From Marinilactibacillus sp. Marseille-P9653 (GTDB lineage: Bacteria > Bacillota > Bacilli > Lactobacillales > Carnobacteriaceae_A), in contig NZ_CAKAKH010000001.1 of assembly GCF_916618885.1 (NCBI RefSeq), positions 434,001 through 498,000 on the forward strand: a stretch of 64,000 nucleotides of DNA. The letters are read 5' to 3'. Of the stretch, positions 1 to 64,000 are shown piece by piece. Below the pieces are notes generated by a model. That model worked only from the letters and a program-made list of their open reading frames with translations, was not told where the DNA came from and ran no database searches. The translations under genes were made by a program, and so were the position numbers. Each line of letters starts with the position of its first letter. Within the stretch, counting starts at the first letter, position 1.

Positions 1-774
1 GCGCAAAAAGCACTGAAAGAAATGATGCAAGACAATAAATTTGGAGAGTCAGCTTCTCAAGTCGTCATTGAAGAATGTCTGGTAGGCGAAGAGTTTTCAT
101 TAATGGCTTTCGTTAATGGAAAAAATATTTATCCGATGCCCATTTCTCAAGACCATAAACGTTTGTTGGAATTAGATAAAGGACCAAATACTGGCGGGAT
201 GGGTGCCTATTCTCCAGTCCCCCATATTTCTGAGGAAACCGTAGCAGAAGCGATAAAAAGGATTCTAAAGCCAGCTGCGCAAGGGTTGGCTGATAGTCAA
301 ACCCCTTTTACAGGGATTTTATATGCCGGTGTGATTGCTACAGAATCAGGGCCTAAAACCATTGAGTTCAATGCGAGATTTGGAGATCCAGAAACACAAG
401 TTGTTTTGAACCGAATGGAATCAGATCTTGTAGAAGTGATTACAGATATACTTGATGAAAAAGATCCAGAAATAAAGTGGAAAACGACAGGAGTAGATTT
501 AGGCGTCGTTGTGGCAGCTAAAGGATACCCGGACAAGTACGACTTGGATATTTTGATTGAACCGATGGAATCTGAAGATACAACTACTTATTATGCTGGT
601 GTAAAAGAAAAAGATGGTCACCTTTATTCTAATGGCGGACGTATTTATCTTTTAGAGGCTTACGGTGAATCTATAGCGGAAGCTCAGCAGAAAATTTATA
701 ATCAACTAAATAAAGTGAATTCCAAAAAAGTCATTTACCGAAAAGATATTGGAGACAAGGCGAAAAGAAGGTAA
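1..774 (+). CDS. purD: Phosphoribosylamine-glycine ligase, C-terminal part (cut by window start)
   Basis: The reading frame is open from base 1, so the N-terminus lies outside the window; 257 residues are visible. It holds the ATP-grasp core and C-terminal domain of GAR synthetase, with the stretches KGPNTGGMGAYSP, GILYAGV and EFNARFGDPETQ, which carry nucleotide- and metal-binding residues. Known role: the ATP-dependent joining of phosphoribosylamine and glycine, an early step of purine synthesis in the cytoplasm. A hairpin follows at once, so this is probably the last gene of a pur operon. The family assignment is secure. Confidence 0.95.
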   Translation, partial: AQKALKEMMQDNKFGESASQVVIEECLVGEEFSLMAFVNGKNIYPMPISQDHKRLLELDKGPNTGGMGAYSPVPHISEETVAEAIKRILKPAAQGLADSQTPFTGILYAGVIATESGPKTIEFNARFGDPETQVVLNRMESDLVEVITDILDEKDPEIKWKTTGVDLGVVVAAKGYPDKYDLDILIEPMESEDTTTYYAGVKEKDGHLYSNGGRIYLLEAYGESIAEAQQKIYNQLNKVNSKKVIYRKDIGDKAKRR

Positions 775-785
775 AAGATAGCTCG

Positions 786-810
786 TTCCTATACTAGCAA
801 GGTATAGGAA
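786..810 (+). terminator. Hairpin after purD
   Basis: TTCCTATAC and GTATAGGAA form a 9-bp stem around a 7-nt loop. The following sequence is only moderately T-rich, so it is a plausible but weak intrinsic terminator. Confidence 0.5.
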
Positions 811-924
811 TATCATTTGTTATAGTCATCAAACTGTAATAAAAGAATCGCTCCAATTCATTTCCAATTGAGAAGTCAGTACACTATACTTCTTATAGAA
901 GACTGTGAACGTGGGGGAGATTTT

Positions 925-2523
925 TTGAAAAGAAACTGGCTAGCAGCTTCAGTAACTGCGCTCTTATTATTGAATACCAATGTATTATTCACACACTCGG
1001 TATTTGCCGAAAGTTCATTGGATGAACTACAGAAAGAAAAAGAGTCGATAGAAGAGCGAGCAACTGAGGTAGAAGGTACGATAGACGAACAAGATGCAAC
1101 GTTAAGTGAGCTGGATCAACAAAGAGCAAGCCTGGAAAACGACATACAAAACCTTCAAATCAGTATAGGCGAACTGTCTATAGGGCTTGAAGAACAAAGC
1201 GCCATTTTAGAAGAGACAACTATTCAAATCGAGAATCTTCAGGATGAAGTGATTGTACTCAATCATGCAATCGAAAAAAGAAATCAGAAATTAGATACGC
1301 AAGCACGCGCTACTCAAACAGAATGGAACGCAGGGAATATCATACATACGATTGTAGCTTCTGAAAATCTTGCAGAAGTAATTGGACGTTTGAATATTGT
1401 AAATACACTGGTTTCTGCAAACCAAATGATGCTTGCTGATCAAGTTAGAGACCAGCAAGCAGTTGTCAAAGCAGAAGCACAGATGCAATTCGAAAAAGAA
1501 GAAGTGACTCACATACTCTATGAGATGGAACGGACAAGAGCTGAGCTTTCTTCACAACAAACAAAGCTTGATCGTCAAATCAACCAAGTTGTGGAACTGT
1601 ATCAGATGACTACTGAAGAAAAAGAAACCTTTGTACAAGAGCAGTATGCACTTGCACTTCAATCAGCGGATGTTGATGGGGAAATCAATGCGGAAACAGA
1701 AAGAATACGTGTTGAAGAGAAATTAGCAGAAGAGAAAAGACTTGAAGAAGAACGCGTTGCGGCACAACTACTTGCAGAAAAGCAGGCTGAAGAGCAACTA
1801 GCAGCAGAAGCTGAAGCACAAGAGCAAAGAACGCAAGAAGCATTAGCAAGACAAGAAGCGCAAGAGAAAGCAGAACAAGAAAAAACATCAGAAAAATCTA
1901 AGGTACAAGCGCAATCAGTTGATTTAGAAAACGAAAAAGATACTCAAGTTAAGCCGAGTACTTCTACGAATCCATCACTAGCAACAGCGGAAGAAAGTCA
2001 GCAAAACGTAGAACTTGAGCAAAAAAATGAAACAAAACCGAAGCAAAAAACAGAGGTAGACCCTAAGCCGGAAGTGAGACCTAAACCAGAGCCCGTTATT
2101 GAAGAAAAAGAAGACGTTAGACCATCGCCGATTTCTTCTTTTCAATTGATCAAACCGGCTAGTGGCTACATTTCTTCTGGGTATGGTGTTAGAATCCACC
2201 CAGTCACTGGAACCCGCACGCAGCATAACGGAATAGATATTGCGGGGAGTGGTGCGATTATAGCGGCTGCTAGCGGAACGGTCAGCATTTCAAGCTACAG
2301 TTCTAGCTATGGTTACTATATCAAGATTAATCACGGTAATGGAATTGAAACCCTTTATGCACATTTACAACCCAATTTACTGGTTTCAGCAGGACAAACG
2401 GTTCAGCAAGGTCAACGAATTGGAACAATGGGAACGACGGGTGTTTCAACCGGCGTTCACTTACATTTTGAAGTTCGTGTAAACGGACAGTTCACTAATC
2501 CAGCAACATACATTGGATTATAG
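925..2523 (+). CDS. Secreted coiled-coil M23 peptidoglycan hydrolase (PcsB/EnvC-like)
   Basis: The chosen start is TTG at 925 because GGGGGAG lies just upstream and the product then opens with a signal peptide (KRNW, a hydrophobic core, cleavage near VFAES). The in-frame ATG at 868 has no ribosome site. Residues about 30-250 are a long charged coiled coil. Then comes a low-complexity Ala/Glu/Gln stretch and a Lys/Pro/Glu linker rich in KPEV and KPEP. The last 115 residues are a LytM/M23 domain with H434/D438 in HNGID and H512/H514 in HLHFE, the zinc ligands of this family. It probably cuts peptidoglycan at the division site. In PcsB-type proteins the coiled coil holds the enzyme inactive until FtsEX engages it; that mode of control is inference here. 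Confidence 0.88.
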   Translation: MKRNWLAASVTALLLLNTNVLFTHSVFAESSLDELQKEKESIEERATEVEGTIDEQDATLSELDQQRASLENDIQNLQISIGELSIGLEEQSAILEETTIQIENLQDEVIVLNHAIEKRNQKLDTQARATQTEWNAGNIIHTIVASENLAEVIGRLNIVNTLVSANQMMLADQVRDQQAVVKAEAQMQFEKEEVTHILYEMERTRAELSSQQTKLDRQINQVVELYQMTTEEKETFVQEQYALALQSADVDGEINAETERIRVEEKLAEEKRLEEERVAAQLLAEKQAEEQLAAEAEAQEQRTQEALARQEAQEKAEQEKTSEKSKVQAQSVDLENEKDTQVKPSTSTNPSLATAEESQQNVELEQKNETKPKQKTEVDPKPEVRPKPEPVIEEKEDVRPSPISSFQLIKPASGYISSGYGVRIHPVTGTRTQHNGIDIAGSGAIIAAASGTVSISSYSSSYGYYIKINHGNGIETLYAHLQPNLLVSAGQTVQQGQRIGTMGTTGVSTGVHLHFEVRVNGQFTNPATYIGL

Positions 2524-2556
2524 AAAAAAGCATCCACCATTGGTGGGTGCTTTTTT
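2524..2556. terminator. Bidirectional terminator between the M23 gene and yjjB-like gene
   Basis: GCATCCACCA pairs with TGGTGGGTGC, flanked by an A6 run and a T6 run. It can stop transcripts from both convergent genes. Confidence 0.9.
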
Positions 2557-2565
2557 GGTCTATCG

Positions 2566-3033
2566 TTAAGGTAAATAGCGTTTATCTCGTTTGCCCAACT
2601 TTTTAGAGGAAAGAACTTGAAGTAAACCACTATTCACAGATAGCCCGAGCGCGATTGCGCCAGAAACTAGAAAGGTTTCAGTTGCATACATAAAGGCCAT
2701 ATCAGAGTGGCCTTCTATAAATGCCCGCATCATATTGTAAGCAGAACCTCCAGGAACGAGAGGAATAATGCCAGGGATTGCAAAGACGATTACAGGCATA
2801 CGGTAGTAACGAGCAAACCACTGACTACAGTTCGCTACAAGAAAAGCAGCGACTCCAGCGCCGACAAAAAGATCCAGATTGATTTGAAAAGATAGAAAGT
2901 AATAGACAATCCAGCCCGTTGCTCCAGCTAAACTAGAAGTAATAATGGTTCTTTTAGGAACATTATATAAAATACCAAAACCAATTGTAGCAACAAAAGC
3001 AGCAAGAAAATAAGTGAGATACTGTGTAATCAT
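2566..3033 (-). CDS. Threonine/serine exporter small subunit (YjjB / ThrE_2 family)
   Basis: A 155-residue membrane protein with about four to five hydrophobic segments, including IVFAIPGIIPLVPGGSAYN. This Pro/Gly-rich turn is typical of the small half of split ThrE exporters. It lies 50 bp downstream of the larger YjjP-like subunit on the same strand, as in the known yjjP-yjjB pairs that export small hydroxylated or carboxylated metabolites such as threonine and serine or succinate. The substrate here cannot be read from sequence. Confidence 0.8.
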   Translation of the reverse strand: MITQYLTYFLAAFVATIGFGILYNVPKRTIITSSLAGATGWIVYYFLSFQINLDLFVGAGVAAFLVANCSQWFARYYRMPVIVFAIPGIIPLVPGGSAYNMMRAFIEGHSDMAFMYATETFLVSGAIALGLSVNSGLLQVLSSKKLGKRDKRYLP

Positions 3034-3083
3034 AATACATTCTCCTTAACCTCAATAGGGTTCATAAATAGTGTCCATCAAAC

Positions 3084-3842
3084 TTATAGGAAGGTCAGAA
3101 CCATAGCGATTCCAATTCCAATCGCACCTGCTGTTAGTAAAGCTTTTGCCACCACAGCGACCCCAGCTAGCAGATGTCCCGCCATCAGATCACGGAAACT
3201 ATTGGTGATGGCCATACCTGGAACAAGGCACATCACACTACCGATAATGATGGTATTGATGTCATTGCCTATACCCAAAGAAGTAAAGAAAACAGCACAT
3301 AGCCCTATAAAGAAAGCAGCGACCATCTCTGCAAAGAAACTAACATTTGTCCAACGGTTGACGATATCAAAGAGAACGTGACCAAGCCCTCCAGCGACAA
3401 AGGAAGGTAGCATATCTTCGTACGTTCCTTCAAATAATAAAGGAAAACAGCCGCAAGCGCAGGCAATCGCTAGATTTCTCTGCCACTGATTGAAATTTCT
3501 AGGCGTTTGCTTGATTTCACGAAGTTTTTCTTTTACTTCGTCCGGAGAAAAGAGGGTTTGAGTGAGGTTTCGAGATAGTTCATTCACTTTGGCCACTTTT
3601 TCAAGGTTTGTTTGTCGCTCATTCACCCGCAGTAATTCAGTATGGTCTTGTTTATCTTTTCCTTGAACCGTTAAAATCAAAGCGGTTGGTACAACAAAGA
3701 CATTGATGTAAACCAGGTCATAGGTTTTTGCAATTCGATACAATGTGTCTTCTACTCGATACGTCTCTGCACCATTTTCGAGCATAACCTGTCCTGCTTC
3801 AACACAAACGTCCAGAATATCCGCTACTGGATAACTTTCCAA
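3084..3842 (-). CDS. Threonine/serine exporter large subunit (YjjP / DUF1212 family)
   Basis: This 252-residue protein has a soluble N-terminal half with VMLENGAETYRVEDT, the signature of the ThrE/YjjP hydrolase-like domain. A membrane half with about five segments follows, containing VMCLVPGMAITNSFRD. It is the first gene of a two-gene minus-strand unit with the YjjB-like subunit. It diverges from the D-serine dehydratase gene, so the locus may combine export and breakdown of serine. That link is contextual inference. Confidence 0.82.
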   Translation of the reverse strand: MESYPVADILDVCVEAGQVMLENGAETYRVEDTLYRIAKTYDLVYINVFVVPTALILTVQGKDKQDHTELLRVNERQTNLEKVAKVNELSRNLTQTLFSPDEVKEKLREIKQTPRNFNQWQRNLAIACACGCFPLLFEGTYEDMLPSFVAGGLGHVLFDIVNRWTNVSFFAEMVAAFFIGLCAVFFTSLGIGNDINTIIIGSVMCLVPGMAITNSFRDLMAGHLLAGVAVVAKALLTAGAIGIGIAMVLTFL

Positions 3843-4135
3843 GCCATTCCCTTCTTTCCAATAAAATTCAATAAACTCAGTATAACGATATCAGTATCAA
3901 AAATCGATAGAGAACAAAAAAGAATCCTTAAAAGAAAAAGCCAAGCGAGTATGTAGAGGTGTATTTAAAAAGGTGAGAACGTTATTCACATTAGAATATT
4001 ATCTAAAAGCACTACTTTTAATCAAAAACAAAGAATCCCTTTTGCAAAATCAAAAATATGCTACAATGGTCTGGATGTAGTTTGAATAGGTAGAATGATG
4101 GAAAGAATACAACGCAACGGAGAGGGTTGAACACA

Positions 4136-5494
4136 ATGGTAGAAGGACAGGTAGGGGAATTTACAGAACAAAGTCCTTTAATTAAAGAAATATCTGCAGG
4201 AAAAGAAGTTTTTTGGGAGAATCCTGCATACTTGAAAGCTGAAGAAGCAAATAGACACACAAAATATTCAATGAAAGATATAGAAGACGTAGAAGCCAGA
4301 CTTCAAAGATTTGCGTCATACATTCAAATCGCTTTTCCTGAAACACAAAAAATGGAAGGTATCATTGAATCCGAATTAATGGAAATACCATCTATGAGAA
4401 ATTGGTTGAACGAAGTGAATGAAGAAACCATTCAAGGGAAATTATGGTTAAAACGTGATGATCTCCTGCCCATTTCTGGGACAATCAAAGCCAGAGGTGC
4501 GATTTATGAAGTGCTGAAACATGCAGAAACCATCGCACTAGAACAAGGCATGTTAAATAGCATCGAAGAAGATTACGCTATTTTCGCTAGTGATGAGTTC
4601 AAGGCATTTTTTGCTCAGCATCACATCGCAGTAGGGACAACAGGAAATCTCGGTATTAGCGTAGGGACGATGGGAAGTAAATTGGGCTTCAACGTAACTG
4701 TCCATATGTCTGTAGAAGCGAAGCAATGGAAGAAAGACTACTTACGTTCAAAAGGTGTAAAAGTTATTGAACATGATACGAATTTTTCTAAAGCTGTTGA
4801 ACAGGGAAGAGAAGAATCTAACGCGAATCCAAACAGTTACTTTGTAGATGATGAACACTCAGAAGAGTTGTTCCTCGGTTATACGGTTGGTGGATACCGT
4901 ATGAAAAAGCAGCTAGATAAAAAGGGAATCAAGGTCGACGAAAATCATCCATTGTTTGTTTACTTGCCATGCGGAATCGGGGGTTCTCCAAGTGGGATTA
5001 CATTTGGAATGAAACAAGCTTTTGGAGATCATGTACATTGTATTTTCGCAGAACCGACCAAAATGCCGAGCATGCTAGTCGGTCTGGATTCAAGACTATA
5101 CGATGAAATTTCAGTTGAAGAAATTGGACTAGGTGGACTAACGGTTGCAGACGGGCTAGCCGTTCCGAGAACTTCAGGTTTGGTCGCTAAACTAATGCAT
5201 AATTATTTCAGTGCAGGCTATAGCATAAAAGATGATATTTTTCGTCAGTTGTTATTTAATTTATATGACAAAGAAACGATATTCCTTGAGCCGGCAGCCG
5301 TTGCAGGACTAGTAGGTCCTCAAAGATTACTAGGATCAGAAGCAGGGAAACATTATATTCAGCGTCATCACTTAACAAATAAACTGTCTCAAGCTACACA
5401 TATCGCTTGGGCAACTGGTGGGTCCATGGTGCCTGAAGAGAATAAAAAGACTTTCTTAAAAGAAGGTCAATCCGTCAGTGAACAACTGATTTAA
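4136..5494 (+). CDS. dsdA: D-serine ammonia-lyase
   Basis: A PLP-dependent fold-type II enzyme of about 452 residues, converting D-serine to pyruvate and ammonia. The PLP lysine is K118 in SGTIKARGA; TTGNLG and PCGIGGSPSG look like the phosphate-binding loops. Length and N-terminal extension fit DsdA rather than L-threonine dehydratase. ATG 4136 is preferred over an in-frame TTG at 4127, because GGAGAGG at 4119-4125 would abut the TTG. The gene stands alone and ends in a strong terminator. No DsdC-like regulator is adjacent. D-serine is toxic to cell-wall synthesis, so detoxification is a reasonable role. Confidence 0.92.
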   Translation: MVEGQVGEFTEQSPLIKEISAGKEVFWENPAYLKAEEANRHTKYSMKDIEDVEARLQRFASYIQIAFPETQKMEGIIESELMEIPSMRNWLNEVNEETIQGKLWLKRDDLLPISGTIKARGAIYEVLKHAETIALEQGMLNSIEEDYAIFASDEFKAFFAQHHIAVGTTGNLGISVGTMGSKLGFNVTVHMSVEAKQWKKDYLRSKGVKVIEHDTNFSKAVEQGREESNANPNSYFVDDEHSEELFLGYTVGGYRMKKQLDKKGIKVDENHPLFVYLPCGIGGSPSGITFGMKQAFGDHVHCIFAEPTKMPSMLVGLDSRLYDEISVEEIGLGGLTVADGLAVPRTSGLVAKLMHNYFSAGYSIKDDIFRQLLFNLYDKETIFLEPAAVAGLVGPQRLLGSEAGKHYIQRHHLTNKLSQATHIAWATGGSMVPEENKKTFLKEGQSVSEQLI

Positions 5495-5530
5495 ATGAAA
5501 CGATGAATACAAGTTGTAATAAGTTTAAAT

Positions 5531-5576
5531 AAAAGACTACGTGGCCATTTTTACAAGATGGACACGTAGTCTTTTT
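5531..5576. terminator. Terminator between dsdA and the broken minus-strand gene
   Basis: AAAAGACTACGTG pairs with CACGTAGTCTTTTT, with extra pairing in GCCAT/ATGG. T-runs occur on both strands, so it probably serves both convergent genes. Confidence 0.9.
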
Positions 5577-5584
5577 CGTTTACT

Positions 5585-6313
5585 TCAAGCCTGAAGTAAA
5601 CCGTATTTTGTAAATCTTTCTCCTAAATATCGTTTTTTGGAATACCGATTCAAAGTAGAATAATTGATAGGGTAGGTTTTTTGTAAATTAGAAACAATTG
5701 TTTTAATTTCAGGTTTGCTGATCATCAAAATAATAGGATCATTCACGATGAGATCGACTAACAGTTTTTCTAGCTTAGGTGTATAGTAAAAGCTATCAAT
5801 ATGATTAACAGGTGCGTCTACATAGAGTTTATTTAAAATAATATTATGTGACTTAGGGGATATATAGTGCTCATAAATAGATTCTTCAGGTGAAAGAAAC
5901 ACGTTTTCATGGCTCTGCTTGATTTGATCAAAGGCAGAAGTCAAGGAAGACGCTTCGACATCAATCATAATATTATGGTATGGATATGTATGATCCGAAT
6001 AATCAGTCAACCAATCAGTAGAGTAAATCGAGAATTTTGACTGCGGCATAGATGTCTGTATCGTTCTTACGATCTGATCCATCTCAGGTGTTGATTCATG
6101 AGTAAAGGATTTTTTGTCCTTTAAAGCATACTACCCACGTTTGGGACTATAGATCACTTGTAACTTTTTGAGTTCATGAATTCGCCACCGTAGTGTATTG
6201 TAGCTTAAAGAAGCGTCGAATTTCCTGTAAAATGAAAGCAGTCTGCTAGTATCTACAGGTTGATGGTGTTTTAAAAAATATTGAAGTTCATTGACTTTGA
6301 AAGTTGAATTCAC
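5585..6313 (-). pseudogene. Winged-helix regulator-like gene (DUF6577/AbiEi-like) interrupted by an amber codon
   Basis: Two minus-strand reading frames (6313-6131, 60 residues; 6082-5585, 165 residues) lie in the same phase. A single TAG at 6133-6131 separates them, with 16 further sense codons before the internal ATG. Read through, the junction is PKRG-stop-YALKDK. The N-terminal part looks like a winged helix (LRWRIHELKKLQVIYSPKRG). The rest has the mixed alpha/beta look of nucleotidyltransferase-linked or AbiEi-type regulators, but this family call is only a resemblance. A Trp codon (TGG) would become TAG by one change. It may be a recent pseudogene, a sequencing error or, less likely, a readthrough site. 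No nucleotidyltransferase partner is adjacent. Confidence 0.6.
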
Positions 6314-6703
6314 AAAATGCCTCCCCTTTATATAGCATTTGCTATTATATTATTTATGTATCTCAGATATTACATCAAGTATATCAGAATAAAATAAAAT
6401 AACAGAATGTAATCATTCGAACTATGGATTTATTTTTAATGTTCGTTAATAAGGCTGAAAAGTATCTGATTTGTTTTTATTGCTACTTGATTCTATGATG
6501 AAATAGCGTTATCTACAGTTTAATTAGTGAATAATAACATAATAATCAATTAGTTGTAGGATTTCAAAAAAATAAGAAGAACAAAATTGTTTATTTCTAA
6601 AGATTAAATTAGTCATAAACAAGTAGTTATAATTTCAGCTCAAAAGTCTACAATTTTTCACAAATATGGATAGAATTAGATTGGGAAGCTTTAATTAAAT
6701 AAA
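6314..6703. other. AT-rich intergenic stretch, no gene seen
   Basis: About 390 bp of very AT-rich DNA with stops in every frame and no strong hairpin apart from the terminator that follows. It should hold the minus-strand promoter for the broken regulator gene. No convincing motif was picked out. Confidence 0.6.
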
Positions 6704-6738
6704 GAACCCCGCTTCCTAATTTTATAGGAACGGGGTTC
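6704..6738 (-). terminator. Terminator of the 84-residue membrane protein gene
   Basis: GAACCCCG...TTCCTA pairs with TAGGAA...CGGGGTTC. On the minus strand this is followed by a T-rich run (TTTATT). Confidence 0.85.
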
Positions 6739-6745
6739 GACGACG

Positions 6746-7000
6746 TCAAGCCATAGTTATTTTAGATTCTTTTTTGCGTTTATTATATTTTCTAAGCTTC
6801 AATGCATGGTATACAATTCGTCCAATCGTGGTCGCAATAAAGATCCAAAGTACAAGCATATAAACTCTTTGAAAACTAATTTCAAAAGAACTTTGGTATT
6901 CAATGCCGTACTGGATATAAAGCGTCCAACCCCAGAATAGTGCGATAAATAAATTACTGAAAATATGAAACAAGCGTTTATTTCGTTCTGTTTTAAACAC
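6746..7000 (-). CDS. Small two-helix membrane protein of unknown function
   Basis: 84 residues with two hydrophobic segments (roughly residues 11-29 and 46-64) and a very basic tail (KLRKYNKRKKES). The start is GTG at 7000 because GAGGAGGGG lies 7 bases upstream. It is a single-gene unit with its own terminator. I do not recognise the family. Confidence 0.65.
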   Translation of the reverse strand: MFKTERNKRLFHIFSNLFIALFWGWTLYIQYGIEYQSSFEISFQRVYMLVLWIFIATTIGRIVYHALKLRKYNKRKKESKITMA

Positions 7001-7316
7001 TTTAACCCCTCCTCGACTAGGTGAACCAACTTAAATAGACATTTTTATAGAATTTAAATTATATATGATTTATTGAATGTAGGGCAAGACTTATGGTTGA
7101 TTTAGAGAAAGATAACGCTTTCTTACTTACTATTCTATCACTTTGTTACAGGTTTGTAAAAGGGGGCGTATGATTTTTTCTTACTTTGGACCTGTCTCAA
7201 CAAATATGTACATGTGAGTTGATGTGTAGGGGTCAAAAACGGTATTATAAGATATGAGAATGTATTAAATGATTTTTAAAAATTTGCAGTAGAATATAAG
7301 GAGACCTATAAAAAGT

Positions 7317-7979
7317 ATGAAAACATTTAAACGTATGCCAAAACACATTGGCGTTATTCCAGATGGAAATCGTCGTTGGGCGGTCGGACAAGGTTTGCAG
7401 AAAACAGATGGCTATCCGCATGGAATTGGACCAGGGTTAGAATTGTATGAAGCGTGTCTGGAATTAGGTGTGGAGGAAATGACTTTTTATGGTTTCACAA
7501 TGGATAACGTAAAAAGACCTTCTCTTCAAACGAAAGCTTTCCAGAAAGCATGCGTGGATTCTGTAAATGAACTGAAAAAACGTGATGCCGATTTACTGGT
7601 ACTGGGTAATACAGACTCGAAGGTTTTTCCAAAGGAATTACTTCCGTATGCTATGAACCGTACACAATTTGGTGAAGGTAAAATGAAAGTAAACTTTTTA
7701 GTGAATTATGGATGGAACTGGGATCTGAATTATGCTCTAAATCATGAGGAAACAGAAAAAACAGGTGATTTGATTGACAATATTGCTTCTAAAGATGTTT
7801 CTCGTATGGATATGGTCTTAAGATGGGGCGGTCGCCGAAGACTGAGTGGGTTTTTACCTATCCAATCTGTCTATTCTGATATTTTTGTAATCGATGAATA
7901 CTGGCCAGATTATAAGAATCAGCATTTATATGATGCACTTGATTGGTATCAGAAAACTGATGTTACGTTAGGTGGATAA
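7317..7979 (+). CDS. Divergent cis-prenyltransferase (UppS-family) paralogue
   Basis: 220 residues, shorter than typical UppS (about 250). Region I is HIGVIPDGNRRWA with the catalytic-type Asp at D16. FYGFTMDNVKRP replaces the usual STENW-R-P box, and VNFLVNYGWNWDLNYAL corresponds to the NYGGR-EI region. The C-terminal signature reads LRWGGRRRLSGFLPIQS, where housekeeping enzymes have R-T/S-G-E-R-SNFLLWQ, and YSDIFVIDEYWPDY has Asp where UppS has Glu. So the fold and allylic-diphosphate pocket look kept, but the homoallylic-site residues differ. It is the first gene of a three-gene unit. It may make a shorter prenyl chain or act on another acceptor; the function is not known to me. Confidence 0.8.
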   Translation: MKTFKRMPKHIGVIPDGNRRWAVGQGLQKTDGYPHGIGPGLELYEACLELGVEEMTFYGFTMDNVKRPSLQTKAFQKACVDSVNELKKRDADLLVLGNTDSKVFPKELLPYAMNRTQFGEGKMKVNFLVNYGWNWDLNYALNHEETEKTGDLIDNIASKDVSRMDMVLRWGGRRRLSGFLPIQSVYSDIFVIDEYWPDYKNQHLYDALDWYQKTDVTLGG

Positions 7980-8025
7980 GAATAAGACCTTATCAATATA
8001 CGGAGGTATACTGAGGTGAATATTC

Positions 8026-8568
8026 ATGGGAGATAAGTGCATTATTGTATTGGTAGGACCAAGTGGTAGTGGGAAAACAACCGTAGGAGAATCTTTATCG
8101 CGTAACGGAATTCCGAAACTGGTTACGACAACCACTAGAGAACCGCGCCTTGGAGAACAAGAAGGCATCGATTATCATTTCAGAAAAGTTGAAGAGCTGG
8201 ATCCGGCGGACTTTGTTGAGCAAACTATCTATAATAACAAAGTCTACGGCCTGACAAAGCAAGAAGTTAGCGATGCTTTAAAAGAATATGATGTTGTTCA
8301 TGTTTCTCTTGATCGTCATGGAGCGAAAGCAATGAAAAGAAGCTTTCCACAAGAAACAGTTGTCGTGTTTATTTATATTTCAAAAGAAATGATGGCTGAA
8401 CGTATGCGTAAACGGGGAGATAGCGAAGAAAAAATTTATGAGAGGCTTTGTCACAGTGAAGCGAATGATGAATTGGCACCTCCTGAAGAGACAGATCTCA
8501 TAATTGAAAACATTTCTATACAAGAAACTGTTGATCAAATTCTTTCTCATTTGAATCAAAAGAATTAG
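8026..8568 (+). CDS. Guanylate-kinase-like P-loop protein
   Basis: 180 residues, with a Walker A loop VGPSGSGKTT and the guanylate kinase GMP-binding stretch TTTTREPRLGEQEGIDYHF. YNNKVYGLTK corresponds to the Y-G-T/S motif that contacts GMP in Gmk. The lid region (MRKRGDSEEKIYERL) is present. It is somewhat short and divergent compared with housekeeping Gmk, and its place behind the prenyltransferase paralogue and before a membrane microprotein is not the usual gmk-rpoZ context. It is likely a paralogue, but a true GMP kinase cannot be excluded. Confidence 0.78.
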   Translation: MGDKCIIVLVGPSGSGKTTVGESLSRNGIPKLVTTTTREPRLGEQEGIDYHFRKVEELDPADFVEQTIYNNKVYGLTKQEVSDALKEYDVVHVSLDRHGAKAMKRSFPQETVVVFIYISKEMMAERMRKRGDSEEKIYERLCHSEANDELAPPEETDLIIENISIQETVDQILSHLNQKN

Positions 8569-8580
8569 GAGAGGATAATC

Positions 8581-8760
8581 TTGTCTCAACACGAAATTGA
8601 TTCTAAAACGCTTGTATGGTACCCTCTATTTTCTTTTATTCTCTTTTTAATTTTGTACTTGTTCTTCAATATACCTTTTTGGACTTTCTTTATCGTTTTG
8701 TTTGCTGTGATTCTTTATTATGCTTTATTTATTTATATAGAAATCAAAAGAAAAGACTGA
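8581..8760 (+). CDS. 59-residue membrane protein (third gene of the UppS-like/Gmk-like unit)
   Basis: A small frame starting with TTG at 8581, with AGGAGAGG a few bases upstream, 12 bp after the kinase-like gene. The product has a polar N-terminus (SQHEIDSKTLVWYP), two near-continuous hydrophobic helices separated by NIPFW, and a charged tail (EIKRKD). A terminator follows within 20 bp, so it is the natural end of the operon. Family not recognised; probably a two-pass microprotein. Confidence 0.65.
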   Translation: MSQHEIDSKTLVWYPLFSFILFLILYLFFNIPFWTFFIVLFAVILYYALFIYIEIKRKD

Positions 8761-8777
8761 GTATGATTGAAACGAAA

Positions 8778-8814
8778 AAGCACCCGTGAGCGCTAGCTCA
8801 CAGGTGCTTCGTTT
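8778..8814 (+). terminator. Terminator that ends the UppS-like operon, and intron target
   Basis: AAGCACCCGTGAGC pairs with GCTCACAGGTGCTT around a 4-nt loop. The T-tract (CGTTTA) is cut short by the 5' end of the group II intron. Confidence 0.85.
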
Positions 8815-9312
8815 AGTGCGCCCGGCATGGGCGACAACTTGGTGGTGAAAGTCCACTACAGGCTTGGCAGTAGGAACTGTTAGCGAAAGACAAGGGTGTC
8901 CGCCGTGAGGCGGAATCTGAAGGAAGTCGGACGCAAATGCTCGCACTGACGAACAGAAACTTCATATCAAGGCTGAATCAGGACGGACGAGCTTGCGAAA
9001 CTAAGCAAAGTCCAATACTGCACGAATCCTGTACAGTAAATGAAGCAGTGACATGAGCGGAAGGTTGTCGTTCTTACCCGGGGAGGTCTGTCTAGCGACC
9101 GTTCGGTCGTAGTAACAACGAATAGGCAGAAGTCAGCCGAGGTCATAGTAGGGGAAATGTACTGAAGGACCAAACAATATCAAATACAAAGTATAGATTG
9201 GAGGTTAGAAGGGACGTTTACTGCAGAAAACAACCGAATGGTTGGCAATCTACAGAGGGATAAGGTGGAACCGAAAGAGTATGTAGATGTGTAGAGTACC
9301 CTTCTAGGTCAA

Positions 9313-10608
9313 ATGAAAGAACTGTATCGTAAGTCTCCATCTTTGATGGAGCTCGTTGTAAGTAGAAAGAATCTATCGACAGCTGCCACGAAAGTTAGAC
9401 GTAATAAAGGAGCAGCTGGGATAGACGGTATGACAGTATGGGAAGTCGAGGAACATATTGAAGAAATTTATCTGCCATTGAGGCAGAAACTCCTTAATGA
9501 AACTTATAAACCTCAACCCGTTAAACGAGTTGAAATTCCTAAGCCAAACGGAGATAAACGTAAACTCGGTATTCCTTGCGTTCGTGACCGTGTTGTACAA
9601 CAAGCTATCAAACAAGTGATTGAACCACTGATTGACCCGCACTTTCTTCCGCAAAGTCATGGATTCCGCCCGAATAAAGGAACCCATACAGCATTGAAGC
9701 AATGTGTAGATTATTACGAAGAAGGATATAAATTCGTGGTCGATTGTGACTTGAAACAATGTTTCGATACATTAAGTCATGATAAACTGATGTACCATCT
9801 TGAAACCTTTATTCAAGATAAAGCGATTTTAAAGGTTGTCCGTAAGTTTTTGATGAGTGGTGTCATAGACCTGTCTGGCGAATTCGTAGAAAGTAAAACA
9901 GGCGCACCGCAAGGTGGCGTACTCTCGCCCCTTCTCAGCAATGTTTACTTACATGAACTGGACAAAGAACTAGACCGTCGTGGTCATCGATTTGTTCGTT
10001 ACGCGGATGACTTCGTCATCTATGTGAAATCTAAACGAGCAGGTGAACGTGTGATACAAAGTGTGACACAATTCATCGAGAAAGATTTGAAACTAATCGT
10101 TAACAAAGATAAGAGTAAAGTCGGGTCTCCTACTCGTTTAAAGTTCTTGAGCTGTCTGATAAGGAAAGTGAATGGAACCTGTCGTTTTATCCCTACAAAA
10201 TCAGCCAAACAGAAATTTAAACGAACACTCAAACGACTAACGAGTCGTAAACGTTCCGGAACCTTTGAAGTTATTATAAAGGAAATCAATCAAGTGACTC
10301 GAGGGTGGATTGGCTATTTTGGTCTTGGATTTATCAAAATGTTCATAAAACGGATAGAACAATGGTTACAACATAGAATCAGACAGCTGATACTCAAAAG
10401 ATGGAAGAAAAGCAAAACGAAAATAACGAAGTTATTCAGCTATGGATTGGATATGGATAGTGCTAGAAGAATCGGATTTTCCCGCAAGAAGTACTGGAGG
10501 CTATCCATGACGCCTGAAGTTCATCAGGCACTTACAACGAAAAGACTCCACCATTGGGGCTTAGTCTCTTTAAGCTCCTTGGTAGAGTCAGCTTACGCAA
10601 GGTATTGA
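9313..10608 (+). CDS. ltrA: Group II intron reverse transcriptase/maturase
   Basis: 431 residues. The reverse transcriptase fingers and palm contain GAAGIDGMT, HGFRPNKGTHTAL, VVDCDLKQCFDTL, GAPQGGVLSPLLSN and the catalytic YADD at residues 230-233. A thumb/maturase X domain follows (TRGWIGYFGLGFIK) and the C-terminus ends in SLVESAYARY. There is no HNH endonuclease domain, as expected for class C introns, which use hairpin targets. The frame is complete and all catalytic residues are present, so the element may still be active. Confidence 0.93.
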   Translation: MKELYRKSPSLMELVVSRKNLSTAATKVRRNKGAAGIDGMTVWEVEEHIEEIYLPLRQKLLNETYKPQPVKRVEIPKPNGDKRKLGIPCVRDRVVQQAIKQVIEPLIDPHFLPQSHGFRPNKGTHTALKQCVDYYEEGYKFVVDCDLKQCFDTLSHDKLMYHLETFIQDKAILKVVRKFLMSGVIDLSGEFVESKTGAPQGGVLSPLLSNVYLHELDKELDRRGHRFVRYADDFVIYVKSKRAGERVIQSVTQFIEKDLKLIVNKDKSKVGSPTRLKFLSCLIRKVNGTCRFIPTKSAKQKFKRTLKRLTSRKRSGTFEVIIKEINQVTRGWIGYFGLGFIKMFIKRIEQWLQHRIRQLILKRWKKSKTKITKLFSYGLDMDSARRIGFSRKKYWRLSMTPEVHQALTTKRLHHWGLVSLSSLVESAYARY

Positions 10609-10684
10609 ACCGCCGTGTACGGAACCGTACGCACGGTGGTGTGAGAGGACGGTAAATCAATTAATGATTTACCTCCTACTCGAT
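10609..10684 (+). ncRNA. Domain V-VI of the group IIC intron
   Basis: The catalytic domain V hairpin follows the maturase stop codon. Next is a short stem GGTAAATCA...TGATTTACC, taken as domain VI with its branch-point adenosine, and the terminal CTACTCGAT. Confidence 0.75.
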
Positions 10685-10689
10685 TGTTC

Positions 10690-11724
10690 TTAAGGTTGGA
10701 AGTTTGATGAAGTTGCAAAACTATCTGGAACATCGATTCCACTAGCGTTGTAGTTTTCACCATTCATAATAGAATTTTTAACGATCACGTAATCTACTTT
10801 ACGTAGAGAGTCAATATCATCTCCACCTGCGTATGAGATAGAAGATTGTAGGTCTTGTTTCATTTCAAGTAGTGTATCTGCAATATCGCCTTTATAAGGT
10901 GTCAGCATTTTTTTACCTTCGACGTTTTTGCGTTCGCCTTTTTGATGCGATGAAGCACTACCAAAATATTCTTTGTAAGGACGGCCGTTGACTTCTACCA
11001 TTTTACCTGGCGATTGATCATGTCCAGCAAACATCGAACCGATCATAACCATTGTTGCACCAAATCGCATAGATTTAGCGATATCTCCGTGAGTACGGAC
11101 GCCTCCATCTGCAATGATTGGCTTACGTGCAGCCTTTGAACAGTGAGAAACAGCTGCTAATTGCCATCCACCTGTACCAAAACCGGTTTTTAGTTTTGTT
11201 GTACAAACTTTACCAGGTCCGATACCAACTTTAGTTGCGTCAGCTCCAGCGTTTTCAAGTTCACGAACCGCTTCTGGAGTACCAACATTACCGGCAATCA
11301 GGAAAGTTTCAGGTAAATGTTTTTTAACGTGTGTAATCATGTCGATAACCATTTGAGAATGGCCATGAGCAACATCAATCGTTGCATATTCAGGAACTAG
11401 ATTGCGTTCAGCTAGTTCTTTAACAAAATCATATTCTTCATCTTTAACGCCTAAGCTTATAGAAGCGTAAAGGTCTTGTTCATGCATGTTTTGAATAAAT
11501 CCAGCACGAGCAGCTTCATCGAAGCGATGCATCACATAAAAATAACCATTTTTTGCAAGCCAGATCGATAATTCTTCATCAACTACTGTTTGCATGTTCG
11601 CTGGAACAACAGGAAGCATAAAGCGGCGTCCGCCGAGTTCCACTGAAGTATCACAGGCAGAACGACTGGATACAATCGCTTTGGCAGGGATCAATTGAAT
11701 ATCTTCGTAATCAAATACTTTCAT
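10690..11724 (-). CDS. guaC: GMP reductase
   Basis: A 344-residue TIM-barrel of the IMPDH/GMPR family without CBS domains. [11 protein letters not shown] carries the catalytic cysteine in the GMP-reductase form, and [21 protein letters not shown] is the phosphate-binding segment. The enzyme converts GMP to IMP with NADPH, balancing purine pools. It is transcribed alone, with AGAGGAG upstream and an unusual folded leader. The group IIC intron ends five bases beyond its stop codon, so its own terminator is either shared with the hairpin on the far side of the intron or was displaced. Confidence 0.9.
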
Positions 11725-11757
11725 ACAACAATAAACTCCTCTATAGTAGGTATACTT

Positions 11758-11856
11758 TCTAATCTATCGCCTCATTAAATCAGGCGGAGATTAGAGGGGA
11801 GTATTTCAGATTCCCTTGACTACTTTACCTAATGAAACACCATAAGTCAAAGGGGA
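11758..11856 (-). promoter_or_regulatory. Two-hairpin leader upstream of guaC
   Basis: On the minus strand, reading toward guaC, there are two strong hairpins. The first pairs TCCCCTTTGACT with AGTCAAGGGA around a 23-nt loop. The second pairs TCTAATCT with AGATTAGA plus an inner CGCCT/AGGCG. No T-run follows either, so they are not ordinary terminators. They do not match the purine riboswitch core I know. It may be a leader element or a stabilising 5' UTR. Confidence 0.45.
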
Positions 11857-11981
11857 TTTTCAGAAAAAGAGAAATCGGTAGGGTAACTGCAAAAAGTTAG
11901 ACACGATTAAATTAAAAACGTGTGCTATGATTACAAATACAATCAAAGGATTCATTTAGGAGTCCGTGGAGGGAAACGGTT

Positions 11982-12692
11982 ATGTCAGATTCATTGAAAA
12001 GAGTTAAGCGACACTTATGGAAACCAAAAACGATGTTTTATTTAGGAATGATTATGATCATTCCGTTCTTACTTCTAGCCATAGCAGGCTATTTTGAATT
12101 GGGCATTCTGGGGATGTTCGATGATTATGTAGCGAGAGAGATTATTGACGAACGAGACCCCGTCTTGACGAGTATTTTTAGAATGATCACGCTACTTGGA
12201 AATGTTCCACCGACGATACTAATTACGATTGTCACGAGCTTGTTCATTTTATTAAAACTGAAAAATAGATGGCTCTCACTTTGGTACTTGCTAACGGTTG
12301 CTTTAGGCGCAGGCGTACTTAATCAAGTATTGAAATATGCCATTAGAAGAGATCGACCTAGTAGTGTGGAGCATTTGATTACACAAGGTGGGTATTCTTT
12401 TCCAAGTGGCCACGCGATGGGTTCCATTATTATATATGGCGCAATGATTTTCTTGATTTTAAGACTGTCCGAACGACTTTGGTTCCGTATAGTAGGGACC
12501 ATTGGCTTAAGCCTGTTGATTCTAGCCATTGGCGTCAGCCGGATTTACCTTGGCGTGCATTTTCCGTCTGATATCGTCGGTGGATATTCTGTTGGGATGA
12601 TGTGGTTAACGTTTAGTATTGGACTTTACGGATTGTCTCTTACAAAGAGACCAGAGATCGAAAAAATCGAAGGACATCATTACAAACGTTAA
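11982..12692 (+). CDS. PAP2-family membrane phosphatase (PgpB-like)
   Basis: 236 residues with about six hydrophobic segments. The three PAP2 motifs are all present: KYAIRRDRP (K-x6-RP), PSGHAMG and SRIYLGVHFPSD. Known relatives remove phosphate from phosphatidylglycerol phosphate, phosphatidate or undecaprenyl diphosphate; which one applies here cannot be told. GGAGGG lies 9 bases before the ATG. Transcribed alone, with a shared terminator downstream. Confidence 0.87.
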   Translation: MSDSLKRVKRHLWKPKTMFYLGMIMIIPFLLLAIAGYFELGILGMFDDYVAREIIDERDPVLTSIFRMITLLGNVPPTILITIVTSLFILLKLKNRWLSLWYLLTVALGAGVLNQVLKYAIRRDRPSSVEHLITQGGYSFPSGHAMGSIIIYGAMIFLILRLSERLWFRIVGTIGLSLLILAIGVSRIYLGVHFPSDIVGGYSVGMMWLTFSIGLYGLSLTKRPEIEKIEGHHYKR

Positions 12693-12715
12693 GCTGAAAC
12701 TAAAAAATAAGTTGC

Positions 12716-12751
12716 AAAAAAGATGATCCCTTTTCTGGGATCATCTTTTTT
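12716..12751. terminator. Bidirectional terminator
   Basis: AAAAAAGATGATCCC pairs perfectly with GGGATCATCTTTTTT around TTTTCT, ending both the PAP2 gene and the minus-strand unit. Confidence 0.93.
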
Positions 12752-12752
12752 A

Positions 12753-12947
12753 TCAAATAATTCCAATAATTACTGCAATGGCGCCTAAGCCAATAGCGGT
12801 CCAGTTGACTCCTTTTTGATCACTCATCAGTCCAGCTAGACCTAAAAGCATCGCGATGATTCCTAAAGGGATATTCCAGATAAAGAAACCGATAAAAGAT
12901 AATACGGTCGCTGTCCAACCAATGATATTTCCAATAGAAGCTGACAT
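12753..12947 (-). CDS. Small two-helix membrane protein
   Basis: 64 residues with hydrophobic segments near residues 8-40 and 48-64 and a short polar loop (SDQKGVNW). GAGGTG lies upstream of the ATG. It is 15 bp downstream of the DadA-like oxidase gene and probably cotranscribed with it. I recognise only a general resemblance to small DUF4190-like or C4-type membrane proteins. Confidence 0.6.
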   Translation of the reverse strand: MSASIGNIIGWTATVLSFIGFFIWNIPLGIIAMLLGLAGLMSDQKGVNWTAIGLGAIAVIIGII

Positions 12948-12962
12948 AGTAGCACCTCTTTG

Positions 12963-14114
12963 TTAGTCTTGTTTTGTTAAATGATTTGTTTTTATAATGT
13001 ATTGCTCGATTGGGTAATCGGATAAGGGCAATTGTGTTTCTTGATTCATCGCCAAAAGGGCAAGTTCTTTACCAACTAAGGGACCAGCGGTGAGTCCCGT
13101 TGAACCCAATCCACTTGCTGCATATACATTTGGCAGGGAAGGAACAGGGCCATAATAAGGAGAAAAGTCAGATGTATAAGCGCGTGTCCCTGAACGGTAA
13201 TCCACAATAGTTGCTTGGTCAAAATAAGTTGAAAATTGTACCGCAGAATCTTTGACCATCGAAGCCAGCAGAGACGAATCGATTTTTAAATCGAACCCCT
13301 TATCATTTTCATGTGTAGCGCCAATTACAATCCGACCATCTTCAAAGGGAATGATATCGGATTCGCCTTCGGGCATAATCACAGGCCAGGAAGCTGTTGG
13401 CGTATCCTGAAGCTGGAGGATAGCGAGTTGTCCTTTTTGTGGACGCAAATCTAGCTCATAGCCCAGCGGTTCCAGTAGTGCTGGTAGCCAAGCCGCTACA
13501 GCGAGCACAACGCTATCGAAAGCATAAGCAGACTGCGCAGTAGAAATCGTTACTTCACTAGATTCAGGTTTTAGGTTTTCCACGCGTTCTTGGATAAAGG
13601 TAGCGCCATTTTGAGTGGCTTTCTCAATCAATAAAGATACCAATTCTTTACCATCTACTTTAGCACCGCCTGATGCCCATAAGGCTGAAAGTTCTCCAGT
13701 ATAAATCGGCACTTTCTGCTTGATTTCTTCGGGGGATAAAATCTGAAGATCACCGATTTCTGGCGCTTCTTCACGTCTTTTATATCCAATCTCAAGCAGT
13801 TCTTCCAAGTAGAGATACTTGGATTTAAACAATAACGTCCCGACTTTGCTGTAAACGGTCTTAGGAATAGGTTCGCCGTCCATGACGCCACTCAAAAATT
13901 TTGGATAAAAGGCAGCTCCTGCTTTGACCATACGGTACCACTTCTGGTTTCGTCTTTTAGATAACCAGGGACTGATAATCCCAGCTGCGGCAGAAGTTCC
14001 TTGACCGATCCCTTCGTCGAAAATCGTCAGTTCAACATCTTTTTCTTTGCTTAGATAGTAGGCTGCTGAAGCGCCGACAACTCCGGCCCCTACAATAGCG
14101 ATTTTTTTTGTCAT
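12963..14114 (-). CDS. FAD-dependent D-amino-acid/glycine oxidase-like protein (DadA/ThiO family)
   Basis: 383 residues. The N-terminal Rossmann motif is IAIVGAGVVGASAAYYLS, and a conserved GTSAAAGIISPW follows. The C-terminal DAO segment includes RSGTRAYTSDFSPYYGPV and GLGSTGLTAGP, the FAD-contact region. It probably oxidises a small amino acid or imino acid. It is not in a thiamine operon, so ThiO is not implied. It diverges from the tryptophan leader. Confidence 0.82.
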   Translation of the reverse strand: MTKKIAIVGAGVVGASAAYYLSKEKDVELTIFDEGIGQGTSAAAGIISPWLSKRRNQKWYRMVKAGAAFYPKFLSGVMDGEPIPKTVYSKVGTLLFKSKYLYLEELLEIGYKRREEAPEIGDLQILSPEEIKQKVPIYTGELSALWASGGAKVDGKELVSLLIEKATQNGATFIQERVENLKPESSEVTISTAQSAYAFDSVVLAVAAWLPALLEPLGYELDLRPQKGQLAILQLQDTPTASWPVIMPEGESDIIPFEDGRIVIGATHENDKGFDLKIDSSLLASMVKDSAVQFSTYFDQATIVDYRSGTRAYTSDFSPYYGPVPSLPNVYAASGLGSTGLTAGPLVGKELALLAMNQETQLPLSDYPIEQYIIKTNHLTKQD

Positions 14115-14260
14115 GTTCTTAACGAACTCCTTTTCTTTCTTTACCTAGTCAGTTTACCATTTTTAAAGATCAAAGGAACAGGGAAACTAAAAAATGAATA
14201 GGTTTGCAAATGGTTTATAGACTGCACGAACAAGCTTCTCAGAGAAGGAGAAGATTTTTG

Positions 14261-14289
14261 TTGACAACTTCTGAGGAACACTGTAAGAT
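14261..14289 (+). promoter_or_regulatory. Promoter of the tryptophan locus
   Basis: TTGACA at 14261-14266, a 17-bp spacer and TAAGAT at 14284-14289. The predicted start is near 14296, about 15 bases before the leader-peptide ribosome site. Confidence 0.8.
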
Positions 14290-14325
14290 AAAAATCACAT
14301 TAGAGATGACAAAGGAGAGACACTC

Positions 14326-14394
14326 ATGAACTTCGATTCTAAGCAGACAGTACAATTGAATATGAACTGGCAAAGCTGGCGTAGATCGTTGTAG
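14326..14394 (+). CDS. Tryptophan leader peptide (22 residues, two Trp codons)
   Basis: ATG at 14326 has AAAGGAGAG (14311-14319) at good spacing. The product ends NWQSWRRSL, with TGG codons at 14368 and 14377, only a few codons before the TAG at 14392. The frame lies between a consensus promoter and a set of mutually exclusive hairpins, and genes of the Trp transporter and TrpB follow. This fits the ribosome-sensing peptide of an attenuator. Two Trp codons in 22 is far above normal Trp usage. Confidence 0.82.
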   Translation: MNFDSKQTVQLNMNWQSWRRSL

Positions 14395-14524
14395 ATATGA
14401 GTAGTCTCATAGATACAACGTTTAGAACTCATTCTAAATTTTGTATCTATGCGACTTATTTCTCGAGAAATTCTAGATAAGTAACCACATAGATATCACG
14501 ATATCTATGTGGTTTTGTTTTTTT
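14387..14524 (+). promoter_or_regulatory. Trp attenuator: competing hairpins and first terminator
   Basis: Segment 1 (14387-14401, overlapping the peptide stop codon) pairs with segment 2 (14406-14420): CGTTGTA/TACAACG and TATGAG/CTCATA around a GA/GA internal loop. Segment 2 also pairs with segment 3 (14441-14451): CATAGATACAA/TTGTATCTATG, topped by TTTAGAA/TTCTAAA. Segment 3 can instead pair 8 bp with the left arm of the terminator (CATAGATA at 14488-14495). The terminator is ACCACATAGATAT/ATATCTATGTGGT followed by TTTGTTTTTTT. Because 2:3 does not overlap the terminator, the likely antiterminator is 3 with the terminator arm. Pairing is seen directly; the mechanism is inferred. Confidence 0.78.
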
Positions 14525-14573
14525 AAAAGGCAATTTCCACTACTGAACCAAAGTGTGGAGATTGCCTTTTTTT
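14525..14573 (+). terminator. Second terminator in the trp leader
   Basis: AAAAGGCAATTTCCAC pairs with GTGGAGATTGCCTTTT (one G-U), followed by more T. It starts directly after the U-tract of the first terminator. I see no obvious alternative pairing that would open it. Confidence 0.85.
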
Positions 14574-14638
14574 GTGGCTTATCTGTGAAAGCACTGTCTA
14601 ATTAAAAGCATACATAAGTATATAAGGAGCTGATGCAG

Positions 14639-14674
14639 ATGATATCTGACTGGGAATGGAAAAGAACGGGCTGA
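14639..14674 (+). CDS. Second Trp-rich minigene (11 residues, MISDWEWKRTG)
   Basis: ATG at 14639 lies 9 bases after AAGGAG (14624-14629). The 11-codon frame has TGG at 14651 and 14657 and stops at TGA 14672, 46 bases before the trpX start. It lies beyond both terminators. It may be a second Trp-sensing peptide acting on translation of trpX, but chance cannot be excluded for so short a frame. Confidence 0.5.
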   Translation: MISDWEWKRTG

Positions 14675-14720
14675 ACAGTAAACGAACCTAAAAATGATGA
14701 ACGAGAGAGGAAACGTAAAA

Positions 14721-15764
14721 ATGAAAAGAAGAGGCATGCTCGTAACGTTTGCACTAATATTTGCAGTATTAATTATAGGATTCTTTTTCCCGAGTGGACA
14801 AAGCACTAACCGAACAGCTTCAAATAATAGTGAAACAGCAACAGAAACACCTGAAGAGCAATTCACGGTCGGCTTACTACAAACGACAAGTCACCCGTCG
14901 CTAGATGAAATTCGTGAAGGAACGATTCAAGGGTTAGCGGATAATGGCTACGTTGAAGGCGAAAACCTAACAATCAACTTCCAGAATGCACAAGGGGATC
15001 AGAACTTGATGAATACCATGGCAAGTTCCATTGTGAGTGATGGCGCAGATATTGTGATTGGTATCGGAACACCCGCTAGTCAGGCGCTGACAAATGCAAC
15101 AAGTGAAATTCCTGTCATAATGGCTGCTGTCTCAGACCCGATCGGTTCAGGCCTAGTGACTTCTGAGGAGGAACCAGGTGGAAACGTTACAGGCGTAAAG
15201 AACCAGGCACCTGTTGAAGAGCAGATCAAATTAATGACAGACATTTTACCAGACGTGCAAACGGTTGGTATGCTTTACAGTTCTGGTGAGGATAATGCCC
15301 GAGCAGAAGCAGAGCGCGCGCAAGTCGCAATTGAAGATGCTGGACTAGACTTAGAAACGTATACTGTTTCAAACACAAATGAGATTCAGCAAATGATCGC
15401 AACGATGTCCAGAGAAGTTGACGTGATTTACTTGCCGACAGATAATACGATCGCTAGTGCATTCAACACAGTTGTTAGCGAAGCGGATCGTTATAATATG
15501 CCACTCATTCCGACGGTTGATTTGATGATCGCACAAGGTGGACTGGCAACGATTGGGATTAGTCAAGTTCAACTAGGTGTTGATTCAGGAAGAATGGCCG
15601 CAGAAGTGTTAGGTGGTCAAGATACAGCAACGTTCCCGGTTTACATCGTAGAAGGCGGAGAGCAGCTGATCAACGTAGAAAAAGCAGAGAAGATCGGCGT
15701 AACGATTCCAGAAGATGTTTTAGAAAACAGTAGAATTATCGAACCAGAAGAGGGAGGTCAATAA
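14721..15764 (+). CDS. trpX: Tryptophan ABC transporter, substrate-binding protein
   Basis: 347 residues starting at ATG 14721 (AGAGAGG upstream; the ATG at 14694 has no ribosome site). The N-terminus MKRRGMLV plus a long hydrophobic core is a membrane anchor or signal. The mature part is an ABC_sub_bind (type-1 periplasmic fold) protein with FTVGLLQTTSHPSLD, GTPASQALTNATSEIP and AAVSDPIGSGLV. Family members bind aromatic amino acids; TrpX of streptococci serves tryptophan. The two-Trp leader peptide upstream strongly supports that substrate here. Confidence 0.85.
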   Translation: MKRRGMLVTFALIFAVLIIGFFFPSGQSTNRTASNNSETATETPEEQFTVGLLQTTSHPSLDEIREGTIQGLADNGYVEGENLTINFQNAQGDQNLMNTMASSIVSDGADIVIGIGTPASQALTNATSEIPVIMAAVSDPIGSGLVTSEEEPGGNVTGVKNQAPVEEQIKLMTDILPDVQTVGMLYSSGEDNARAEAERAQVAIEDAGLDLETYTVSNTNEIQQMIATMSREVDVIYLPTDNTIASAFNTVVSEADRYNMPLIPTVDLMIAQGGLATIGISQVQLGVDSGRMAAEVLGGQDTATFPVYIVEGGEQLINVEKAEKIGVTIPEDVLENSRIIEPEEGGQ

Positions 15765-15765
15765 G

Positions 15766-16647
15766 ATGATTATATCAGCTATCGCATCAGGATTTTTATG
15801 GGCAGTACTCGGAATAGGCCTATATTTAACGTACCGTATTTTGAAATTTCCAGATTTGACAACAGAAGGCTCATTCCCATTAGGCGCTGCAGTTGCCGTG
15901 ACTGCAATCGTATCTGGTGTTCCACCTATTTTATCGATCATCTTAGCGATTTTAGCAGGCATGTGTGCCGGACTAGCAACGGGACTCCTTTATACAAAAG
16001 GAAAAGTTCCTGTGATTCTAGCAGGGATCCTCGTGATGTCAGGGTTACATTCGGTTAACCTCTTCATTATGAAGCGACCAAACCTAAATTTGCTGAACCA
16101 AAGCCGACTATTTGATTATTTTCAAGGTTTACCGAATTATTATGACGTCGTCTTTATCGGAATCATCGTACTGGTTGTACTAATTAGCGTGATTCTGGCA
16201 TTCTTCTATACTAATCTCGGACAAGCCTTTATCGCAACCGGAGATAACGAAGATATGGCACGTTCCCTTGGCATTCGTACAGACAATATGAAAATTCTTG
16301 GCCTCGTCATCTCAAATGGGGTCATTGCTTTAGCCGGTGCGCTTGTCGCGCAAAACAACGGATATGCAGACGTTAATGGAGGAGCTGGCGTCATCGTTAT
16401 CGGTCTGGCTTCACTAATCATCGGAGAAGTGATGTTCAAGGATCTGAAACTAGGTGAGCGGTTGTGTACCATCGTAATCGGATCAGTCTTGTACCAATTA
16501 TTATTACTAGGCGTTATCCAGCTTGGTTTTGATACAACCTACATCCGTATCTTCAGCTCAGCGATCCTAGCAATTTGTTTAATGATTCCACAAATCAGAC
16601 GGACACTTGGACTAGGTACATTAATCGGGAAAGGGGAAAAAGCATGA
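15766..16647 (+). CDS. trpY: Tryptophan ABC transporter, permease
   Basis: 293 residues, almost entirely hydrophobic with about eight segments, of the BPD_transp_2 family. LTYRILKFPDLTTEGSFPLGA is the conserved N-terminal permease signature, and ATGDNEDMARSLGIR is the cytoplasmic coupling loop for the ATPase. It starts one base after the trpX stop codon and overlaps trpZ by four bases, so the three genes are translationally coupled. Confidence 0.85.
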   Translation: MIISAIASGFLWAVLGIGLYLTYRILKFPDLTTEGSFPLGAAVAVTAIVSGVPPILSIILAILAGMCAGLATGLLYTKGKVPVILAGILVMSGLHSVNLFIMKRPNLNLLNQSRLFDYFQGLPNYYDVVFIGIIVLVVLISVILAFFYTNLGQAFIATGDNEDMARSLGIRTDNMKILGLVISNGVIALAGALVAQNNGYADVNGGAGVIVIGLASLIIGEVMFKDLKLGERLCTIVIGSVLYQLLLLGVIQLGFDTTYIRIFSSAILAICLMIPQIRRTLGLGTLIGKGEKA

Positions 16648-17426
16648 GTACATTATTGAAACTAAAAGGTTTGACAAAAGTCATTACGAACCAGGCAGAT
16701 GAAGATAACCGAATATTGGACGGTGTGGATTTCACCTTGAACGAAGGCGAATTTGTCACTGTACTAGGCGGAAATGGCGCCGGTAAGTCAACTTTGTTCA
16801 ATAGTATTACCGGTTCAACAGAAACAACTGGTGGAACTGTCGAATTAAAAGGTAAAAACCTGACAAAGTGGAAAGAAGAAAAACGAGCAGGATTGATTTC
16901 AAGAGTGTTCCAGGATCCTAAAATGGGGACGGCACCGCGAATGACCGTAGCAGAGAATTTATTGTTGGCTAAACTACGTGGTGAAAGAAAAACACTGAAA
17001 TCTAGAAGCTTGAAAAAGAATAAAGCGTCTTTCGTAGAGATGTGTGCATCCATTGGAAATGGACTAGAAAAACAAATCGACGCACCTGCTGGTAATTTAT
17101 CGGGTGGACAGCGGCAATCGTTGAGTTTACTGATGGCAACAATGACGCGACCAGATTTGTTACTGCTGGATGAGCATACCGCAGCGCTTGACCCGAAAAC
17201 CTCTAAAAAACTGATGGAACTAACAGACCAGATCATTAAAGAAAAGCAATTGACGTGTATGATGATTACGCACCAAATGGAAGATGCGTTAGCGTACGGC
17301 AATCGTCTGATCGTTATGAAAGATGGAAAAATCACATTGGACTTAAACGAGAAAGAAAAAGAAAAAATGACTTTAAAAGACTTACTGAGATTATTTGAAG
17401 AAGAAAATCTGACGGCAGTACTTTAA
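16644..17426 (+). CDS. trpZ: Tryptophan ABC transporter, ATPase
   Basis: 260 residues starting at the ATG inside the ATGA overlap with trpY. Walker A is GGNGAGKST, the Q-loop is in SRVFQDPKMG, the signature is LSGGQRQ, Walker B is LLLLDEHTAALD and the H-loop is MITHQ. It powers uptake by TrpXY. A longer frame reaches back to 16575 but runs inside trpY and has no ribosome site. Confidence 0.87.
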   Translation: MSTLLKLKGLTKVITNQADEDNRILDGVDFTLNEGEFVTVLGGNGAGKSTLFNSITGSTETTGGTVELKGKNLTKWKEEKRAGLISRVFQDPKMGTAPRMTVAENLLLAKLRGERKTLKSRSLKKNKASFVEMCASIGNGLEKQIDAPAGNLSGGQRQSLSLLMATMTRPDLLLLDEHTAALDPKTSKKLMELTDQIIKEKQLTCMMITHQMEDALAYGNRLIVMKDGKITLDLNEKEKEKMTLKDLLRLFEEENLTAVL

Positions 17427-17449
17427 ACATAAAAAGGAGAGTGGATCAA

Positions 17450-18622
17450 ATGGCGACAAATCAAGCAGGATATTTTGGAAACTACGGTGGAAGTTTTGTA
17501 CCGCCAGCACTCAGTGAAGTGCTTAATCACTTAGCAGAAGAATTTGAGCACTACAAAGACGATGCAGACTTTAATAGAGAATTCAAAGAGATTTTAAAAG
17601 AGTACGTCGGAAGAGAGAATCCACTCACTTTTGCTTCAAGACTGACAGAAGCCTTTGACGGACCAAAAATTTACTTGAAACGAGAAGACTTGAACCACAC
17701 TGGGGCGCACAAAATCAATAATGTGATCGGCCAGATCTTACTCGCAAAACGCATGGGTGCGCACCGAATCATCGCAGAAACCGGCGCCGGCCAACATGGC
17801 GTTGCGACCGCTACAGCTTGCGCAATGTTTGGCATGGACTGCACCATCTACATGGGCAAACTGGATACTGAAAGGCAAGCGTTAAATGTCTTTCGCATGG
17901 AACTGTTGGGTGCAAAAGTCATACCAGTCGAAAAGGGGCAGGGAAGACTAAAAGACGCAGTAGATGTCGCTTTAGCGGATCTTGTAGAAAATTATGAGAA
18001 TACATTTTACCTATTGGGCTCGGCTGTTGGACCGCATCCATTCCCATCGATCGTCAGACATTTTCAGTCTGTGATTAGTGAGGAGTCGAAGCGTCAAATT
18101 ATCCAGCAAGATGGCAAGCTTCCGGCAGCGGTTATCGCGGTCGTTGGTGGCGGCAGTAATGCAATTGGCTCTTTCGCTCATTATATCGATGAAGAAGACG
18201 TGCGTTTGATTGGAGCGGAACCGGAAGAAGCAGCTACGATGGCACATGGAACGCCAGCGGAAATTCACGGCTTTAAAACGCTGGTGCTACAAGACGAGAA
18301 TGGCCACCCAGCACTAACGTACTCGATTGCGGCTGGGTTAGATTATCCAGGAATTGGGCCGGAACATAGCTATTTAAAAGAAAGCGGACGCGCAGAATAC
18401 TATACTGTGTCTAAAGAAGAAGTACTAGAAGCTTTCCAATTGCTAGCTTCAAAAGAAGGCATTGTACCGGCTTTGGAGAGTGCGCATGCAGTGGCGCTAG
18501 CGAAGAAACTGGCGCCAGAATTTGATAAGGAAGATTCTATTATCCTGACGATTTCAGGTCGCGGAGACAAAGATGTAGAACAAGTTCAGGATTTATTGAA
18601 GGCAATGCAAGATTCTAAATGA
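17450..18622 (+). CDS. trpB: Tryptophan synthase beta chain (no trpA nearby)
   Basis: 390 residues of the TrpB1 type. KREDLNHTGAHKINN carries the PLP lysine K88, ETGAGQHGVATA the dipole-binding loop and GGGSNAIG the phosphate loop. It condenses indole with L-serine. ATG 17450 is preferred over GTG 17441, because AAGGAGAG ends right at the GTG. It is 23 bp behind trpZ and the last gene of the operon. No trpA, trpC, trpD or trpE occurs in the window, so it may salvage external indole rather than complete de novo synthesis. Confidence 0.92.
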   Translation: MATNQAGYFGNYGGSFVPPALSEVLNHLAEEFEHYKDDADFNREFKEILKEYVGRENPLTFASRLTEAFDGPKIYLKREDLNHTGAHKINNVIGQILLAKRMGAHRIIAETGAGQHGVATATACAMFGMDCTIYMGKLDTERQALNVFRMELLGAKVIPVEKGQGRLKDAVDVALADLVENYENTFYLLGSAVGPHPFPSIVRHFQSVISEESKRQIIQQDGKLPAAVIAVVGGGSNAIGSFAHYIDEEDVRLIGAEPEEAATMAHGTPAEIHGFKTLVLQDENGHPALTYSIAAGLDYPGIGPEHSYLKESGRAEYYTVSKEEVLEAFQLLASKEGIVPALESAHAVALAKKLAPEFDKEDSIILTISGRGDKDVEQVQDLLKAMQDSK

Positions 18623-18713
18623 TAAAACTTTCATCTTTTTTTCATCACAATGTAGTAATCGGTAAATCCTTAGGTTAGAATAGACTATATTCAATAGCTA
18701 AGGGGAGAATGAC

Positions 18714-19955
18714 ATGACGAAAACGATGATTAAGAATGGATTATTGATCGATGGTAATGGTGGCGAACCGATGGAACAAGGCGCGGTCGTCATTGACGGG
18801 AACCGTATCGTGTTTGTGGGGGACGCTGCTGATTTTGATGGGACTGTTGACGAAACAATTGATGTCGATGGTGCAACGATCGCTCCAGGATTTATCGATA
18901 CCCATGTCCATTTGATGATGGAATATTCTTCCGTGCAAAATAGACTGGAAACTCCTTTCTCCTACATGTTTTATCAGGCGATCAATTATATGCGTAATAC
19001 ACTCAATGCAGGAATTACGTCTGTTCGCGACGCTTTAGGAACAGACCTCGGTGTTAAAAAAGCCGTAGAAGAAGGTATTCTAGAAGGCCCTCGAATGCAG
19101 CTCAGTATCAATGCGTTGACAATTACTGGCGGACACGGCGATGGCTACACAACCTCAGGGCAAACCGTGGAACTTCTCCAGGCTAATTACCCTGGAATGC
19201 CAGACGGAAAAGCAGACGGCGTAGAAGAAGTACGCAAGAAGACCCGAGAAATGTTGCGCGCCGGAGCAGAAGTGATCAAGGTCCACGCGACCGGTGGCGT
19301 GCTTAGTGCGACGGATCATCCAGAATTTACCCAGTTTTCATTAGAAGAACTTCAAGTCATCGTGGAAGAAGCCGCTTTTAGAAAAGGGGTTAAAGTCATG
19401 GCACACGCTCAAGGTGCTGAAGGCATCAAGCAGGCTGTCAAAGCTGGGATTCATTCAATTGAGCACGGAATTTTCCTAGACGACGAAGCGATTGAAATGA
19501 TGAAAGAACACGGGACTTACTTGGTCCCAACCTTACTCGCTCCAGTAGCGGTTTTGGAATTGGCTAAAGAAACTGGAATGCCGGATTCTGCAGTTCAAAA
19601 AGCTCGAGATGCCATAGAAGCACACAAAAAGAGTTTCACTAAGGCCTATAAAGCAGGCGTTAAAATCGCAATGGGAACCGACGCAGGTGTCATGCCTCAC
19701 GGAACCAATCTGCGAGAACTTGTTCTGATGACAGAAGGTGGTATGACACCGATGGAAGCCATCGTTGCGACCACTAAGACAGCCGCAGAATGCCTCGGCT
19801 GGGAAAACGAACTCGGCACCCTTGAAAAAGGTAAACTGGCAGATCTAGTCGTCATCAAAGGGAATCCCCTAGACGATATTGCCAGCCTATCTAACGCAGA
19901 AATAATCCAACTCGTCATCAAAGACGGCAAAATCGTCAAAAACCAAATAGCCTAA
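18714..19955 (+). CDS. Metal-dependent amidohydrolase (prolidase/imidazolonepropionase-like)
   Basis: 413 residues with a complete amidohydrolase fold. APGFIDTHVHL gives the first two metal histidines, and EVIKVHATGG carries the bridging lysine. HAQG and SIEHGIFLD supply two more histidines, and AMGTDAGV the catalytic aspartate. Relatives hydrolyse Xaa-Pro or Xaa-Arg/Lys dipeptides or related amides. The gene has its own ribosome site (AGGGGAG) and terminator and is not clearly part of the trp operon, which ends 91 bp upstream. The exact substrate is unknown. Confidence 0.82.
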   Translation: MTKTMIKNGLLIDGNGGEPMEQGAVVIDGNRIVFVGDAADFDGTVDETIDVDGATIAPGFIDTHVHLMMEYSSVQNRLETPFSYMFYQAINYMRNTLNAGITSVRDALGTDLGVKKAVEEGILEGPRMQLSINALTITGGHGDGYTTSGQTVELLQANYPGMPDGKADGVEEVRKKTREMLRAGAEVIKVHATGGVLSATDHPEFTQFSLEELQVIVEEAAFRKGVKVMAHAQGAEGIKQAVKAGIHSIEHGIFLDDEAIEMMKEHGTYLVPTLLAPVAVLELAKETGMPDSAVQKARDAIEAHKKSFTKAYKAGVKIAMGTDAGVMPHGTNLRELVLMTEGGMTPMEAIVATTKTAAECLGWENELGTLEKGKLADLVVIKGNPLDDIASLSNAEIIQLVIKDGKIVKNQIA

Positions 19956-19961
19956 AAAAGG

Positions 19962-19987
19962 AAAACAGCCGCTCGCGGCTGTTTTTT
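19962..19987 (+). terminator. Terminator after the amidohydrolase
   Basis: AAAACAGCCG pairs with CGGCTGTTTT around a short CTCG turn, followed by TT. Confidence 0.93.
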
Positions 19988-20373
19988 CATTTTGAAGTGA
20001 TGATTTTTAGACAAGTTGCTGTATTACATGAACTCAAAAGGATTATAGAAACAGTTACAACAATATAGCATATATTTTTTTAACTGGAGGCAAAGAAAGA
20101 ACTGAGTCTTAGGAATAAGCGGGATATTGTTGCGTCTGGTAGAAAAGATAAACTTGAGTTAAAGCAATAAGCACTATATTACTGAGACTCAGAAAAATAA
20201 CAAATCGAGCTGCAAGAATAAGCTCTCTATTCATTAATCTCGAAAGGAAAAAGACGTTGAGTCCATAGAATAAGAAAAAATTCGATCGTTTTTCAGGCAT
20301 CATCACCAAAAATTTAAATGAAAAATGATATTTTTCCGAAAAGATCAGTTTTATTATTGAGGTGGTAAATATC
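19988..20373. other. Intergenic stretch with no confident gene
   Basis: About 385 bp between a terminator and the NERD gene. The minus strand holds an open frame (20486-20109) whose C-terminal part (from ATG 20303, MMPEKRSNFF onward) looks like two membrane helices. It has no good ribosome site, its N-terminal part runs antisense inside the NERD gene, and it has no partner. It could be a gene remnant. The plus-strand ribosome site GAGGTGG of the NERD gene is at 20360-20365. Confidence 0.4.
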
Positions 20374-21288
20374 ATGATTATAGCAAAACCAAGAACACAG
20401 CCTAAATTGCTAAAAGCACTCACTTTTCTTGATCGACGAACGTCGCTCGCACCTTCTGATAAAGAAATGTTAAGTAATTTGAGCAAAGGATATGAAGGGG
20501 AGACGATATTCGATCAAAAAATTACTCAATATATCAATAAGGAAGTGATTGTTTTGAATGATTTGCTACTACATAATAGAGGCAATTCATTTCAAATCGA
20601 CGCGATGGCAATTACGAGAGAGATGATTTACGTATATGAAATTAAAAATTATCAAGGAGATTACATAAATCAACCAGATGGCTTTACTACAATAAATGGG
20701 ATAGAGCTAAGCGATCCTAAAGTTCAAGTGAATAAAATGAAGAATAGTCTTTCAGCACTATTTCAGAAATGGAAAGTAGAAAAAGCAATAGAAGCTAAAG
20801 TTGTATTTATTCATCCAGAGTTTACTCTATATCACGCAGAGGTAAACAACCCATATATCTTACCTACGCAAGTCAAAAAGAACCTCAAAAAGATGAACAA
20901 TCAAAGCGAATTTCTATTGCAAGAAGATCATCGTTTAGCGAAAAGATTGGTAGAAGCACATCAAGAAGCAGTACCTTATCAAAAACAACTACCAGAGTAT
21001 GAGTGGAAGCAACTTGAAAAAGGTGTTCGATGTGAGACGTGCGGGGCATCTAATCTCAAAATTAGTCAAAGAACTAGTTACTGCAAAAATTGTCATGAAA
21101 AAAAAACGATAACACAATTGATCCTTTGTAGTATAGAAGAATATCGCTTTTTGTTTCCAAAAAATAAACTAACAACCAAAATCATTTACGAATGGTGTGG
21201 GCGAGAAGTGAAAAGGGAAAGGATTCGAAATATACTCAAGACCCATTTTACTGCGGGTAGAAAAACAAATGGTCAGTATTATTTTTAA
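20374..21288 (+). CDS. NERD-domain protein with C-terminal zinc ribbon
   Basis: 304 residues. After a short basic N-terminus the NERD nuclease-like domain spans about residues 40-165, with GYEGETIFDQ, GNSFQIDAMAI and VYEIKNYQGD. These follow the E...D...E-x-K order of PD-(D/E)xK nucleases. At about residues 225-250 a four-cysteine ribbon appears (CETCGASN and CKNCHEKK). The C-terminal 50 residues are basic and may fold as a small DNA-binding domain. ATG 20374 is chosen by its spacing from GAGGTGG. Function unknown; a DNA-processing or defence role is suggested by the family. Confidence 0.75.
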   Translation: MIIAKPRTQPKLLKALTFLDRRTSLAPSDKEMLSNLSKGYEGETIFDQKITQYINKEVIVLNDLLLHNRGNSFQIDAMAITREMIYVYEIKNYQGDYINQPDGFTTINGIELSDPKVQVNKMKNSLSALFQKWKVEKAIEAKVVFIHPEFTLYHAEVNNPYILPTQVKKNLKKMNNQSEFLLQEDHRLAKRLVEAHQEAVPYQKQLPEYEWKQLEKGVRCETCGASNLKISQRTSYCKNCHEKKTITQLILCSIEEYRFLFPKNKLTTKIIYEWCGREVKRERIRNILKTHFTAGRKTNGQYYF

Positions 21289-21529
21289 TAAGGTACGATT
21301 CTACAACAAAAAAAACCACCCGCAGTTGCAAGTGGTTAAAAAGGAGACGGACAATTACTTGGAGGAGTAACCGCCCTGAAAAATAAGTTGGTTGTTGTGG
21401 GTATGAACATAGTATAGAAAATAAATTTGAAGAAGGTATGATGAACCGATGAAAAAAAGCGTAAAAAATAGAAAGGATTGCGACAAATAATCGACGCTCA
21501 TGCATATGGTATTTCCGGCATAGAACTGA

Positions 21530-21535
21530 TATAAT
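21530..21535 (+). promoter_or_regulatory. Probable -10 element of the thi locus
   Basis: TATAAT, 20 bases before the first paired base of the TPP riboswitch. No good -35 match at 17 bp. Confidence 0.45.
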
Positions 21536-21555
21536 GAAACCGTTAAATTAAAAGA

Positions 21556-21686
21556 ACTAGGGGAGCATAGAGCTTTCAGTAAAGATCGAGGATTTCCAAA
21601 AAACCTCCAACCAAACTGATTGCGAAAGCTGAGAAAGGTAAGACCTGACCCTTAACCTGAACTAGGTAATGCTAGCGGAGGGAAGT
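21556..21686 (+). ncRNA. TPP (THI-box) riboswitch
   Basis: The conserved pieces occur in order: CTAGGGGAGC, GCTGAGAAAGG, GACCCTTAACCTGA, ACTAGGTAATGCTAGCGGAGGGAAGTG. These form the pyrimidine-sensor and pyrophosphate-sensor helices of the TPP aptamer. A variable helix of about 40 nt lies between them. It lowers expression when thiamine diphosphate is plentiful. thiD lies downstream. Confidence 0.95.
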
Positions 21687-21742
21687 GATCATGATGAATA
21701 GCAGATTAAGTTATCTGTATTCCTATTTAGTGTGAACCGACT

Positions 21743-21772
21743 CTCTTCTATCAATTTTGGAAGAGTTTTTTT
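21743..21772 (+). terminator. Expression-platform terminator of the TPP riboswitch
   Basis: CTCTTC pairs with GAAGAG, followed by seven T. The hairpin lies 57 bases past the aptamer and before the first ORF, as expected for transcriptional control. Confidence 0.75.
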
Positions 21773-21807
21773 GTGCCTTAAAATGTCTAGAGAGTAGGAT
21801 GAATAAA

Positions 21808-21924
21808 ATGATAAAACAGAACAATTTTCAAACAATAGCGCAACAAATAATGAAAAAAAACACCTTTTTATCGGTCATAACAATTGAAAAAGTCTTCGGT
21901 GCCCAAGGAGAGGTGAGAAAATGA
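21808..21924 (+). CDS. 38-residue ORF between the TPP riboswitch and thiD (possible ThiM relic)
   Basis: ATG 21808 has AGTAGG upstream; the frame ends at TGA overlapping the thiD ATG (ATGA), so the two are translationally coupled. The stretch KKNTFLSVITIEKV faintly resembles the conserved N-terminus of ThiM (K-N-P-L-V-H-x-I-T-N-x-V). thiM normally sits here in such operons. It may be what remains after a deletion, kept because it couples thiD translation. The resemblance is weak. Confidence 0.45.
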   Translation: MIKQNNFQTIAQQIMKKNTFLSVITIEKVFGAQGEVRK

Positions 21925-22727
21925 CGACCAAACAAGTATTGACGATTGCAGGCAGTGACAGTGGTGGTGGAGCAGGGATTCAAGCAGACTTGAAAACCTT
22001 TCAGGAAAGAAACGTATTTGGGGTATCCGTATTAACGGCGGTCACGGCTCAGAATACGCTTGGGGTTCACGGAGTACACCCTGTGCCGCTTAAAATGGTC
22101 GAAGCACAATTGGATGCGATTTTCAGTGACTTCAACTTGTCAGCGATTAAAACAGGTATGCTTGTTAATGGGGAGTATATGAAGCTCATTGCAAACAAAC
22201 TTTTAGACAATAAAGTAGCCCCACTGATTATTGATCCGGTAATGGTTGCAAAAGGTGGCCATCCTTTGATGGCATCCACTGCGATCGAAGTCATGAAAAA
22301 TCGACTGGTTCCTCTTGCAGATGTCATCACACCCAATATCCCAGAAGCCAAAGCGTTGACAGGGATTGAGATTATAAATAAAAAAGACATGCTCAAAGCC
22401 GCCTATCAGTTAAAAGAAGCTGGGAGTAAAGTTGTCATCATTAAAGGTGGTCATGCTTTAGATGATCCGCAGGCCTCTGACTTGATTTTGCTTGAAAATG
22501 GAGAAGAAGTCTGGCTATCTACACCTAGAATCGATACGAAAAACACCCATGGTACAGGGTGTACGTATTCAGCTTGTATTGCGGCTGAAATCGCAAAAGG
22601 CTATCCAGTTATAGAAGCTATCAAGACAGCTAAAGCTTACATCCAGGCTGCAATATCTGATCCACTGGAACAGGTTGGTCACGGTCATGGACCGACAAAT
22701 CACTGGGCTTACCGAAAACGCAGCTAA
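21921..22727 (+). CDS. thiD: Hydroxymethylpyrimidine/phosphomethylpyrimidine kinase
   Basis: 268 residues of the ribokinase-like fold. LTIAGSDSGGGAGIQADLKTF is the HMP-binding start (shown here in parts: TIAGSDS, GGGAGIQADLK). DPVMVAKGG and THGTGCTYSA (with the catalytic cysteine) follow. It phosphorylates HMP and HMP-P in thiamine synthesis or salvage. Only thiD follows the riboswitch; no thiM or thiE is present here. Confidence 0.93.
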   Translation: MTTKQVLTIAGSDSGGGAGIQADLKTFQERNVFGVSVLTAVTAQNTLGVHGVHPVPLKMVEAQLDAIFSDFNLSAIKTGMLVNGEYMKLIANKLLDNKVAPLIIDPVMVAKGGHPLMASTAIEVMKNRLVPLADVITPNIPEAKALTGIEIINKKDMLKAAYQLKEAGSKVVIIKGGHALDDPQASDLILLENGEEVWLSTPRIDTKNTHGTGCTYSACIAAEIAKGYPVIEAIKTAKAYIQAAISDPLEQVGHGHGPTNHWAYRKRS

Positions 22728-22760
22728 CAAAGCTTCCAGAAGCCAATATAAAAGTAGACA

Positions 22761-22815
22761 AAAAAATCCCATTAGGAAAAAGCGAAAGTTCGCTGAATCC
22801 TAATGGGATTTTTTT
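22761..22815 (+). terminator. Terminator after thiD
   Basis: AAAAAATCCCATTAGGA pairs with TCCTAATGGGATTTTTTT, with an inner GCGAA/TTCGC hairpin. Confidence 0.93.
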
Positions 22816-23122
22816 AAGGGAGGAAAGCATTCCAACCTCAATTAAAATTGAGACATATCTAGTCTCTTATGTTTCTATATTCAGCAGTGTATACAATTCA
22901 ATCAGGGGAGAAAGAAAGTTCAGCTTCATATAGAATAAGTTTCTTTTCAAAAGAACAAGATAAAGTGGGGGGCCACTTCAAAACGTTCAATATTAGGGGG
23001 AGAAAAGAAAAGTGTTTTATAATTTGACACTATAGATAGTTTAACAATATTTTTTTTACTTATCCTTAAAATCAGTTAAGGTTTTAGCTGTAAAAAATAA
23101 TAATTTCCTCAGCTAACCGTAA
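22816..23122. other. Intergenic stretch, no gene seen
   Basis: About 300 bp, AT-rich, with stops in all frames. CCTTAAAATCAGTTAAGG (near 23065) is a small hairpin that could act weakly as the terminator of the DJ-1/PfpI gene. Several purine-rich GGGGAGAAA-like blocks occur without start codons behind them. Confidence 0.5.
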
Positions 23123-23638
23123 TTATTGTAATGCATTCACCATAGCTTTGTTAAAAGCAGGTAAATCTTCAGGCGTACGGCTTGAAATTAAACCGGAATC
23201 GTCAATAACGACTTCTTCGTCATGGAAGTTTGCGCCAGCATTTTTAAGATCGATTGCTACTTGAGAGACTGAAGTAATATCTTTTCCTTTTACAACTTCA
23301 GCATTGATTAATAGTTGTGGACCATGGCAAATTGAGAAAATTGGTTTTTTATTTTCAGAAAATGCACGTGTGAAATTCAAGAATCGCTCGTCTTTACGTA
23401 ATTGGTCGGGTGAAAATCCACCAGGTATGAGTAAAGCGTCGAAATCTTCTGGTGAAACATCGTCAATACTTTTGTCAATCGTGACAGAAGCTTTCCCTTT
23501 TTTACCTTCAACAGTTTCGCCTGCTTCAAAGCCAATTGTTACGATTTCGTGGCCTGCTTTTTCCAATTCTTCTTTTGGTGAAGTGAATTCTACATCTTCA
23601 AATAACTTCGTTATAACTGTTGCTACTTTTTTACCCAT
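23123..23638 (-). CDS. DJ-1/PfpI family protein
   Basis: 171 residues. The nucleophile elbow is SICHGPQ with C104, and the acid residue is in the early FEDVEFTSP segment (Glu), typical of the PfpI/YhbO/YraA branch. Members are described as stress-related deglycases, glyoxalase III-like or proteases; the activity is debated. It diverges from methylglyoxal synthase about 180 bp away, which suggests a link to methylglyoxal damage. Confidence 0.85.
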   Translation of the reverse strand: MGKKVATVITKLFEDVEFTSPKEELEKAGHEIVTIGFEAGETVEGKKGKASVTIDKSIDDVSPEDFDALLIPGGFSPDQLRKDERFLNFTRAFSENKKPIFSICHGPQLLINAEVVKGKDITSVSQVAIDLKNAGANFHDEEVVIDDSGLISSRTPEDLPAFNKAMVNALQ

Positions 23639-23819
23639 GTCTAAATTCCTCCTATTAGTTTATCTATACCTAGTGTATCGCGCATGTAGAAAGGGTGCAA
23701 ATCTAATGCTTATACTAAATGCTGTTTCTCATAGTATTATCTAGCAGATAAGATATGTTATGATGAATGAAGATAAAAAGTATGACGATTCTGAAACCAA
23801 CAGGATGGAGTGAACAGAA

Positions 23820-24242
23820 ATGAATATTGCGCTAATTGCTCACGATAAAAAGAAAGAAGACATCATTAAACTGGCTACTGCCTACAAGGCGATATTAGAA
23901 AAACATACTTTATTTGCGACAGGAACAACTGGTACACGAATTATAGAAGAAACAGGGTTAGATGTTCATCGGTTTAAATCAGGTCCGTTAGGTGGGGACC
24001 AACAAATTGGTGCATACATATCAGACAATAAAATGGATCTTGTGATCTTCATAAGAGACCCACTAACCGCGCAAGCACACGAACCGGATATTTCTGCATT
24101 ACTGAGGTTAAGTGACGTTTACGAAATTCCACTAGCAACTAACGTAGGTTCAGCAGAAATTTTACTAAGAGGGTTGGATGCTGACTTTTATCAGTGGAGA
24201 GATTTTTTCAGAGGTAAAGGCAGAGAAGACTTGCCGATCTAG
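23820..24242 (+). CDS. mgsA: Methylglyoxal synthase
   Basis: 140 residues covering the whole family. [18 protein letters not shown], the phosphate loop [12 protein letters not shown] (with the catalytic aspartate) and [15 protein letters not shown] are all present. It turns dihydroxyacetone phosphate into methylglyoxal plus phosphate, a bypass under phosphate limitation. It starts a likely two-gene unit with the small membrane protein 42 bp downstream. Confidence 0.94.
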
Positions 24243-24284
24243 TAGGAATAGTCTGAGAAGACCGCATGAAAGAAAGGGTATAAA

Positions 24285-24497
24285 ATGGGTTTACTAATTA
24301 TAATAGGTCTTGCATTAATCGTGTACGGAGGCATTTCTCTGAAATATCCAAAGCAACTTAAGAGAAACCAGCAGACAGCCAATAAGAAACAAGAGAAATA
24401 CTGGTTATGGTACAACAGTATCTATGTAATCGGAAGTGTTGTATCTTTGATTGTTGGAGTGCTACTGGTACTCGCGGGAATCGTTTTTTACAGATAA
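24285..24497 (+). CDS. Small two-helix membrane protein
   Basis: 70 residues: hydrophobic residues 2-19, a basic loop (KQLKRNQQTANKKQEK), then a second long helix (SIYVIGSVVSLIVGVLLVLAG in part). AGAAAGGG precedes the ATG. It lies between mgsA and a terminator. Family not recognised with certainty; it resembles DUF6199-like proteins. Confidence 0.6.
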   Translation: MGLLIIIGLALIVYGGISLKYPKQLKRNQQTANKKQEKYWLWYNSIYVIGSVVSLIVGVLLVLAGIVFYR

Positions 24498-24526
24498 ATG
24501 ACTCAATTAAATAATAGAGAGAACAT

Positions 24527-24570
24527 AAAAAAGCGAGTTATTATATTCAACTATAATAACTCGACTTTTT
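24527..24570 (+). terminator. Terminator after the small membrane protein
   Basis: GCGAGTTATTATA pairs with TATAATAACTCG around TTCAAC, flanked by A-run and T-run. It lies 13 bp before the left end of the IS element. Confidence 0.88.
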
Positions 24571-24582
24571 AATTTTTCCATT

Positions 24583-24604
24583 TGTCAAATTAAGTTAGAC
24601 AGTT
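24583..24604. repeat. Left inverted repeat of the IS30-family element
   Basis: TGTCAAATTAAGTTAGACAG.., matching the right end at 18 of 22 positions. Confidence 0.85.
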
Positions 24605-25544
24605 CTTGTCCATCAATGTGTCTCAAAAATACTTCTAATGGTGTATGGTAGTTCAAAGATTTTCTTGGAATATGGTTCCTATTTGAAGCGATATTTGAAA
24701 CAAATGATTGATCTACTTGATTGAAGTCCATTTCTTTAGGGAGACCATCTTTTCGGAGTAGACCGTTAGAATGTTCATTTAAAGCTCGTTGGGAGGGTGT
24801 CCCTGGATCCGCAAAGTAAATCGCTATATCCTGTTGATTACTAATGGATTTCCAGTTAGAAAATTCTTTTCCACAATCAAACGTGATAGATTTGAAGAGA
24901 TTTCTTGGAATAGTCTTGAACCAATTATTTACCGCAGCTTCGATATCACGTGCCTTGCGCCCGTCGGGCTTCAAAGTAATAATGACTTTTGATAATCGTT
25001 CGACTAATGTGATCACAGCACTTTTATGATGAACCCCAACGATTGTGTCACCTTCTAGGTGACCAAATTCTTTTGTAAAATGAGGATAATCATCTAGCCG
25101 TTCGGAAATGTTTCTTTTGAATGCTTGCTTACCGCGTCTTTCCTTATGACCATTTGGTTTGCGCTTTCCTTTCATCGGAAGCGTTGCTTGATCAAAAAGT
25201 CCCTGTTTGAACTGTCGATACAAGGTACGTACAGAGCAAGCGATGGGCTTCTCTGCACGCCCTATAATGACATCGGGTGTCCATCCTTGAGCAACCATCT
25301 TTTGAATGTAAGATTTTTGATCTTGCGGTAAACAAATAGAGCGTCTCCCGCACCGTTGTTTATTTTCTTTGTACTGTTTGAAATAATCAAGCGCAGTACA
25401 TCCTTTCCTTAGGAAAGTAATGACTTTGTGAATCGTTTGACGCGACCGATGGAGGTAGGTCGAGATCTTCAAGACAGATATATTCTGGTGGAAATAGGCT
25501 TCTATCATTACAAGTTCTTCCGTGGTAAGATGGGTGTAGGTCAT
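24585..25544 (-). CDS. IS30-family transposase
   Basis: 319 residues. The N-terminal helix-turn-helix has LTTEELVMIEAYF and ISTYLHRSRQTIHKVI. The DDE domain has HLEGDTIVGVHHK (first Asp), SITFDCGKEF (second Asp) and NEHSNGLLRKDGLP (catalytic Glu region). It is full length and undamaged, so transposition may still be possible. Confidence 0.95.
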   Translation of the reverse strand: MTYTHLTTEELVMIEAYFHQNISVLKISTYLHRSRQTIHKVITFLRKGCTALDYFKQYKENKQRCGRRSICLPQDQKSYIQKMVAQGWTPDVIIGRAEKPIACSVRTLYRQFKQGLFDQATLPMKGKRKPNGHKERRGKQAFKRNISERLDDYPHFTKEFGHLEGDTIVGVHHKSAVITLVERLSKVIITLKPDGRKARDIEAAVNNWFKTIPRNLFKSITFDCGKEFSNWKSISNQQDIAIYFADPGTPSQRALNEHSNGLLRKDGLPKEMDFNQVDQSFVSNIASNRNHIPRKSLNYHTPLEVFLRHIDGQELSNLI

Positions 25545-25610
25545 TCGTGATCACTCCTATGTTTTCTTTGGTCGGAAATACATTTTGAGTGTACCACGAA
25601 TGACTTTTTT

Positions 25611-25632
25611 AGTTGTCTAGCTTAATTTTACA
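25611..25632. repeat. Right inverted repeat of the IS30-family element
   Basis: Plus strand AGTTGTCTAGCTTAATTTTA.., the reverse complement of the left-type end. Confidence 0.85.
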
Positions 25633-25684
25633 ATCGGCGTTTATAATAATCGTTAATGACGCCAGATTCAGTAGGGAAAGGATG

Positions 25685-25906
25685 CTATCGATCTCTGAGT
25701 CTGCTGCCGCCTCTTGGTGTGAATGAAAAGTATTTGAAACACCATAATGCACTCAAGCCAATGACGATATAGACAATACGCGTTCCCCATTCTTCTGGGC
25801 TACCGAAGACAAGATCTATAGCATTGAAACCAATTAATCCGATCAGTAGTAAATGAATGCCTCCGAGTATCAGGATGCCTAATGCAATTCTATCTAATAT
25901 TTTCAA
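25685..25906 (-). CDS. DUF378 family membrane protein
   Basis: 73 residues with two helices. The conserved N-terminus LDRIALGILILGGIHLLLIG, then GFNAIDLVFG and a second helix (IVYIVIGLSALW), match DUF378. The tail is basic (RGGSRLRDR). GGAGGC precedes the start. Function unknown. Confidence 0.8.
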   Translation of the reverse strand: MKILDRIALGILILGGIHLLLIGLIGFNAIDLVFGSPEEWGTRIVYIVIGLSALWCFKYFSFTPRGGSRLRDR

Positions 25907-26067
25907 GGTATAGCCTCCTTTTATACGAACTAACTATATTCTACGAAATATACTGAATAATGTCGATAAATAAATTGAAGTTACTTTGCGATTATACCGT
26001 GTAAATATAAAAAAAGTAAATAGAGAGACCTCTTGGATTTGTGATTAAAGTTCGTCTATTGTTGTGT

Positions 26068-26144
26068 TATAATCGAATTACATAAGGAAACAGCGATTAA
26101 AAAATATTAAAGCGAATAAAATGATGATTGCGGGTTTTATTCGT
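26068..26144 (+). promoter_or_regulatory. fhs promoter and leader hairpin
   Basis: TATAAT at 26068-26073 with TTAAAG 17 bp upstream. The leader contains GCGAATAAAA (26112-26121) and TTTTATTCGT (26135-26144), a 10-bp stem around a 13-nt loop. No T-run follows. The role is unclear. Confidence 0.5.
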
Positions 26145-26166
26145 TCGTAAAAACGGAGGATAACTT

Positions 26167-27834
26167 TTGAATACTGACATTGAAATTGCACAAGCCTCAA
26201 AAATGAAACCTATTGAATTTATCGCCGAAAAATTAGGAATTGAACAAAAAGATCTTGAACAGTATGGACCTTACAAAGCTAAAATTACTTTGTCTGGAGA
26301 AAGTATTGAATCTAGACAAAAAGGCAAGCTCATTCTAGTTACGGCAATTAACCCAACGCCAGCAGGAGAAGGAAAAACGACCACTTCTGTCGGACTTGGA
26401 GATGCCTTACAAAAGATTGGCAAAAAAGCAGCTATTGCACTGCGTGAACCTTCCTTAGGTCCAGTATTTGGATTAAAAGGAGGTGCCGCTGGTGGCGGAT
26501 ACGCCCTAGTGATTCCGATGGAAGATTTGAATCTTCACTTCACTGGAGATATTCATGCGATTGGAGCAGCCAACAACCTGGTTGCAGCTATGGTCGACAA
26601 TCACATTTACCAAGGGAATGAACTGGAAATAGACCCAAGGCGTGTAACCTGGAGAAGAGCGATCGATATGAATGACAGACAACTTCGGTCAATCATCAGT
26701 GGTATTGGCGCACGCTCTAATGGTATGCCAAGAGAAGATGGATTTGATATTACCGTTGCTTCGGAGATTATGGCAGTACTCTGCTTATCTTCTTCTATTG
26801 ACGAACTGAAAGCAAAGTTAAAGAACTGCTTAGTTGGATATACTTATGACAACCGCCCTGTTACAGTCGGTCAACTGGGTGTAGAAGGAGCGGCTGCTGC
26901 GTTACTGAAAGATGCATTGAAACCGAATCTTGTGCAAACGCTAGAGCAGACACCCGTGTTTGTTCACGGTGGACCTTTTGCGAATATCGCACACGGGTGC
27001 AATAGCTTACTGGCAACAAAAATGGCTTTAGCACACGCAGACTATGTCGTCACAGAAGCTGGATTTGGAGCGGACTTAGGTGCAGAAAAATTTTTGGATA
27101 TTAAATGTCGTATGGGTGGACTTGAGCCAGATGCAGTCGTTATTGTTGCAACCATTAGAGCACTTAAAATGCATGGTGGCGTTCAAAAAAGTCAGCTAGA
27201 CGGAGAGAATATAGAAGCGTTAAAAAATGGCTTACCAAATTTACTGAAACATGTTGAAAATATCCAAGGTGTATTCGGATTGAATGCCGTTGTCGCTATC
27301 AATACCTTTCCTCAAGACACAACAGCTGAACTAGAAGTGCTAAAAGAAGCTTGTTTAGCACACGGCGTTCAAGTTGTTCAGTCTGACGTATGGGCTGAAG
27401 GTGGAAACGGAGGAACGGAGCTTGCGAAACAAGTGGTTGAGGTCTGTGATCAGCCATCCAAATTAACATTCGCTTACGAGTTAGAAGATTCTATTGAAGA
27501 AAAAATTGAGAAAATCGTTCAAAAAGTCTATGGTGGTTCAGGAACCGAATGGACTACAATGGCTAAAAAGACTGCAGAAAAGCTCACCGCGCTCGGTTAC
27601 GGGAACCTACCTATTTGTATGGCTAAAACGCAATATTCTTTGTCTGATCAAGCAGAAAAATTGGGTAGACCAGAAGAGTTTAGTGTGAATATTAGAGCGT
27701 TATCCATCTCTGCAGGAGCTGGCTTTATCGTTGTCTTGACGGGTAATATCATGCGTATGCCAGGACTCCCTAAAAAACCAGCTGCTGAACAAGTGGATAT
27801 TACATCTGAAGGAAAGATAACCGGATTATTCTAG
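26167..27834 (+). CDS. fhs: Formate-tetrahydrofolate ligase
   Basis: 555 residues, the normal length. [19 protein letters not shown] is the ATP-binding loop; [19 protein letters not shown] and [11 protein letters not shown] are family signatures. It makes 10-formyl-THF from formate, ATP and THF. The start is TTG at 26167 behind CGGAGGA. It is the first gene of a four-gene one-carbon operon. Confidence 0.96.
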
Positions 27835-27854
27835 AAGAAAGAAGGGGAATCGAG

Positions 27855-28520
27855 ATGACTGAACAGTCAATATCTGATTACTTGAATCAGCTGCAGTCGG
27901 AAAACGGCTTGCCTGGAGGGGGGAGTGCTACTGCGCTAGTAGGTGCAATGAGTGCCGCGCTCGTCCACATGGTCTCAGAAATTCAAAAAGATAAAAAATC
28001 TCTGAAGGACTCAAGACAGGAAGTTCTGACCATTCTTGAAGAGGCTGAAGAAGTTAGAGAACACTTTGAAAAACTCAAAGACCAGGATGCTATTGCTTTT
28101 GAGCCTGTTTCTAAAGCATATAAGCTGCCCAAAGATACGGAAGAACAAAAAAGTAGTCGTCAGAGAGCAATCGAAGAAGGGCTTCATGGTGCTGTACAGC
28201 CGCCTTTAAGCATGATGAAAACAACATTGAAACTGATTGAGTTATATGAGCGGCTCGCTCGCATACCGATCAAAGGATCTATTGTAAATGATATTGCTGT
28301 AGGTGTATTGTTTGCCAGAACCACACTGCAATCTTCTCACTTGAATGTCCTTGTAAATACAAACTTTATGAAAGATGAACAAACAAAAAAAGAGCTAGAA
28401 GGATTAGGGAACACCTACCTTGTCCAGGGTGAAGAAAAAGCAGACCAGTTATATGCAGATTCAAAATACTATTTGATGCACAAAAAGTGGCCATCAATGG
28501 ATGTAAGAGGAGTGCAGTAA
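27855..28520 (+). CDS. fchA: Cyclodeaminase/cyclohydrolase family protein (FchA-like)
   Basis: 221 residues of the FTCD_C family, with GLPGGGSATALVGAMSAALV at the N-terminus and helices throughout. Known members are methenyl-THF cyclohydrolases or formimino-THF cyclodeaminases. The neighbours are fhs and folD, so methenyl-THF cyclohydrolase activity is likely. FolD also carries that activity, so the two overlap in function. Confidence 0.82.
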   Translation: MTEQSISDYLNQLQSENGLPGGGSATALVGAMSAALVHMVSEIQKDKKSLKDSRQEVLTILEEAEEVREHFEKLKDQDAIAFEPVSKAYKLPKDTEEQKSSRQRAIEEGLHGAVQPPLSMMKTTLKLIELYERLARIPIKGSIVNDIAVGVLFARTTLQSSHLNVLVNTNFMKDEQTKKELEGLGNTYLVQGEEKADQLYADSKYYLMHKKWPSMDVRGVQ

Positions 28521-28523
28521 TAC

Positions 28524-29384
28524 ATGGTAAACGTATTAAAAGGAAAGCCAGTAGCAGAAAAAATCAGCCAACAAGCTAAACTTGTTGTAGATGAATTGAA
28601 ATCAGTTGATTGTCAGCCCACACTAGCGATTGTCAGGATTGGAGAAGAAGCTTCTTCCATCTCTTATGAAACGGCCGCAATCAAAACCATGAATCAGGTC
28701 GGGATTGAAGTCTCATCTGTTATTTTTTCAGAAGAAACATCACCCGACAAAATCCTTTCAACCCTTGATGATCTAAACGAGGACCGTGAAATTCATGGAA
28801 TTCTTGTGATGCAGCCACTTCCTGAAGGGTTATCGAGAAATGATATTGCACTGAGAATCGACCCTGAAAAAGATATTGATGGGTTAACCCCGAGTAATCT
28901 TGGAAAATTAGTCGAAAATGATCGGACCGGATTATGGCCAAGTACACCTAAAGCAGTGATGGAGCTATTAGATTATTACGATATTGATTTAGTTGGCGCA
29001 GATGTGTGCGTCATTGGAAGTAGCCCGGTAGTCGGGAAACCCTTAGCTATCTTATTATTAAACGAAGAAGCAACAGTAGCTAACTGTCATGTCAAAACGA
29101 AAAACTTGAAAAACTACACCCAACAAGCGGATATTGTGATATCTGCTACAGGAGTAGCTCATTTGATAACACCTGAGCACATCAAAGAAGGCGCAGTGGT
29201 TATTGACGTCGGATATGGACACGTGGATGGAAAACCATGCGGAGATGTTCAGTACGATGAAGTTAAGGATAAAGCAATTGCCATTACGCCTGTTCCAGGT
29301 GGTATCGGAACGATCACTACGGCCATTCTCGCTGAACAAGTGGTAAAAGCAGCGTGGTCACTACAAGTAGAACACAAGCATTAA
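28524..29384 (+). CDS. folD: Bifunctional methylene-THF dehydrogenase / methenyl-THF cyclohydrolase
   Basis: 286 residues. SISYETAAIKTM has the catalytic Tyr (the usual Lys is at position four of the Y-x3-K motif; here the segment reads YETAAIK). QPLPEGL, DPEKDIDGL, GSSPVVGKPLA (dinucleotide loop) and PVPGGIGTITTA follow. It starts 3 bp after fchA. It interconverts methylene-, methenyl- and formyl-THF. Confidence 0.93.
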   Translation: MVNVLKGKPVAEKISQQAKLVVDELKSVDCQPTLAIVRIGEEASSISYETAAIKTMNQVGIEVSSVIFSEETSPDKILSTLDDLNEDREIHGILVMQPLPEGLSRNDIALRIDPEKDIDGLTPSNLGKLVENDRTGLWPSTPKAVMELLDYYDIDLVGADVCVIGSSPVVGKPLAILLLNEEATVANCHVKTKNLKNYTQQADIVISATGVAHLITPEHIKEGAVVIDVGYGHVDGKPCGDVQYDEVKDKAIAITPVPGGIGTITTAILAEQVVKAAWSLQVEHKH

Positions 29385-29399
29385 AAGGGGCGCAGGTAG

Positions 29400-29993
29400 T
29401 TGGAGAAAATAGCCATTCGCAAGCAAGTGATTGAAACATTGACCTCCTTGACGTCAGAAGAAAAAAGAAGAATAGAAGCAAGCTTCTACGAGGCACTTTT
29501 TAGTTCGCCGATTTGGAAAAATGCACAAAGTATTGGTGTGACACTTTCAAACGGCTTTGAATGGAACACTGAACCCATTATCAGACAAGCCTGGCTAGAA
29601 GGGAAAAAAGTCGGTGTACCAAAGGCCATTCACGCTACACGAGAACTTCACTTCTATCAGATTGAACAGTTCAATCAGGTGAAATCGGGTTACTTTGGAA
29701 TCCGAGAGCCAATTCCAGAACAGACTACGCAATTAGATTCTAATGAAATTGATCTGATGATTGTTCCGGGAATTGTCTATACGGAAACAGGATATAGAAT
29801 AGGATTTGGTGGTGGGTACTATGATCGACTGCTAACGAATTATCCTCATTCAACGATATCGCTTGTGCATTTCAATCAACTTGTAAATGAAATCCCAATT
29901 GAAAATCATGATATACCTGTAAATTATATGATTACCTTAAAAGACACACCAGAGAGCAAAAATCATGCTATAATAAAATCGATCCAAGAATAA
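29400..29993 (+). CDS. 5-formyltetrahydrofolate cyclo-ligase
   Basis: 197 residues. RKQVIETL at the start, and near the C-terminus VPGIVYTETGYRIGFGGGYYDRLL, the signature of this family (Mg-ATP and folate binding). It returns 5-formyl-THF to 5,10-methenyl-THF. The start is TTG at 29400, 15 bp after folD. It ends the one-carbon operon. Confidence 0.92.
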   Translation: MEKIAIRKQVIETLTSLTSEEKRRIEASFYEALFSSPIWKNAQSIGVTLSNGFEWNTEPIIRQAWLEGKKVGVPKAIHATRELHFYQIEQFNQVKSGYFGIREPIPEQTTQLDSNEIDLMIVPGIVYTETGYRIGFGGGYYDRLLTNYPHSTISLVHFNQLVNEIPIENHDIPVNYMITLKDTPESKNHAIIKSIQE

Positions 29994-30019
29994 ACGATTC
30001 TACGCAAAAATTAGAATAC

Positions 30020-30120
30020 AAAAGAGTAAGAGATGAGCGTTAAGTGCTGAGTGGATGGGATGTCGCCCTCAGACGAAAAAACGATTGAGTTTTGCGACTC
30101 CTCTCTGCATCCGCTTTAAA
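30020..30120 (+). ncRNA. Tetrahydrofolate (THF) riboswitch
   Basis: It contains GAGTAAGAGATGAGCGTTAAGTG, the GGATGGGATGTCGCC core and the 3' CTGCATCCGCTT, in the order of the folT-type THF riboswitch (first block given as GAGTAAGAG, ATGAGCGTTAAG). A folate transporter gene follows, the usual partner. A T6 run at 30130-30135 may mark the expression platform. Confidence 0.88.
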
Positions 30121-30235
30121 GCTCTATGGTTTTTTAGCGAGGACTCTTTAATTGGCTTCTGTCTAATGAAATATAGATAGAAGTTGTATCCTGTTCATGC
30201 GGGACAAAATTTAAATTAAAGGAGATCTTCGAATC

Positions 30236-30808
30236 ATGCAAAATCAAGAAAAGACCGTTTATGGTAAGAATGGAAAACAGTCAAATTGGAAAATTGGAAC
30301 GATAGGACTAGCGATTGTAGGAGTATTGATTGCTATGAACTTGGCACTTAGTCGAGTGGGCATTACTACACCAGTCATTAGAATCACTTTTGCGTTCCTT
30401 CCCATTGCGCTTATTGGTATTTTATTTGGTCCTTTTGTGGCTGGGATTTCAGCAGCTCTAGCAGATTTACTAGCCTTTGTGCTCTTAGGAGGAGCGGGTA
30501 CGTTATTTCCAGGATTTACTTTATCTGCACTGCTAACTGGCCTTGCTTATGGCCTGTTTCTGCATAAAAAAGACATTCGACTACGAAACATCATAGCAGT
30601 CGAAGTGGTCATTGCCTTGTTTATACACATTGTGCTCAACACGACATGGGTATTCATCCTAACAGGTAATCCACTGGCAGTTATTCTGCCTCCTCGACTA
30701 ATTCAAAATGCTGTGACACTTGTTGTCCGAGTGCTAGCGATCTGGTTTTTGACGAACAACAAACAACTGAGAAATGTTTACCGAAAATACTCAACAGCTA
30801 AAAAATAG
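30236..30808 (+). CDS. folT: ECF transporter S component for folate
   Basis: 190 residues, about six hydrophobic segments, with VIRITFAFLPIALIGILFGP and PGFTLSALLTGLAYGLF, typical of FolT. It binds folate and docks on the shared EcfAAT module, which is not in this window. AAAGGAGAT precedes the ATG. The THF riboswitch in the leader supports the substrate. Confidence 0.9.
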   Translation: MQNQEKTVYGKNGKQSNWKIGTIGLAIVGVLIAMNLALSRVGITTPVIRITFAFLPIALIGILFGPFVAGISAALADLLAFVLLGGAGTLFPGFTLSALLTGLAYGLFLHKKDIRLRNIIAVEVVIALFIHIVLNTTWVFILTGNPLAVILPPRLIQNAVTLVVRVLAIWFLTNNKQLRNVYRKYSTAKK

Positions 30809-30823
30809 AATGATCCGTTTTTT

Positions 30824-30887
30824 AAAAGTCTTTATAAGACGTCAAAGCATATTCAATTGCTTCTGACCAACTTATAAAGACTTTTTT
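30824..30887. terminator. Bidirectional terminator between folT and the Y-family polymerase
   Basis: AAAAGTCTTTATAAG pairs with CTTATAAAGACTTTTTT around a 32-nt loop that has its own small AAGCA/TGCTT hairpin. Confidence 0.85.
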
Positions 30888-30893
30888 ATTGAT

Positions 30894-32189
30894 TTATTTT
30901 TGAATACCGGAACGGTGGCCGCCTAAAAGTTTCGACCTTTGTAGCGCCATACCGCCTTGAACCAAGCTACTGGCATGGAGAAGAGACGTGTACCCATACT
31001 TTTGACGGATATGATCGATCGTCTTATCTAATTCCTCCCGGTCAATTAATTGTTGCGTTTCCTCAAATAAGTTTAATTGTAAAGCCTGTTTTGGTCTGAT
31101 TTTACCGAAACTGACGTTTATAACGCGTACCGGTTTGTAAGTATAATGACGCTCAAATAACAGAAGTAAAGAATGAATTAGATCTTTTGAGGAATCTGTT
31201 GCTTCAATGATCATCTGATGACTAAATCCTTTATCTTCGATATGTTTTGAATAACCTAAACTAAGCTTAACCACGCTGGTAGTGACAGAATGCCTACGTA
31301 GACGCATGGCATTTTCTTCCGTCATTTCTCTGATGACGATTTCTACTTCGTGTTTGTCTGTATAGTCGCGATTTAATATCTGATTTTTACTGAAAGAAGT
31401 TGACCGAGGTGTGAATGTTTCAGAAAACTGTGTCCGATCAATTCCATGAGCATGATAGAAAAGTTGTTCTCCAATCACACCAATTTTTTTCTTCAGTTGA
31501 TGCACATCAAATTGAGAGAGTTCATAAATAGAGGAAATACCCATACGTAATAAACGCGCCTCGGTTCTAGATCCAATCCCCCAGAATTCAGTCATAGGAT
31601 GTATATTCCATACGGTATCTTCGACCAGCTCATACCGCCAGTCAGCTATGAAGTTCTTCTGTCGATTGTTTTTTGCTTCATGATCCAGTGCAAGCTTTGC
31701 TAAAAGAGGATTATCACCGATCCCAACGGTGACAACTAAATTCATTTTTTTCCAGATTAAGTATTGAATCTTCTTAGCGATTTCTTCTGCAGAACCAAAA
31801 AGCTGACGAGAATGCGTAACATCTAGAAAGGATTCATCGATACTATAGACCATCAAATCTGTAGTGGAAACAAACTGTTTGAAAATCTTCAGAATCTCAA
31901 TATTTTTTTCGAGATAGAGAGCCATTCTCGGTTCAACAATCTGGATTTTTGATCGTTTAGGGATATCGTATATACGAGAACCCGTTTTGATTCCATAAGT
32001 TTCTTTTACCATAGGAGAAGCAGCTAAAACGAGGCCACCATTATTTTCTGGCTTGCTGACCACAGCAATATACGCTTCGAGTGGATGTAGATGGCGGTCT
32101 ACAGCCTCAACCGAAGCGAAAAAAGACTTTACATCAATGCATAAAATCTGTCGCCGGGGCTCATGTGTGTAGTCCATTCGCTGTACCAT
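30894..32189 (-). CDS. Y-family DNA polymerase (UmuC/UvrX-like)
   Basis: 431 residues. The palm has ILCIDVKSFFASVEAV and VYSIDESFLDVTHS (catalytic Asp and Asp-Glu pair). GIGDNPLLAKLALDHEAK is the finger segment, and a helix-hairpin-helix is in FWGIGSRTEARLLRMGI. A little-finger domain follows. Near the C-terminus LQLNLFEE is a likely beta-clamp-binding QLNLF motif. It would perform translesion synthesis. An SOS-like operator sits in its promoter. Confidence 0.9.
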   Translation of the reverse strand: MVQRMDYTHEPRRQILCIDVKSFFASVEAVDRHLHPLEAYIAVVSKPENNGGLVLAASPMVKETYGIKTGSRIYDIPKRSKIQIVEPRMALYLEKNIEILKIFKQFVSTTDLMVYSIDESFLDVTHSRQLFGSAEEIAKKIQYLIWKKMNLVVTVGIGDNPLLAKLALDHEAKNNRQKNFIADWRYELVEDTVWNIHPMTEFWGIGSRTEARLLRMGISSIYELSQFDVHQLKKKIGVIGEQLFYHAHGIDRTQFSETFTPRSTSFSKNQILNRDYTDKHEVEIVIREMTEENAMRLRRHSVTTSVVKLSLGYSKHIEDKGFSHQMIIEATDSSKDLIHSLLLLFERHYTYKPVRVINVSFGKIRPKQALQLNLFEETQQLIDREELDKTIDHIRQKYGYTSLLHASSLVQGGMALQRSKLLGGHRSGIQK

Positions 32190-32223
32190 AATGGTTTCTC
32201 CTTAGGGATGTAAGTTTGGTTTA

Positions 32224-32252
32224 ATTATAGGAACATACATTCCCGTAGTCAA
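32224..32252 (-). promoter_or_regulatory. Promoter with LexA/DinR-like operator for the Y-family polymerase
   Basis: On the minus strand: TTGACT, a 17-bp spacer and TATAAT. The spacer contains GAATGTATGTTC (32231-32242), one mismatch from the Bacillus-type SOS box GAAC-N4-GTTC. A bound repressor would cover both elements. Confidence 0.75.
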
Positions 32253-32270
32253 GAAGAATTCATTAGATAC

Positions 32271-32304
32271 AAAAAAAGACCCAGGCATCAAATACCTGAG
32301 TCTT
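32271..32304 (-). terminator. Terminator of the Ohr/OsmC gene
   Basis: Minus strand AAGACTCAGG pairs with CCTGGGTCTT (one mismatch) and is followed by seven T. Confidence 0.85.
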
Positions 32305-32319
32305 ACTGGTTTTAATTGA

Positions 32320-32757
32320 TTATTTTCCTTCTACATAAGGAACAGCGCTAACTTTAACATCGATGTTGCCCATTGTTGCTTTCGAGTATGGGCAGTAGTG
32401 GTGTGCTTTATTTGCAAGATCTTCTACTTTAGAATCGCTTAAGTCTTCGATACCCACTTCGATTTCTACGCTTAACTTAAATCCACCATCGCTTGGATCT
32501 TTCAATAAATGAACCGTTAAGGTTACTTGAGATTTATTCTCAATTTTTTCTTCTTTTTTGTAGTGGTCTAGTGCAGCGTGGTAACAAGCACTGTATCCCA
32601 GAGCGAATAACTGCTCGGGGTTTGTACCGTTTCCTGATCCACCCATTTCTTTCGGTGTATCTACGTTTACCTCGTATGAACGATCAGGAGTATGACTTTC
32701 TCCATTACGCGCACCTGTGTTTACTGATGCAGTTGTGTATACTGGTTTGTCTGCCAT
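32320..32757 (-). CDS. Organic hydroperoxide resistance protein (Ohr/OsmC family)
   Basis: 145 residues starting at ATG 32757, with AAGGAGATGG upstream; the longer frame to 32841 has no ribosome site. The two redox cysteines are in ALGYSACYHAAL and HHYCPYSKAT, and PEQLFALGYSACY is the Ohr-subfamily pattern. It reduces organic peroxides with lipoylated or thiol partners. A lipoyl-transfer gene (lipL) lies 3 kb away on the same strand. Confidence 0.9.
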   Translation of the reverse strand: MADKPVYTTASVNTGARNGESHTPDRSYEVNVDTPKEMGGSGNGTNPEQLFALGYSACYHAALDHYKKEEKIENKSQVTLTVHLLKDPSDGGFKLSVEIEVGIEDLSDSKVEDLANKAHHYCPYSKATMGNIDVKVSAVPYVEGK

Positions 32758-32888
32758 GTTTATTCCATCTCCTTTATGATTTTCTAAGCAAAGTATAACA
32801 CTCATCATTTTTAGGGTGAAATCATACGATTTTAAAATCAAAATTCCAAAAATGCTTACTTTTAAAGAATGATGACGAAGAAGTTGAA

Positions 32889-32928
32889 AAAAGACTGGAA
32901 TAGCCGGTTGTATCTGGCTTCCAGTCTG
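32889..32928 (-). terminator. Terminator of the HD/HAD gene pair
   Basis: Minus strand AGACTGGAAGCC pairs with GGCTATTCCAGTCT, followed by TTTTT. Confidence 0.85.
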
Positions 32929-32937
32929 TTAAAAGAA

Positions 32938-33747
32938 TTATAATGCGAAATCGCGGATGGCTTTAGCCACACCATTTTCAGCGTTAGAAGTTGTAAATGC
33001 ATCAGCTACGTCTTTGACAGCGTCTTTTGCATTACCCATTGCGACACCTGTTCCAGCGTATTCAATCATATGAACATCGTTTCCGCCATCACCGATAGAC
33101 ATAACGCGCTCACGTGGAATGTTCAAGCTATTTGCAAGATCTTCTAAAGCAATCCCTTTATTAGCTTTTTTGTTCAAAAACTCCAAGAAGAAGGGTTCAC
33201 TACGTAAAATTGTATATTTTTCCCAAAGTTCTTTAGGAAGTTGCTTAATGGCTGCTTCCAGCAATTCTTCATCATCGATCATCATCATCTTATTGTAAGG
33301 TGTATCGGTATCCATATCTTCAGGGGCGCTATAAAACAAGGGGACTTGGTTTATATGAGATTCTAATACAGAATATTTTCCGATATCTTTGTTGGGTGTG
33401 TAGATTCCACTATTTCGGATGGCGTGGAAGTGAACATTGGCTTCTCTAGCCGCTTTTTCCAATGTAATATAATCTTGCTGGTCCATCGTATGTTGAGAAA
33501 CAATTTCTTCTGTATCGGATTTTTGAACAAGCGCACCATTATAAGTAATCACGTAATCTCCAGAATTTCTAAGATCCAGTTCTTCCAGATAAGCCGTTAC
33601 ACCAGGATAAGGACGGCCAGTACATAGAACAATTTTGATTCCAGCTGATTTCGCTTCATGAATGGCTTTTTTCACTTCATCTGTTACTTTACGGTCCGGG
33701 TTTAACAAAGTACCATCCATATCAATAGCAATTAAATCTTTTTTCAT
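32938..33747 (-). CDS. Cof-type HAD phosphatase
   Basis: 269 residues. Motif I is IAIDMDGTLLN, motif II is in LCTGRP, motif III is the lysine in KANKGIALEDL and motif IV is GDGGNDVHMI. A C2B cap lies between. Such enzymes hydrolyse sugar phosphates or related metabolites. It begins 7 bp after the HD-domain gene, in the same unit. Confidence 0.88.
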   Translation of the reverse strand: MKKDLIAIDMDGTLLNPDRKVTDEVKKAIHEAKSAGIKIVLCTGRPYPGVTAYLEELDLRNSGDYVITYNGALVQKSDTEEIVSQHTMDQQDYITLEKAAREANVHFHAIRNSGIYTPNKDIGKYSVLESHINQVPLFYSAPEDMDTDTPYNKMMMIDDEELLEAAIKQLPKELWEKYTILRSEPFFLEFLNKKANKGIALEDLANSLNIPRERVMSIGDGGNDVHMIEYAGTGVAMGNAKDAVKDVADAFTTSNAENGVAKAIRDFAL

Positions 33748-33754
33748 GTGTCAA

Positions 33755-35113
33755 TCATTCTCCACTTCTATTTTTATTCGGATCAATGATCCGGTCGTTC
33801 AAAATATATTTTTGAAATTCATCATAGTCTTCCTGGAACATACTGACTGCTTTGTTCGTCAAATGATTCTCTAGGAACTCTTTTGGCACAAATAATCTGT
33901 GGTCACCATGCAGATTCCCGCTCAGCGAGCGAACGATAGGGCTGGCTTCACTAAGTTCAACCAGTGTTCCATCAGCCTGCATAAGGTGAATCGGTGTTTT
34001 ACTTTTAAGCTTATAGTCATAAGGCAAATCTGAGCTACTGTTAGTGCGCGTGAAAATGTCTTTGTCATACTTTAGATTCCCTACAATATCTCTTAATGCT
34101 TCAACAAGATAGTCATCTTTTCCTTTTTGGTAAGACAAGGACTTAAAGGGTTGTCTATTCAGGAACATTTTGGATAAAGCACTCAAATAAGCATCTTCGC
34201 TATTCGTCCACAGGTTAATAGCCGTCTGAAGAACACCGTCATCCAGCTTAAGATAGTCATCCAAGGAGTACGTATCTTTGAAGAATGGATCTAGTAAAGG
34301 GAATTGCGGATAAAGCGCCCCTTCTTCGTATAACTGTTTTGCACGATACAACAAGCGATCAAGTGTGACTTCCATCCCTCTAGAAGCAGGGTGGAAATAA
34401 ACCTGCATATACATTTGGAAACGACTCACAACGTAATCTTCTACTGCGTGCATACCTTGATACTGGAAAGCAATCCCGTCTTTATATGGGCGAATCACTC
34501 TCAGGATACGAGATAAATCGAAAGCACCATAAGTCGCACCCGTGAAAAAGGCGTCGCGCTGAAGATAATCCATTCTATCCGCATCAATCTGGCTTGAAAT
34601 CAGTTGAACGACTTGAGGATTTTTATGTTCTTTTGTGATCACACTTGCGACTTGATTGGGAAAATCTGGTGAAACGCGTCTGAGCACGTCGTGAATTTCA
34701 GTGCCTTCTGATAAAATAATATCGGTTGTGAACTCTTCATGATCCGTATCAAAGATTTTCTCGAAGGTATGCGAGAATGGGCCATGTCCGAGATCGTGCA
34801 GCAAGGCGGCACATAGCGTGACTAGGCGCATATCTAGATCCCACTCTTGTGGGTAATTCCGTTCAAACATATCAACAATTTTTCTTGTGATCTCATACAC
34901 GCCAAGTGAATGAGAAAAACGAGAATGTTCCGCTCCATGGAAAGTGAATTGAGCAGTACCTAACTGCTTGATTCGGCGAAGGCGTTGAAATTCCTTTGTA
35001 TCGATCAGGTCTAGCAGGATGCGGTGTCTTACATGGATATAATCATGGACAGGATCTTTAAAAACCTTTTCGAAAGGCAATCGATCCATACGTTCGAATT
35101 TGTCTGCGCTCAT
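33755..35113 (-). CDS. HD-domain phosphohydrolase (YwfO family)
   Basis: 452 residues. The HD metal site is seen in HSRFSHSLGVYE, LLHDLGHGPFSHTFE and SQIDADRMDYLQRDA. It resembles the dGTPase/SAMHD1-like YwfO group, which hydrolyses nucleoside triphosphates. It is cotranscribed with the HAD phosphatase just downstream. Confidence 0.85.
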   Translation of the reverse strand: MSADKFERMDRLPFEKVFKDPVHDYIHVRHRILLDLIDTKEFQRLRRIKQLGTAQFTFHGAEHSRFSHSLGVYEITRKIVDMFERNYPQEWDLDMRLVTLCAALLHDLGHGPFSHTFEKIFDTDHEEFTTDIILSEGTEIHDVLRRVSPDFPNQVASVITKEHKNPQVVQLISSQIDADRMDYLQRDAFFTGATYGAFDLSRILRVIRPYKDGIAFQYQGMHAVEDYVVSRFQMYMQVYFHPASRGMEVTLDRLLYRAKQLYEEGALYPQFPLLDPFFKDTYSLDDYLKLDDGVLQTAINLWTNSEDAYLSALSKMFLNRQPFKSLSYQKGKDDYLVEALRDIVGNLKYDKDIFTRTNSSSDLPYDYKLKSKTPIHLMQADGTLVELSEASPIVRSLSGNLHGDHRLFVPKEFLENHLTNKAVSMFQEDYDEFQKYILNDRIIDPNKNRSGE

Positions 35114-35220
35114 AATGTTTTGCCAACCTTTTAGGAAGCTCTATCTAAAAACTAGTGCGACTGTCTGGTTTGGCTGAGGCTCCTCTCTATCAGTCAAGGT
35201 GATCGGTAAAGGTTGATTGA

Positions 35221-36057
35221 TCACAGGACTTTTTCATTTCTTTTCTTCATCTTTTCCATACCTTCGAGGTAGTTTTTTTCAAGATCTTTATCATATTGAC
35301 CCAAACTCAGCTGTGTTGTAAGTTTCTGTATGGTCATCGTTATGCTTTGTTTTACTTGAACAAGAGAAAAAGGTATTCCGAAAACTTCTTCCAAAGTCGT
35401 CATTGATGAAGGTCGTACATTCGGGAATGTCCATTTCGTTTTAGTACCGGACAGTCCTTTTTCATAAAACGTGCGAATAAGATTTCCACGTGCATTCTGA
35501 TCTCCAGTAACACTGATATAAATCATGATGGCGATACCGCCTTTGATTCGACGCTGAGAGATACCGGCAATTTTTTTGCCATCAATACTCAAATCATAAT
35601 CTCCAGGGCAGTAAGAATCGGGTATTTCAATCGCATCGATGGATTTCCCGTAAGACTTGAAAGTTTGTTCAATTAAATGATGCATCCGCTGATACCCTTC
35701 CGTGATAGTCAGGCGCTCGTCTCCTTCTGGAAAAATCAAAGAGATATTCAGAATGCCAGGATCGCTGACTACAGCTAGACCGCCAGAATTTCTAACCACA
35801 AAGTCGTATTTAGCTTCTTTCAAAACAGTCAGTGCCGTATCTAAGTAGGGTAATTTTGTATCCATCATCCCTAAGATAACAAGCGGCTTTGTCGACCAGA
35901 AGTGTAGTACGGGTTGTTCTAACCGCACAGCGTAATCAATAAACGCATCTGTCAGCGCAAAAGGAGATGCAGGAGTTCGTTCAAAAGGAGAAGATTCTGA
36001 ATCAAATAAGAGATATGGTTTTTCATCCGGAATAGAAAGTTCAGTTAATGGAGTCAT
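35221..36057 (-). CDS. lipL: Octanoyl-[GcvH]:protein N-octanoyltransferase (LipL-like)
   Basis: 278 residues of the BPL/LplA fold. VVRNSGGLAVVSDPGILNIS is the lipoyl-binding part. PDSYCPGDYDLSIDGKKIAG has the catalytic cysteine and lysine arranged as in LipL (B. subtilis YwfL). It moves octanoyl or lipoyl groups between GcvH and E2 subunits. In B. subtilis ywfL and ywfO lie close together, matching the order here. Confidence 0.82.
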   Translation of the reverse strand: MTPLTELSIPDEKPYLLFDSESSPFERTPASPFALTDAFIDYAVRLEQPVLHFWSTKPLVILGMMDTKLPYLDTALTVLKEAKYDFVVRNSGGLAVVSDPGILNISLIFPEGDERLTITEGYQRMHHLIEQTFKSYGKSIDAIEIPDSYCPGDYDLSIDGKKIAGISQRRIKGGIAIMIYISVTGDQNARGNLIRTFYEKGLSGTKTKWTFPNVRPSSMTTLEEVFGIPFSLVQVKQSITMTIQKLTTQLSLGQYDKDLEKNYLEGMEKMKKRNEKVL

Positions 36058-36240
36058 GTAGAATCTTCCTTTAAGTGTAATAATATTGATGAATACAGTA
36101 TAACAAAGATTGTTTTTTTTTCCTATAAAGCGATAAAGAAAAGGAAGTGTGAGACGTCAATCTGATTTTGTGATAAACTGAAAAGCATAGAATGAGTCAT
36201 TTACTGCCTAATGGATTAAATGATGAAAGGAGAATGGATT

Positions 36241-36684
36241 GTGCCTTCAAAAGAATTAACGAACGGAATGCCTGCAGAAATCTTTATGGAAAGTTCCTAC
36301 GTACAAAACGGGGAAACACACCATCATGTTTTTGAGGAAAAAGGCCGAGTGATTTATATAAACAATAGCTATTATATTAGATATGAAGAAAAAATTGATG
36401 GAGAATCAATGGTCCCGGTTACGGTGAAAATTAATCCAAACGGAACGGTTAATCTGATCCGACGAGGAGAATATATGACGCGTCTTACATTCAGTAGTGA
36501 AGAAATAACAGAGACGCAATACAAGACAGCTGCTGGCATCATGCCGATTCGAGTAGAGACACAAGACTTGAAGATCAGCTACTATGATCGCCCGTTCGCT
36601 GGTAGAGTATCTGCAGATTATGTTCTTTATTTCAACGAAGAACGACTAGGTTCTTATCAAATTAGATTGCGTTTTACAACGTGA
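36241..36684 (+). CDS. DUF1934 / YwiB family beta-barrel protein
   Basis: 147 residues starting at GTG 36241, since AAAGGAG (36226-36232) is 8 bases upstream and would lie inside a longer frame from 36220. The sequence has repeated beta strands (GRVIYINNSYYIRYEE, VTVKINPNGTVNLIRRG), like the lipocalin-like DUF1934. Function unknown. rpoE follows. Confidence 0.78.
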   Translation: MPSKELTNGMPAEIFMESSYVQNGETHHHVFEEKGRVIYINNSYYIRYEEKIDGESMVPVTVKINPNGTVNLIRRGEYMTRLTFSSEEITETQYKTAAGIMPIRVETQDLKISYYDRPFAGRVSADYVLYFNEERLGSYQIRLRFTT

Positions 36685-36810
36685 TAAGGTAGTATAAACT
36701 GGATGCCGTAAAAGGTTGTACTTGAACGAGCTGAAAAACGGTGGTCGAAAAAGATAGATATACCTTACAGATAAGTAAAAATGAGCATAGACAAGAAAGG
36801 TCGTGTGGGT

Positions 36811-37386
36811 TTGGAACTCAAACAATTCGATGGACAATCAAAAGATGAATTAGCAATGGTAGACGTAGCGCACGCTATTTTGGAACAGACTGGGCAAGTA
36901 ACAAATTACAATGATTTACTCGTGCAAGTTGCAGAATATTTAAACATCGATGACAATGAACTGGAAGCAGAAATGATCCAGTTCTATACTGATTTGAATA
37001 TCGATGGTCGTTTCATTTCTTTAGGTTCTAACCGCTGGGGACTTCGCAGCTGGTATCCAATCGATTCAATCGATGAAGAAATCACACACGACAATGATGA
37101 AGAAGATGAAAAACCACGTCGTAGAAACCGTAAAGGCTTCGATGATGAAATCGAAGTGTTCGAAGATGATGAAGAGGATGTTGAAGAAGATGTCGTTGAA
37201 TTCGGAGACCGTGTAGATGTTGATGAGCACGGCGTCATGGTAGACGACGAAGATGAAGAAAATCTTGGCGAATACAAAGCAGACTTGGAAGATCTTGGCG
37301 ATGATGATGATGATGATGAAAATATCGCAGGACTTTCTGTTGTTGACGACGAAGACGTTTTAGGCGATGACGACGAAGAAGAGTAA
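36811..37386 (+). CDS. rpoE: RNA polymerase delta subunit
   Basis: 191 residues from TTG 36811 (MELKQFDGQSKDELAM), the family's usual start, with AAAGG 10 bases upstream; an ATG at 36781 would add ten residues. The N-terminal HARE-HTH domain spans about residues 1-90. The rest is an acidic tail of Asp and Glu with a basic interruption (KPRRRNRKG). Delta speeds core-polymerase recycling and promoter selectivity in Bacillota. Confidence 0.92.
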   Translation: MELKQFDGQSKDELAMVDVAHAILEQTGQVTNYNDLLVQVAEYLNIDDNELEAEMIQFYTDLNIDGRFISLGSNRWGLRSWYPIDSIDEEITHDNDEEDEKPRRRNRKGFDDEIEVFEDDEEDVEEDVVEFGDRVDVDEHGVMVDDEDEENLGEYKADLEDLGDDDDDDENIAGLSVVDDEDVLGDDDEEE

Positions 37387-37440
37387 CCATTGAACATAAA
37401 AGACTAATTGGTTCAGTATGTCAGGATGCTCAAAAAACTC

Positions 37441-37479
37441 TTGACGAACATGTATGAAGTCTATATTATATTTATTGGG
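37441..37479 (+). promoter_or_regulatory. pyrG promoter with GGGC start site
   Basis: TTGACG (37441-37446), a 17-bp spacer and TATTAT (37464-37469), followed after 7 bases by GGGC at 37477. A GGGC start is the hallmark of CTP-sensitive slippage at pyrG in B. subtilis. Confidence 0.8.
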
Positions 37480-37561
37480 CACCCTAAGAGGCAGTCTGCA
37501 AACTTTTACCAAAAAGTGAGTAGAAAGTCTTGATAGGGCAGAGCGGAATACAATAGATATC

Positions 37562-37606
37562 AAGCTCCCTATTCTTATATAGAATGGGGAGCTTTCTCTT
37601 TTTTAG
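37562..37606 (+). terminator. pyrG leader attenuator
   Basis: AAGCTCCCTATTCT pairs with AGAATGGGGAGCTT (one G-U) around a 5-nt loop, then TCTCTTTTTT. The left arm CUCCCU is complementary to extra Gs added at the transcript start when CTP is low, which would open the terminator. This is the established pyrG mechanism in B. subtilis, applied here by analogy. Confidence 0.82.
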
Positions 37607-37699
37607 AGGGATAATTGTAGAAAACAGGGAACAACTTTTTACAAGGTTAAGCTTTACTGCACTGAACTTTCCCGAACAGATCATATAGGAGGATTTTTA

Positions 37700-39310
37700 A
37701 TGACAAAATATATTTTTGTAACAGGCGGCGTAGTTTCTTCAATTGGTAAAGGGATCGCAGCAGCTTCCCTTGGAAGACTACTGAAAAACAGAGGACTTAA
37801 AGTAACGATTCAGAAATTCGACCCGTATATCAATGTGGATCCGGGAACAATGAGTCCATATCAGCACGGAGAAGTTTTTGTAACAGATGATGGAGCAGAA
37901 ACGGATTTGGACTTAGGTCACTACGAACGTTTCATCGACATCAATCTAAATCAGTACTCAAACGTCACAACCGGTAAAGTTTATTCAGAAGTTCTAAACA
38001 AAGAAAGACGTGGAGATTACCTTGGAGCAACTGTTCAAGTTATCCCGCACATTACAAATGAGATCAAACAAAAAATTATGCGTGCTGCGCAAACAACAGA
38101 CTCAGATATCATTATTACAGAAGTAGGCGGAACAGTTGGAGATATCGAATCTCTTCCATTCCTAGAAGCTTTGCGTCAAATGAAGAGCGAAGTGGGTTCG
38201 GATAACGTGATGTACATTCATACAACGTTGATTCCTTATTTGAAAGCAGCAGGAGAAATGAAAACTAAACCAACACAACACAGTGTAAAAGAATTGCGTA
38301 GTTTAGGGATTCAACCAAACTTGCTGATCGTCAGAACAGAATATCCACTTGACCAGCATACAAAAGATAAACTAGCTTTGTTTACAGATGTAGATTCTAA
38401 AGCCGTTATCGAATCGCTAGATGTAGAAACACTTTACACGATTCCATTGAATCTGCAAAAACAGAACATGGATCAAATCGTTGTGGATCATCTTAAACTA
38501 GATGTTCCTCAAGCAGACATGACTGAATGGAAGAAACTAGAAGAAAAAGTTCAGAACCTAAAACATACAACACGTGTAGCCATTGTTGGTAAATATGTTG
38601 AGTTGCCGGATGCTTACTTGTCTGTAGTAGAAGCATTGAAACATGCAGGATACGCTGTTGATTCTGATATTGAAATCAAATGGGTGAATGCTGAGAAATT
38701 AACACCTTCTGAATTGATGAGTCAATTAGAAGATGTAGATGGTATTTTAGTACCAGGTGGGTTTGGATCAAGAGGTCTCGAAGGGAAATTACTTGCCATT
38801 CAGCATGCTCGAGAAAACAAAATTCCTTACTTTGGTATTTGTTTAGGTATGCAACTAGCGACAATAGAATATGCACGTAATGTAGCGATGATTGAGGGTG
38901 CTGGTTCAGCAGAAGTAGATCCAACAATAGAGCATAACATCATCGATTTAATGCCTGATCAAAAAGATGTTGTAGAAATGGGTGGAACTTTAAGGTTAGG
39001 ACTTTACCCATGTAAGTTAGAGAGAAACACGGTAACAGCAGCAGCTTACGGTAATCAAGAAGTTGTTCAAGAACGCCACAGACATCGCTATGAATTCAAT
39101 AATGAATACAGAGAGATTCTTGAAGAAAAAGGCTTAATCTTCTCAGGGGTTTCTCCAGACAACCGTCTTGTTGAAATTATCGAAGTTCCGGATCACCCAT
39201 TCTTTGTAGGTTGCCAGTTCCATCCTGAATTTATTTCTAGACCAGACAGACCACAACCATTGTTTGCAGCATTCGTAGAGAAATCTTTGGAGAATGCGTT
39301 AAGTAAATAA
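37700..39310 (+). CDS. pyrG: CTP synthase
   Basis: 536 residues. The N-terminal synthetase domain starts [33 protein letters not shown] and [11 protein letters not shown] follow. The glutaminase domain from about residue 290 has [15 protein letters not shown] (nucleophile Cys) and HPEF. It makes CTP from UTP, ATP and glutamine. AGGAGG lies before the ATG. Leader control is described separately. Confidence 0.97.
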
Positions 39311-39506
39311 ATGGCGAAAAGATTAGAATAGAGGCGAGAGTCTAATCTAATTAAAAAAATATAAAGTATTAGATATAGATAATGGAAATCCCGTCTAAAT
39401 CTCAATATTTAACTAGTTTTATTTGTGAATTTTGTTTATAATAAAATAGAAACCGATTATGAAAGCTCGGTTTAAAAGTGCGAAAATTTTAAGGAGGAAC
39501 AAATAC

Positions 39507-40364
39507 ATGACTCGTTTAGTGAGTATGACAGAAATGTTGAACAAAGCCCTAGAAGGTAAGTATGCTGTAGGCCAATTCAACATCAATAACTTAGAATGGA
39601 TTCAAGCTATTCTAACAGCAGCTCAGGAAGAAAAATCTCCAGTAATCTTGGGAGTTTCTGAAGGAGCAGGAAAATACATGGGTGGATTTACAGTAGTAAC
39701 TGCAATGGTTAATGCTTTGATGGAAGAAATGGACATCACTGTACCAGTAGCGGTTCACTTGGATCACGGTTCTTCATTAGAAACATGTACGGCTGCAATC
39801 GAAGCTGGATTCTCTTCAGTAATGATTGACAACTCTAAATTCCCAATCGATGAAAACATCGAAGCAACTAAAAAAGTTGTAGAATACGCACACTCTAAAG
39901 GCGCTTCTGTAGAAGCTGAAGTTGGTTCTGTAGGCGGAAACGAAGATGGCGTTATCGGTAACGTAACATATGCTGATGCACAAGAATGTAAACGTATGGT
40001 AACTGAAGCTGGAATCGATGCTTTAGCTGCTGCTTTAGGTTCAGTTCACGGAGACTACGTTGGCGAACCTCAACTAGGATTCGACGAAATGAAAGAAATT
40101 TCTGAGTTAACTGGTGCACCTTTAGTATTACACGGTGGATCTGGTATCCCAACTCACCAAATCAAAAAAGCAATCGAATATGGTCACACTAAAATTAACG
40201 TTAACACTGAATTGCAACAAGTATGGACTAAACGTACGCGTGAAGTTCTAGCTAACGACGATAAAGTTTACGATCCACGTAAAGTTATCGGACCTGGTAA
40301 AGAAAACATTACAGCTACTACTAAAGCTAAAATGCAAGAATTTGGTTCTTCTAACCAAGGTTAA
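39507..40364 (+). CDS. fba: Class II fructose-1,6-bisphosphate aldolase
   Basis: 285 residues from ATG 39507 (AAGGAGG upstream). [10 protein letters not shown] carries catalytic Asp and zinc His; [16 protein letters not shown] and VLHGGSGIP complete the active site. It splits FBP into DHAP and G3P in glycolysis. Codon usage is strongly biased toward preferred codons, as expected for high expression. It follows pyrG as in other Bacilli. Confidence 0.96.
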
Positions 40365-40386
40365 TTAAAACTTATAGTATCTAAAT

Positions 40387-40421
40387 AAAACGACGTCTGA
40401 GTATTCAGGCGTCGTTTTACT
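40387..40421 (+). terminator. Terminator after fba
   Basis: AAAACGACGTCTGA pairs with TCAGGCGTCGTTTT (one G-U), followed by TA. Confidence 0.88.
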
Positions 40422-40547
40422 GTTTTACATAGTGATGAATAGCGTGTTGCAAGACGATATCATTCTTGTATTTCATATTGTGTTACCAATCTTTATTGTA
40501 TATACTTATCTGTGTTTGAAACTATGAAAAAGCGAAGGAAGATCCCT

Positions 40548-41096
40548 TTGAAAAACCAATCAACAAAAGACCTCATTCAAATTGCGCTACTAACATCGAT
40601 GCTTTCAGTCGCATCTGTATTCGTTATTCCAATTGGCCCTGTCCCTATCACTTTGCAGGTATTCTTTTTCCTGTTGATTCCAGCTCTAATCGGTAGATTG
40701 AAAGGCGCTTTAACAATGTGCCTTTACATGTTACTAGGTTTAATTGGATTCCCAGTGTTCGCTGGAGGAACAGGCGGGTTTCAGAGTATACTGTCTCCGG
40801 CTTTTGGATATATTATTGGAGCCATTCTCGTTAGTCTGGTTGTAGGTAGACTGCACAAAAGAAGCGCATCAACAATTGAAATGCTTGGAACAATGTTTAT
40901 AGGTATCATTGTGCTTTATATTGTCGGCATGAGCTATCAGTATTTTATTATGAATCAAGTTCTCGAAACAGCGATTTCTTGGCAGACAATCATCGTGACC
41001 AATGTCACAGCTTTTTTACCTATAGACATGATCAAAGCCTTTACAGCAGGACTCGTATACCAGAGGCTTGAAGCAGTATTGGTACGAACGGTCTAA
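40548..41096 (+). CDS. bioY: Biotin ECF transporter S component
   Basis: 182 residues from TTG 40548, chosen because AAGGAAGA lies 8 bases upstream; the longer frame from 40512 has no ribosome site. PIGPVPITLQVFFFLLIPALIG and YMLLGLIGFPVFAGGTGG are BioY signatures, with six hydrophobic segments. It binds biotin for uptake through an ECF module. No clear BirA box was found in front. It is inserted between fba and murA, which in B. subtilis are closer. Confidence 0.9.
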   Translation: MKNQSTKDLIQIALLTSMLSVASVFVIPIGPVPITLQVFFFLLIPALIGRLKGALTMCLYMLLGLIGFPVFAGGTGGFQSILSPAFGYIIGAILVSLVVGRLHKRSASTIEMLGTMFIGIIVLYIVGMSYQYFIMNQVLETAISWQTIIVTNVTAFLPIDMIKAFTAGLVYQRLEAVLVRTV

Positions 41097-41177
41097 TAAA
41101 CGAGCTAATAAACGATTAACCTTAAACCAGATAAGTAAAAAAACATTTTCTTAAAAGAGAGGCTTGTATAAGCAATT

Positions 41178-42452
41178 ATGAAAAAAATAATGATAAACGG
41201 TGGAAATAAATTAACCGGCGAAGTAACCATTTCAGGTGCTAAAAACAGTGCAGTAGCTTTAATACCAGCAGCCATATTAGCAGATTCTCCTGTCACACTA
41301 GAAGGGGTTCCAAATATTCAAGATGTGCACTCATTAATTGAAATTTTAAATCAAATGAACGTAAAAACAGATTTTGACGGATCGACGTTAGTCATTGACC
41401 CTTCAGAGATGGTGTCTATTCCGATGCCAAGCGGTAAAATCAAAAGTCTACGTGCATCCTACTATTTCATGGGTGCACTACTGACTAAATTCGGCCAAGG
41501 TGTCGTAGGACTTCCAGGTGGCTGTTTCTTAGGACCTCGTCCGATCGATCAGCATCTTAAAGGATTTCGTTCACTCGGAGCAACTGTTGAAAACGAACTA
41601 GGTGCCATGTACTTGAAAACAGACGAATCAGGCCTGACAGCTTCAAGAATCTATTTTGACGTCGTTTCAATCGGAGCAACGATCAATATCATGCTAGCTG
41701 CTGTAAAAGCAAAAGGCAGAACGATTATTGAAAATGCTGCCCGCGAACCTGAGATTATTGATGTAGCAACATTATTAAACAACATGGGTGCAAAAATTAG
41801 AGGTGCCGGAACAGATATCATCCGTATCGATGGTGTTGAAGAAATGCATGGATGTCGTCATACAGTAATTCCTGACCGTATCGAAGCGGGAACTTACTTG
41901 ATCATGGCAGCAGCAGCTGGAAAAGATGTGCTAGTGAAGAATGTCATCGTAGAACACATCGAAGGTTTGATTGCGAAAATGGATGAAATGGGTGTTCCAA
42001 TGGAAATCGGAGAAGACTCCGTACGCGTTTTTGAACCGACAGAGAAACTGAAAGGTGTCTCGATCAAGACCTTGCCGTATCCTGGTTTCGCTACCGATCT
42101 TCAACAACCATTTACACCTCTATTAATGATGGCTGAAGGAAATTCTACTATTGTAGATACCATTTATCCTAAGCGCGTCAAACATATCCCTGAATTGAAT
42201 CGCATGGGTGCAGCAGCAAGAGTTACGAGCGATACGATATTGATCGAAGGGGCTTCTAGTTTAGAGGGCGCACAAGTTGAAGCAAGTGATCTAAGAGCGG
42301 GTGCTTGTTTGATGATAGCTGGACTGATTGCTGAAGGTGAGACGGAAATCACTGGTGTGGAGAACATCTTACGTGGATATTCGCATATTATTGAAAAAAT
42401 GACAGCCTTAGGCGCTGACATTCGAATGGAAGAAGTAACAGTAACAAAATAG
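41178..42452 (+). CDS. murA: UDP-N-acetylglucosamine 1-carboxyvinyltransferase
   Basis: 424 residues. The catalytic cysteine is C116 in [14 protein letters not shown], so fosfomycin sensitivity at the target is expected. [22 protein letters not shown] (N-terminal Lys22-type motif in parts: GGNKL, SGAKNS) and the C-terminal GEAEI-like [10 protein letters not shown] are in place. First committed step of peptidoglycan synthesis. Placement before rho matches the second murA copy (murZ/murAB) of Bacilli. Confidence 0.95.
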
Positions 42453-42486
42453 AAAAAAATGGATTAAACGAATAGGGGAAGCAGTA

Positions 42487-43746
42487 GTGGCGAATATTTT
42501 AACATTTAAAGATTTACAGCAGAAGACATTGAAGGAAATCTATGAGCTAGCTAAAAACCTTAAAATTCCGTATTATAGTCAAATGAATAAAAAAGAGTTA
42601 TCTTTGGCTGTCATTCGTGTACAGGAAGAAAAACAGGGATACTTCCAGGTTTCTGGAGTGCTAGATAAAATTTATACTCAAGACTTCGGGTTTCTTCGAC
42701 CGATCAATTATTCTCACAGTAATGAAGATATTTATATTTCTGCTTCTCAAATGACGCGTTTCGGATTAAGAAACGGAGATAAAATTACCGGTACAGCAAG
42801 ACCACCAAAATCCGGAGAGCGCTACTATGGCTTAATGAATGTTCGTCAAGTAAATGGAAAAAATCCGGAAGAAGCACGAGAAAGACCGCATTTTCCAGCG
42901 TTGACGCCACTTTATCCTGACAGACGAATCAACCTCGAATCGACTCCAAAAGAATTATCAGCACGTATGCTCGATCTGATTGCACCGATTGGTTTTGGTC
43001 AGCGTGGATTGATTGTAGCGCCACCTAAAGTAGGAAAGACTACGATACTCAAAGAGATTGCTAATGGAATCAAGCACAATCATCCAGAGGTGGAATTGAT
43101 TGTATTGCTGATTGACGAACGTCCAGAAGAGGTTACAGATCTTGAGCGTAGTATTGACGGAGAAGTGGTGCACTCAACCTTTGACCAACAGCCACAGAAC
43201 CACGTGAAAGTCAGTGAGCTTGTACTAGAACGTGCCCGTAGGCTGGTAGAAGATAAACAAGATGTCGTCATATTGATGGACAGCATCACAAGACTGGCAC
43301 GTGCTTATAATTTGGTTGAACAACCAAGTGGTCGTACATTAAGTGGAGGGATTGATCCTGCTGCGCTTTATCGACCTAAGCGCTTTTTCGGTTCTGCTAG
43401 AAATGTAGAAGAAGGTGGTAGTCTAACAATCGTAGCTACTGCGCTTGTGGATACAGGAAGCAGAATGGATGATGTCATTTATGAAGAATTCAAAGGTACC
43501 GGTAATATGGAATTGCATCTGTCAAGAGAGCTTGCCGAGAGAAGAATCTATCCGGCGATCGACATCAAACGTTCAAGTACTCGAAAAGAAGATATGCTAC
43601 TGACAAAAGAACAATATGAAGCAGTCTATAAATTAAGACGGGGTATGAGGAACGACACGTACGACTATACGGATCAGTTTATCAAAACACTAGGTAGATA
43701 TAAGAAAAACGAAGAATTTGTACAGAAAATGCTGACTCAGAAATAA
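42487..43746 (+). CDS. rho: Transcription termination factor Rho
   Basis: 419 residues starting at GTG 42487 (AGGGGAAG upstream). The N-terminal helical and cold-shock-like RNA domain includes DFGFLRP. The ATPase has Walker [10 protein letters not shown], the Walker B segment [14 protein letters not shown] and the Q/R-loop [20 protein letters not shown]. It terminates untranslated transcripts. Not all Lactobacillales retain rho, so its presence is informative. Confidence 0.96.
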
Positions 43747-43791
43747 TGGGCATTAGGAGTTTAATTAAATCATTTAAATCTACGAAAATGA

Positions 43792-43833
43792 TTGCAACAC
43801 TAATTTAATCATGCTATTATACTTAGTGTTGCA
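43792..43833 (+). promoter_or_regulatory. rpmE2 promoter framed by an 11-bp perfect inverted repeat
   Basis: TTGCAA (43792-43797), a 17-bp spacer and TATTAT (43815-43820). TGCAACACTAA at 43793-43803 and TTAGTGTTGCA at 43823-43833 are exact inverted copies with a 19-bp gap, covering the -35 and the start site. The left arm is not transcribed, so it is a DNA operator rather than an RNA hairpin. Confidence 0.75.
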
Positions 43834-43952
43834 TACAATCTAAAATTGGGTAAGAATGTCTGCTATTTTAGTTTAGACAGAAGAACCTTTTTTTATGACA
43901 GAAGACAACTATGAGATCGCAGAGATTTTATGGCATAAGGAGTGAAAACACT

Positions 43953-44204
43953 ATGAAAAAAGAAATCCATCCAACATATCATCAAGTCGTTTTTATGGAC
44001 ACTACTACAGGATTTAAATTCTTGTCTGGTTCTACAAAAGCATCTAACGAAACAGTAGAATGGGAAGACGGAAAAGAATATCCATTAATTCGTATGGAGA
44101 TTACTTCTGACTCACATCCTTTCTATACTGGTCGTCAAAAATTTGCTCAAGCAGATGGACGTATCGACCGTTTCAACAAAAAATACGGTATGGACGAAGC
44201 ATAA
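43953..44204 (+). CDS. rpmE2: Ribosomal protein bL31 type B (zinc-independent)
   Basis: 83 residues from ATG 43953 (AAGGAG upstream). [20 protein letters not shown] and [20 protein letters not shown] are L31 signatures. There are no cysteines, so it lacks the zinc site of type A. It may be the only L31 or an alternative copy used in zinc shortage; the promoter palindrome is consistent with regulation. Confidence 0.95.
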
Positions 44205-44218
44205 ACTGTATTTCAAGA

Positions 44219-44247
44219 AAAGCTCTGGATATCCAGGGCTTTTTTTA
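44219..44247 (+). terminator. Terminator after rpmE2
   Basis: AAAGCTCTGG pairs with CCAGGGCTTT around ATAT, then a T-run. Confidence 0.92.
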
Positions 44248-44481
44248 TTTGTTTACGTTTTAAATACATAGAATAATGGGTTTGGATTTCCAGTGTTTTT
44301 ACCAGAATATACAAGTGTTGAATGAATAGAAAAAAATTAGCGAAGCATGCAACAGCTTTTATTAAATCTGTATAGTTTTAGTTGTTAAGCTAGAAGTTTG
44401 TTGCTAAAATACTGGTTAGGACACCTCACCGGTATTTGAGAAAATAGTGAAGACGAATCAACACTAAAGGAGAAAACTCAG

Positions 44482-45534
44482 ATGAATATATTTCTAGTTT
44501 ATGGAGGGAAAAGTGCAGAGCACGATATTTCTATTTTATCGGCCTACTCTATTCTGAAAGAAATCTATTACAATTATTATAAAGTTACCCCAGTTTTTAT
44601 CACTCGAGAAGGCAAGTGGTTGAGAGGCGAAGAGATAACAGATCCAGACCAGCTGAAATCCAGTGAAGATTTAATCTTCAATGATTCTGGAAATGAAATG
44701 CAGTTCAATGAAATACCAAAAGAGAATTCAATCGTTTTCCCAGTCTTGCACGGACCAAATGGCGAAGACGGAACTGTTCAAGGGTTACTTGAAGTACTAG
44801 AGATCCCTTATGTCGGCGCCGGTGTATTAGCAAGTGCTACGGGTATGGACAAAATTATTAGTAAGATTCTTTTCAAAGAAGCTGGATTACCAATTGTTCC
44901 TTATCACGAAGTCAAAGTAAATGAGTGGCGTGTCCATCAAGATGTAGTGATAGAAGAAGCGGAAGCTAAATTGTCGTACCCAATGTTTATTAAACCGTCG
45001 AATATGGGTTCAAGTGTTGGCATTACACAAGCAACGAATAGAGAAGGGTTGGTGCAAGCAATTGCAAAAGCCTTCGAATACGACAGAAGAGTGCTTGTAG
45101 AAAAAGGCATACAAGCCCGTGAAATAGAAGTTGCAGTGCTGGGAAATGAAGATGTCAATACTTCAGTACCAGGGGAACTAGTGAAAGAGCAGCAGTTTTA
45201 TGATTACGAGTCTAAATATCTATCGAATGACGTCGTACCGCAAATACCTGCAGAACTACCTGAAGATATCACTAAAACATTAAGAGAATATGCGGCCAAA
45301 GCATTTATAGCAATTGATGGAAGTGGATTGACTAGAGTCGACTTTTTCCTGACGAATGACAATGAAATTTATATTAATGAAGTCAATACATTCCCTGGAT
45401 TCACAGACTTCAGTATGTATCCTAGATTATGGGAAAATACAGGACTAGCTTACAAAGATTTAATTGAAGAATTGATCCAGCTTGGATTACGTCGCTTTAA
45501 AGCAAGACAAGGTCAAGCCTTAAAAGATCGTTAA
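44482..45534 (+). CDS. ddl: D-alanine-D-alanine ligase
   Basis: 350 residues of the ATP-grasp fold. PVLHGPNGEDGTVQGLLE, FIKPSNMGSSVGI and EVNTFPGFTDFSMYPRL are the family motifs. The specificity loop reads YDYESKYLS, with Tyr where D-Ala-D-Lac ligases of vancomycin-resistant lactobacilli carry Phe; so D-Ala-D-Ala is predicted. A small hairpin (AATACTGG/CCGGTATT, about 44407-44435) lies in its leader. Confidence 0.95.
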   Translation: MNIFLVYGGKSAEHDISILSAYSILKEIYYNYYKVTPVFITREGKWLRGEEITDPDQLKSSEDLIFNDSGNEMQFNEIPKENSIVFPVLHGPNGEDGTVQGLLEVLEIPYVGAGVLASATGMDKIISKILFKEAGLPIVPYHEVKVNEWRVHQDVVIEEAEAKLSYPMFIKPSNMGSSVGITQATNREGLVQAIAKAFEYDRRVLVEKGIQAREIEVAVLGNEDVNTSVPGELVKEQQFYDYESKYLSNDVVPQIPAELPEDITKTLREYAAKAFIAIDGSGLTRVDFFLTNDNEIYINEVNTFPGFTDFSMYPRLWENTGLAYKDLIEELIQLGLRRFKARQGQALKDR

Positions 45535-45600
45535 TGTTAAGAATCTACAGAATAAATGGGAGCGATCAATTGATCGCTCCTTCCTATTGGAGAGAATGAA

Positions 45601-46980
45601 ATGACAAAATGGACATTAAGCGAAATAGCAGAAGCAACAGAGGGTGTCGTCTATTACGCTAAAGACGAAACGATCAAAATCAAAGAAGTATCTTTTGACT
45701 CAAGAAATCTTTCAGAAGGAAGCTTATTCGTGCCGCTCGTAGCTGAAAGAAATGGGCATGAATATATTACTAGTGCCATTGAAAACGGAGCGAGTGCAAC
45801 GTTTTGGAGCGATCCGATAGAAAAAGCGCCCAAAGATATACCCGTTATTTTAGTGAAAGATACGTTAACAGCTTTACAAGAATTCTCGAAATGGTATTTG
45901 AAAAAAGTTCATCCTAAAGTGGTTGGTGTGACAGGAAGTAACGGTAAGACAACGACAAAAGATATGATTGCCGCGGTTGCGTCAGCCAAATTCAAAACAC
46001 ATAAAACAGTTGGGAACTTCAATAACCATATTGGACTTCCTTATACCATTTTAGAAATGCCGGAAGATACGGAAGTAGCTGTTTTGGAAATGGGCATGAG
46101 TCAAGCTCAAGAAATCCACGCGCTTTCAGTATTAGCTGAGCCAGACATTGCTGTTATCACAATGATAGGAGAATCTCACATTGAGTTCTTTGGGGCAAAG
46201 TCTGGTATAGCAGATGCGAAACTGGAAATAGTGGATGGTCTAAAAGCAGACGGAACCTTGATTTATCTTGGAGAAGAACCTTTACTCTCGCAACGAATAG
46301 AAAAAATGAATGCAGTTAAAACGAGAACTTTTGGGAAAACGGATAAAGAAGATCTGTATTCAATAAATATAGAGCCCGACGTTAAATCAACCAAATTTTC
46401 AGTTAATCTGGTTCCAGAGTTGACGATTACGTTACCGACTCCGGGTGAGTATAATGTTCAAAATGCATTAGCTGCTTTATCTGTCGGGTTGGAGCTAGGA
46501 ATCGAGATTGAAGCAAGCGCCGAAAAACTCGAACACTTCCAGTTGACTAAAAATCGTCTAGAGTGGCTAGAAGGATTTAACGGAGCGCAACTCTTGAATG
46601 ATGCTTACAATGCAAGTCCCTCTTCAATGAAAGCTGTATTGAATTATTTTTCCAATATAGAAGTCAAAGGACAAAAAATGGTTGTTCTAGGAGATATATT
46701 GGAACTTGGAAGTTTATCTAAATCCTTGCACAAAAGTGTAGCGGAATCTATTGATGCAAAGTCCATCGATCATCTAGTCTTGTATGGCGATGAAATGGGT
46801 GTTGTATACGAACAAGTAAAAGAACAGTTCAGTGCGGAGAATATCCGATACTTTTCAGGAGATAAAAAACCAATGATAGATTACCTGAGAAAGACTATAC
46901 AAAAGAACGATATGGTCTTGCTGAAATCAAGCTTAGGAACAGGTATACTCGGCGTTGTAGAAGAATTAAAACGTAAATAG
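45601..46980 (+). CDS. murF: UDP-MurNAc-tripeptide-D-alanyl-D-alanine ligase
   Basis: 459 residues. The P-loop is VVGVTGSNGKTTTKDM; NFNNHIGLPYTIL, VLEMGMSQAQEI and NDAYNASPSSMKAVL follow in Mur-ligase order. It adds the D-Ala-D-Ala dipeptide made by Ddl, the gene just upstream. AGGAGAG-like TTGGAGAG precedes the ATG. Confidence 0.96.
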   Translation: MTKWTLSEIAEATEGVVYYAKDETIKIKEVSFDSRNLSEGSLFVPLVAERNGHEYITSAIENGASATFWSDPIEKAPKDIPVILVKDTLTALQEFSKWYLKKVHPKVVGVTGSNGKTTTKDMIAAVASAKFKTHKTVGNFNNHIGLPYTILEMPEDTEVAVLEMGMSQAQEIHALSVLAEPDIAVITMIGESHIEFFGAKSGIADAKLEIVDGLKADGTLIYLGEEPLLSQRIEKMNAVKTRTFGKTDKEDLYSINIEPDVKSTKFSVNLVPELTITLPTPGEYNVQNALAALSVGLELGIEIEASAEKLEHFQLTKNRLEWLEGFNGAQLLNDAYNASPSSMKAVLNYFSNIEVKGQKMVVLGDILELGSLSKSLHKSVAESIDAKSIDHLVLYGDEMGVVYEQVKEQFSAENIRYFSGDKKPMIDYLRKTIQKNDMVLLKSSLGTGILGVVEELKRK

Positions 46981-47153
46981 AGTGTAAAACGTATTCATTT
47001 GAAATATGCATCGATTAAGTTGAAAAAAAAAACTATGCATGCTATGATATCTGTTGAGCAACGGTTCGATATTGTTCAATTTTGCTTTCGTTAGCGGAAT
47101 ACTAATTTAAAGTAAATGATTTTTAATTAAATATGAGTCAAGAAGAATTTAAA

Positions 47154-47337
47154 ACCCTAGTGTTTCGCGTCGAGCGTTTCGTATACGAACATTAGGGTCT
47201 TTATGTGAAAAAGAAACGACGAACTACCCTCATCAACGTAGAGGAGATAAGTTTCTTTTAAGTAGTGCCGACCTATTGAGCCTGTAAGCTCATTTTAAGG
47301 CATTACTCCTTGGCTCCACGAAAAATAGAAGCCAAGG
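47154..47337 (+). promoter_or_regulatory. Structured 5' leader of cshA: four consecutive hairpins
   Basis: Four stems are seen. H1 pairs ACCCTA..TGTT with its partner ending ATTAGGGT (47154-47198). H2 pairs AAAGAAAC with GTTTCTTT (47210-47258). H3 pairs AGTAGTGCC with GGCATTACT and has an inner GAGC/GCTC (47261-47307). H4 pairs CCTTGGCT with AGCCAAGG (47308-47337) and ends 8 bases before the ribosome site. None is followed by a T-run, so control of translation or stability is likelier than termination. Long leaders are known for cold-induced DEAD-box genes. Confidence 0.65.
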
Positions 47338-47360
47338 AAAACAATAGGAGGAATTATTTT

Positions 47361-48869
47361 TTGAAATTTAGCGAATTAAACATTGCACCAGAGATATTGA
47401 AATCAGTAGAGGGTATGGGATTTGAAGAAACAACCCCAATCCAGGAAAAAACAATACCATTAGCCTTAGAAGGCAAAGATGTCATTGGACAAGCTCAAAC
47501 GGGTACAGGTAAAACTGCCGCTTTCGGTATTCCAATGTTACAGAAAATCGATCCAAGCAACCGCAACGTTCAAGGTTTAATCATTGCACCGACTCGCGAG
47601 TTAGCTATCCAGACACAGGAAGAAATTTTCCGTTTGAGTAAAGATAAACGTGTACGAGTAACTTGTGTTTATGGTGGAGCGGATATTAGAAGACAGATCA
47701 AACAAATCCAAGGTGGCGCACAAATCGTCGTAGGAACTCCTGGACGTTTGCTAGACCACATCAGACGTAGAACTCTGAAACTAGATAAAGTTGAAACACT
47801 TGTTTTAGATGAAGCAGATGAGATGCTGAATATGGGATTCATTGAAGATATTGAATCTATCATCAAAGAAGTACCTTCAGAGCGTCAGACACTATTATTC
47901 TCAGCAACAATGCCAACACCTATTAAACGTATCGCAGAACGTTTCATGAAATCACCTGAAACAGTTGCGATTAAAACAAAAACATTGTCTGCTACAACAA
48001 TCGATCAATACTTCACTAAAGCACGTGACAATGAGAAGTTTGATATCTTAACTCGTTTAATCGATGTTCAAAATCCAACTTCAGCAATCATCTTCGGTAG
48101 AACGAAACGCCGTGTTGATGAATTAGCTAAAGGTTTGGAAATGCGCGGATACCAAGCTGAAGGAATCCACGGAGACCTTTCACAAAGTAAACGTATGAGC
48201 GTATTGAGCGACTTTAAAAAAGGTAAAATGGATATTTTAGTAGCAACAGATGTTGCAGCACGTGGATTAGATGTTTCAGGTTTAACACACGTTTATAACT
48301 ATGATGTTCCTCAAGATCCAGAAAGCTACGTTCACCGTATTGGACGTACTGGTCGTGCAGGTGAAAAAGGCGTTTCTGTAACGTTTGTAACACCTCAAGA
48401 GATGGGTTATCTACGTACAATTGAAAACCTAACGAAGCAAGAAATTACTTCTCTTCGTCCACCAACAAATGACGAAGCAATCGAAAGCCAGCTTGAGTCT
48501 GCTATGGAAGATATCCGTAAAACAATCGTGGAAAACGGTTTGGATAAATACCATACTGCAGCTGAAAAACTATTGAGTGCTTACTCGTCAGAGGATATTG
48601 CAGCAGCTTTGGTCAAAACAATGATCAAGGATTCTACTGAAGTACCTGTAACGATCACACCTCAAAGACCTCTACCAAACAAAGATCGTAAACGTAGTGG
48701 TGGCGGTAGTGGAAAAGGCGGCAATCGTAATAGAAATGGCCGTAGCGGAAATAGTAACAACAAGCGTACTGGTAGACGTGGTGATGGAAAAGGACGTAGC
48801 GAAGGTAGCAGTCGTCGTAATAACTATCGTAAAGACCGTGGTAGCAGCACGAATAAAGACAACAGCTAA
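47361..48869 (+). CDS. cshA: DEAD-box RNA helicase (CshA-type)
   Basis: 502 residues from TTG 47361 (AGGAGGA upstream at 47346-47352); the longer frame from 47310 runs through leader hairpin H4. Helicase motifs in order: Q-motif [61 protein letters not shown]. The C-terminal 60 residues are a Gly/Arg/Asn/Ser-rich tail, as in CshA. It unwinds RNA in ribosome assembly and mRNA decay, mainly in the cold. Confidence 0.94.
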
Positions 48870-48880
48870 AAAAGAATGTA

Positions 48881-48910
48881 TAAAGGGATCCAGAATTTGG
48901 ATCCCTTTTT
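48881..48910 (+). terminator. Terminator after cshA
   Basis: AAAGGGATCC pairs with GGATCCCTTT around AGAATTT, then TTT. Confidence 0.92.
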
Positions 48911-49091
48911 TAGATTGTTAAATTTTATTCAAAATACATTTGGATACGATCAGCTTAAAGATGCGTATGTAATGGTTGAAATGTCTGCCATAGAGCTTAT
49001 GTATGACTTTTTAGTAGGATTCTGGTAGTATTGAAAACAAGTAAGCCAAGAAAATAGAGCAACACATATTTAGAGTAAAACGAGGGATTGT

Positions 49092-49445
49092 ATGATTGTA
49101 GGAATTGGGCTAGATCTTGTAGATATTTCAAGAATCAGGAAAGCCTGTGAAAAAAGAGAAAGTTTTCCATCTCGTGTTTTGACTCGAAATGAACTTCAGG
49201 TTTATGAGCAATTGAAAGGCACGCGCAAAGAAGAATTCCTTGCAGGGAGATTTTCAGCGAAAGAGGCTTTTTCTAAAGCGTTAGGAACAGGTATTGGTAA
49301 AGTCGGGTTTCAGGATATTGAGATAATGAATAGTCCTTCCGGAAAACCGGAAATTACGCACTCTCCGTTTACCGGGAATACTTGGATTACTATAACACAT
49401 ACGGAAAAAACCGCTGCAGCACAGGTGATATTAGAGAGAAATTGA
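49092..49445 (+). CDS. acpS: Holo-[acyl-carrier-protein] synthase
   Basis: 117 residues. GIGLDLVDISRI carries the metal-binding Asp; FLAGRFSAKEAFSKALGTGI has the Glu and Lys of the active site. It transfers phosphopantetheine from CoA to acyl carrier protein. It lies in the cshA-acpS-mazEF neighbourhood of Bacilli, but the alanine racemase gene that often follows is absent. Confidence 0.95.
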   Translation: MIVGIGLDLVDISRIRKACEKRESFPSRVLTRNELQVYEQLKGTRKEEFLAGRFSAKEAFSKALGTGIGKVGFQDIEIMNSPSGKPEITHSPFTGNTWITITHTEKTAAAQVILERN

Positions 49446-49691
49446 TTGTATCATCAAAAATCAGTAGTTATTTGGTCATACTTTCGTCACAAATGAGTGG
49501 GATGGCTAGTTTTAATATCGTATCGTTCATGATAAACTTAACCTTAAGATAGAAATTTGCACGATTCATTCCTAAAATGGATCCAACATACTGAATGTTT
49601 GATAGTCTTGTTGTTAGAGAGCGTAAATCTGATTGTTCTGACAAAGACTTGATGATGATGGGTAAGCGATAATCTTTTGGAGGGCACAATC

Positions 49692-49943
49692 ATGGAAGAG
49701 CAGCGCAACAAGAAAATGATTATTGAGTTAGATCAATCGGTTTACGAAGATTTAGTGGAATTTTGTGTTGAAACAAATGTTGAGAAAAATGAATTAATGT
49801 CCCAAATGGTCAATTATTGTATTAAAGAGAGTATGAATAAAATGGATGCCATGCGGAAAGGGTATGCTGAAATGGCTAACATCAATTTAGAGATATGTTC
49901 TGAATTTGATGGATGCGAGAGCGAAGCACATTATCATATCTAA
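49692..49943 (+). CDS. mazE: MazE-type antitoxin (ribbon-helix-helix)
   Basis: 83 residues from ATG 49692 (GGAGGG upstream). KKMIIELDQSVYEDLVEF starts a ribbon-helix-helix DNA-binding domain, followed by a helix. The C-terminus (ICSEFDGCESEAHYHI) is acidic, as expected for an EndoAI-type antitoxin tail that binds MazF. It is 90 bp upstream of mazF. It would neutralise the toxin and repress the pair. Confidence 0.82.
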   Translation: MEEQRNKKMIIELDQSVYEDLVEFCVETNVEKNELMSQMVNYCIKESMNKMDAMRKGYAEMANINLEICSEFDGCESEAHYHI

Positions 49944-50033
49944 AACGGGAAGTATCATGCGATGAAGTAGGAGTCATTGAGGGTCGCATGAAACGGACCA
50001 TTCCAAAAGGGTACCTTCGAGGAGAAAACGCCT

Positions 50034-50390
50034 ATGGTTAAGCGGGGAGATATTTACTATGCGGATCTATCGCCGGTAGTTGGGTCGGAGCAAGGCGGAA
50101 TGAGGCCAGTCTTGATTATCCAGAACAATGTCGGTAATAAGTATAGTCCAACTGTTATCGTTGCAGCGATTACAACGAAGATTCAAAAAGGTAAAATGCC
50201 AACGCATATTGAGGTTGGAGCAGATCAAGGACTTGAGAAAAATTCTGTTGTATTATTGGAGCAGATACGAACAATTGATAAACAGAGACTCAGAGATAAA
50301 GTGACACATTTAAATGCAAATATAATGGATTCTGTGGACGAGGCGCTATCTATCAGTGTAGGACTATCTAATAAATATAAACATATTTGA
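50034..50390 (+). CDS. mazF: MazF/NdoA-type mRNA interferase
   Basis: 118 residues of the PemK/MazF fold. [22 protein letters not shown] with the active-site Arg, then [14 protein letters not shown]-like [10 protein letters not shown] and [13 protein letters not shown] (catalytic Thr and conserved Arg). B. subtilis NdoA cuts UACAU; the sequence specificity here is not readable. The gene ends the acpS-mazEF region with a strong terminator. Confidence 0.93.
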
Positions 50391-50413
50391 TCATATGATC
50401 CAATTTACTTAGT

Positions 50414-50455
50414 AAAAGAGGCAGTCTAGAAAATAGATTGCCTCTTTTTTTTTGC
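50414..50455 (+). terminator. Terminator after mazF
   Basis: AAGAGGCAGTCTA pairs with TAGATTGCCTCTT, then a run of T. Confidence 0.93.
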
Positions 50456-50463
50456 ATATTCAG

Positions 50464-50493
50464 TTGCGCCAACCCTTTAAATCATGATACACT
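50464..50493 (+). promoter_or_regulatory. Possible queT promoter
   Basis: TTGCGC at 50464-50469, an 18-bp gap and TACACT at 50488-50493. Moderate match; the predicted start is just upstream of the riboswitch. Confidence 0.5.
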
Positions 50494-50513
50494 ACTACTC
50501 GTTGTCTAACAGC

Positions 50514-50556
50514 CGTGGTTCGAGAGCGCCAACCCACGTTATCAAAAACTAGGAGG
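50514..50556 (+). ncRNA. preQ1 class I riboswitch
   Basis: P1 is CGTGG/CCACG; the loop has TTCGAGAGCGCCAAC and the A-rich tail is TTATCAAAAACTAGGAGG. Length and arrangement match preQ1-I. The tail contains the AGGAGG ribosome site, so ligand binding would block translation of the next gene, a preQ1/queuosine-precursor transporter. Confidence 0.85.
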
Positions 50557-50565
50557 AAAATTAAT

Positions 50566-51057
50566 TTGAAAACAAAACAATGGGTATTAAATGCTATTAT
50601 AGGAGCTTTGTATGTAGTGATCACACTCATCATTGCACCTCTAGGTTTTGGAGCGATACAGGTACGCTTATCTGAGATGTTGAATCACCTGGTAACTTTT
50701 GATAAGAAATATGCATACGGTATCGGCGTTGGTGTAATCATTGCGAATATTATACTATCGCCATTTGGAGTATATGATTGGGTACTTGGTGGAGGACATA
50801 CAATCGTTTCCTTTATTGTAGTCATTTTCTTAACGAGAAATATGGTATCAATCAAAAAGAAAATGGTCGTCAATACAATTGTATTTTCTGTTTTCACTTT
50901 TATGATTGCTTTTCTAATTATGCTAAGTGGTGCAGAAGAAGCTTTTTGGATTCTTTACCTATCACTTTTCATCAGTCAATTCGTAACAATGGTAATTGGG
51001 ATTCCCTTAATGCTGTTTATAGATCGTAAAATCAATTTTAGACAACAAATGAAGTAA
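50566..51057 (+). CDS. queT: Queuosine precursor ECF transporter S component
   Basis: 163 residues from TTG 50566, 9 bases after the riboswitch-embedded AGGAGG; the frame from 50515 would run through the riboswitch. AIIGALYVVITLIIAPLGFGAIQVR in parts and LSEMLNHLVTF match the QueT family, with about five helices. It imports preQ1 or preQ0 for tRNA modification. The substrate is supported by the riboswitch. Confidence 0.88.
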   Translation: MKTKQWVLNAIIGALYVVITLIIAPLGFGAIQVRLSEMLNHLVTFDKKYAYGIGVGVIIANIILSPFGVYDWVLGGGHTIVSFIVVIFLTRNMVSIKKKMVVNTIVFSVFTFMIAFLIMLSGAEEAFWILYLSLFISQFVTMVIGIPLMLFIDRKINFRQQMK

Positions 51058-51072
51058 CAAAAAAACGGGCGT

Positions 51073-51112
51073 AAAAAAGCAGTGACTCTAATGATAGAGA
51101 CACTGCTTTTTT
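51073..51112. terminator. Bidirectional terminator
   Basis: AAAAAAGCAGTGACTCT pairs with AGAGACACTGCTTTTTT (one mismatch), between queT and the CBS-domain gene. Confidence 0.9.
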
Positions 51113-51134
51113 GATAGTGATTTACAATAAGGCG

Positions 51135-51773
51135 TTAGTTGTTGTGAAGATCTTCCGTTCCAACCACTTTGAATCCTTTACGTTCCAGATTATGAGTCAA
51201 TTCTTCTAGTGTTTTTTCTGAAACACCTGGTTCTAATGTCATAATTGTACGACGAACCATGTTTTCACGTTTAACGTCTAGAGTTATACAACTCATGATT
51301 GAGCAGTAGCGATTGATAATCTTTGTGATTGACGTTAAATCTCCCTTTTGCCCAGGCGTTGCAATCGTCAGCACATAACTTCCTTGATCAATACTCCAAG
51401 ATTGTTGCAGAAGGTCAATCAAAGAACTATGCGTTAAAATACCATAGAAGTGATTGTTATCATCTAAAACAGTAATATAAGGAAGATCTTTAATCATAAA
51501 GAATATTTTGAAGAAAGAAGAATTTAAGTGCACATATTTTGTCGCATTCTTAAGCAAGTGAGTAACCGGAAGACTCATGTCTCCGCCGTTCGCTTTATGG
51601 CGATAAATGTGCATTTTATAGATGTTTCCGCGGAAGATTTTACCACTTTCGTCTAATACAGGTACACATCGATAACCTGTTTCTTCTAATAGTTCGATCG
51701 ACTCTTGTAACGTTGCTTTTTCCGAAATGGTATTTACAACATTTTTTGGTACAGATAACTGTTTAATTAGCAT
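51135..51773 (-). CDS. CBS-pair protein with C-terminal ACT-like domain (CbpA-like)
   Basis: 212 residues. Two CBS motifs, one near residues 10-70 (TGYRCVPVLDESGKIFRGNIY) and one near 75-130 (LPYITVLDDNNHFYGILTHS, in parts). An ACT-like domain follows (YVLTIATPGQKGDLTSITKI). This order is that of the Listeria c-di-AMP-binding CbpA group. The gene stands alone and converges with queT. c-di-AMP binding is inference. Confidence 0.78.
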   Translation of the reverse strand: MLIKQLSVPKNVVNTISEKATLQESIELLEETGYRCVPVLDESGKIFRGNIYKMHIYRHKANGGDMSLPVTHLLKNATKYVHLNSSFFKIFFMIKDLPYITVLDDNNHFYGILTHSSLIDLLQQSWSIDQGSYVLTIATPGQKGDLTSITKIINRYCSIMSCITLDVKRENMVRRTIMTLEPGVSEKTLEELTHNLERKGFKVVGTEDLHNN

Positions 51774-51903
51774 TGATTATTGGCTCCTTCTCATTTAACT
51801 ATCTCTATTCTCACATTATAATTATAACAGATAAACACTTGGAGAAGTACCTAAATACCTGTAAAATAAAATGGAAATTCATAAAAAGAAAGATGAGGTT
51901 AAT

Positions 51904-52635
51904 ATGCATAAAATTAATGAAATGATGGATCGACCAGTCGTGAATGAAGAAGTCAGAAATTTTTTGAGATCTGCACAAAAACAATTAGATGGTAAGCTAG
52001 GGACGATAGAAAAAGAAGCCCATGAGAAACGAGTTCCTATCATTCCGCATGAAACGGTTGCTTTTTTTGTATGGTTATTCAGTCAAATTAATCCAAAAGA
52101 AATATTAGAGATTGGAACAGCAATTGGATTCTCTGCTGGATTGATGGCTAAATATACAAGTGAAGAAAGTAAGATTACGACAATAGATCGAAATCCGGTT
52201 ATGCTTGAAAAGGCCAAAGCGAATTTTAAAACACTAGGAATTGAAGAAAGAGTTACTCTTCTTGAAGGACAAGCGGATGAATGGCTAGAGAAACTTAAAG
52301 AAGATCAGTATGATTTTATTTTTATGGATAGTGCTAAAGCAAAATATTATGATTTCTTCCCAGATTGTATGCGTGTTTTAAAAGAAGGTGGTATCTTGGC
52401 AGTCGATGATGTACTTCAAGGTGGCACGATACTGGAAAATGTAAAGGATATTCCAAGAAGAAGAAGAAAGATTCATAAAAAATTGAATGCTTTTCTTGAG
52501 ATTGTATTGGATCATCCGGCACTAGATACAACATTACTTCCATTAGGGGATGGGCTATTACTGATTACAAAAAAGGAAGACTATGATTTTTCATTCATGA
52601 AAGAAAAAGAATCTGATTCAAACGATTCAATGTAA
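51904..52635 (+). CDS. O-methyltransferase (YrrM-like)
   Basis: 243 residues from ATG 51904 (GATGAGG upstream). The SAM site is ILEIGTAIGFSAGLMAKY, with ITTIDRNPVMLEKAK, DFIFMDSAK (acidic metal residue) and ILAVDDVLQGG after it, as in class I O-methyltransferases. The B. subtilis relative YrrM (TrmR) methylates 5-hydroxyuridine in tRNA; a tRNA role is likely here too. Transcribed just ahead of the rrn promoters. Confidence 0.83.
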   Translation: MHKINEMMDRPVVNEEVRNFLRSAQKQLDGKLGTIEKEAHEKRVPIIPHETVAFFVWLFSQINPKEILEIGTAIGFSAGLMAKYTSEESKITTIDRNPVMLEKAKANFKTLGIEERVTLLEGQADEWLEKLKEDQYDFIFMDSAKAKYYDFFPDCMRVLKEGGILAVDDVLQGGTILENVKDIPRRRRKIHKKLNAFLEIVLDHPALDTTLLPLGDGLLLITKKEDYDFSFMKEKESDSNDSM

Positions 52636-52699
52636 ATGTTGATACATCAATGTTTGATCAATGGTAAAAAATGATTTTTTAAAAAATATATAGAAAATT

Positions 52700-52728
52700 G
52701 TTGACGAGATCGATTCTAACTGGTAAAG
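52700..52728 (+). promoter_or_regulatory. rrn promoter P1
   Basis: TTGACG, 17-bp spacer, TAAAGT. Upstream is AT-rich, as in UP-elements. Confidence 0.7.
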
Positions 52729-52823
52729 TATAAAACGTTGCTGATAACGAAACACAGTTAAGGGGTTCGATCTTTTCAACTGATTCGCTGTAGTAATTGA
52801 AAAAAATAAATTTTAAAAAGCTG

Positions 52824-52852
52824 TTGACATCTTCGATAAGATGATGTAATAT
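52824..52852 (+). promoter_or_regulatory. rrn promoter P2
   Basis: TTGACA, 17-bp spacer, TAATAT. A tandem second promoter, followed by a leader with a boxA-like GATCTTTGAAAACTG element near 52916. Confidence 0.85.
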
Positions 52853-53046
52853 AGTATGAGTCGACAAGTTGAGTAAACGTTTGTGAGAACAACTTAACTG
52901 AGAGGCTAAACGATTGATCTTTGAAAACTGAACAAAGTAAAAACAACCAAATGTGCAGGGGTCTTCGATTCATTTATGAATCAAGACAACTAAACGAATG
53001 AACAAGGTTCATTCACAATTTTTAATCAATGAGCAAGTCAAACACT
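52853..53046 (+). other. rrn leader with 16S processing stem, left arm
   Basis: AACAAAGTAAA, CAACC and TGTGCAGGG (52931-52960) can pair with CCTTGCACA, GGTT and TTTACTTTGTTT (54629-54655) after the 16S gene. This would form the RNase III stem that brackets 16S rRNA. Confidence 0.75.
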
Positions 53047-54608
<1,562 letters not shown>

Positions 54609-54692
54609 TGCCTTAAGGGCAAACGGAACCTTGCACAGGTTACTTTACTTTGTTTAGTTTTGAGAGCTTGATCGTTCTCAATTTTATACGAT

Positions 54693-54765
54693 GGGGCCTT
54701 AGCTCAGCTGGGAGAGCGCCTGCTTTGCACGCAGGAGGTCAGCGGTTCGATCCCGCTAGGCTCCA
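54693..54765 (+). tRNA. tRNA-Ala (TGC)
   Basis: Cloverleaf with acceptor GGGGCCT/AGGCTCC (one G-U), TTCGATC T-loop and anticodon TGC in a CTTTGCACG loop. It is the only tRNA in the 16S-23S spacer; tRNA-Ile is missing from this copy. The 3' CCA is not encoded. Confidence 0.96.
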
Positions 54766-54928
54766 TTACAGTTCTGATATTTCAGGATTGTGCTTTGTTC
54801 TTTGAAAACTGGATAGTTGAATTAATAACAAACATGTTAAGAAACAACACCGAGATTAACAAATTGAGAAAGTTTTGTTCCTTGAATAGAACTCTCATCG
54901 CTAATTAATATCATACTCTTAACCGCAA

Positions 54929-57844
<2,916 letters not shown>

Positions 57845-57951
57845 AAAACGGGGTTAAGAGTATGAGGGTGTTGCGTCAAAACATGTTTGCTAGCATTCAA
57901 CTATCTAGTTTTCAGAGAACAACGTTCTCTTATAAAAAGAAAAAGAGTCAT

Positions 57952-58070
57952 TGTGCGGTAATGATGGCGGGAAGGATCCACCTGTTCCCATTCCGAACAC
58001 AGCCGTTAAGCTTCCCAGCGCCGAGGATAGTGAGGGGTTTCCCCTTGTGAAAGCAGGACGTTGCCGTGCA
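57952..58070 (+). rRNA. rrf: 5S ribosomal RNA
   Basis: TGTGCGGTAA at the 5' end pairs with TTGCCGTGCA at the 3' end. GGAAGGATCCACCTGTTCCC and CCGAACACAG are the conserved loop regions. Length is about 119 nt. Confidence 0.95.
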
Positions 58071-58103
58071 GTTCTTTTTTTTTATCTAATACCATTTTTT
58101 GAT

Positions 58104-58176
58104 TCCGCAATAGCTCAGTTGGTAGAGCGCGCGACTGTTAATCGCGTTGTCGCAGGTTCGAGCCCTGCTTGCGGAG
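58104..58176 (+). tRNA. tRNA-Asn (GTT)
   Basis: Acceptor TCCGCAA/TTGCGGA with discriminator G; anticodon GTT; GGTTCGAGCCC T-arm. Confidence 0.96.
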
Positions 58177-58198
58177 TTTTTATTTGCAAAAAATATCA

Positions 58199-58271
58199 GC
58201 CGCTTTAGCTCAGTAGGTAGAGCGCATCCATGGTAAGGATGAGGTCGCCGGTTCGAATCCGGCAAGTGGCT
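58199..58271 (+). tRNA. tRNA-Thr (GGT)
   Basis: Acceptor GCCGCTT/AAGTGGC (one G-U) with discriminator T. Anticodon stem CATCC/GGATG with loop ATGGTAA gives anticodon GGT. Confidence 0.94.
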
Positions 58272-58276
58272 TTTAT

Positions 58277-58307
58277 GAGACAACGTCCTTAGGCGTTGTC
58301 TTTTTTT
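58277..58307 (+). terminator. rrn operon terminator
   Basis: GAGACAACG pairs with CGTTGTCTT around a short loop, then seven T. Confidence 0.92.
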
Positions 58308-58538
58308 GACTCATTAATTAGAAATCAACAGAAAAGATGAATTAAATCACTGCCACCTTATTGTTAAGTTTATGTTTTATCGGTCTAAAGTCTAATGTCA
58401 ATAAGAACAGGTTTTGGTATACTATCTACTGACCGGAAGTTTTTCGGAATAAGATTAAAAAAATGAAGGCATCCTTTAAAGATCAGAAAGAAATAATAGT
58501 AGTATTTGAATGATATTAAAGGGAAATAGAGGTAAATG

Positions 58539-59561
58539 ATGCTTAAACTAAATATGCTGTCATCAGCAGAAAAAGTTAAGGGCCAAGGCGTTGGTTCAGC
58601 TTATAGAGAATTTATCAACTTACTGAATAAGGATGACTCAAATACATATGAATTAACAATTAATAAAAATATAAAAGCCGATATTACACATTACCATACA
58701 GTAGATTTTGGGTTTTATCTTTCTACATTCTCCAGAAAAAAACGAGGGATAAGAGTAGGTCATGTCCACTTTTTACCGGAAAAACTGGAAGGTAGTCTAC
58801 AGTTACCTTTTCTTGTAGAGAAAATTTTCAATAGATACCTACTCTCATTTTATAAAAGAATGGATGGATTGGTTGTCGTCAATCCTGCTTTTATCCCTAA
58901 ATTAGAAGCACATGGAATCAAGAAGGAAAAAATAACGTATATTCCAAATTTTGTAGCAAAAAAAGATTTCTATCCTATGGATATTCAGGGAAAACTGGCT
59001 ACTAGAGAAACATTGAATATACCAGAAGACACGTTCGTGGTGATTGGAGCTGGACAAATCCAGCATCGTAAAGGGATACTAGATTTTATTGCTGTCTCAA
59101 AACAACTCCCTCAAGTTCAATTTATCTGGGTAGGAGGATTTTCGTTCGGAAAAATGACTGCAGGATACGAAGAATTGAAAAATATTTTTGATCATCCGCC
59201 GAAGAATGTCCATTTTACAGGTATTATTGATCGTGCTTTGATGAATGATTATTATAATGCATCAGATTTATTATTTATGCCTTCTTATAATGAACTGTTT
59301 CCAATGACCATTTTGGAAGCCATGAGTAGTGGTCTTCCTATTTTAACCAGAGATTTAGAGTTATACGAGGCTATATTGGAAGGATGCTATATTAAAGGAC
59401 GTACAATAGCTGATTTTGCGGCCTCTATTGAGCAATTAAGGTTGAATCAAGATCATTACCAGGATACAAGAAGGAAAGCGCGTAAGGGAGCACAATATTA
59501 CTCTGAAGAGCGACTTTGGAGTATATGGAGGGACTATTATCATGAAATCTATAGGAATTGA
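58539..59561 (+). CDS. Family 4 glycosyltransferase
   Basis: 340 residues from ATG 58539; 58536 is also ATG but is too close to AGAGG. GT-B fold: N-terminal KGQGVGSAYREF, then VVVNPAFIPKLEAHGI, IPNFVAKKDFYP, GAGQIQHRKGILDF and PSYNELFPMTILEAMSSGLP, the E-x7-E nucleotide-sugar site. It may make a membrane glycolipid, since the next gene is a lysylphosphatidylglycerol-synthetase-like membrane protein with a 20-bp overlap. The acceptor is unknown. Confidence 0.85.
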   Translation: MLKLNMLSSAEKVKGQGVGSAYREFINLLNKDDSNTYELTINKNIKADITHYHTVDFGFYLSTFSRKKRGIRVGHVHFLPEKLEGSLQLPFLVEKIFNRYLLSFYKRMDGLVVVNPAFIPKLEAHGIKKEKITYIPNFVAKKDFYPMDIQGKLATRETLNIPEDTFVVIGAGQIQHRKGILDFIAVSKQLPQVQFIWVGGFSFGKMTAGYEELKNIFDHPPKNVHFTGIIDRALMNDYYNASDLLFMPSYNELFPMTILEAMSSGLPILTRDLELYEAILEGCYIKGRTIADFAASIEQLRLNQDHYQDTRRKARKGAQYYSEERLWSIWRDYYHEIYRN

Positions 59562-60591
59562 ATTAAAGAAAAATAAGTTGATAAGCTTGTTTTTGGTTCT
59601 TGGTGTCAGCATTGGCTATATTATATTTCGTTTTAGAGATATTAATGTACATGCTGCGGTAGAAAATTTACGACAAGTAGAAGTTAGATGGTTATTCATA
59701 GGTATGCTCGTTATGTGTGCTTACTGGTTTTTAGAAGCTATGGTGCTTCGAAGAATCACTAGAAAAGTTGATAGTCCTCAAACGGTTTGGGAGTCTGTCA
59801 AAATTACAATGATCGGACAATTTTTCAATACCATTACACCATTTGCTAGTGGAGGACAACCTGCTCAATTATTTCTGATGAAAAAAAATGGGATATCTGT
59901 TGGTGTAGGTAGTTCGATTTTACTAATAAAGTTTATCATTTTTCAATCGATGCTCGTTTTGAGTTCATTTATTGTGTTAATCTTTGGTTTTGGTTATTTG
60001 CAAAATAATTCTATTCCCAAATTGAGTTTGTTGATCATGATCGGCTTTATTTTAAATACAGTCGTGATCATTACGCTTGTAACAATCGCAAAAAGTAAAC
60101 GAGTCGCCTTTTTTATTGCCCATTCAGCATTGAGGCCGGTATCTTTTTTCGTTAAAAAAGAACGGTACGAGCTATGGAAAGCAAAATTGGATCGTAAGCT
60201 CCTTTCATTTCATGAGGAAAGTAATCGAATGAGTTTTGATTTAAAGTTGTTGTTCCAGTGTAGTCTATTGACGATAGCACAGTTAAGTTTATTTTTAAGT
60301 ATTCCATTTTTCATCATACAAGGACTAGGCATTGAAAACGTTAATTTATTTCAAGTTATTGCGTTTCATGCATTTATCATGATGTTTTCCTCATTGGTTC
60401 CTATACCAGGAGGGAGTGGTGGAGCTGAGTACAGTTTTTCTTTGCTATTTGGCTTGATTCTTCAACCAACTATATTGATACTGTGTCTGATATTCTGGCG
60501 CATCATCACATATTATAGTTGTTTGATTTTTGGTGCTTTTTTCTTTTTTGCTAAAAGAGATGAAGTTAACGCACATACTCTTGAACAATAA
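59542..60591 (+). CDS. YbhN/UPF0104-type membrane protein (flippase-like)
   Basis: 349 residues, about eight helices, of the LPG_synthase_TM family. TITPFASGGQPAQLFLMKKNG and VPIPGGSGGAEYSFSLLFG are the two conserved loops of this family. It has only the flippase-like part, without the synthase domain of MprF. Overlap with the glycosyltransferase gene suggests that it moves or modifies the same glycolipid. GGAGGGAC lies inside the upstream gene. Confidence 0.82.
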   Translation: MKSIGIELKKNKLISLFLVLGVSIGYIIFRFRDINVHAAVENLRQVEVRWLFIGMLVMCAYWFLEAMVLRRITRKVDSPQTVWESVKITMIGQFFNTITPFASGGQPAQLFLMKKNGISVGVGSSILLIKFIIFQSMLVLSSFIVLIFGFGYLQNNSIPKLSLLIMIGFILNTVVIITLVTIAKSKRVAFFIAHSALRPVSFFVKKERYELWKAKLDRKLLSFHEESNRMSFDLKLLFQCSLLTIAQLSLFLSIPFFIIQGLGIENVNLFQVIAFHAFIMMFSSLVPIPGGSGGAEYSFSLLFGLILQPTILILCLIFWRIITYYSCLIFGAFFFFAKRDEVNAHTLEQ

Positions 60592-60604
60592 TGAATTCCC
60601 CCCT

Positions 60605-60651
60605 AGAAATACAGACGACGTAAGTGAGTGTCTGTATTTCTAAATTTTTTT
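60605..60651 (+). terminator. Terminator after the YbhN-type gene
   Basis: AGAAATACAGAC pairs perfectly with GTCTGTATTTCT, then AAATTTTTTT. Confidence 0.9.
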
Positions 60652-60690
60652 ATTCGTTCGATTATGATAGAATACTTACAAAATAAAAAC

Positions 60691-60737
60691 CCGGAAATTA
60701 ACGACCTCTGTAGAAGTCATTGATTTCCGGATTTTTT
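60691..60737 (-). terminator. Terminator of the antiporter gene (possibly bidirectional)
   Basis: CCGGAAAT pairs with ATTTCCGG, with inner GAC/GTC pairs. A-run and T-run flank it on the two strands. Confidence 0.85.
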
Positions 60738-60758
60738 CTTTAAGGTAAAGATAGGGTT

Positions 60759-61970
60759 TTAAAAATCTGCAGCTTCTTGTACATTTGACGGGATGGTACT
60801 AATTTCACCGGTTTTACGCAAAACGAGTTTAGTGATGACAGGTCCAGAAAATTCATAAAGCAACGTTGCACTTAAAACGACGGTTCTGATTTGATCAGCA
60901 TACTCAGGTAAAATACCAGCTGAAATGGCAATCAATCCAATTCCGACACCTGCTTGAGGTAACAGCATAAAGCCAAGATAGTTTCTGACGACTTTAGGGG
61001 AATGCGTTAATAAAGCCCCGATATAAGCCCCTGAGAATTTTCCGACAACGCGGAAAATGATATACATAATTCCAATTAATCCGACAGTTGGAATGATATG
61101 AATATCTAACTGTGCACCAGCTAATACAAAAAATAATATGAAGATTGGAGGTGTAATACGATCAGAAAATTCCCCCATCTGTGGTGCATCGCTTGAAATA
61201 TTCGTAAGCACAGTACCAGTCATCATAGCTGAAAGCAACTCTGAGACGCCAAATCCAACCGAGATACTACTAGATAAAAACACGAAAGCAATCAACAAAC
61301 CAAGCTTTTGCCCAGACGTTTTCGTGTATTTCAAAGGATACTTCATAGCGAAACCAACAGCAGCACCTACCGCCAATGCAATAAAGACGCTTAAGATTGG
61401 TTGGAAAATTGAAGATAGGACGTTGATACTTTCACCGGAAGTATTCACCATTATTCTAACCGCAGTAGAACAAAATCCAAACAAAATGAGTGCAGTGGCA
61501 TCATCTAGAGCTGCTACACTTTTGAGCATTTCAGATACTGGTCCTTTTGCGCTGTACTCTTTCATAACGAGTAAAATTGAAGTTGGTGCGGTTGCTGCAG
61601 CGATTGCGCCCATAATCAGGGAAAATGCTGTGTCACTCCCTATGAGCATCAACGAACCAGCCACTAGCACCGCTGCTAATGTAGATTCAATGGCAGCAAT
61701 AATCAGTGGAGTCAAACCAACTCTTCTCAAGTAACTTGCCTTGAATGATAGTCCGATGGTAAAAGATATAAAAGCTAAAGCAATTTCAGATATAATCTCC
61801 ATATTATCTATAACGGTTTCGGGCATGATATGGAAAAATGATGGACCAATCAACAAGCCTCCAAAAATATAGCCTGTAACGGTTGGTAATTTAATCATAG
61901 CGGCTACGCGACCGAATAAAGACCCTATAAGTAACATCAGAGCCACGTAAAACATAGTGTTGAATTCCAA
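60759..61970 (-). CDS. CPA2-type cation/proton antiporter
   Basis: 403 residues with about twelve helices. LPTVTGYIFGGLLIGP at the start and VAALDDATALILFG, with the paired aspartates of the ion site, are typical of KefB/NapA-like antiporters. There is no C-terminal RCK/TrkA-N domain. A PII-like protein is encoded 31 bp upstream in the same unit and may regulate it. Ion specificity (Na+ or K+) is not readable. Confidence 0.87.
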   Translation of the reverse strand: MEFNTMFYVALMLLIGSLFGRVAAMIKLPTVTGYIFGGLLIGPSFFHIMPETVIDNMEIISEIALAFISFTIGLSFKASYLRRVGLTPLIIAAIESTLAAVLVAGSLMLIGSDTAFSLIMGAIAAATAPTSILLVMKEYSAKGPVSEMLKSVAALDDATALILFGFCSTAVRIMVNTSGESINVLSSIFQPILSVFIALAVGAAVGFAMKYPLKYTKTSGQKLGLLIAFVFLSSSISVGFGVSELLSAMMTGTVLTNISSDAPQMGEFSDRITPPIFILFFVLAGAQLDIHIIPTVGLIGIMYIIFRVVGKFSGAYIGALLTHSPKVVRNYLGFMLLPQAGVGIGLIAISAGILPEYADQIRTVVLSATLLYEFSGPVITKLVLRKTGEISTIPSNVQEAADF

Positions 61971-62001
61971 TTTAATCTCTCTTCCTTCCTAGCAAAGTAT
62001 G

Positions 62002-62358
62002 TTAATGAAAACCTTCAGTGAATAAAGTCGGTATGGCAAACAGTACACCAGTATCCGGATCTGATAGATCTCCGATAACATCTTTAACAACAGTGCGTAT
62101 CGTTTCAATTTGTGACTCGTCTACGATCGTGAAAATCATCTTGTTCTCTGAATGATCAGATGTAATAAACGGACGCAAAGTAGAAAGGATTCGAGTGTTT
62201 TCAAGCGTAGATAATTGTTGTGCCATACCTACAGAATTTAATACTGTAGCAGAATCAATACCTGCACTTGTAAACTCTAAAAGCAACTCATCTAATAACT
62301 CTGTTTTGTTTAATATCATGATGACTAGTATCTTCTGATCTTTAGAAATTTCGGACAT
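62002..62358 (-). CDS. PII-like regulatory protein linked to the antiporter
   Basis: 118 residues from ATG 62358, behind AAAGGAGGAG; the longer frame to 62424 has no ribosome site. The pattern ILVIMILNKTELLDELLLEF, SAGIDSATVLNS, and KMIFTIVDESQIETIRTVV fits the beta-alpha-beta PII/CutA-like fold. It ends GVLFAIPTLFTEGFH. It lacks the T-loop Tyr context of GlnB. The neighbour is a cation antiporter, so it probably senses a nucleotide or ion state and controls transport. Confidence 0.7.
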   Translation of the reverse strand: MSEISKDQKILVIMILNKTELLDELLLEFTSAGIDSATVLNSVGMAQQLSTLENTRILSTLRPFITSDHSENKMIFTIVDESQIETIRTVVKDVIGDLSDPDTGVLFAIPTLFTEGFH

Positions 62359-62588
62359 AAAAATGTCTCCTCCTTTGGGAAATAATGTTCTTTGGCGCTC
62401 TAGCATTATTAGTTTACTCCTCATTTTTTAGATGTCAAATGATTTATGGATGTTTTCAGAAAAAAATTGATTTAAAGCGGTTTTATTGACAATTTCGACA
62501 TCTTTTTCACTTGTAAAAGGTAAGATAGAAGTAAATTTTTTTAAAATATGCTAACATTAATTTTATAATGGTTTTAGGAGGTAAAGAA

Positions 62589-62864
62589 ATGGATTTTACT
62601 AAAGGAAAAAATCGATTCTACAAAGAAGAAGAAGGGAAGTTGCTTGCGGAAATCACTTTTATTCCTAAGGATAATGTCGCTGCAATAGATCATACATTCG
62701 TAGATCCTTCTTTGAGAGGCCAGGGAATAGCGGAACAATTAGTAGATACAGTAGTGGAAGATATGGAGAAACAAGGAAAGAAAATCAAGGCGGTTTGTCC
62801 GTATGTAGTTGAACTATTTAAGAGAAAATCTGACAAATACAAGACAATCAATGTAGATGCGTAA
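62589..62864 (+). CDS. Small GNAT-family protein (YjdJ-like, Gcn5-related)
   Basis: 91 residues from ATG 62589 (AGGAGG upstream). AAIDHTFVDPSLRGQGIAEQLV has the acetyl-CoA P-loop R-G-x-G, and AVCPYVVELFKR is the conserved end. This is the short N-acetyltransferase family PF14542. Substrate unknown. Confidence 0.85.
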   Translation: MDFTKGKNRFYKEEEGKLLAEITFIPKDNVAAIDHTFVDPSLRGQGIAEQLVDTVVEDMEKQGKKIKAVCPYVVELFKRKSDKYKTINVDA

Positions 62865-62889
62865 AATTTTAAAAAAATCATATATACTG

Positions 62890-62918
62890 TTGACAAAAGG
62901 GGTATTTCATAATACAAT
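62890..62918 (+). promoter_or_regulatory. tRNA cluster promoter
   Basis: TTGACA at 62890-62895, exactly 17 bp, then TACAAT at 62913-62918, ahead of tRNA-Glu. Confidence 0.88.
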
Positions 62919-62951
62919 ATATCTTGTGTTAAAAAAAGCACGAGATAGAAT

Positions 62952-63023
62952 GGCCCCTTGGTCAAGCGGTTAAGACACCGCCCTTTCACGGCGGTAACAC
63001 GGGTTCGAATCCCGTAGGGGTCA
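62952..63023 (+). tRNA. tRNA-Glu (TTC)
   Basis: Acceptor GGCCCCT/AGGGGTC, anticodon TTC in CCTTTCACG, T-arm GGGTTCGAATCCC. Confidence 0.96.
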
Positions 63024-63057
63024 TTTGGAAATTTGTTTAAGGTATGTTTGCTTTTGG

Positions 63058-63130
63058 GCCGGCTTAGCTCAGTAGGTAGAGCAACTGAATCGTAATCAGT
63101 GGGTCGAGGGTTCAATTCCTTTAGCCGGCA
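63058..63130 (+). tRNA. tRNA-Thr (CGT)
   Basis: Acceptor GCCGGCT/AGCCGGC; anticodon stem ACTGA/TCAGT, loop ATCGTAA gives CGT. Confidence 0.94.
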
Positions 63131-63161
63131 TTCAGATGAAACTTTTTTCCTGAATTATATC

Positions 63162-63242
63162 GGAGGGATAGCGAAGTGGCTAAACGCGGCGGACTGTAAA
63201 TCCGCTCCTTCGGGTTCGTAGGTTCGAATCCTACTCCCTCCA
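63162..63242 (+). tRNA. tRNA-Tyr (GTA)
   Basis: Acceptor GGAGGGA/TCCCTCC; anticodon GTA; long variable arm (CTCCTTCGGGTTC region), as expected for bacterial tRNA-Tyr. Confidence 0.95.
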
Positions 63243-63248
63243 TTTTTT

Positions 63249-63321
63249 TGGGCTATAGCCAAGCGGTAAGGCAGCGGGTTTTGATCCCGTCATTCCCCAG
63301 GTTCGAATCCTGGTAGCCCAG
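63249..63321 (+). tRNA. tRNA-Gln (TTG)
   Basis: Acceptor TGGGCTA/TAGCCCA, discriminator G; anticodon loop TTTTGAT gives TTG. Confidence 0.94.
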
Positions 63322-63328
63322 TATTTTT

Positions 63329-63466
63329 AAAAGAGGCTGGGACAAAAGTCTCTGATTAATATTGTTTCGTAAAATCAGACAAGTAGAAAAGCCGTCAAAT
63401 CAAGGGATAGATATCCTAGGTTTGACGGCTTTCTTCTATTTGGCTAGTTTTGTCCCAGCCTCTTTT
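63329..63466 (+). repeat. Three-way-junction terminator repeat (GAGGCTGGGACAAAA type)
   Basis: A 19-bp outer stem AAAAGAGGCTGGGACAAAA / TTTTGTCCCAGCCTCTTTT encloses two inner hairpins: TCTGATT/AATCAGA (63351-63379) and AAAGCCGTCAAA/TTTGACGGCTTT (63388-63432). The T-run at the end lets it serve as terminator of the tRNA cluster. Similar GGGACAAAA elements are widespread in Gram-positive genomes (recall, not searched). Confidence 0.75.
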
Positions 63467-63579
63467 TTTCTGACTTTCTTCAAAGATTAAATGTAACGAA
63501 TTTCGCTTTAATTAACAATAAAATGGCTTAATTATGATATACTTGTTTCGTGCATGTTTAGAATTAGGAGGTGACTTTC

Positions 63580-64000
63580 ATGCCCTTTGATTTATTATCG
63601 GACTTTGACTGGTCGCACTTGTGGACCTTTAGAACAGCTATCAATATTGTAGATATTATGATCGTAGCATTCTTTATCTATCAGTTGATTAAAATTGTCC
63701 GTGGTACAAGAGCGATTGAGTTGCTCAAAGGTATAGGGGTAATATTATTACTTAAATTATTTAGTGCCGTATTACAATTGAATACAACAGAATTCATCGT
63801 GAATTTTGTCATTCAATGGTCTGCTTTGGCTTTGATTATTATTTTCCAGCCAGAATTAAGACGTGGACTAGAGCATTTAGGTAGAGGTTCTGTATTTGGT
63901 AGAAGAAGGAAAAGTAATCCAAGTGAAGTCGTTGTAGAGGATTTGGCACAAGCTATTCAGTATATGAGTAAAAGACGGATTGGTGCATTGATTTCTATTG
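63580..64000 (+). CDS. cdaA: Diadenylate cyclase CdaA, N-terminal part (cut by window end)
   Basis: The ATG at 63580 follows AGGAGGTGA and the frame is open to the end of the window, 140 residues. The start MPFDLLSDFDWSHLW is followed by three hydrophobic segments. The linker FQPELRRGLEHLGRG and the beginning of the DAC domain (VVEDLAQAIQYMSKRRIGALI) match CdaA/YbbP. It makes c-di-AMP from two ATP; cdaR and glmM would be expected beyond the window. Confidence 0.93.
   Translation, partial: MPFDLLSDFDWSHLWTFRTAINIVDIMIVAFFIYQLIKIVRGTRAIELLKGIGVILLLKLFSAVLQLNTTEFIVNFVIQWSALALIIIFQPELRRGLEHLGRGSVFGRRRKSNPSEVVVEDLAQAIQYMSKRRIGALISI

Follow-up and report, generated by a model that had tools for sequence, protein, structure and literature searches.

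The attenuator of the enteric his operon has six RNA strands in series, and a stalled ribosome frees the second of these, after which strands 2 and 3 and strands 4 and 5 pair and antitermination follows. In the Firmicutes, His-leader attenuators have been predicted in some members, including the his operons of Peptostreptococcaceae (passages of Ashniev et al. 2022, PMC9413887), and His leaders have likewise been predicted upstream of hisS/hisZ in Bacillus (passages of Naville and Gautheret 2010, PMC2965389). Tryptophan genes can also be governed differently; for example, S. suis trpX is described as being under T-box control (in the relevant part of PMC9382623). The trpB motif (Rfam RF04312) has been presented as a strong riboswitch candidate, with an unknown ligand and more than 900 representatives in Firmicutes and Fusobacteria (Narunsky et al. 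2024, PMC11109978). The passages of that paper on the motif place it ahead of trpB and of ABC transporters for amino acids, note that the right shoulder of its hairpin P1 contains an antiterminator stretch, and do not exclude a classical attenuator. In our literature search, mainly of openly accessible articles, no paper explaining the motif was found.

In the window, which is the whole 64,000-nucleotide stretch of Marinilactibacillus DNA that was analysed, an element of this kind stands in front of a tryptophan transport operon; all features below lie on the plus strand and are given in window positions. Judging from sequence comparison and modelled folding, we consider it very likely that this element is a ribosome-mediated transcription attenuator, and that it is the Trp version of a family coinciding with the Rfam trpB motif. 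The RF04312 match (14406-14524) aligns over the full length of the model (positions 1-107 of 107) with nearly all pairs standard, as a P1 hairpin followed by an intrinsic terminator. It scores 57.2 bits (E about 1e-7), which is 1.8 bits short of the gathering cut-off of 59 bits; two congeners score above that cut-off (61.4 and 60.4 bits) and two others below it. Upstream, a putative sigma-70-type promoter (14261-14289; TTGACA at 14261-14266 and TAAGAT at 14284-14289, spacer 17 nt) and the Shine-Dalgarno sequence AAAGGAG (14311-14317) precede a leader peptide ORF of 22 codons, MNFDSKQTVQLNMNWQSWRRSL (14326-14394), which begins with ATG at 14326, ends with the stop codon TAG at 14392-14394, and contains Trp codons at 14368-14370 and 14377-14379. 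Directly upstream of the switch there is, in other words, a short ORF that bears a Shine-Dalgarno sequence and codons for the regulated amino acid. The leader is kept at four congeneric loci, is identical as a peptide in a Marinilactibacillus psychrotolerans record, and has the family-wide form WQ(S/N)WRR, and the anatomy of the attenuator is identical across all congeneric genomes found. Known leader-peptide families in Pfam and NCBIfam gave no match among the leaders tried.

The six strands of the proposed switch are numbered 0 to 5, where 0 would be the strand of regulatory codons, 1 would run from the stop codon, and 4 and 5 would be the terminator arms. Segment 0 (14373-14386) is the leader-codon stretch AAGCTGGCGTAGAT, which by covariation and duplex energies can pair with segment 3. 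Segment 1 (14387-14401), recognized by covariation and geometry, holds the leader stop codon and has segment 2 as its partner; segment 2 (14406-14420) is the 5' arm of P1 and pairs with 1 or 3, as indicated by covariation and the Rfam match. Segment 3 (14441-14459) consists of the 3' arm of P1 and an extension, and from covariation and folding it is the switch strand, with 0, 2 or 4 as partner. Segments 4 (14485-14496) and 5 (14501-14524) are evident from sequence and covariation as the left and right arms of terminator 1, the latter comprising the arm proper (14501-14512) and a U tract (14513-14524). Helix 1:2 joins 14387-14401 to 14406-14420, helix 2:3 joins 14408-14418 to 14441-14451, and helix 3:4 joins 14444-14451 to 14488-14495 and is lengthened by 14454-14459 with 14477-14482, while the terminator 1 hairpin is formed by 14485-14496 and 14501-14512. 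The fold energy of 14326-14524, -57.7 kcal/mol, lies well below the -38.2 obtained for shuffles (z -5.1). The two-Trp leader ORF, the pairings 1:2, 2:3 and 3:4 and the terminator, which the original prediction had read from the letters of this stretch, are all present. Its four pairings (1:2, 2:3, 3:4 and 4:5) are real, and what it missed are helix 0:3 and a second terminator, T2 (14525-14576). As it had stated, the E. coli scheme does not fit: in the four-strand trp leader of the E. coli type, the strand directly behind the masked one is the antiterminator strand and overlaps the left terminator arm, whereas the window element has six strands. Neither Trp_leader nor His_leader of Rfam matched up to E 10.

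The anatomy, the conservation, the covariation of five helices, the match between codons and genes and the spacing are computed observations. On an alignment of 50 diverse loci (A7), standard pairs occupy 81% of cells in helix 0:3, 88% in 1:2, 90% in 2:3, 83% in 3:4 and 94% in 4:5, whereas slid controls were mostly 25-50% paired, with one at 69%. The covariation score of each of the five helices exceeded all 500 shuffles; these keep columns and not relatedness, so the count out of 500 is not a probability. Terminator and antiterminator helices are mutually exclusive, with covariation in 2:3, 3:4 and 4:5, and in duplex energy a locus's own strands beat those exchanged across codon classes. The TGG codons and the pairings, on whose conservation in relatives the original prediction had staked itself, are both conserved. 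Other pairings were tried and rejected, namely a his-like 0:1 as well as 0:4 and 1:4, which were at chance against swaps and shuffles. The element is like the enteric his operon attenuator in its six strands in series and in the antitermination expected from a stalled ribosome; it differs in that strand 0 pairs with 3 around 1:2, not with 1.

In the mechanism that we propose, segment 3 would be the decider: paired with 4 it would block the terminator, and held by 0 or 2 it would let the terminator form. Under Trp scarcity, a ribosome would stall at the first Trp codon and cover segment 0 but not segment 1, so that 1:2 and 3:4 could form and transcription would read through into the Trp uptake genes. 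With Trp plentiful, a ribosome at the stop codon would cover both 0 and 1, 2:3 would form, and transcription would stop. With no ribosome, either 0 (around 1:2) or 2 would hold segment 3, and termination would be favoured. We infer that the leader is translated, that ribosomes stall on it, and that transcription in fact terminates or reads through accordingly. Segment 1 starts at a median of 1 nt past the stop codon and 19 nt past the first regulatory codon (n=187). With the leading edge of the ribosome assumed to lie 12 nt beyond the A site, segment 1 is reached in 187/187 loci by a ribosome at the stop codon, and in 98% (n=187) it stays uncovered when the ribosome is at the first regulatory codon; the second Trp codon of the window is too near segment 1 for that segment to stay free.

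Equilibrium folds of the RNA from the ribosome's leading edge onward were compared at 190 loci. The mean probability of the antiterminator helix, P(3:4), was 0.46 for a ribosome on the first regulatory codon, 0.36 for one on the last and 0.08 for one on the stop codon, the corresponding window values being 0.60, 0.05 and 0.00; at many loci antitermination is only partial in the folds. Shuffling segment 1 lowered the stalled-state P(3:4) from 0.46 to 0.05, and shuffling segment 2 raised the stop-state value from 0.08 to 0.50, while shuffling segment 0 had a small effect (0.24 to 0.30). When RNA upstream of the ribosome was kept in the fold, the mean P(3:4) was 0.20 in the stalled state and 0.05 at the stop codon, and in the window it did not rise on stalling; the weaker contrast between states arises because upstream RNA pairs with segment 1. 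Geometry and modelled folding, which as computations fall short of proof, agree with both branches of the original prediction, in which masking of segment 1 at the stop codon would lead through 2:3 to a stop, and stalling at the Trp codons would lead to 1:2 together with 3 and the terminator arm. Together with the conserved TGG codons and pairings, they argue for ribosome-mediated Trp attenuation as it had been put forward. The "reversed logic" attached to it has to be dropped, as the predicted outcome is that of classical his/trp attenuation, with read-through under starvation and a stop under plenty.

The same folds bear on the first alternative, which is the scheme as originally drawn, with only four competing pairings and with read-through by default from an untranslated leader. 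All four pairings exist, and helix 0:3 in the window is weaker than in relatives, degenerate, and hardly seen in the window folds, which would suit that scheme. However, 0:3 covaries across the family, including on an alignment anchored without regard to complementarity, where 72% of cells were paired versus 36-47% in slid controls and no more than 67% after permutation of rows. In addition, P(3:4) without a ribosome is 0.11 in the family and 0.06 in the window, which points to termination via 0:3 or 2:3; a ribosome-free transcript is predicted to favour termination, since 0 or 2 then occupies segment 3. We therefore regard the four-pairing scheme as unlikely.

The second alternative is that of the discoverers of the trpB motif, a metabolite-binding riboswitch to which an upstream ORF would be incidental. 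It has the standing of a published strong candidate with a conserved P1 and terminator (motif passages of PMC11109978), and the bearing evidence comes from the leaders of the wider family. We applied a fixed rule (an ORF preceded by a Shine-Dalgarno sequence, whose end directly precedes the motif) to 122 distinct RF04312 loci, and found a leader ORF with regulatory codons directly upstream at 110 of them: 88 with codon runs (W, H, F/Y or L) and 22 with a single Trp codon. Dinucleotide shuffles under the same leader rule gave 1.2% for runs and 1.8% for single Trp codons, or 3.0%. By eye, the remaining 12 loci comprise eight with F..SQF-type leaders, two with WQSR leaders that failed the start rule, and two marginal matches with none. 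The codons follow the gene behind them. Trp leaders have TrpX as the next gene in 41/47 cases and TrpB in 4/47 (45/47 in total), His leaders have hisZ/hisS in 14/15, and Leu leaders have an SNF symporter in 8/8; behind Phe/Tyr leaders lie SNF and Branch_AA_trans proteins, ABC binding proteins and one DAHP synthase. Where the window has its Trp stretch, other leaders hold HHHH, LLLLANL, FFFSFFR or YYYSYYR, matching the gene behind, and the P1 core stays constant while the leader codons vary. At six loci, Tyr/Phe leaders precede Branch_AA_trans (PF05525) proteins labelled "branched-chain", which suggests aromatic substrates for these proteins.

Several codon classes can occur in a single genome. 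For example, one genome has His, Leu and Phe types, another has Tyr, Leu and His, and a third carries three copies (Trp, Tyr/Phe with aroE, and Phe/Tyr). A riboswitch would thus have to be reconciled with an amino-acid-specific leader ORF upstream of nearly all loci, with leader codons that shift with the downstream gene over an unchanged P1 core, with a P1 that is a plain hairpin, and with segments 0 and 1, which lie outside the published motif and yet covary with 3 and 2. Its discoverers, in the motif passages, could not themselves exclude an attenuator (PMC11109978). We consider this reading very improbable. A TnaC-like arrest peptide, with WQxWRR in the exit tunnel sensing free Trp, is less probable still: WQ(S/N)WRR is strongly conserved among Lactobacillales leaders, but pairing with segment 3 explains that conservation, and HHHH, LLLLANL, FFFSFFR and YYYSYYR take the equivalent place elsewhere and match the gene.

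The family is widespread. RF04312 matches occur in 211/395 sampled Lactobacillales genomes and in 33/147 genomes from a single family in the same phylum, for which Clostridium provides the named relatives. The view that ribosome-mediated attenuation of a Trp operon is unusual in Bacillota, which had accompanied the original prediction, is wrong as far as Lactobacillales are concerned, and the window element is one local form of an extensive RNA motif already in print. Named genomes scanned for the pattern yielded additional leaders in Enterococcus, Vagococcus, Tetragenococcus, Streptococcus, Clostridium, Romboutsia, Terrisporobacter, Aliicoccus, Niameybacter, Fusobacterium and Alloscardovia, with Fusobacteria and Bifidobacteria represented by one pattern-found locus each. 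With R1, a covariance model made from 50 loci, further copies were found, with Tyr/Phe leaders upstream of aroE and DAHP synthase and with His leaders upstream of hisZ, hisD and hisS; R1 spans the leader end, so the leaders that it found are partly circular, while the match between codons and genes is not. R1 matches weaker than about 1e-5 were mostly without a convincing leader. The two leaderless RF04312 matches among the 122 loci are phylum-level ones (E 2e-4 and 9e-4) that appear to be false positives.

On this evidence, we think it likely that the trpB motif represents a single homologous switch, read by ribosomes, whose specificity has repeatedly changed between Trp, His, Leu and Phe/Tyr by swaps of leader codons. 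The opposite RNA strand would co-evolve because the regulatory codons themselves form a strand of the switch. Such a switch, with several copies per genome, would be a leader-peptide counterpart of the T-box. The two share a conserved scaffold in which a codon sets amino-acid specificity, and they differ in that the T-box codon is read directly by a tRNA, whereas the window codons would be read by the ribosome. As for the published motif, its P1 is helix 2:3 and its terminator is 4:5; it was published as a riboswitch candidate, and its passages in PMC11109978 do not contain the phrase "leader peptide" or describe an upstream ORF, segments 0 and 1 or amino-acid-matched codons. The His attenuators of Firmicutes likewise have His-run leaders before his genes, and those of Peptostreptococcaceae are probably the His version of the trpB-motif family. 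The relevant passages of PMC9413887 and PMC2965389 mention no connection with the trpB motif or with Trp, Leu or Phe/Tyr versions, and our literature search found no paper that joins His attenuators to the motif or describes those versions.

In the window, the attenuator is followed by trpX (14694-15764, start possibly 14721), encoding the substrate-binding protein of a tryptophan ABC transporter (NF041285, 405 bits, cut-off 390), an ABC permease (15766-16647, PF02653), an ABC ATPase (16575-17426, PF00005, true start probably further in) and trpB for the tryptophan synthase beta chain (17441-18622, TIGR00263). trpA was not found in the genome, and a stand-alone trpB in a transporter operon of such a genome may possibly serve indole salvage. 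T-boxes (RF00230) had no match within the window, and 18 are found elsewhere in the same genome. Elsewhere in the window, THF (30020-30118) and TPP (21549-21700) riboswitch matches exceed the Rfam cut-off, and group II intron pieces (8899-10684) surround a reverse-transcriptase-like ORF (9313-10608).

T2 is a second strong intrinsic terminator, recognized by folding and comparison between the attenuator and trpX, and it is predicted to form even with 3:4 enforced as in the read-through state, which counts against the proposed mechanism. It is unique in the genome, and a dispersed repeat was thereby ruled out. A T2-like hairpin comes next at 77/115 Trp loci, 28/57 loci of Phe/Tyr/Leu type and 0/15 His loci, compared with 64/538 control windows. 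In Lactobacillales, T2 is unrelated to terminator 1, and pairing of the terminator 1 right arm with the T2 left arm was rejected (-5.4 versus -7.1 for swaps). In Clostridia that pairing is supported (-12 to -14 kcal/mol at six loci), and the chain of alternative helices may run on there through a duplicated terminator, first right arm with second left arm. In Clostridia the second terminator often nearly duplicates terminator 1, and TCCTAGG often lies between them. The stretch 14394-14566 is weakly similar (30 bits, cut-off 100) to the Enterococcus sRNA EF3314_EF3315 (RF02634), which also seems to carry two tandem hairpins. Directly upstream of trpX lies a second Trp-bearing mini ORF, MISDWEWKRTG (14624-14674; Shine-Dalgarno 14624-14629, ATG 14639, stop 14672-14674), whose SDW(E/D)W is kept in Marinilactibacillus and Alkalibacterium. 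Further Trp-bearing mini ORFs occupy the equivalent position in Desemzia, in Isobaculum and at one other locus.

The mechanism of the large published trpB motif had been left open, and we propose as an answer that it would sense, by way of a ribosome, whether one particular tRNA is charged, with the amino acid differing by copy. Leader-peptide attenuation would then be a frequent mechanism in Lactobacillales and Clostridia, which are known more for their T-boxes. The natural swaps of codons and strands would offer a test set for specificity change in such switches. In addition, the leader codons would predict the substrates of vaguely annotated transporters, such as SNF and Branch_AA_trans symporters and ABC systems.

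Follow-up and report, generated by a model that had tools for sequence, protein, structure and literature searches.

A tryptophan minigene, a reading frame of eleven codons with two UGG codons and a strong ribosome binding site, stands between the transcription attenuator of the trpX leader and trpX itself in the 64,000-nucleotide stretch of Marinilactibacillus DNA that we analyzed (the window). The minigene is real and conserved, minigenes of its kind are associated with several genes of tryptophan starvation, and a ribosome stalled at its first Trp codon would leave the Shine-Dalgarno (SD) sequence of trpX free. Judged from sequence comparison, it probably serves as a translational sensor of Trp-tRNA charging that acts on trpX behind a transcription attenuator, in the manner of the leader of Bacillus rtpA. 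Sensors of this kind are already known from rtpA, and what is most likely new is trpX as the target.

A tryptophan minigene behind the trpX attenuator

The minigene reads ATG ATA TCT GAC TGG GAA TGG AAA AGA ACG GGC TGA (11 codons and a stop); its ATG occupies 14639-14641, UGG codons 5 and 7 lie at 14651-14653 and 14657-14659, and its TGA is at 14672-14674 (Table 1). Two Trp residues in eleven codons stand out in front of trpX because TrpX itself has none in 347 residues. The initial annotation had placed an 11-residue frame 46 bases before trpX and past both terminators, and the sequence together with a terminator scan bears this out: the minigene lies 3' of both hairpins, and a gap of 46 bases (14675-14720) separates its stop from the trpX ATG at 14721. 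A second in-frame ATG at 14633 is kept in some relatives but not all.

Table 1. Features of the trpX leader and the genes downstream of it, in window coordinates
Feature	Position	Strand	Basis
Promoter-like site of trpX leader, TTGACA, 17 nt, TAAGAT	14261..14289	+	consensus scan, predicted
First leader peptide MNFDSKQTVQLNMNWQSWRRSL, two Trp codons	14326..14394	+	sequence; conserved in relatives
RF04312 'trpB' leader attenuator, ending in terminator 1 (14483-14514)	14406..14524	+	cmscan 57.2 bits, E 3.5e-7
Second terminator-like hairpin and T-run	14526..14573	+	read directly; hairpin at same place in relatives
Minigene Shine-Dalgarno AAGGAG	14624..14629	+	sequence, conserved; 9 bases 5' of ATG
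Trp minigene MISDWEWKRTG	14639..14674	+	15/16 loci keep M-x-[SA]-D-W-[EDN]-W; rtpA-leader-like
trpX Shine-Dalgarno GAGAGG	14705..14710	+	sequence; conserved
trpX, tryptophan ABC transporter substrate-binding protein	14721..15764	+	NF041285, 405 bits, cutoff 390
Transporter permease gene (trpY position)	15766..16647	+	ORF; ABC-permease relatives only
Transporter ATPase gene (trpZ position)	16644..17426	+	ORF; ABC ATPase
trpB, tryptophan synthase beta subunit	17441..18622	+	TIGR00263, 560 bits

The first tier of the leader is an attenuator with a leader peptide of its own, which contains NWQSWRR and precedes the RF04312 motif. In the window this motif scores slightly below the gathering score of 59 bits in cmscan. 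Across the order, 211 of the 395 genomes have an RF04312 match and only 60 of these reach the gathering score; the family is probably under-called, since most of the matching genomes fall under that score. The T-box covariance model (RF00230) gave no match between 13900 and 15000 of the window. The site in the first row of Table 1 is the only plus-strand promoter-like site detected in the trpX leader, and the minigene would therefore be carried on the read-through transcript. A separate promoter for the minigene, which the initial annotation had offered as an option, found no counterpart among plus-strand promoter-like matches between terminator 2 and the minigene SD.

Several observations concern the surroundings of this leader and its RF04312 relatives. 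Most of the RF04312 leaders read have, 3' of terminator 1, another terminator-like hairpin whose sequence varies. Leaders resembling RF04312 also precede genes for TrpX-like paralogues (L136, L140, L146, L148), where the leader peptides are rich in Tyr and Phe rather than Trp (NAYYYSYFR, FNFSYFRRCL, FHYYYGYYR); these peptides suggest that codons were swapped so that the same attenuator responds to a different aromatic amino acid, and that the paralogues serve a different substrate. Two trpX leaders of family f9 (L154, L156) carry a leader peptide with NGWWR, and their hairpins match no Rfam family at gathering score. A gene for a group II intron reverse transcriptase/maturase lies about 4 kb upstream of the leader (9313-10608; TIGR04416, 404 bits).

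Close relatives keep the frame and both tryptophan codons

The genome of the window groups with Marinilactibacillus (L031-L034) and adjoins Alkalibacterium (L035-L045), which together give a set of 16 close relatives including the window. Among the trpX leaders read, M-x-[SA]-D-W-[EDN]-W (the S-D-W type) occurs in all of those from Marinilactibacillus and in 10 of 11 from Alkalibacterium. The W-x-W frame, whose persistence in close relatives the initial annotation had made decisive for its proposal, is thus present by alignment at 15 of the 16 loci with both UGG codons, and in these 15 leaders the SD and its 9-nt spacing are identical. Codon 2 is variable, as are all residues beyond the second Trp, and the stop ranges from about 55 bases 5' of trpX to inside trpX. 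A crude scan for SD-led frames with Trp in the first 12 codons recovers 10 of the 16 loci against 1.1 expected from dinucleotide shuffles.

The sole exception is L040 (Alkalibacterium sp. MB6), which has lost the minigene. Near the place of the minigene this genome has a remnant, ATG AAA AGT ACC TAC TAA, and its first leader peptide is changed (WQSWHRPVV).

A second type of minigene in further families

We read about 90 RF04312 loci downstream of the motif. In a second family (f2), a minigene with a K-R-W core (MKKRWR.., MEKKRWR..) occupies the same place before trpX, behind RF04312: 14 of 18 genomes whose loci were read have such an SD-led Trp minigene, differing from that of the window, with the peptides MEKKRWRFY, MKKKVTKRWRNK, MKRRWHSTHTEN, MRQWTSQRWQSK, MKSWIRRRWPSC.., MSFLFMKRWQYLEKTIQ and others. 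Another genus of the window's own family (L147) has MEEQRVKRWRPLL... In four other RF04312 families (f3, f5, f8, f9) the terminators are followed directly by trpX, with no minigene between them.

The same K-R-W minigene is found in a Streptococcus-like genus, where it lies in trpX leaders that have no RF04312 match and are headed by a T-box (RF00230, 97-116 bits). Every Streptococcus-like locus read that has the T-box sequence GGTGG[CT]ACCG directly before trpX carries it, and it is kept despite the insertion of about 200 bases between T-box and minigene, or of an element between minigene and trpX. Genera with no recognised Trp attenuator before trpX have no minigene. The K-R-W type accordingly extends to two families beyond that of the window, and within the latter to one additional genus, under two different first tiers, T-box and RF04312. 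Under a fixed definition of the minigene, 31 of 41 Streptococcus-like trpX loci have one compared with 2.0 in shuffles, and the f2 genera summed have 13 of 20 compared with 1.1; families in which reading had found none stay at chance level in the same test.

This excess over shuffles bears on the reading of the minigene as a functionless relic of attenuator duplication, or as a frame that arose by chance. Such a reading would accommodate the loss in L040 and the absence from several families that have the same first attenuator, both of which also count against a sensor. It is nevertheless scarcely credible in view of that excess, of the conserved frame and UGG codons, and of the recurrence of the minigene before rtpA and trpS (see below).

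The S-D-W and K-R-W types have nothing more in common than the SD, the start and Trp somewhere within codons 4-9, and the reading frame is kept whether the first Trp stands at codon 4, 5, 6, 8 or 9. We considered whether the S-D-W or K-R-W peptide itself might arrest the ribosome, for instance on sensing free Trp, like TnaC. Conservation of the residues ahead of Trp inside each clade speaks for such nascent-peptide arrest. Between the clades, however, these residues are of opposite charge (S-D and K-R) and Trp is the only one shared, as few as three to eight residues precede it, and a stall there would leave the trpX SD exposed and so would not repress; we regard arrest by the peptide as very improbable.

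Several other ways of accounting for these sequences were rejected. An internal AUG within CGATGGC could serve as a start, yet the second frame often reads Met-Ala-stop, and locus L217 has CGTTGG and no AUG. TGGC might be the T-box UGGC that pairs with the end of tRNA-Trp, yet the S-D-W type does not have it. A double-Trp pheromone (W-x-W, as in Rgg systems) was set aside for its wrong context, and a loose class-wide pattern for the K-R-W core proved too unspecific, with matches in 260 of 398 genomes.

RNA structure and codon context

Folding of the stretch from minigene to trpX, in single-sequence folds, is no better than that of shuffled sequences (z -0.5 to +2.3), and the gap between them is A/T-rich and unstructured. 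Pairing between the minigene and the ribosome site of trpX, a possibility raised in the initial annotation, was found neither in single-sequence nor in consensus folds. A site scan of the interval from minigene to trpX detected nothing like a terminator; with no terminator, folding at shuffle level and no conserved structure, the minigene does not look like a classical transcription attenuator. The consensus fold of the S-D-W type contains one 5-bp hairpin (-2.1 kcal/mol), which is the only conserved hairpin, and that of the K-R-W minigenes is empty.

Could the conserved stretch act as RNA or DNA, through this small hairpin (CAGAU-GNN-AUCUG) or as a binding site for protein or tRNA, with the peptide frame incidental? 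Its arms are paired in 93% of cells, and synonymous positions are conserved: Ser-Asp is written TCT GAC in the S-D-W type, with GAC in 15 of 15, and the Arg before Trp in K-R-W minigenes (e.g., L149, L163, L052, L131) is CGA in nearly all, although CGA encodes only 6% (f4) or 21% (f2) of the arginines of the trpX genes concerned. On the other side, the hairpin lacks covariation, with no pair showing a compensatory change and exceptions that simply break the pairing; L044 has lost it and retains K-S-D-W-E-W with a synonymous Ser codon; the K-R-W minigenes share no consensus structure; the frame survives changes of codon length, and one K-R-W locus, L217, uses CGT in place of CGA. Moreover, the 24-nt minigene core occurs a single time in the genome, even with three mismatches allowed, which led us to reject it as a genome-wide operator. 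Taken as a whole, a nucleic acid element of this sort appears quite improbable.

The codon after Trp in K-R-W minigenes always begins with C. The near-constant CGA before Trp and the C after it suggest that the immediate surroundings of the UGG codon may matter too.

Related minigenes before rtpA and trpS

For comparison with rtpA we used anti-TRAP (PF15777) loci. Most of those from one Bacillus-like genus have a T-box sequence and a terminator followed by an SD-led minigene whose fifth codon is Trp, and the rtpA leaders carry M-[DEY]-[DES]-[GD]-W after the Trp T-box (MYDGWWWHSR, MDDGWWCITDE, MEEGWPEWPHH.., MEEGWRNTC..). One rtpA branch has MESDWSRTNKQK.. and MESDWRRTENQ.., that is, the M-E-S-D-W start of Alkalibacterium trpX leaders. 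The rtpA leader L293 reads AAAGGAG-N9-ATG GAA TCT GAT TGG and the Alkalibacterium trpX leader L035 reads AAAGGAG-N9-ATG GAA TCT GAC TGG, and each of the two 9-nt spacers has an in-frame ATG six bases 5' of the start; the likeness is short, and may reflect convergence.

A strict pattern for the rtpA-type minigene gave 16 matches in 398 Bacilli genomes, compared with one for the reversed pattern. When the loci were read, eight of the 16 proved to lie in leaders of trpS, the gene for tryptophan--tRNA ligase, with a T-box sequence (L306, L310-L313, L317, L319, L320; TrpS identity confirmed for four of the eight) and one in an rtpA leader, and the remaining matches resemble chance or ordinary genes. 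The trpS minigenes, from other Bacilli, begin MEDGWWM.., MDDGWWI.., MEDGWWWLY.. or MDDGWWWR.., the last two with the starts MEDGWWW and MDDGWWW; in L317 the minigene continues in frame into TrpS.

Ribosome geometry and a model for trpX control

We placed ribosomes on these leaders on the assumption that the front edge lies 13 nt past the point where the A-site codon begins. In none of the 84 leaders measured does a ribosome stalled at the first Trp codon come closer to the target ATG than -24, which leaves the SD of the target free. A ribosome that has arrived at the stop has its front at -20 or past it in all 23 rtpA leaders, but in only 7 of 15 S-D-W and 8 of 46 K-R-W leaders of trpX. In the window, the first base of the stop is at -49 and the front at about -36, such that a ribosome finishing the minigene ends about 20 nt short of the trpX SD. 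A terminating ribosome thus does not cover the target SD there, and the occlusion geometry of rtpA is not reproduced because the minigene stop is too far from that SD.

From this arrangement we infer that the minigene is translated, that ribosomes stall in it and that TrpX output changes. Transcripts that pass the Trp-sensitive attenuator would reach the minigene, whose strong SD would recruit a ribosome. Under a shortage of charged tRNA-Trp, this ribosome would stall at one of the two UGG codons (5 or 7) with its front (~14664) well 5' of the trpX SD (14705), and trpX would be freely translated. When charged tRNA-Trp is plentiful, the minigene would be read to its stop, bringing ribosomes nearer the trpX start and lowering initiation there. 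Two properties fit a sensor of this kind poorly: the stop comes too early for rtpA occlusion in the window and in most trpX leaders, and the conservation of S-D (TCT GAC) and R (CGA) beside Trp is not required by simple codon hunger.

The main alternative to occlusion is protection of the mRNA, in which the minigene likewise senses Trp-tRNA charging and the stalled ribosome, near the 5' end and by the terminator hairpins, shields the read-through mRNA from degradation. Stop position would then not matter, and this reading would account for an unconserved stop beside a conserved SD, start and UGG, and sits well with the A/T-rich, unstructured gap before trpX. Against it, no nuclease site or processing was identified and the geometry retained by the rtpA leaders suits occlusion; we consider protection unlikely. 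A broader proposal, which we put forward tentatively and with some doubt, is that Trp-codon minigenes provide a general second tier of control for Trp-starvation genes of Bacilli (trpX, trpS, rtpA) behind different first-tier sensors, and that most trpX leaders act with the SD uncovered, through an effect of stalling or drop-off tuned by CGA-UGG or GAC-UGG. If true, these leaders would work by a different mechanism from the rtpA leader.

Comparison with known systems

Short Trp-containing open reading frames in which ribosome stalling sets downstream expression through transcription termination are well known from E. coli trpL and TnaC. The minigene of the window resembles them as a short Trp-containing frame and differs in that no terminator follows it. 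The Rfam 'trpB' motif RF04312 is the first-tier attenuator of the trpX leader and comes with a separate W-x-x-W leader peptide; its match stops at terminator 1 and leaves the minigene outside. A literature search for these peptides, or for a minigene before trpX, gave no match.

The closest counterpart is the rtpA leader, to which the initial annotation had likened the minigene and whose short sensor frame allows Bacillus to produce anti-TRAP when tryptophan is exhausted. Passages in two reports describe rtpA translation as responding to tRNA-dependent ribosome stalling (PMC11255114, PMC4027176). The two leaders share the same order of elements, namely a Trp attenuator, a terminator, a strong SD, a minigene with Trp at codon 5 and the target gene, and in both the residues after Trp and the stop vary. 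As in rtpA, the trpX minigene is a short SD-led frame with early Trp codons directly 5' of a Trp-starvation gene; it lies downstream of a Trp-responsive transcription attenuator (RF04312 in the window, a T-box in Streptococcus-like loci) and resembles rtpA leaders in sequence. The likeness therefore holds for the order, the codon-5 Trp and the M-E-S-D-W branch, and fails for the exact geometry of stop and SD, the window stop lying some 46 bases before the trpX start with the finishing ribosome short of the SD. The leaders differ, too, in target, a gene for a Trp importer instead of rtpA, and in first tier, a leader-peptide attenuator (RF04312) instead of a T-box. Double sensing of uncharged tRNA-Trp, in transcription and then in translation, was previously described for one small Bacillus regulator gene; the comparisons made here suggest that the same layout controls a Trp importer across several families of Lactobacillales, Streptococcus-like genomes among them, and trpS in other Bacilli. 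Natural variation in stop position, in the number of Trp codons and in the codon before Trp offers material for learning how translation of a gene is set by the minigene in front of it.

The trpXYZ operon of S. suis, the same target operon as in the window, has a 676-base leader with a T-box and Trp-dependent reporter activity, in a region that the study calls non-coding; the passages of it consulted name no leader peptide (PMC9382623). The Streptococcus-like loci described here combine a T-box with a K-R-W minigene, whereas the window has no T-box, and published trpX T-box reporters may therefore carry a second, unnoticed sensor.
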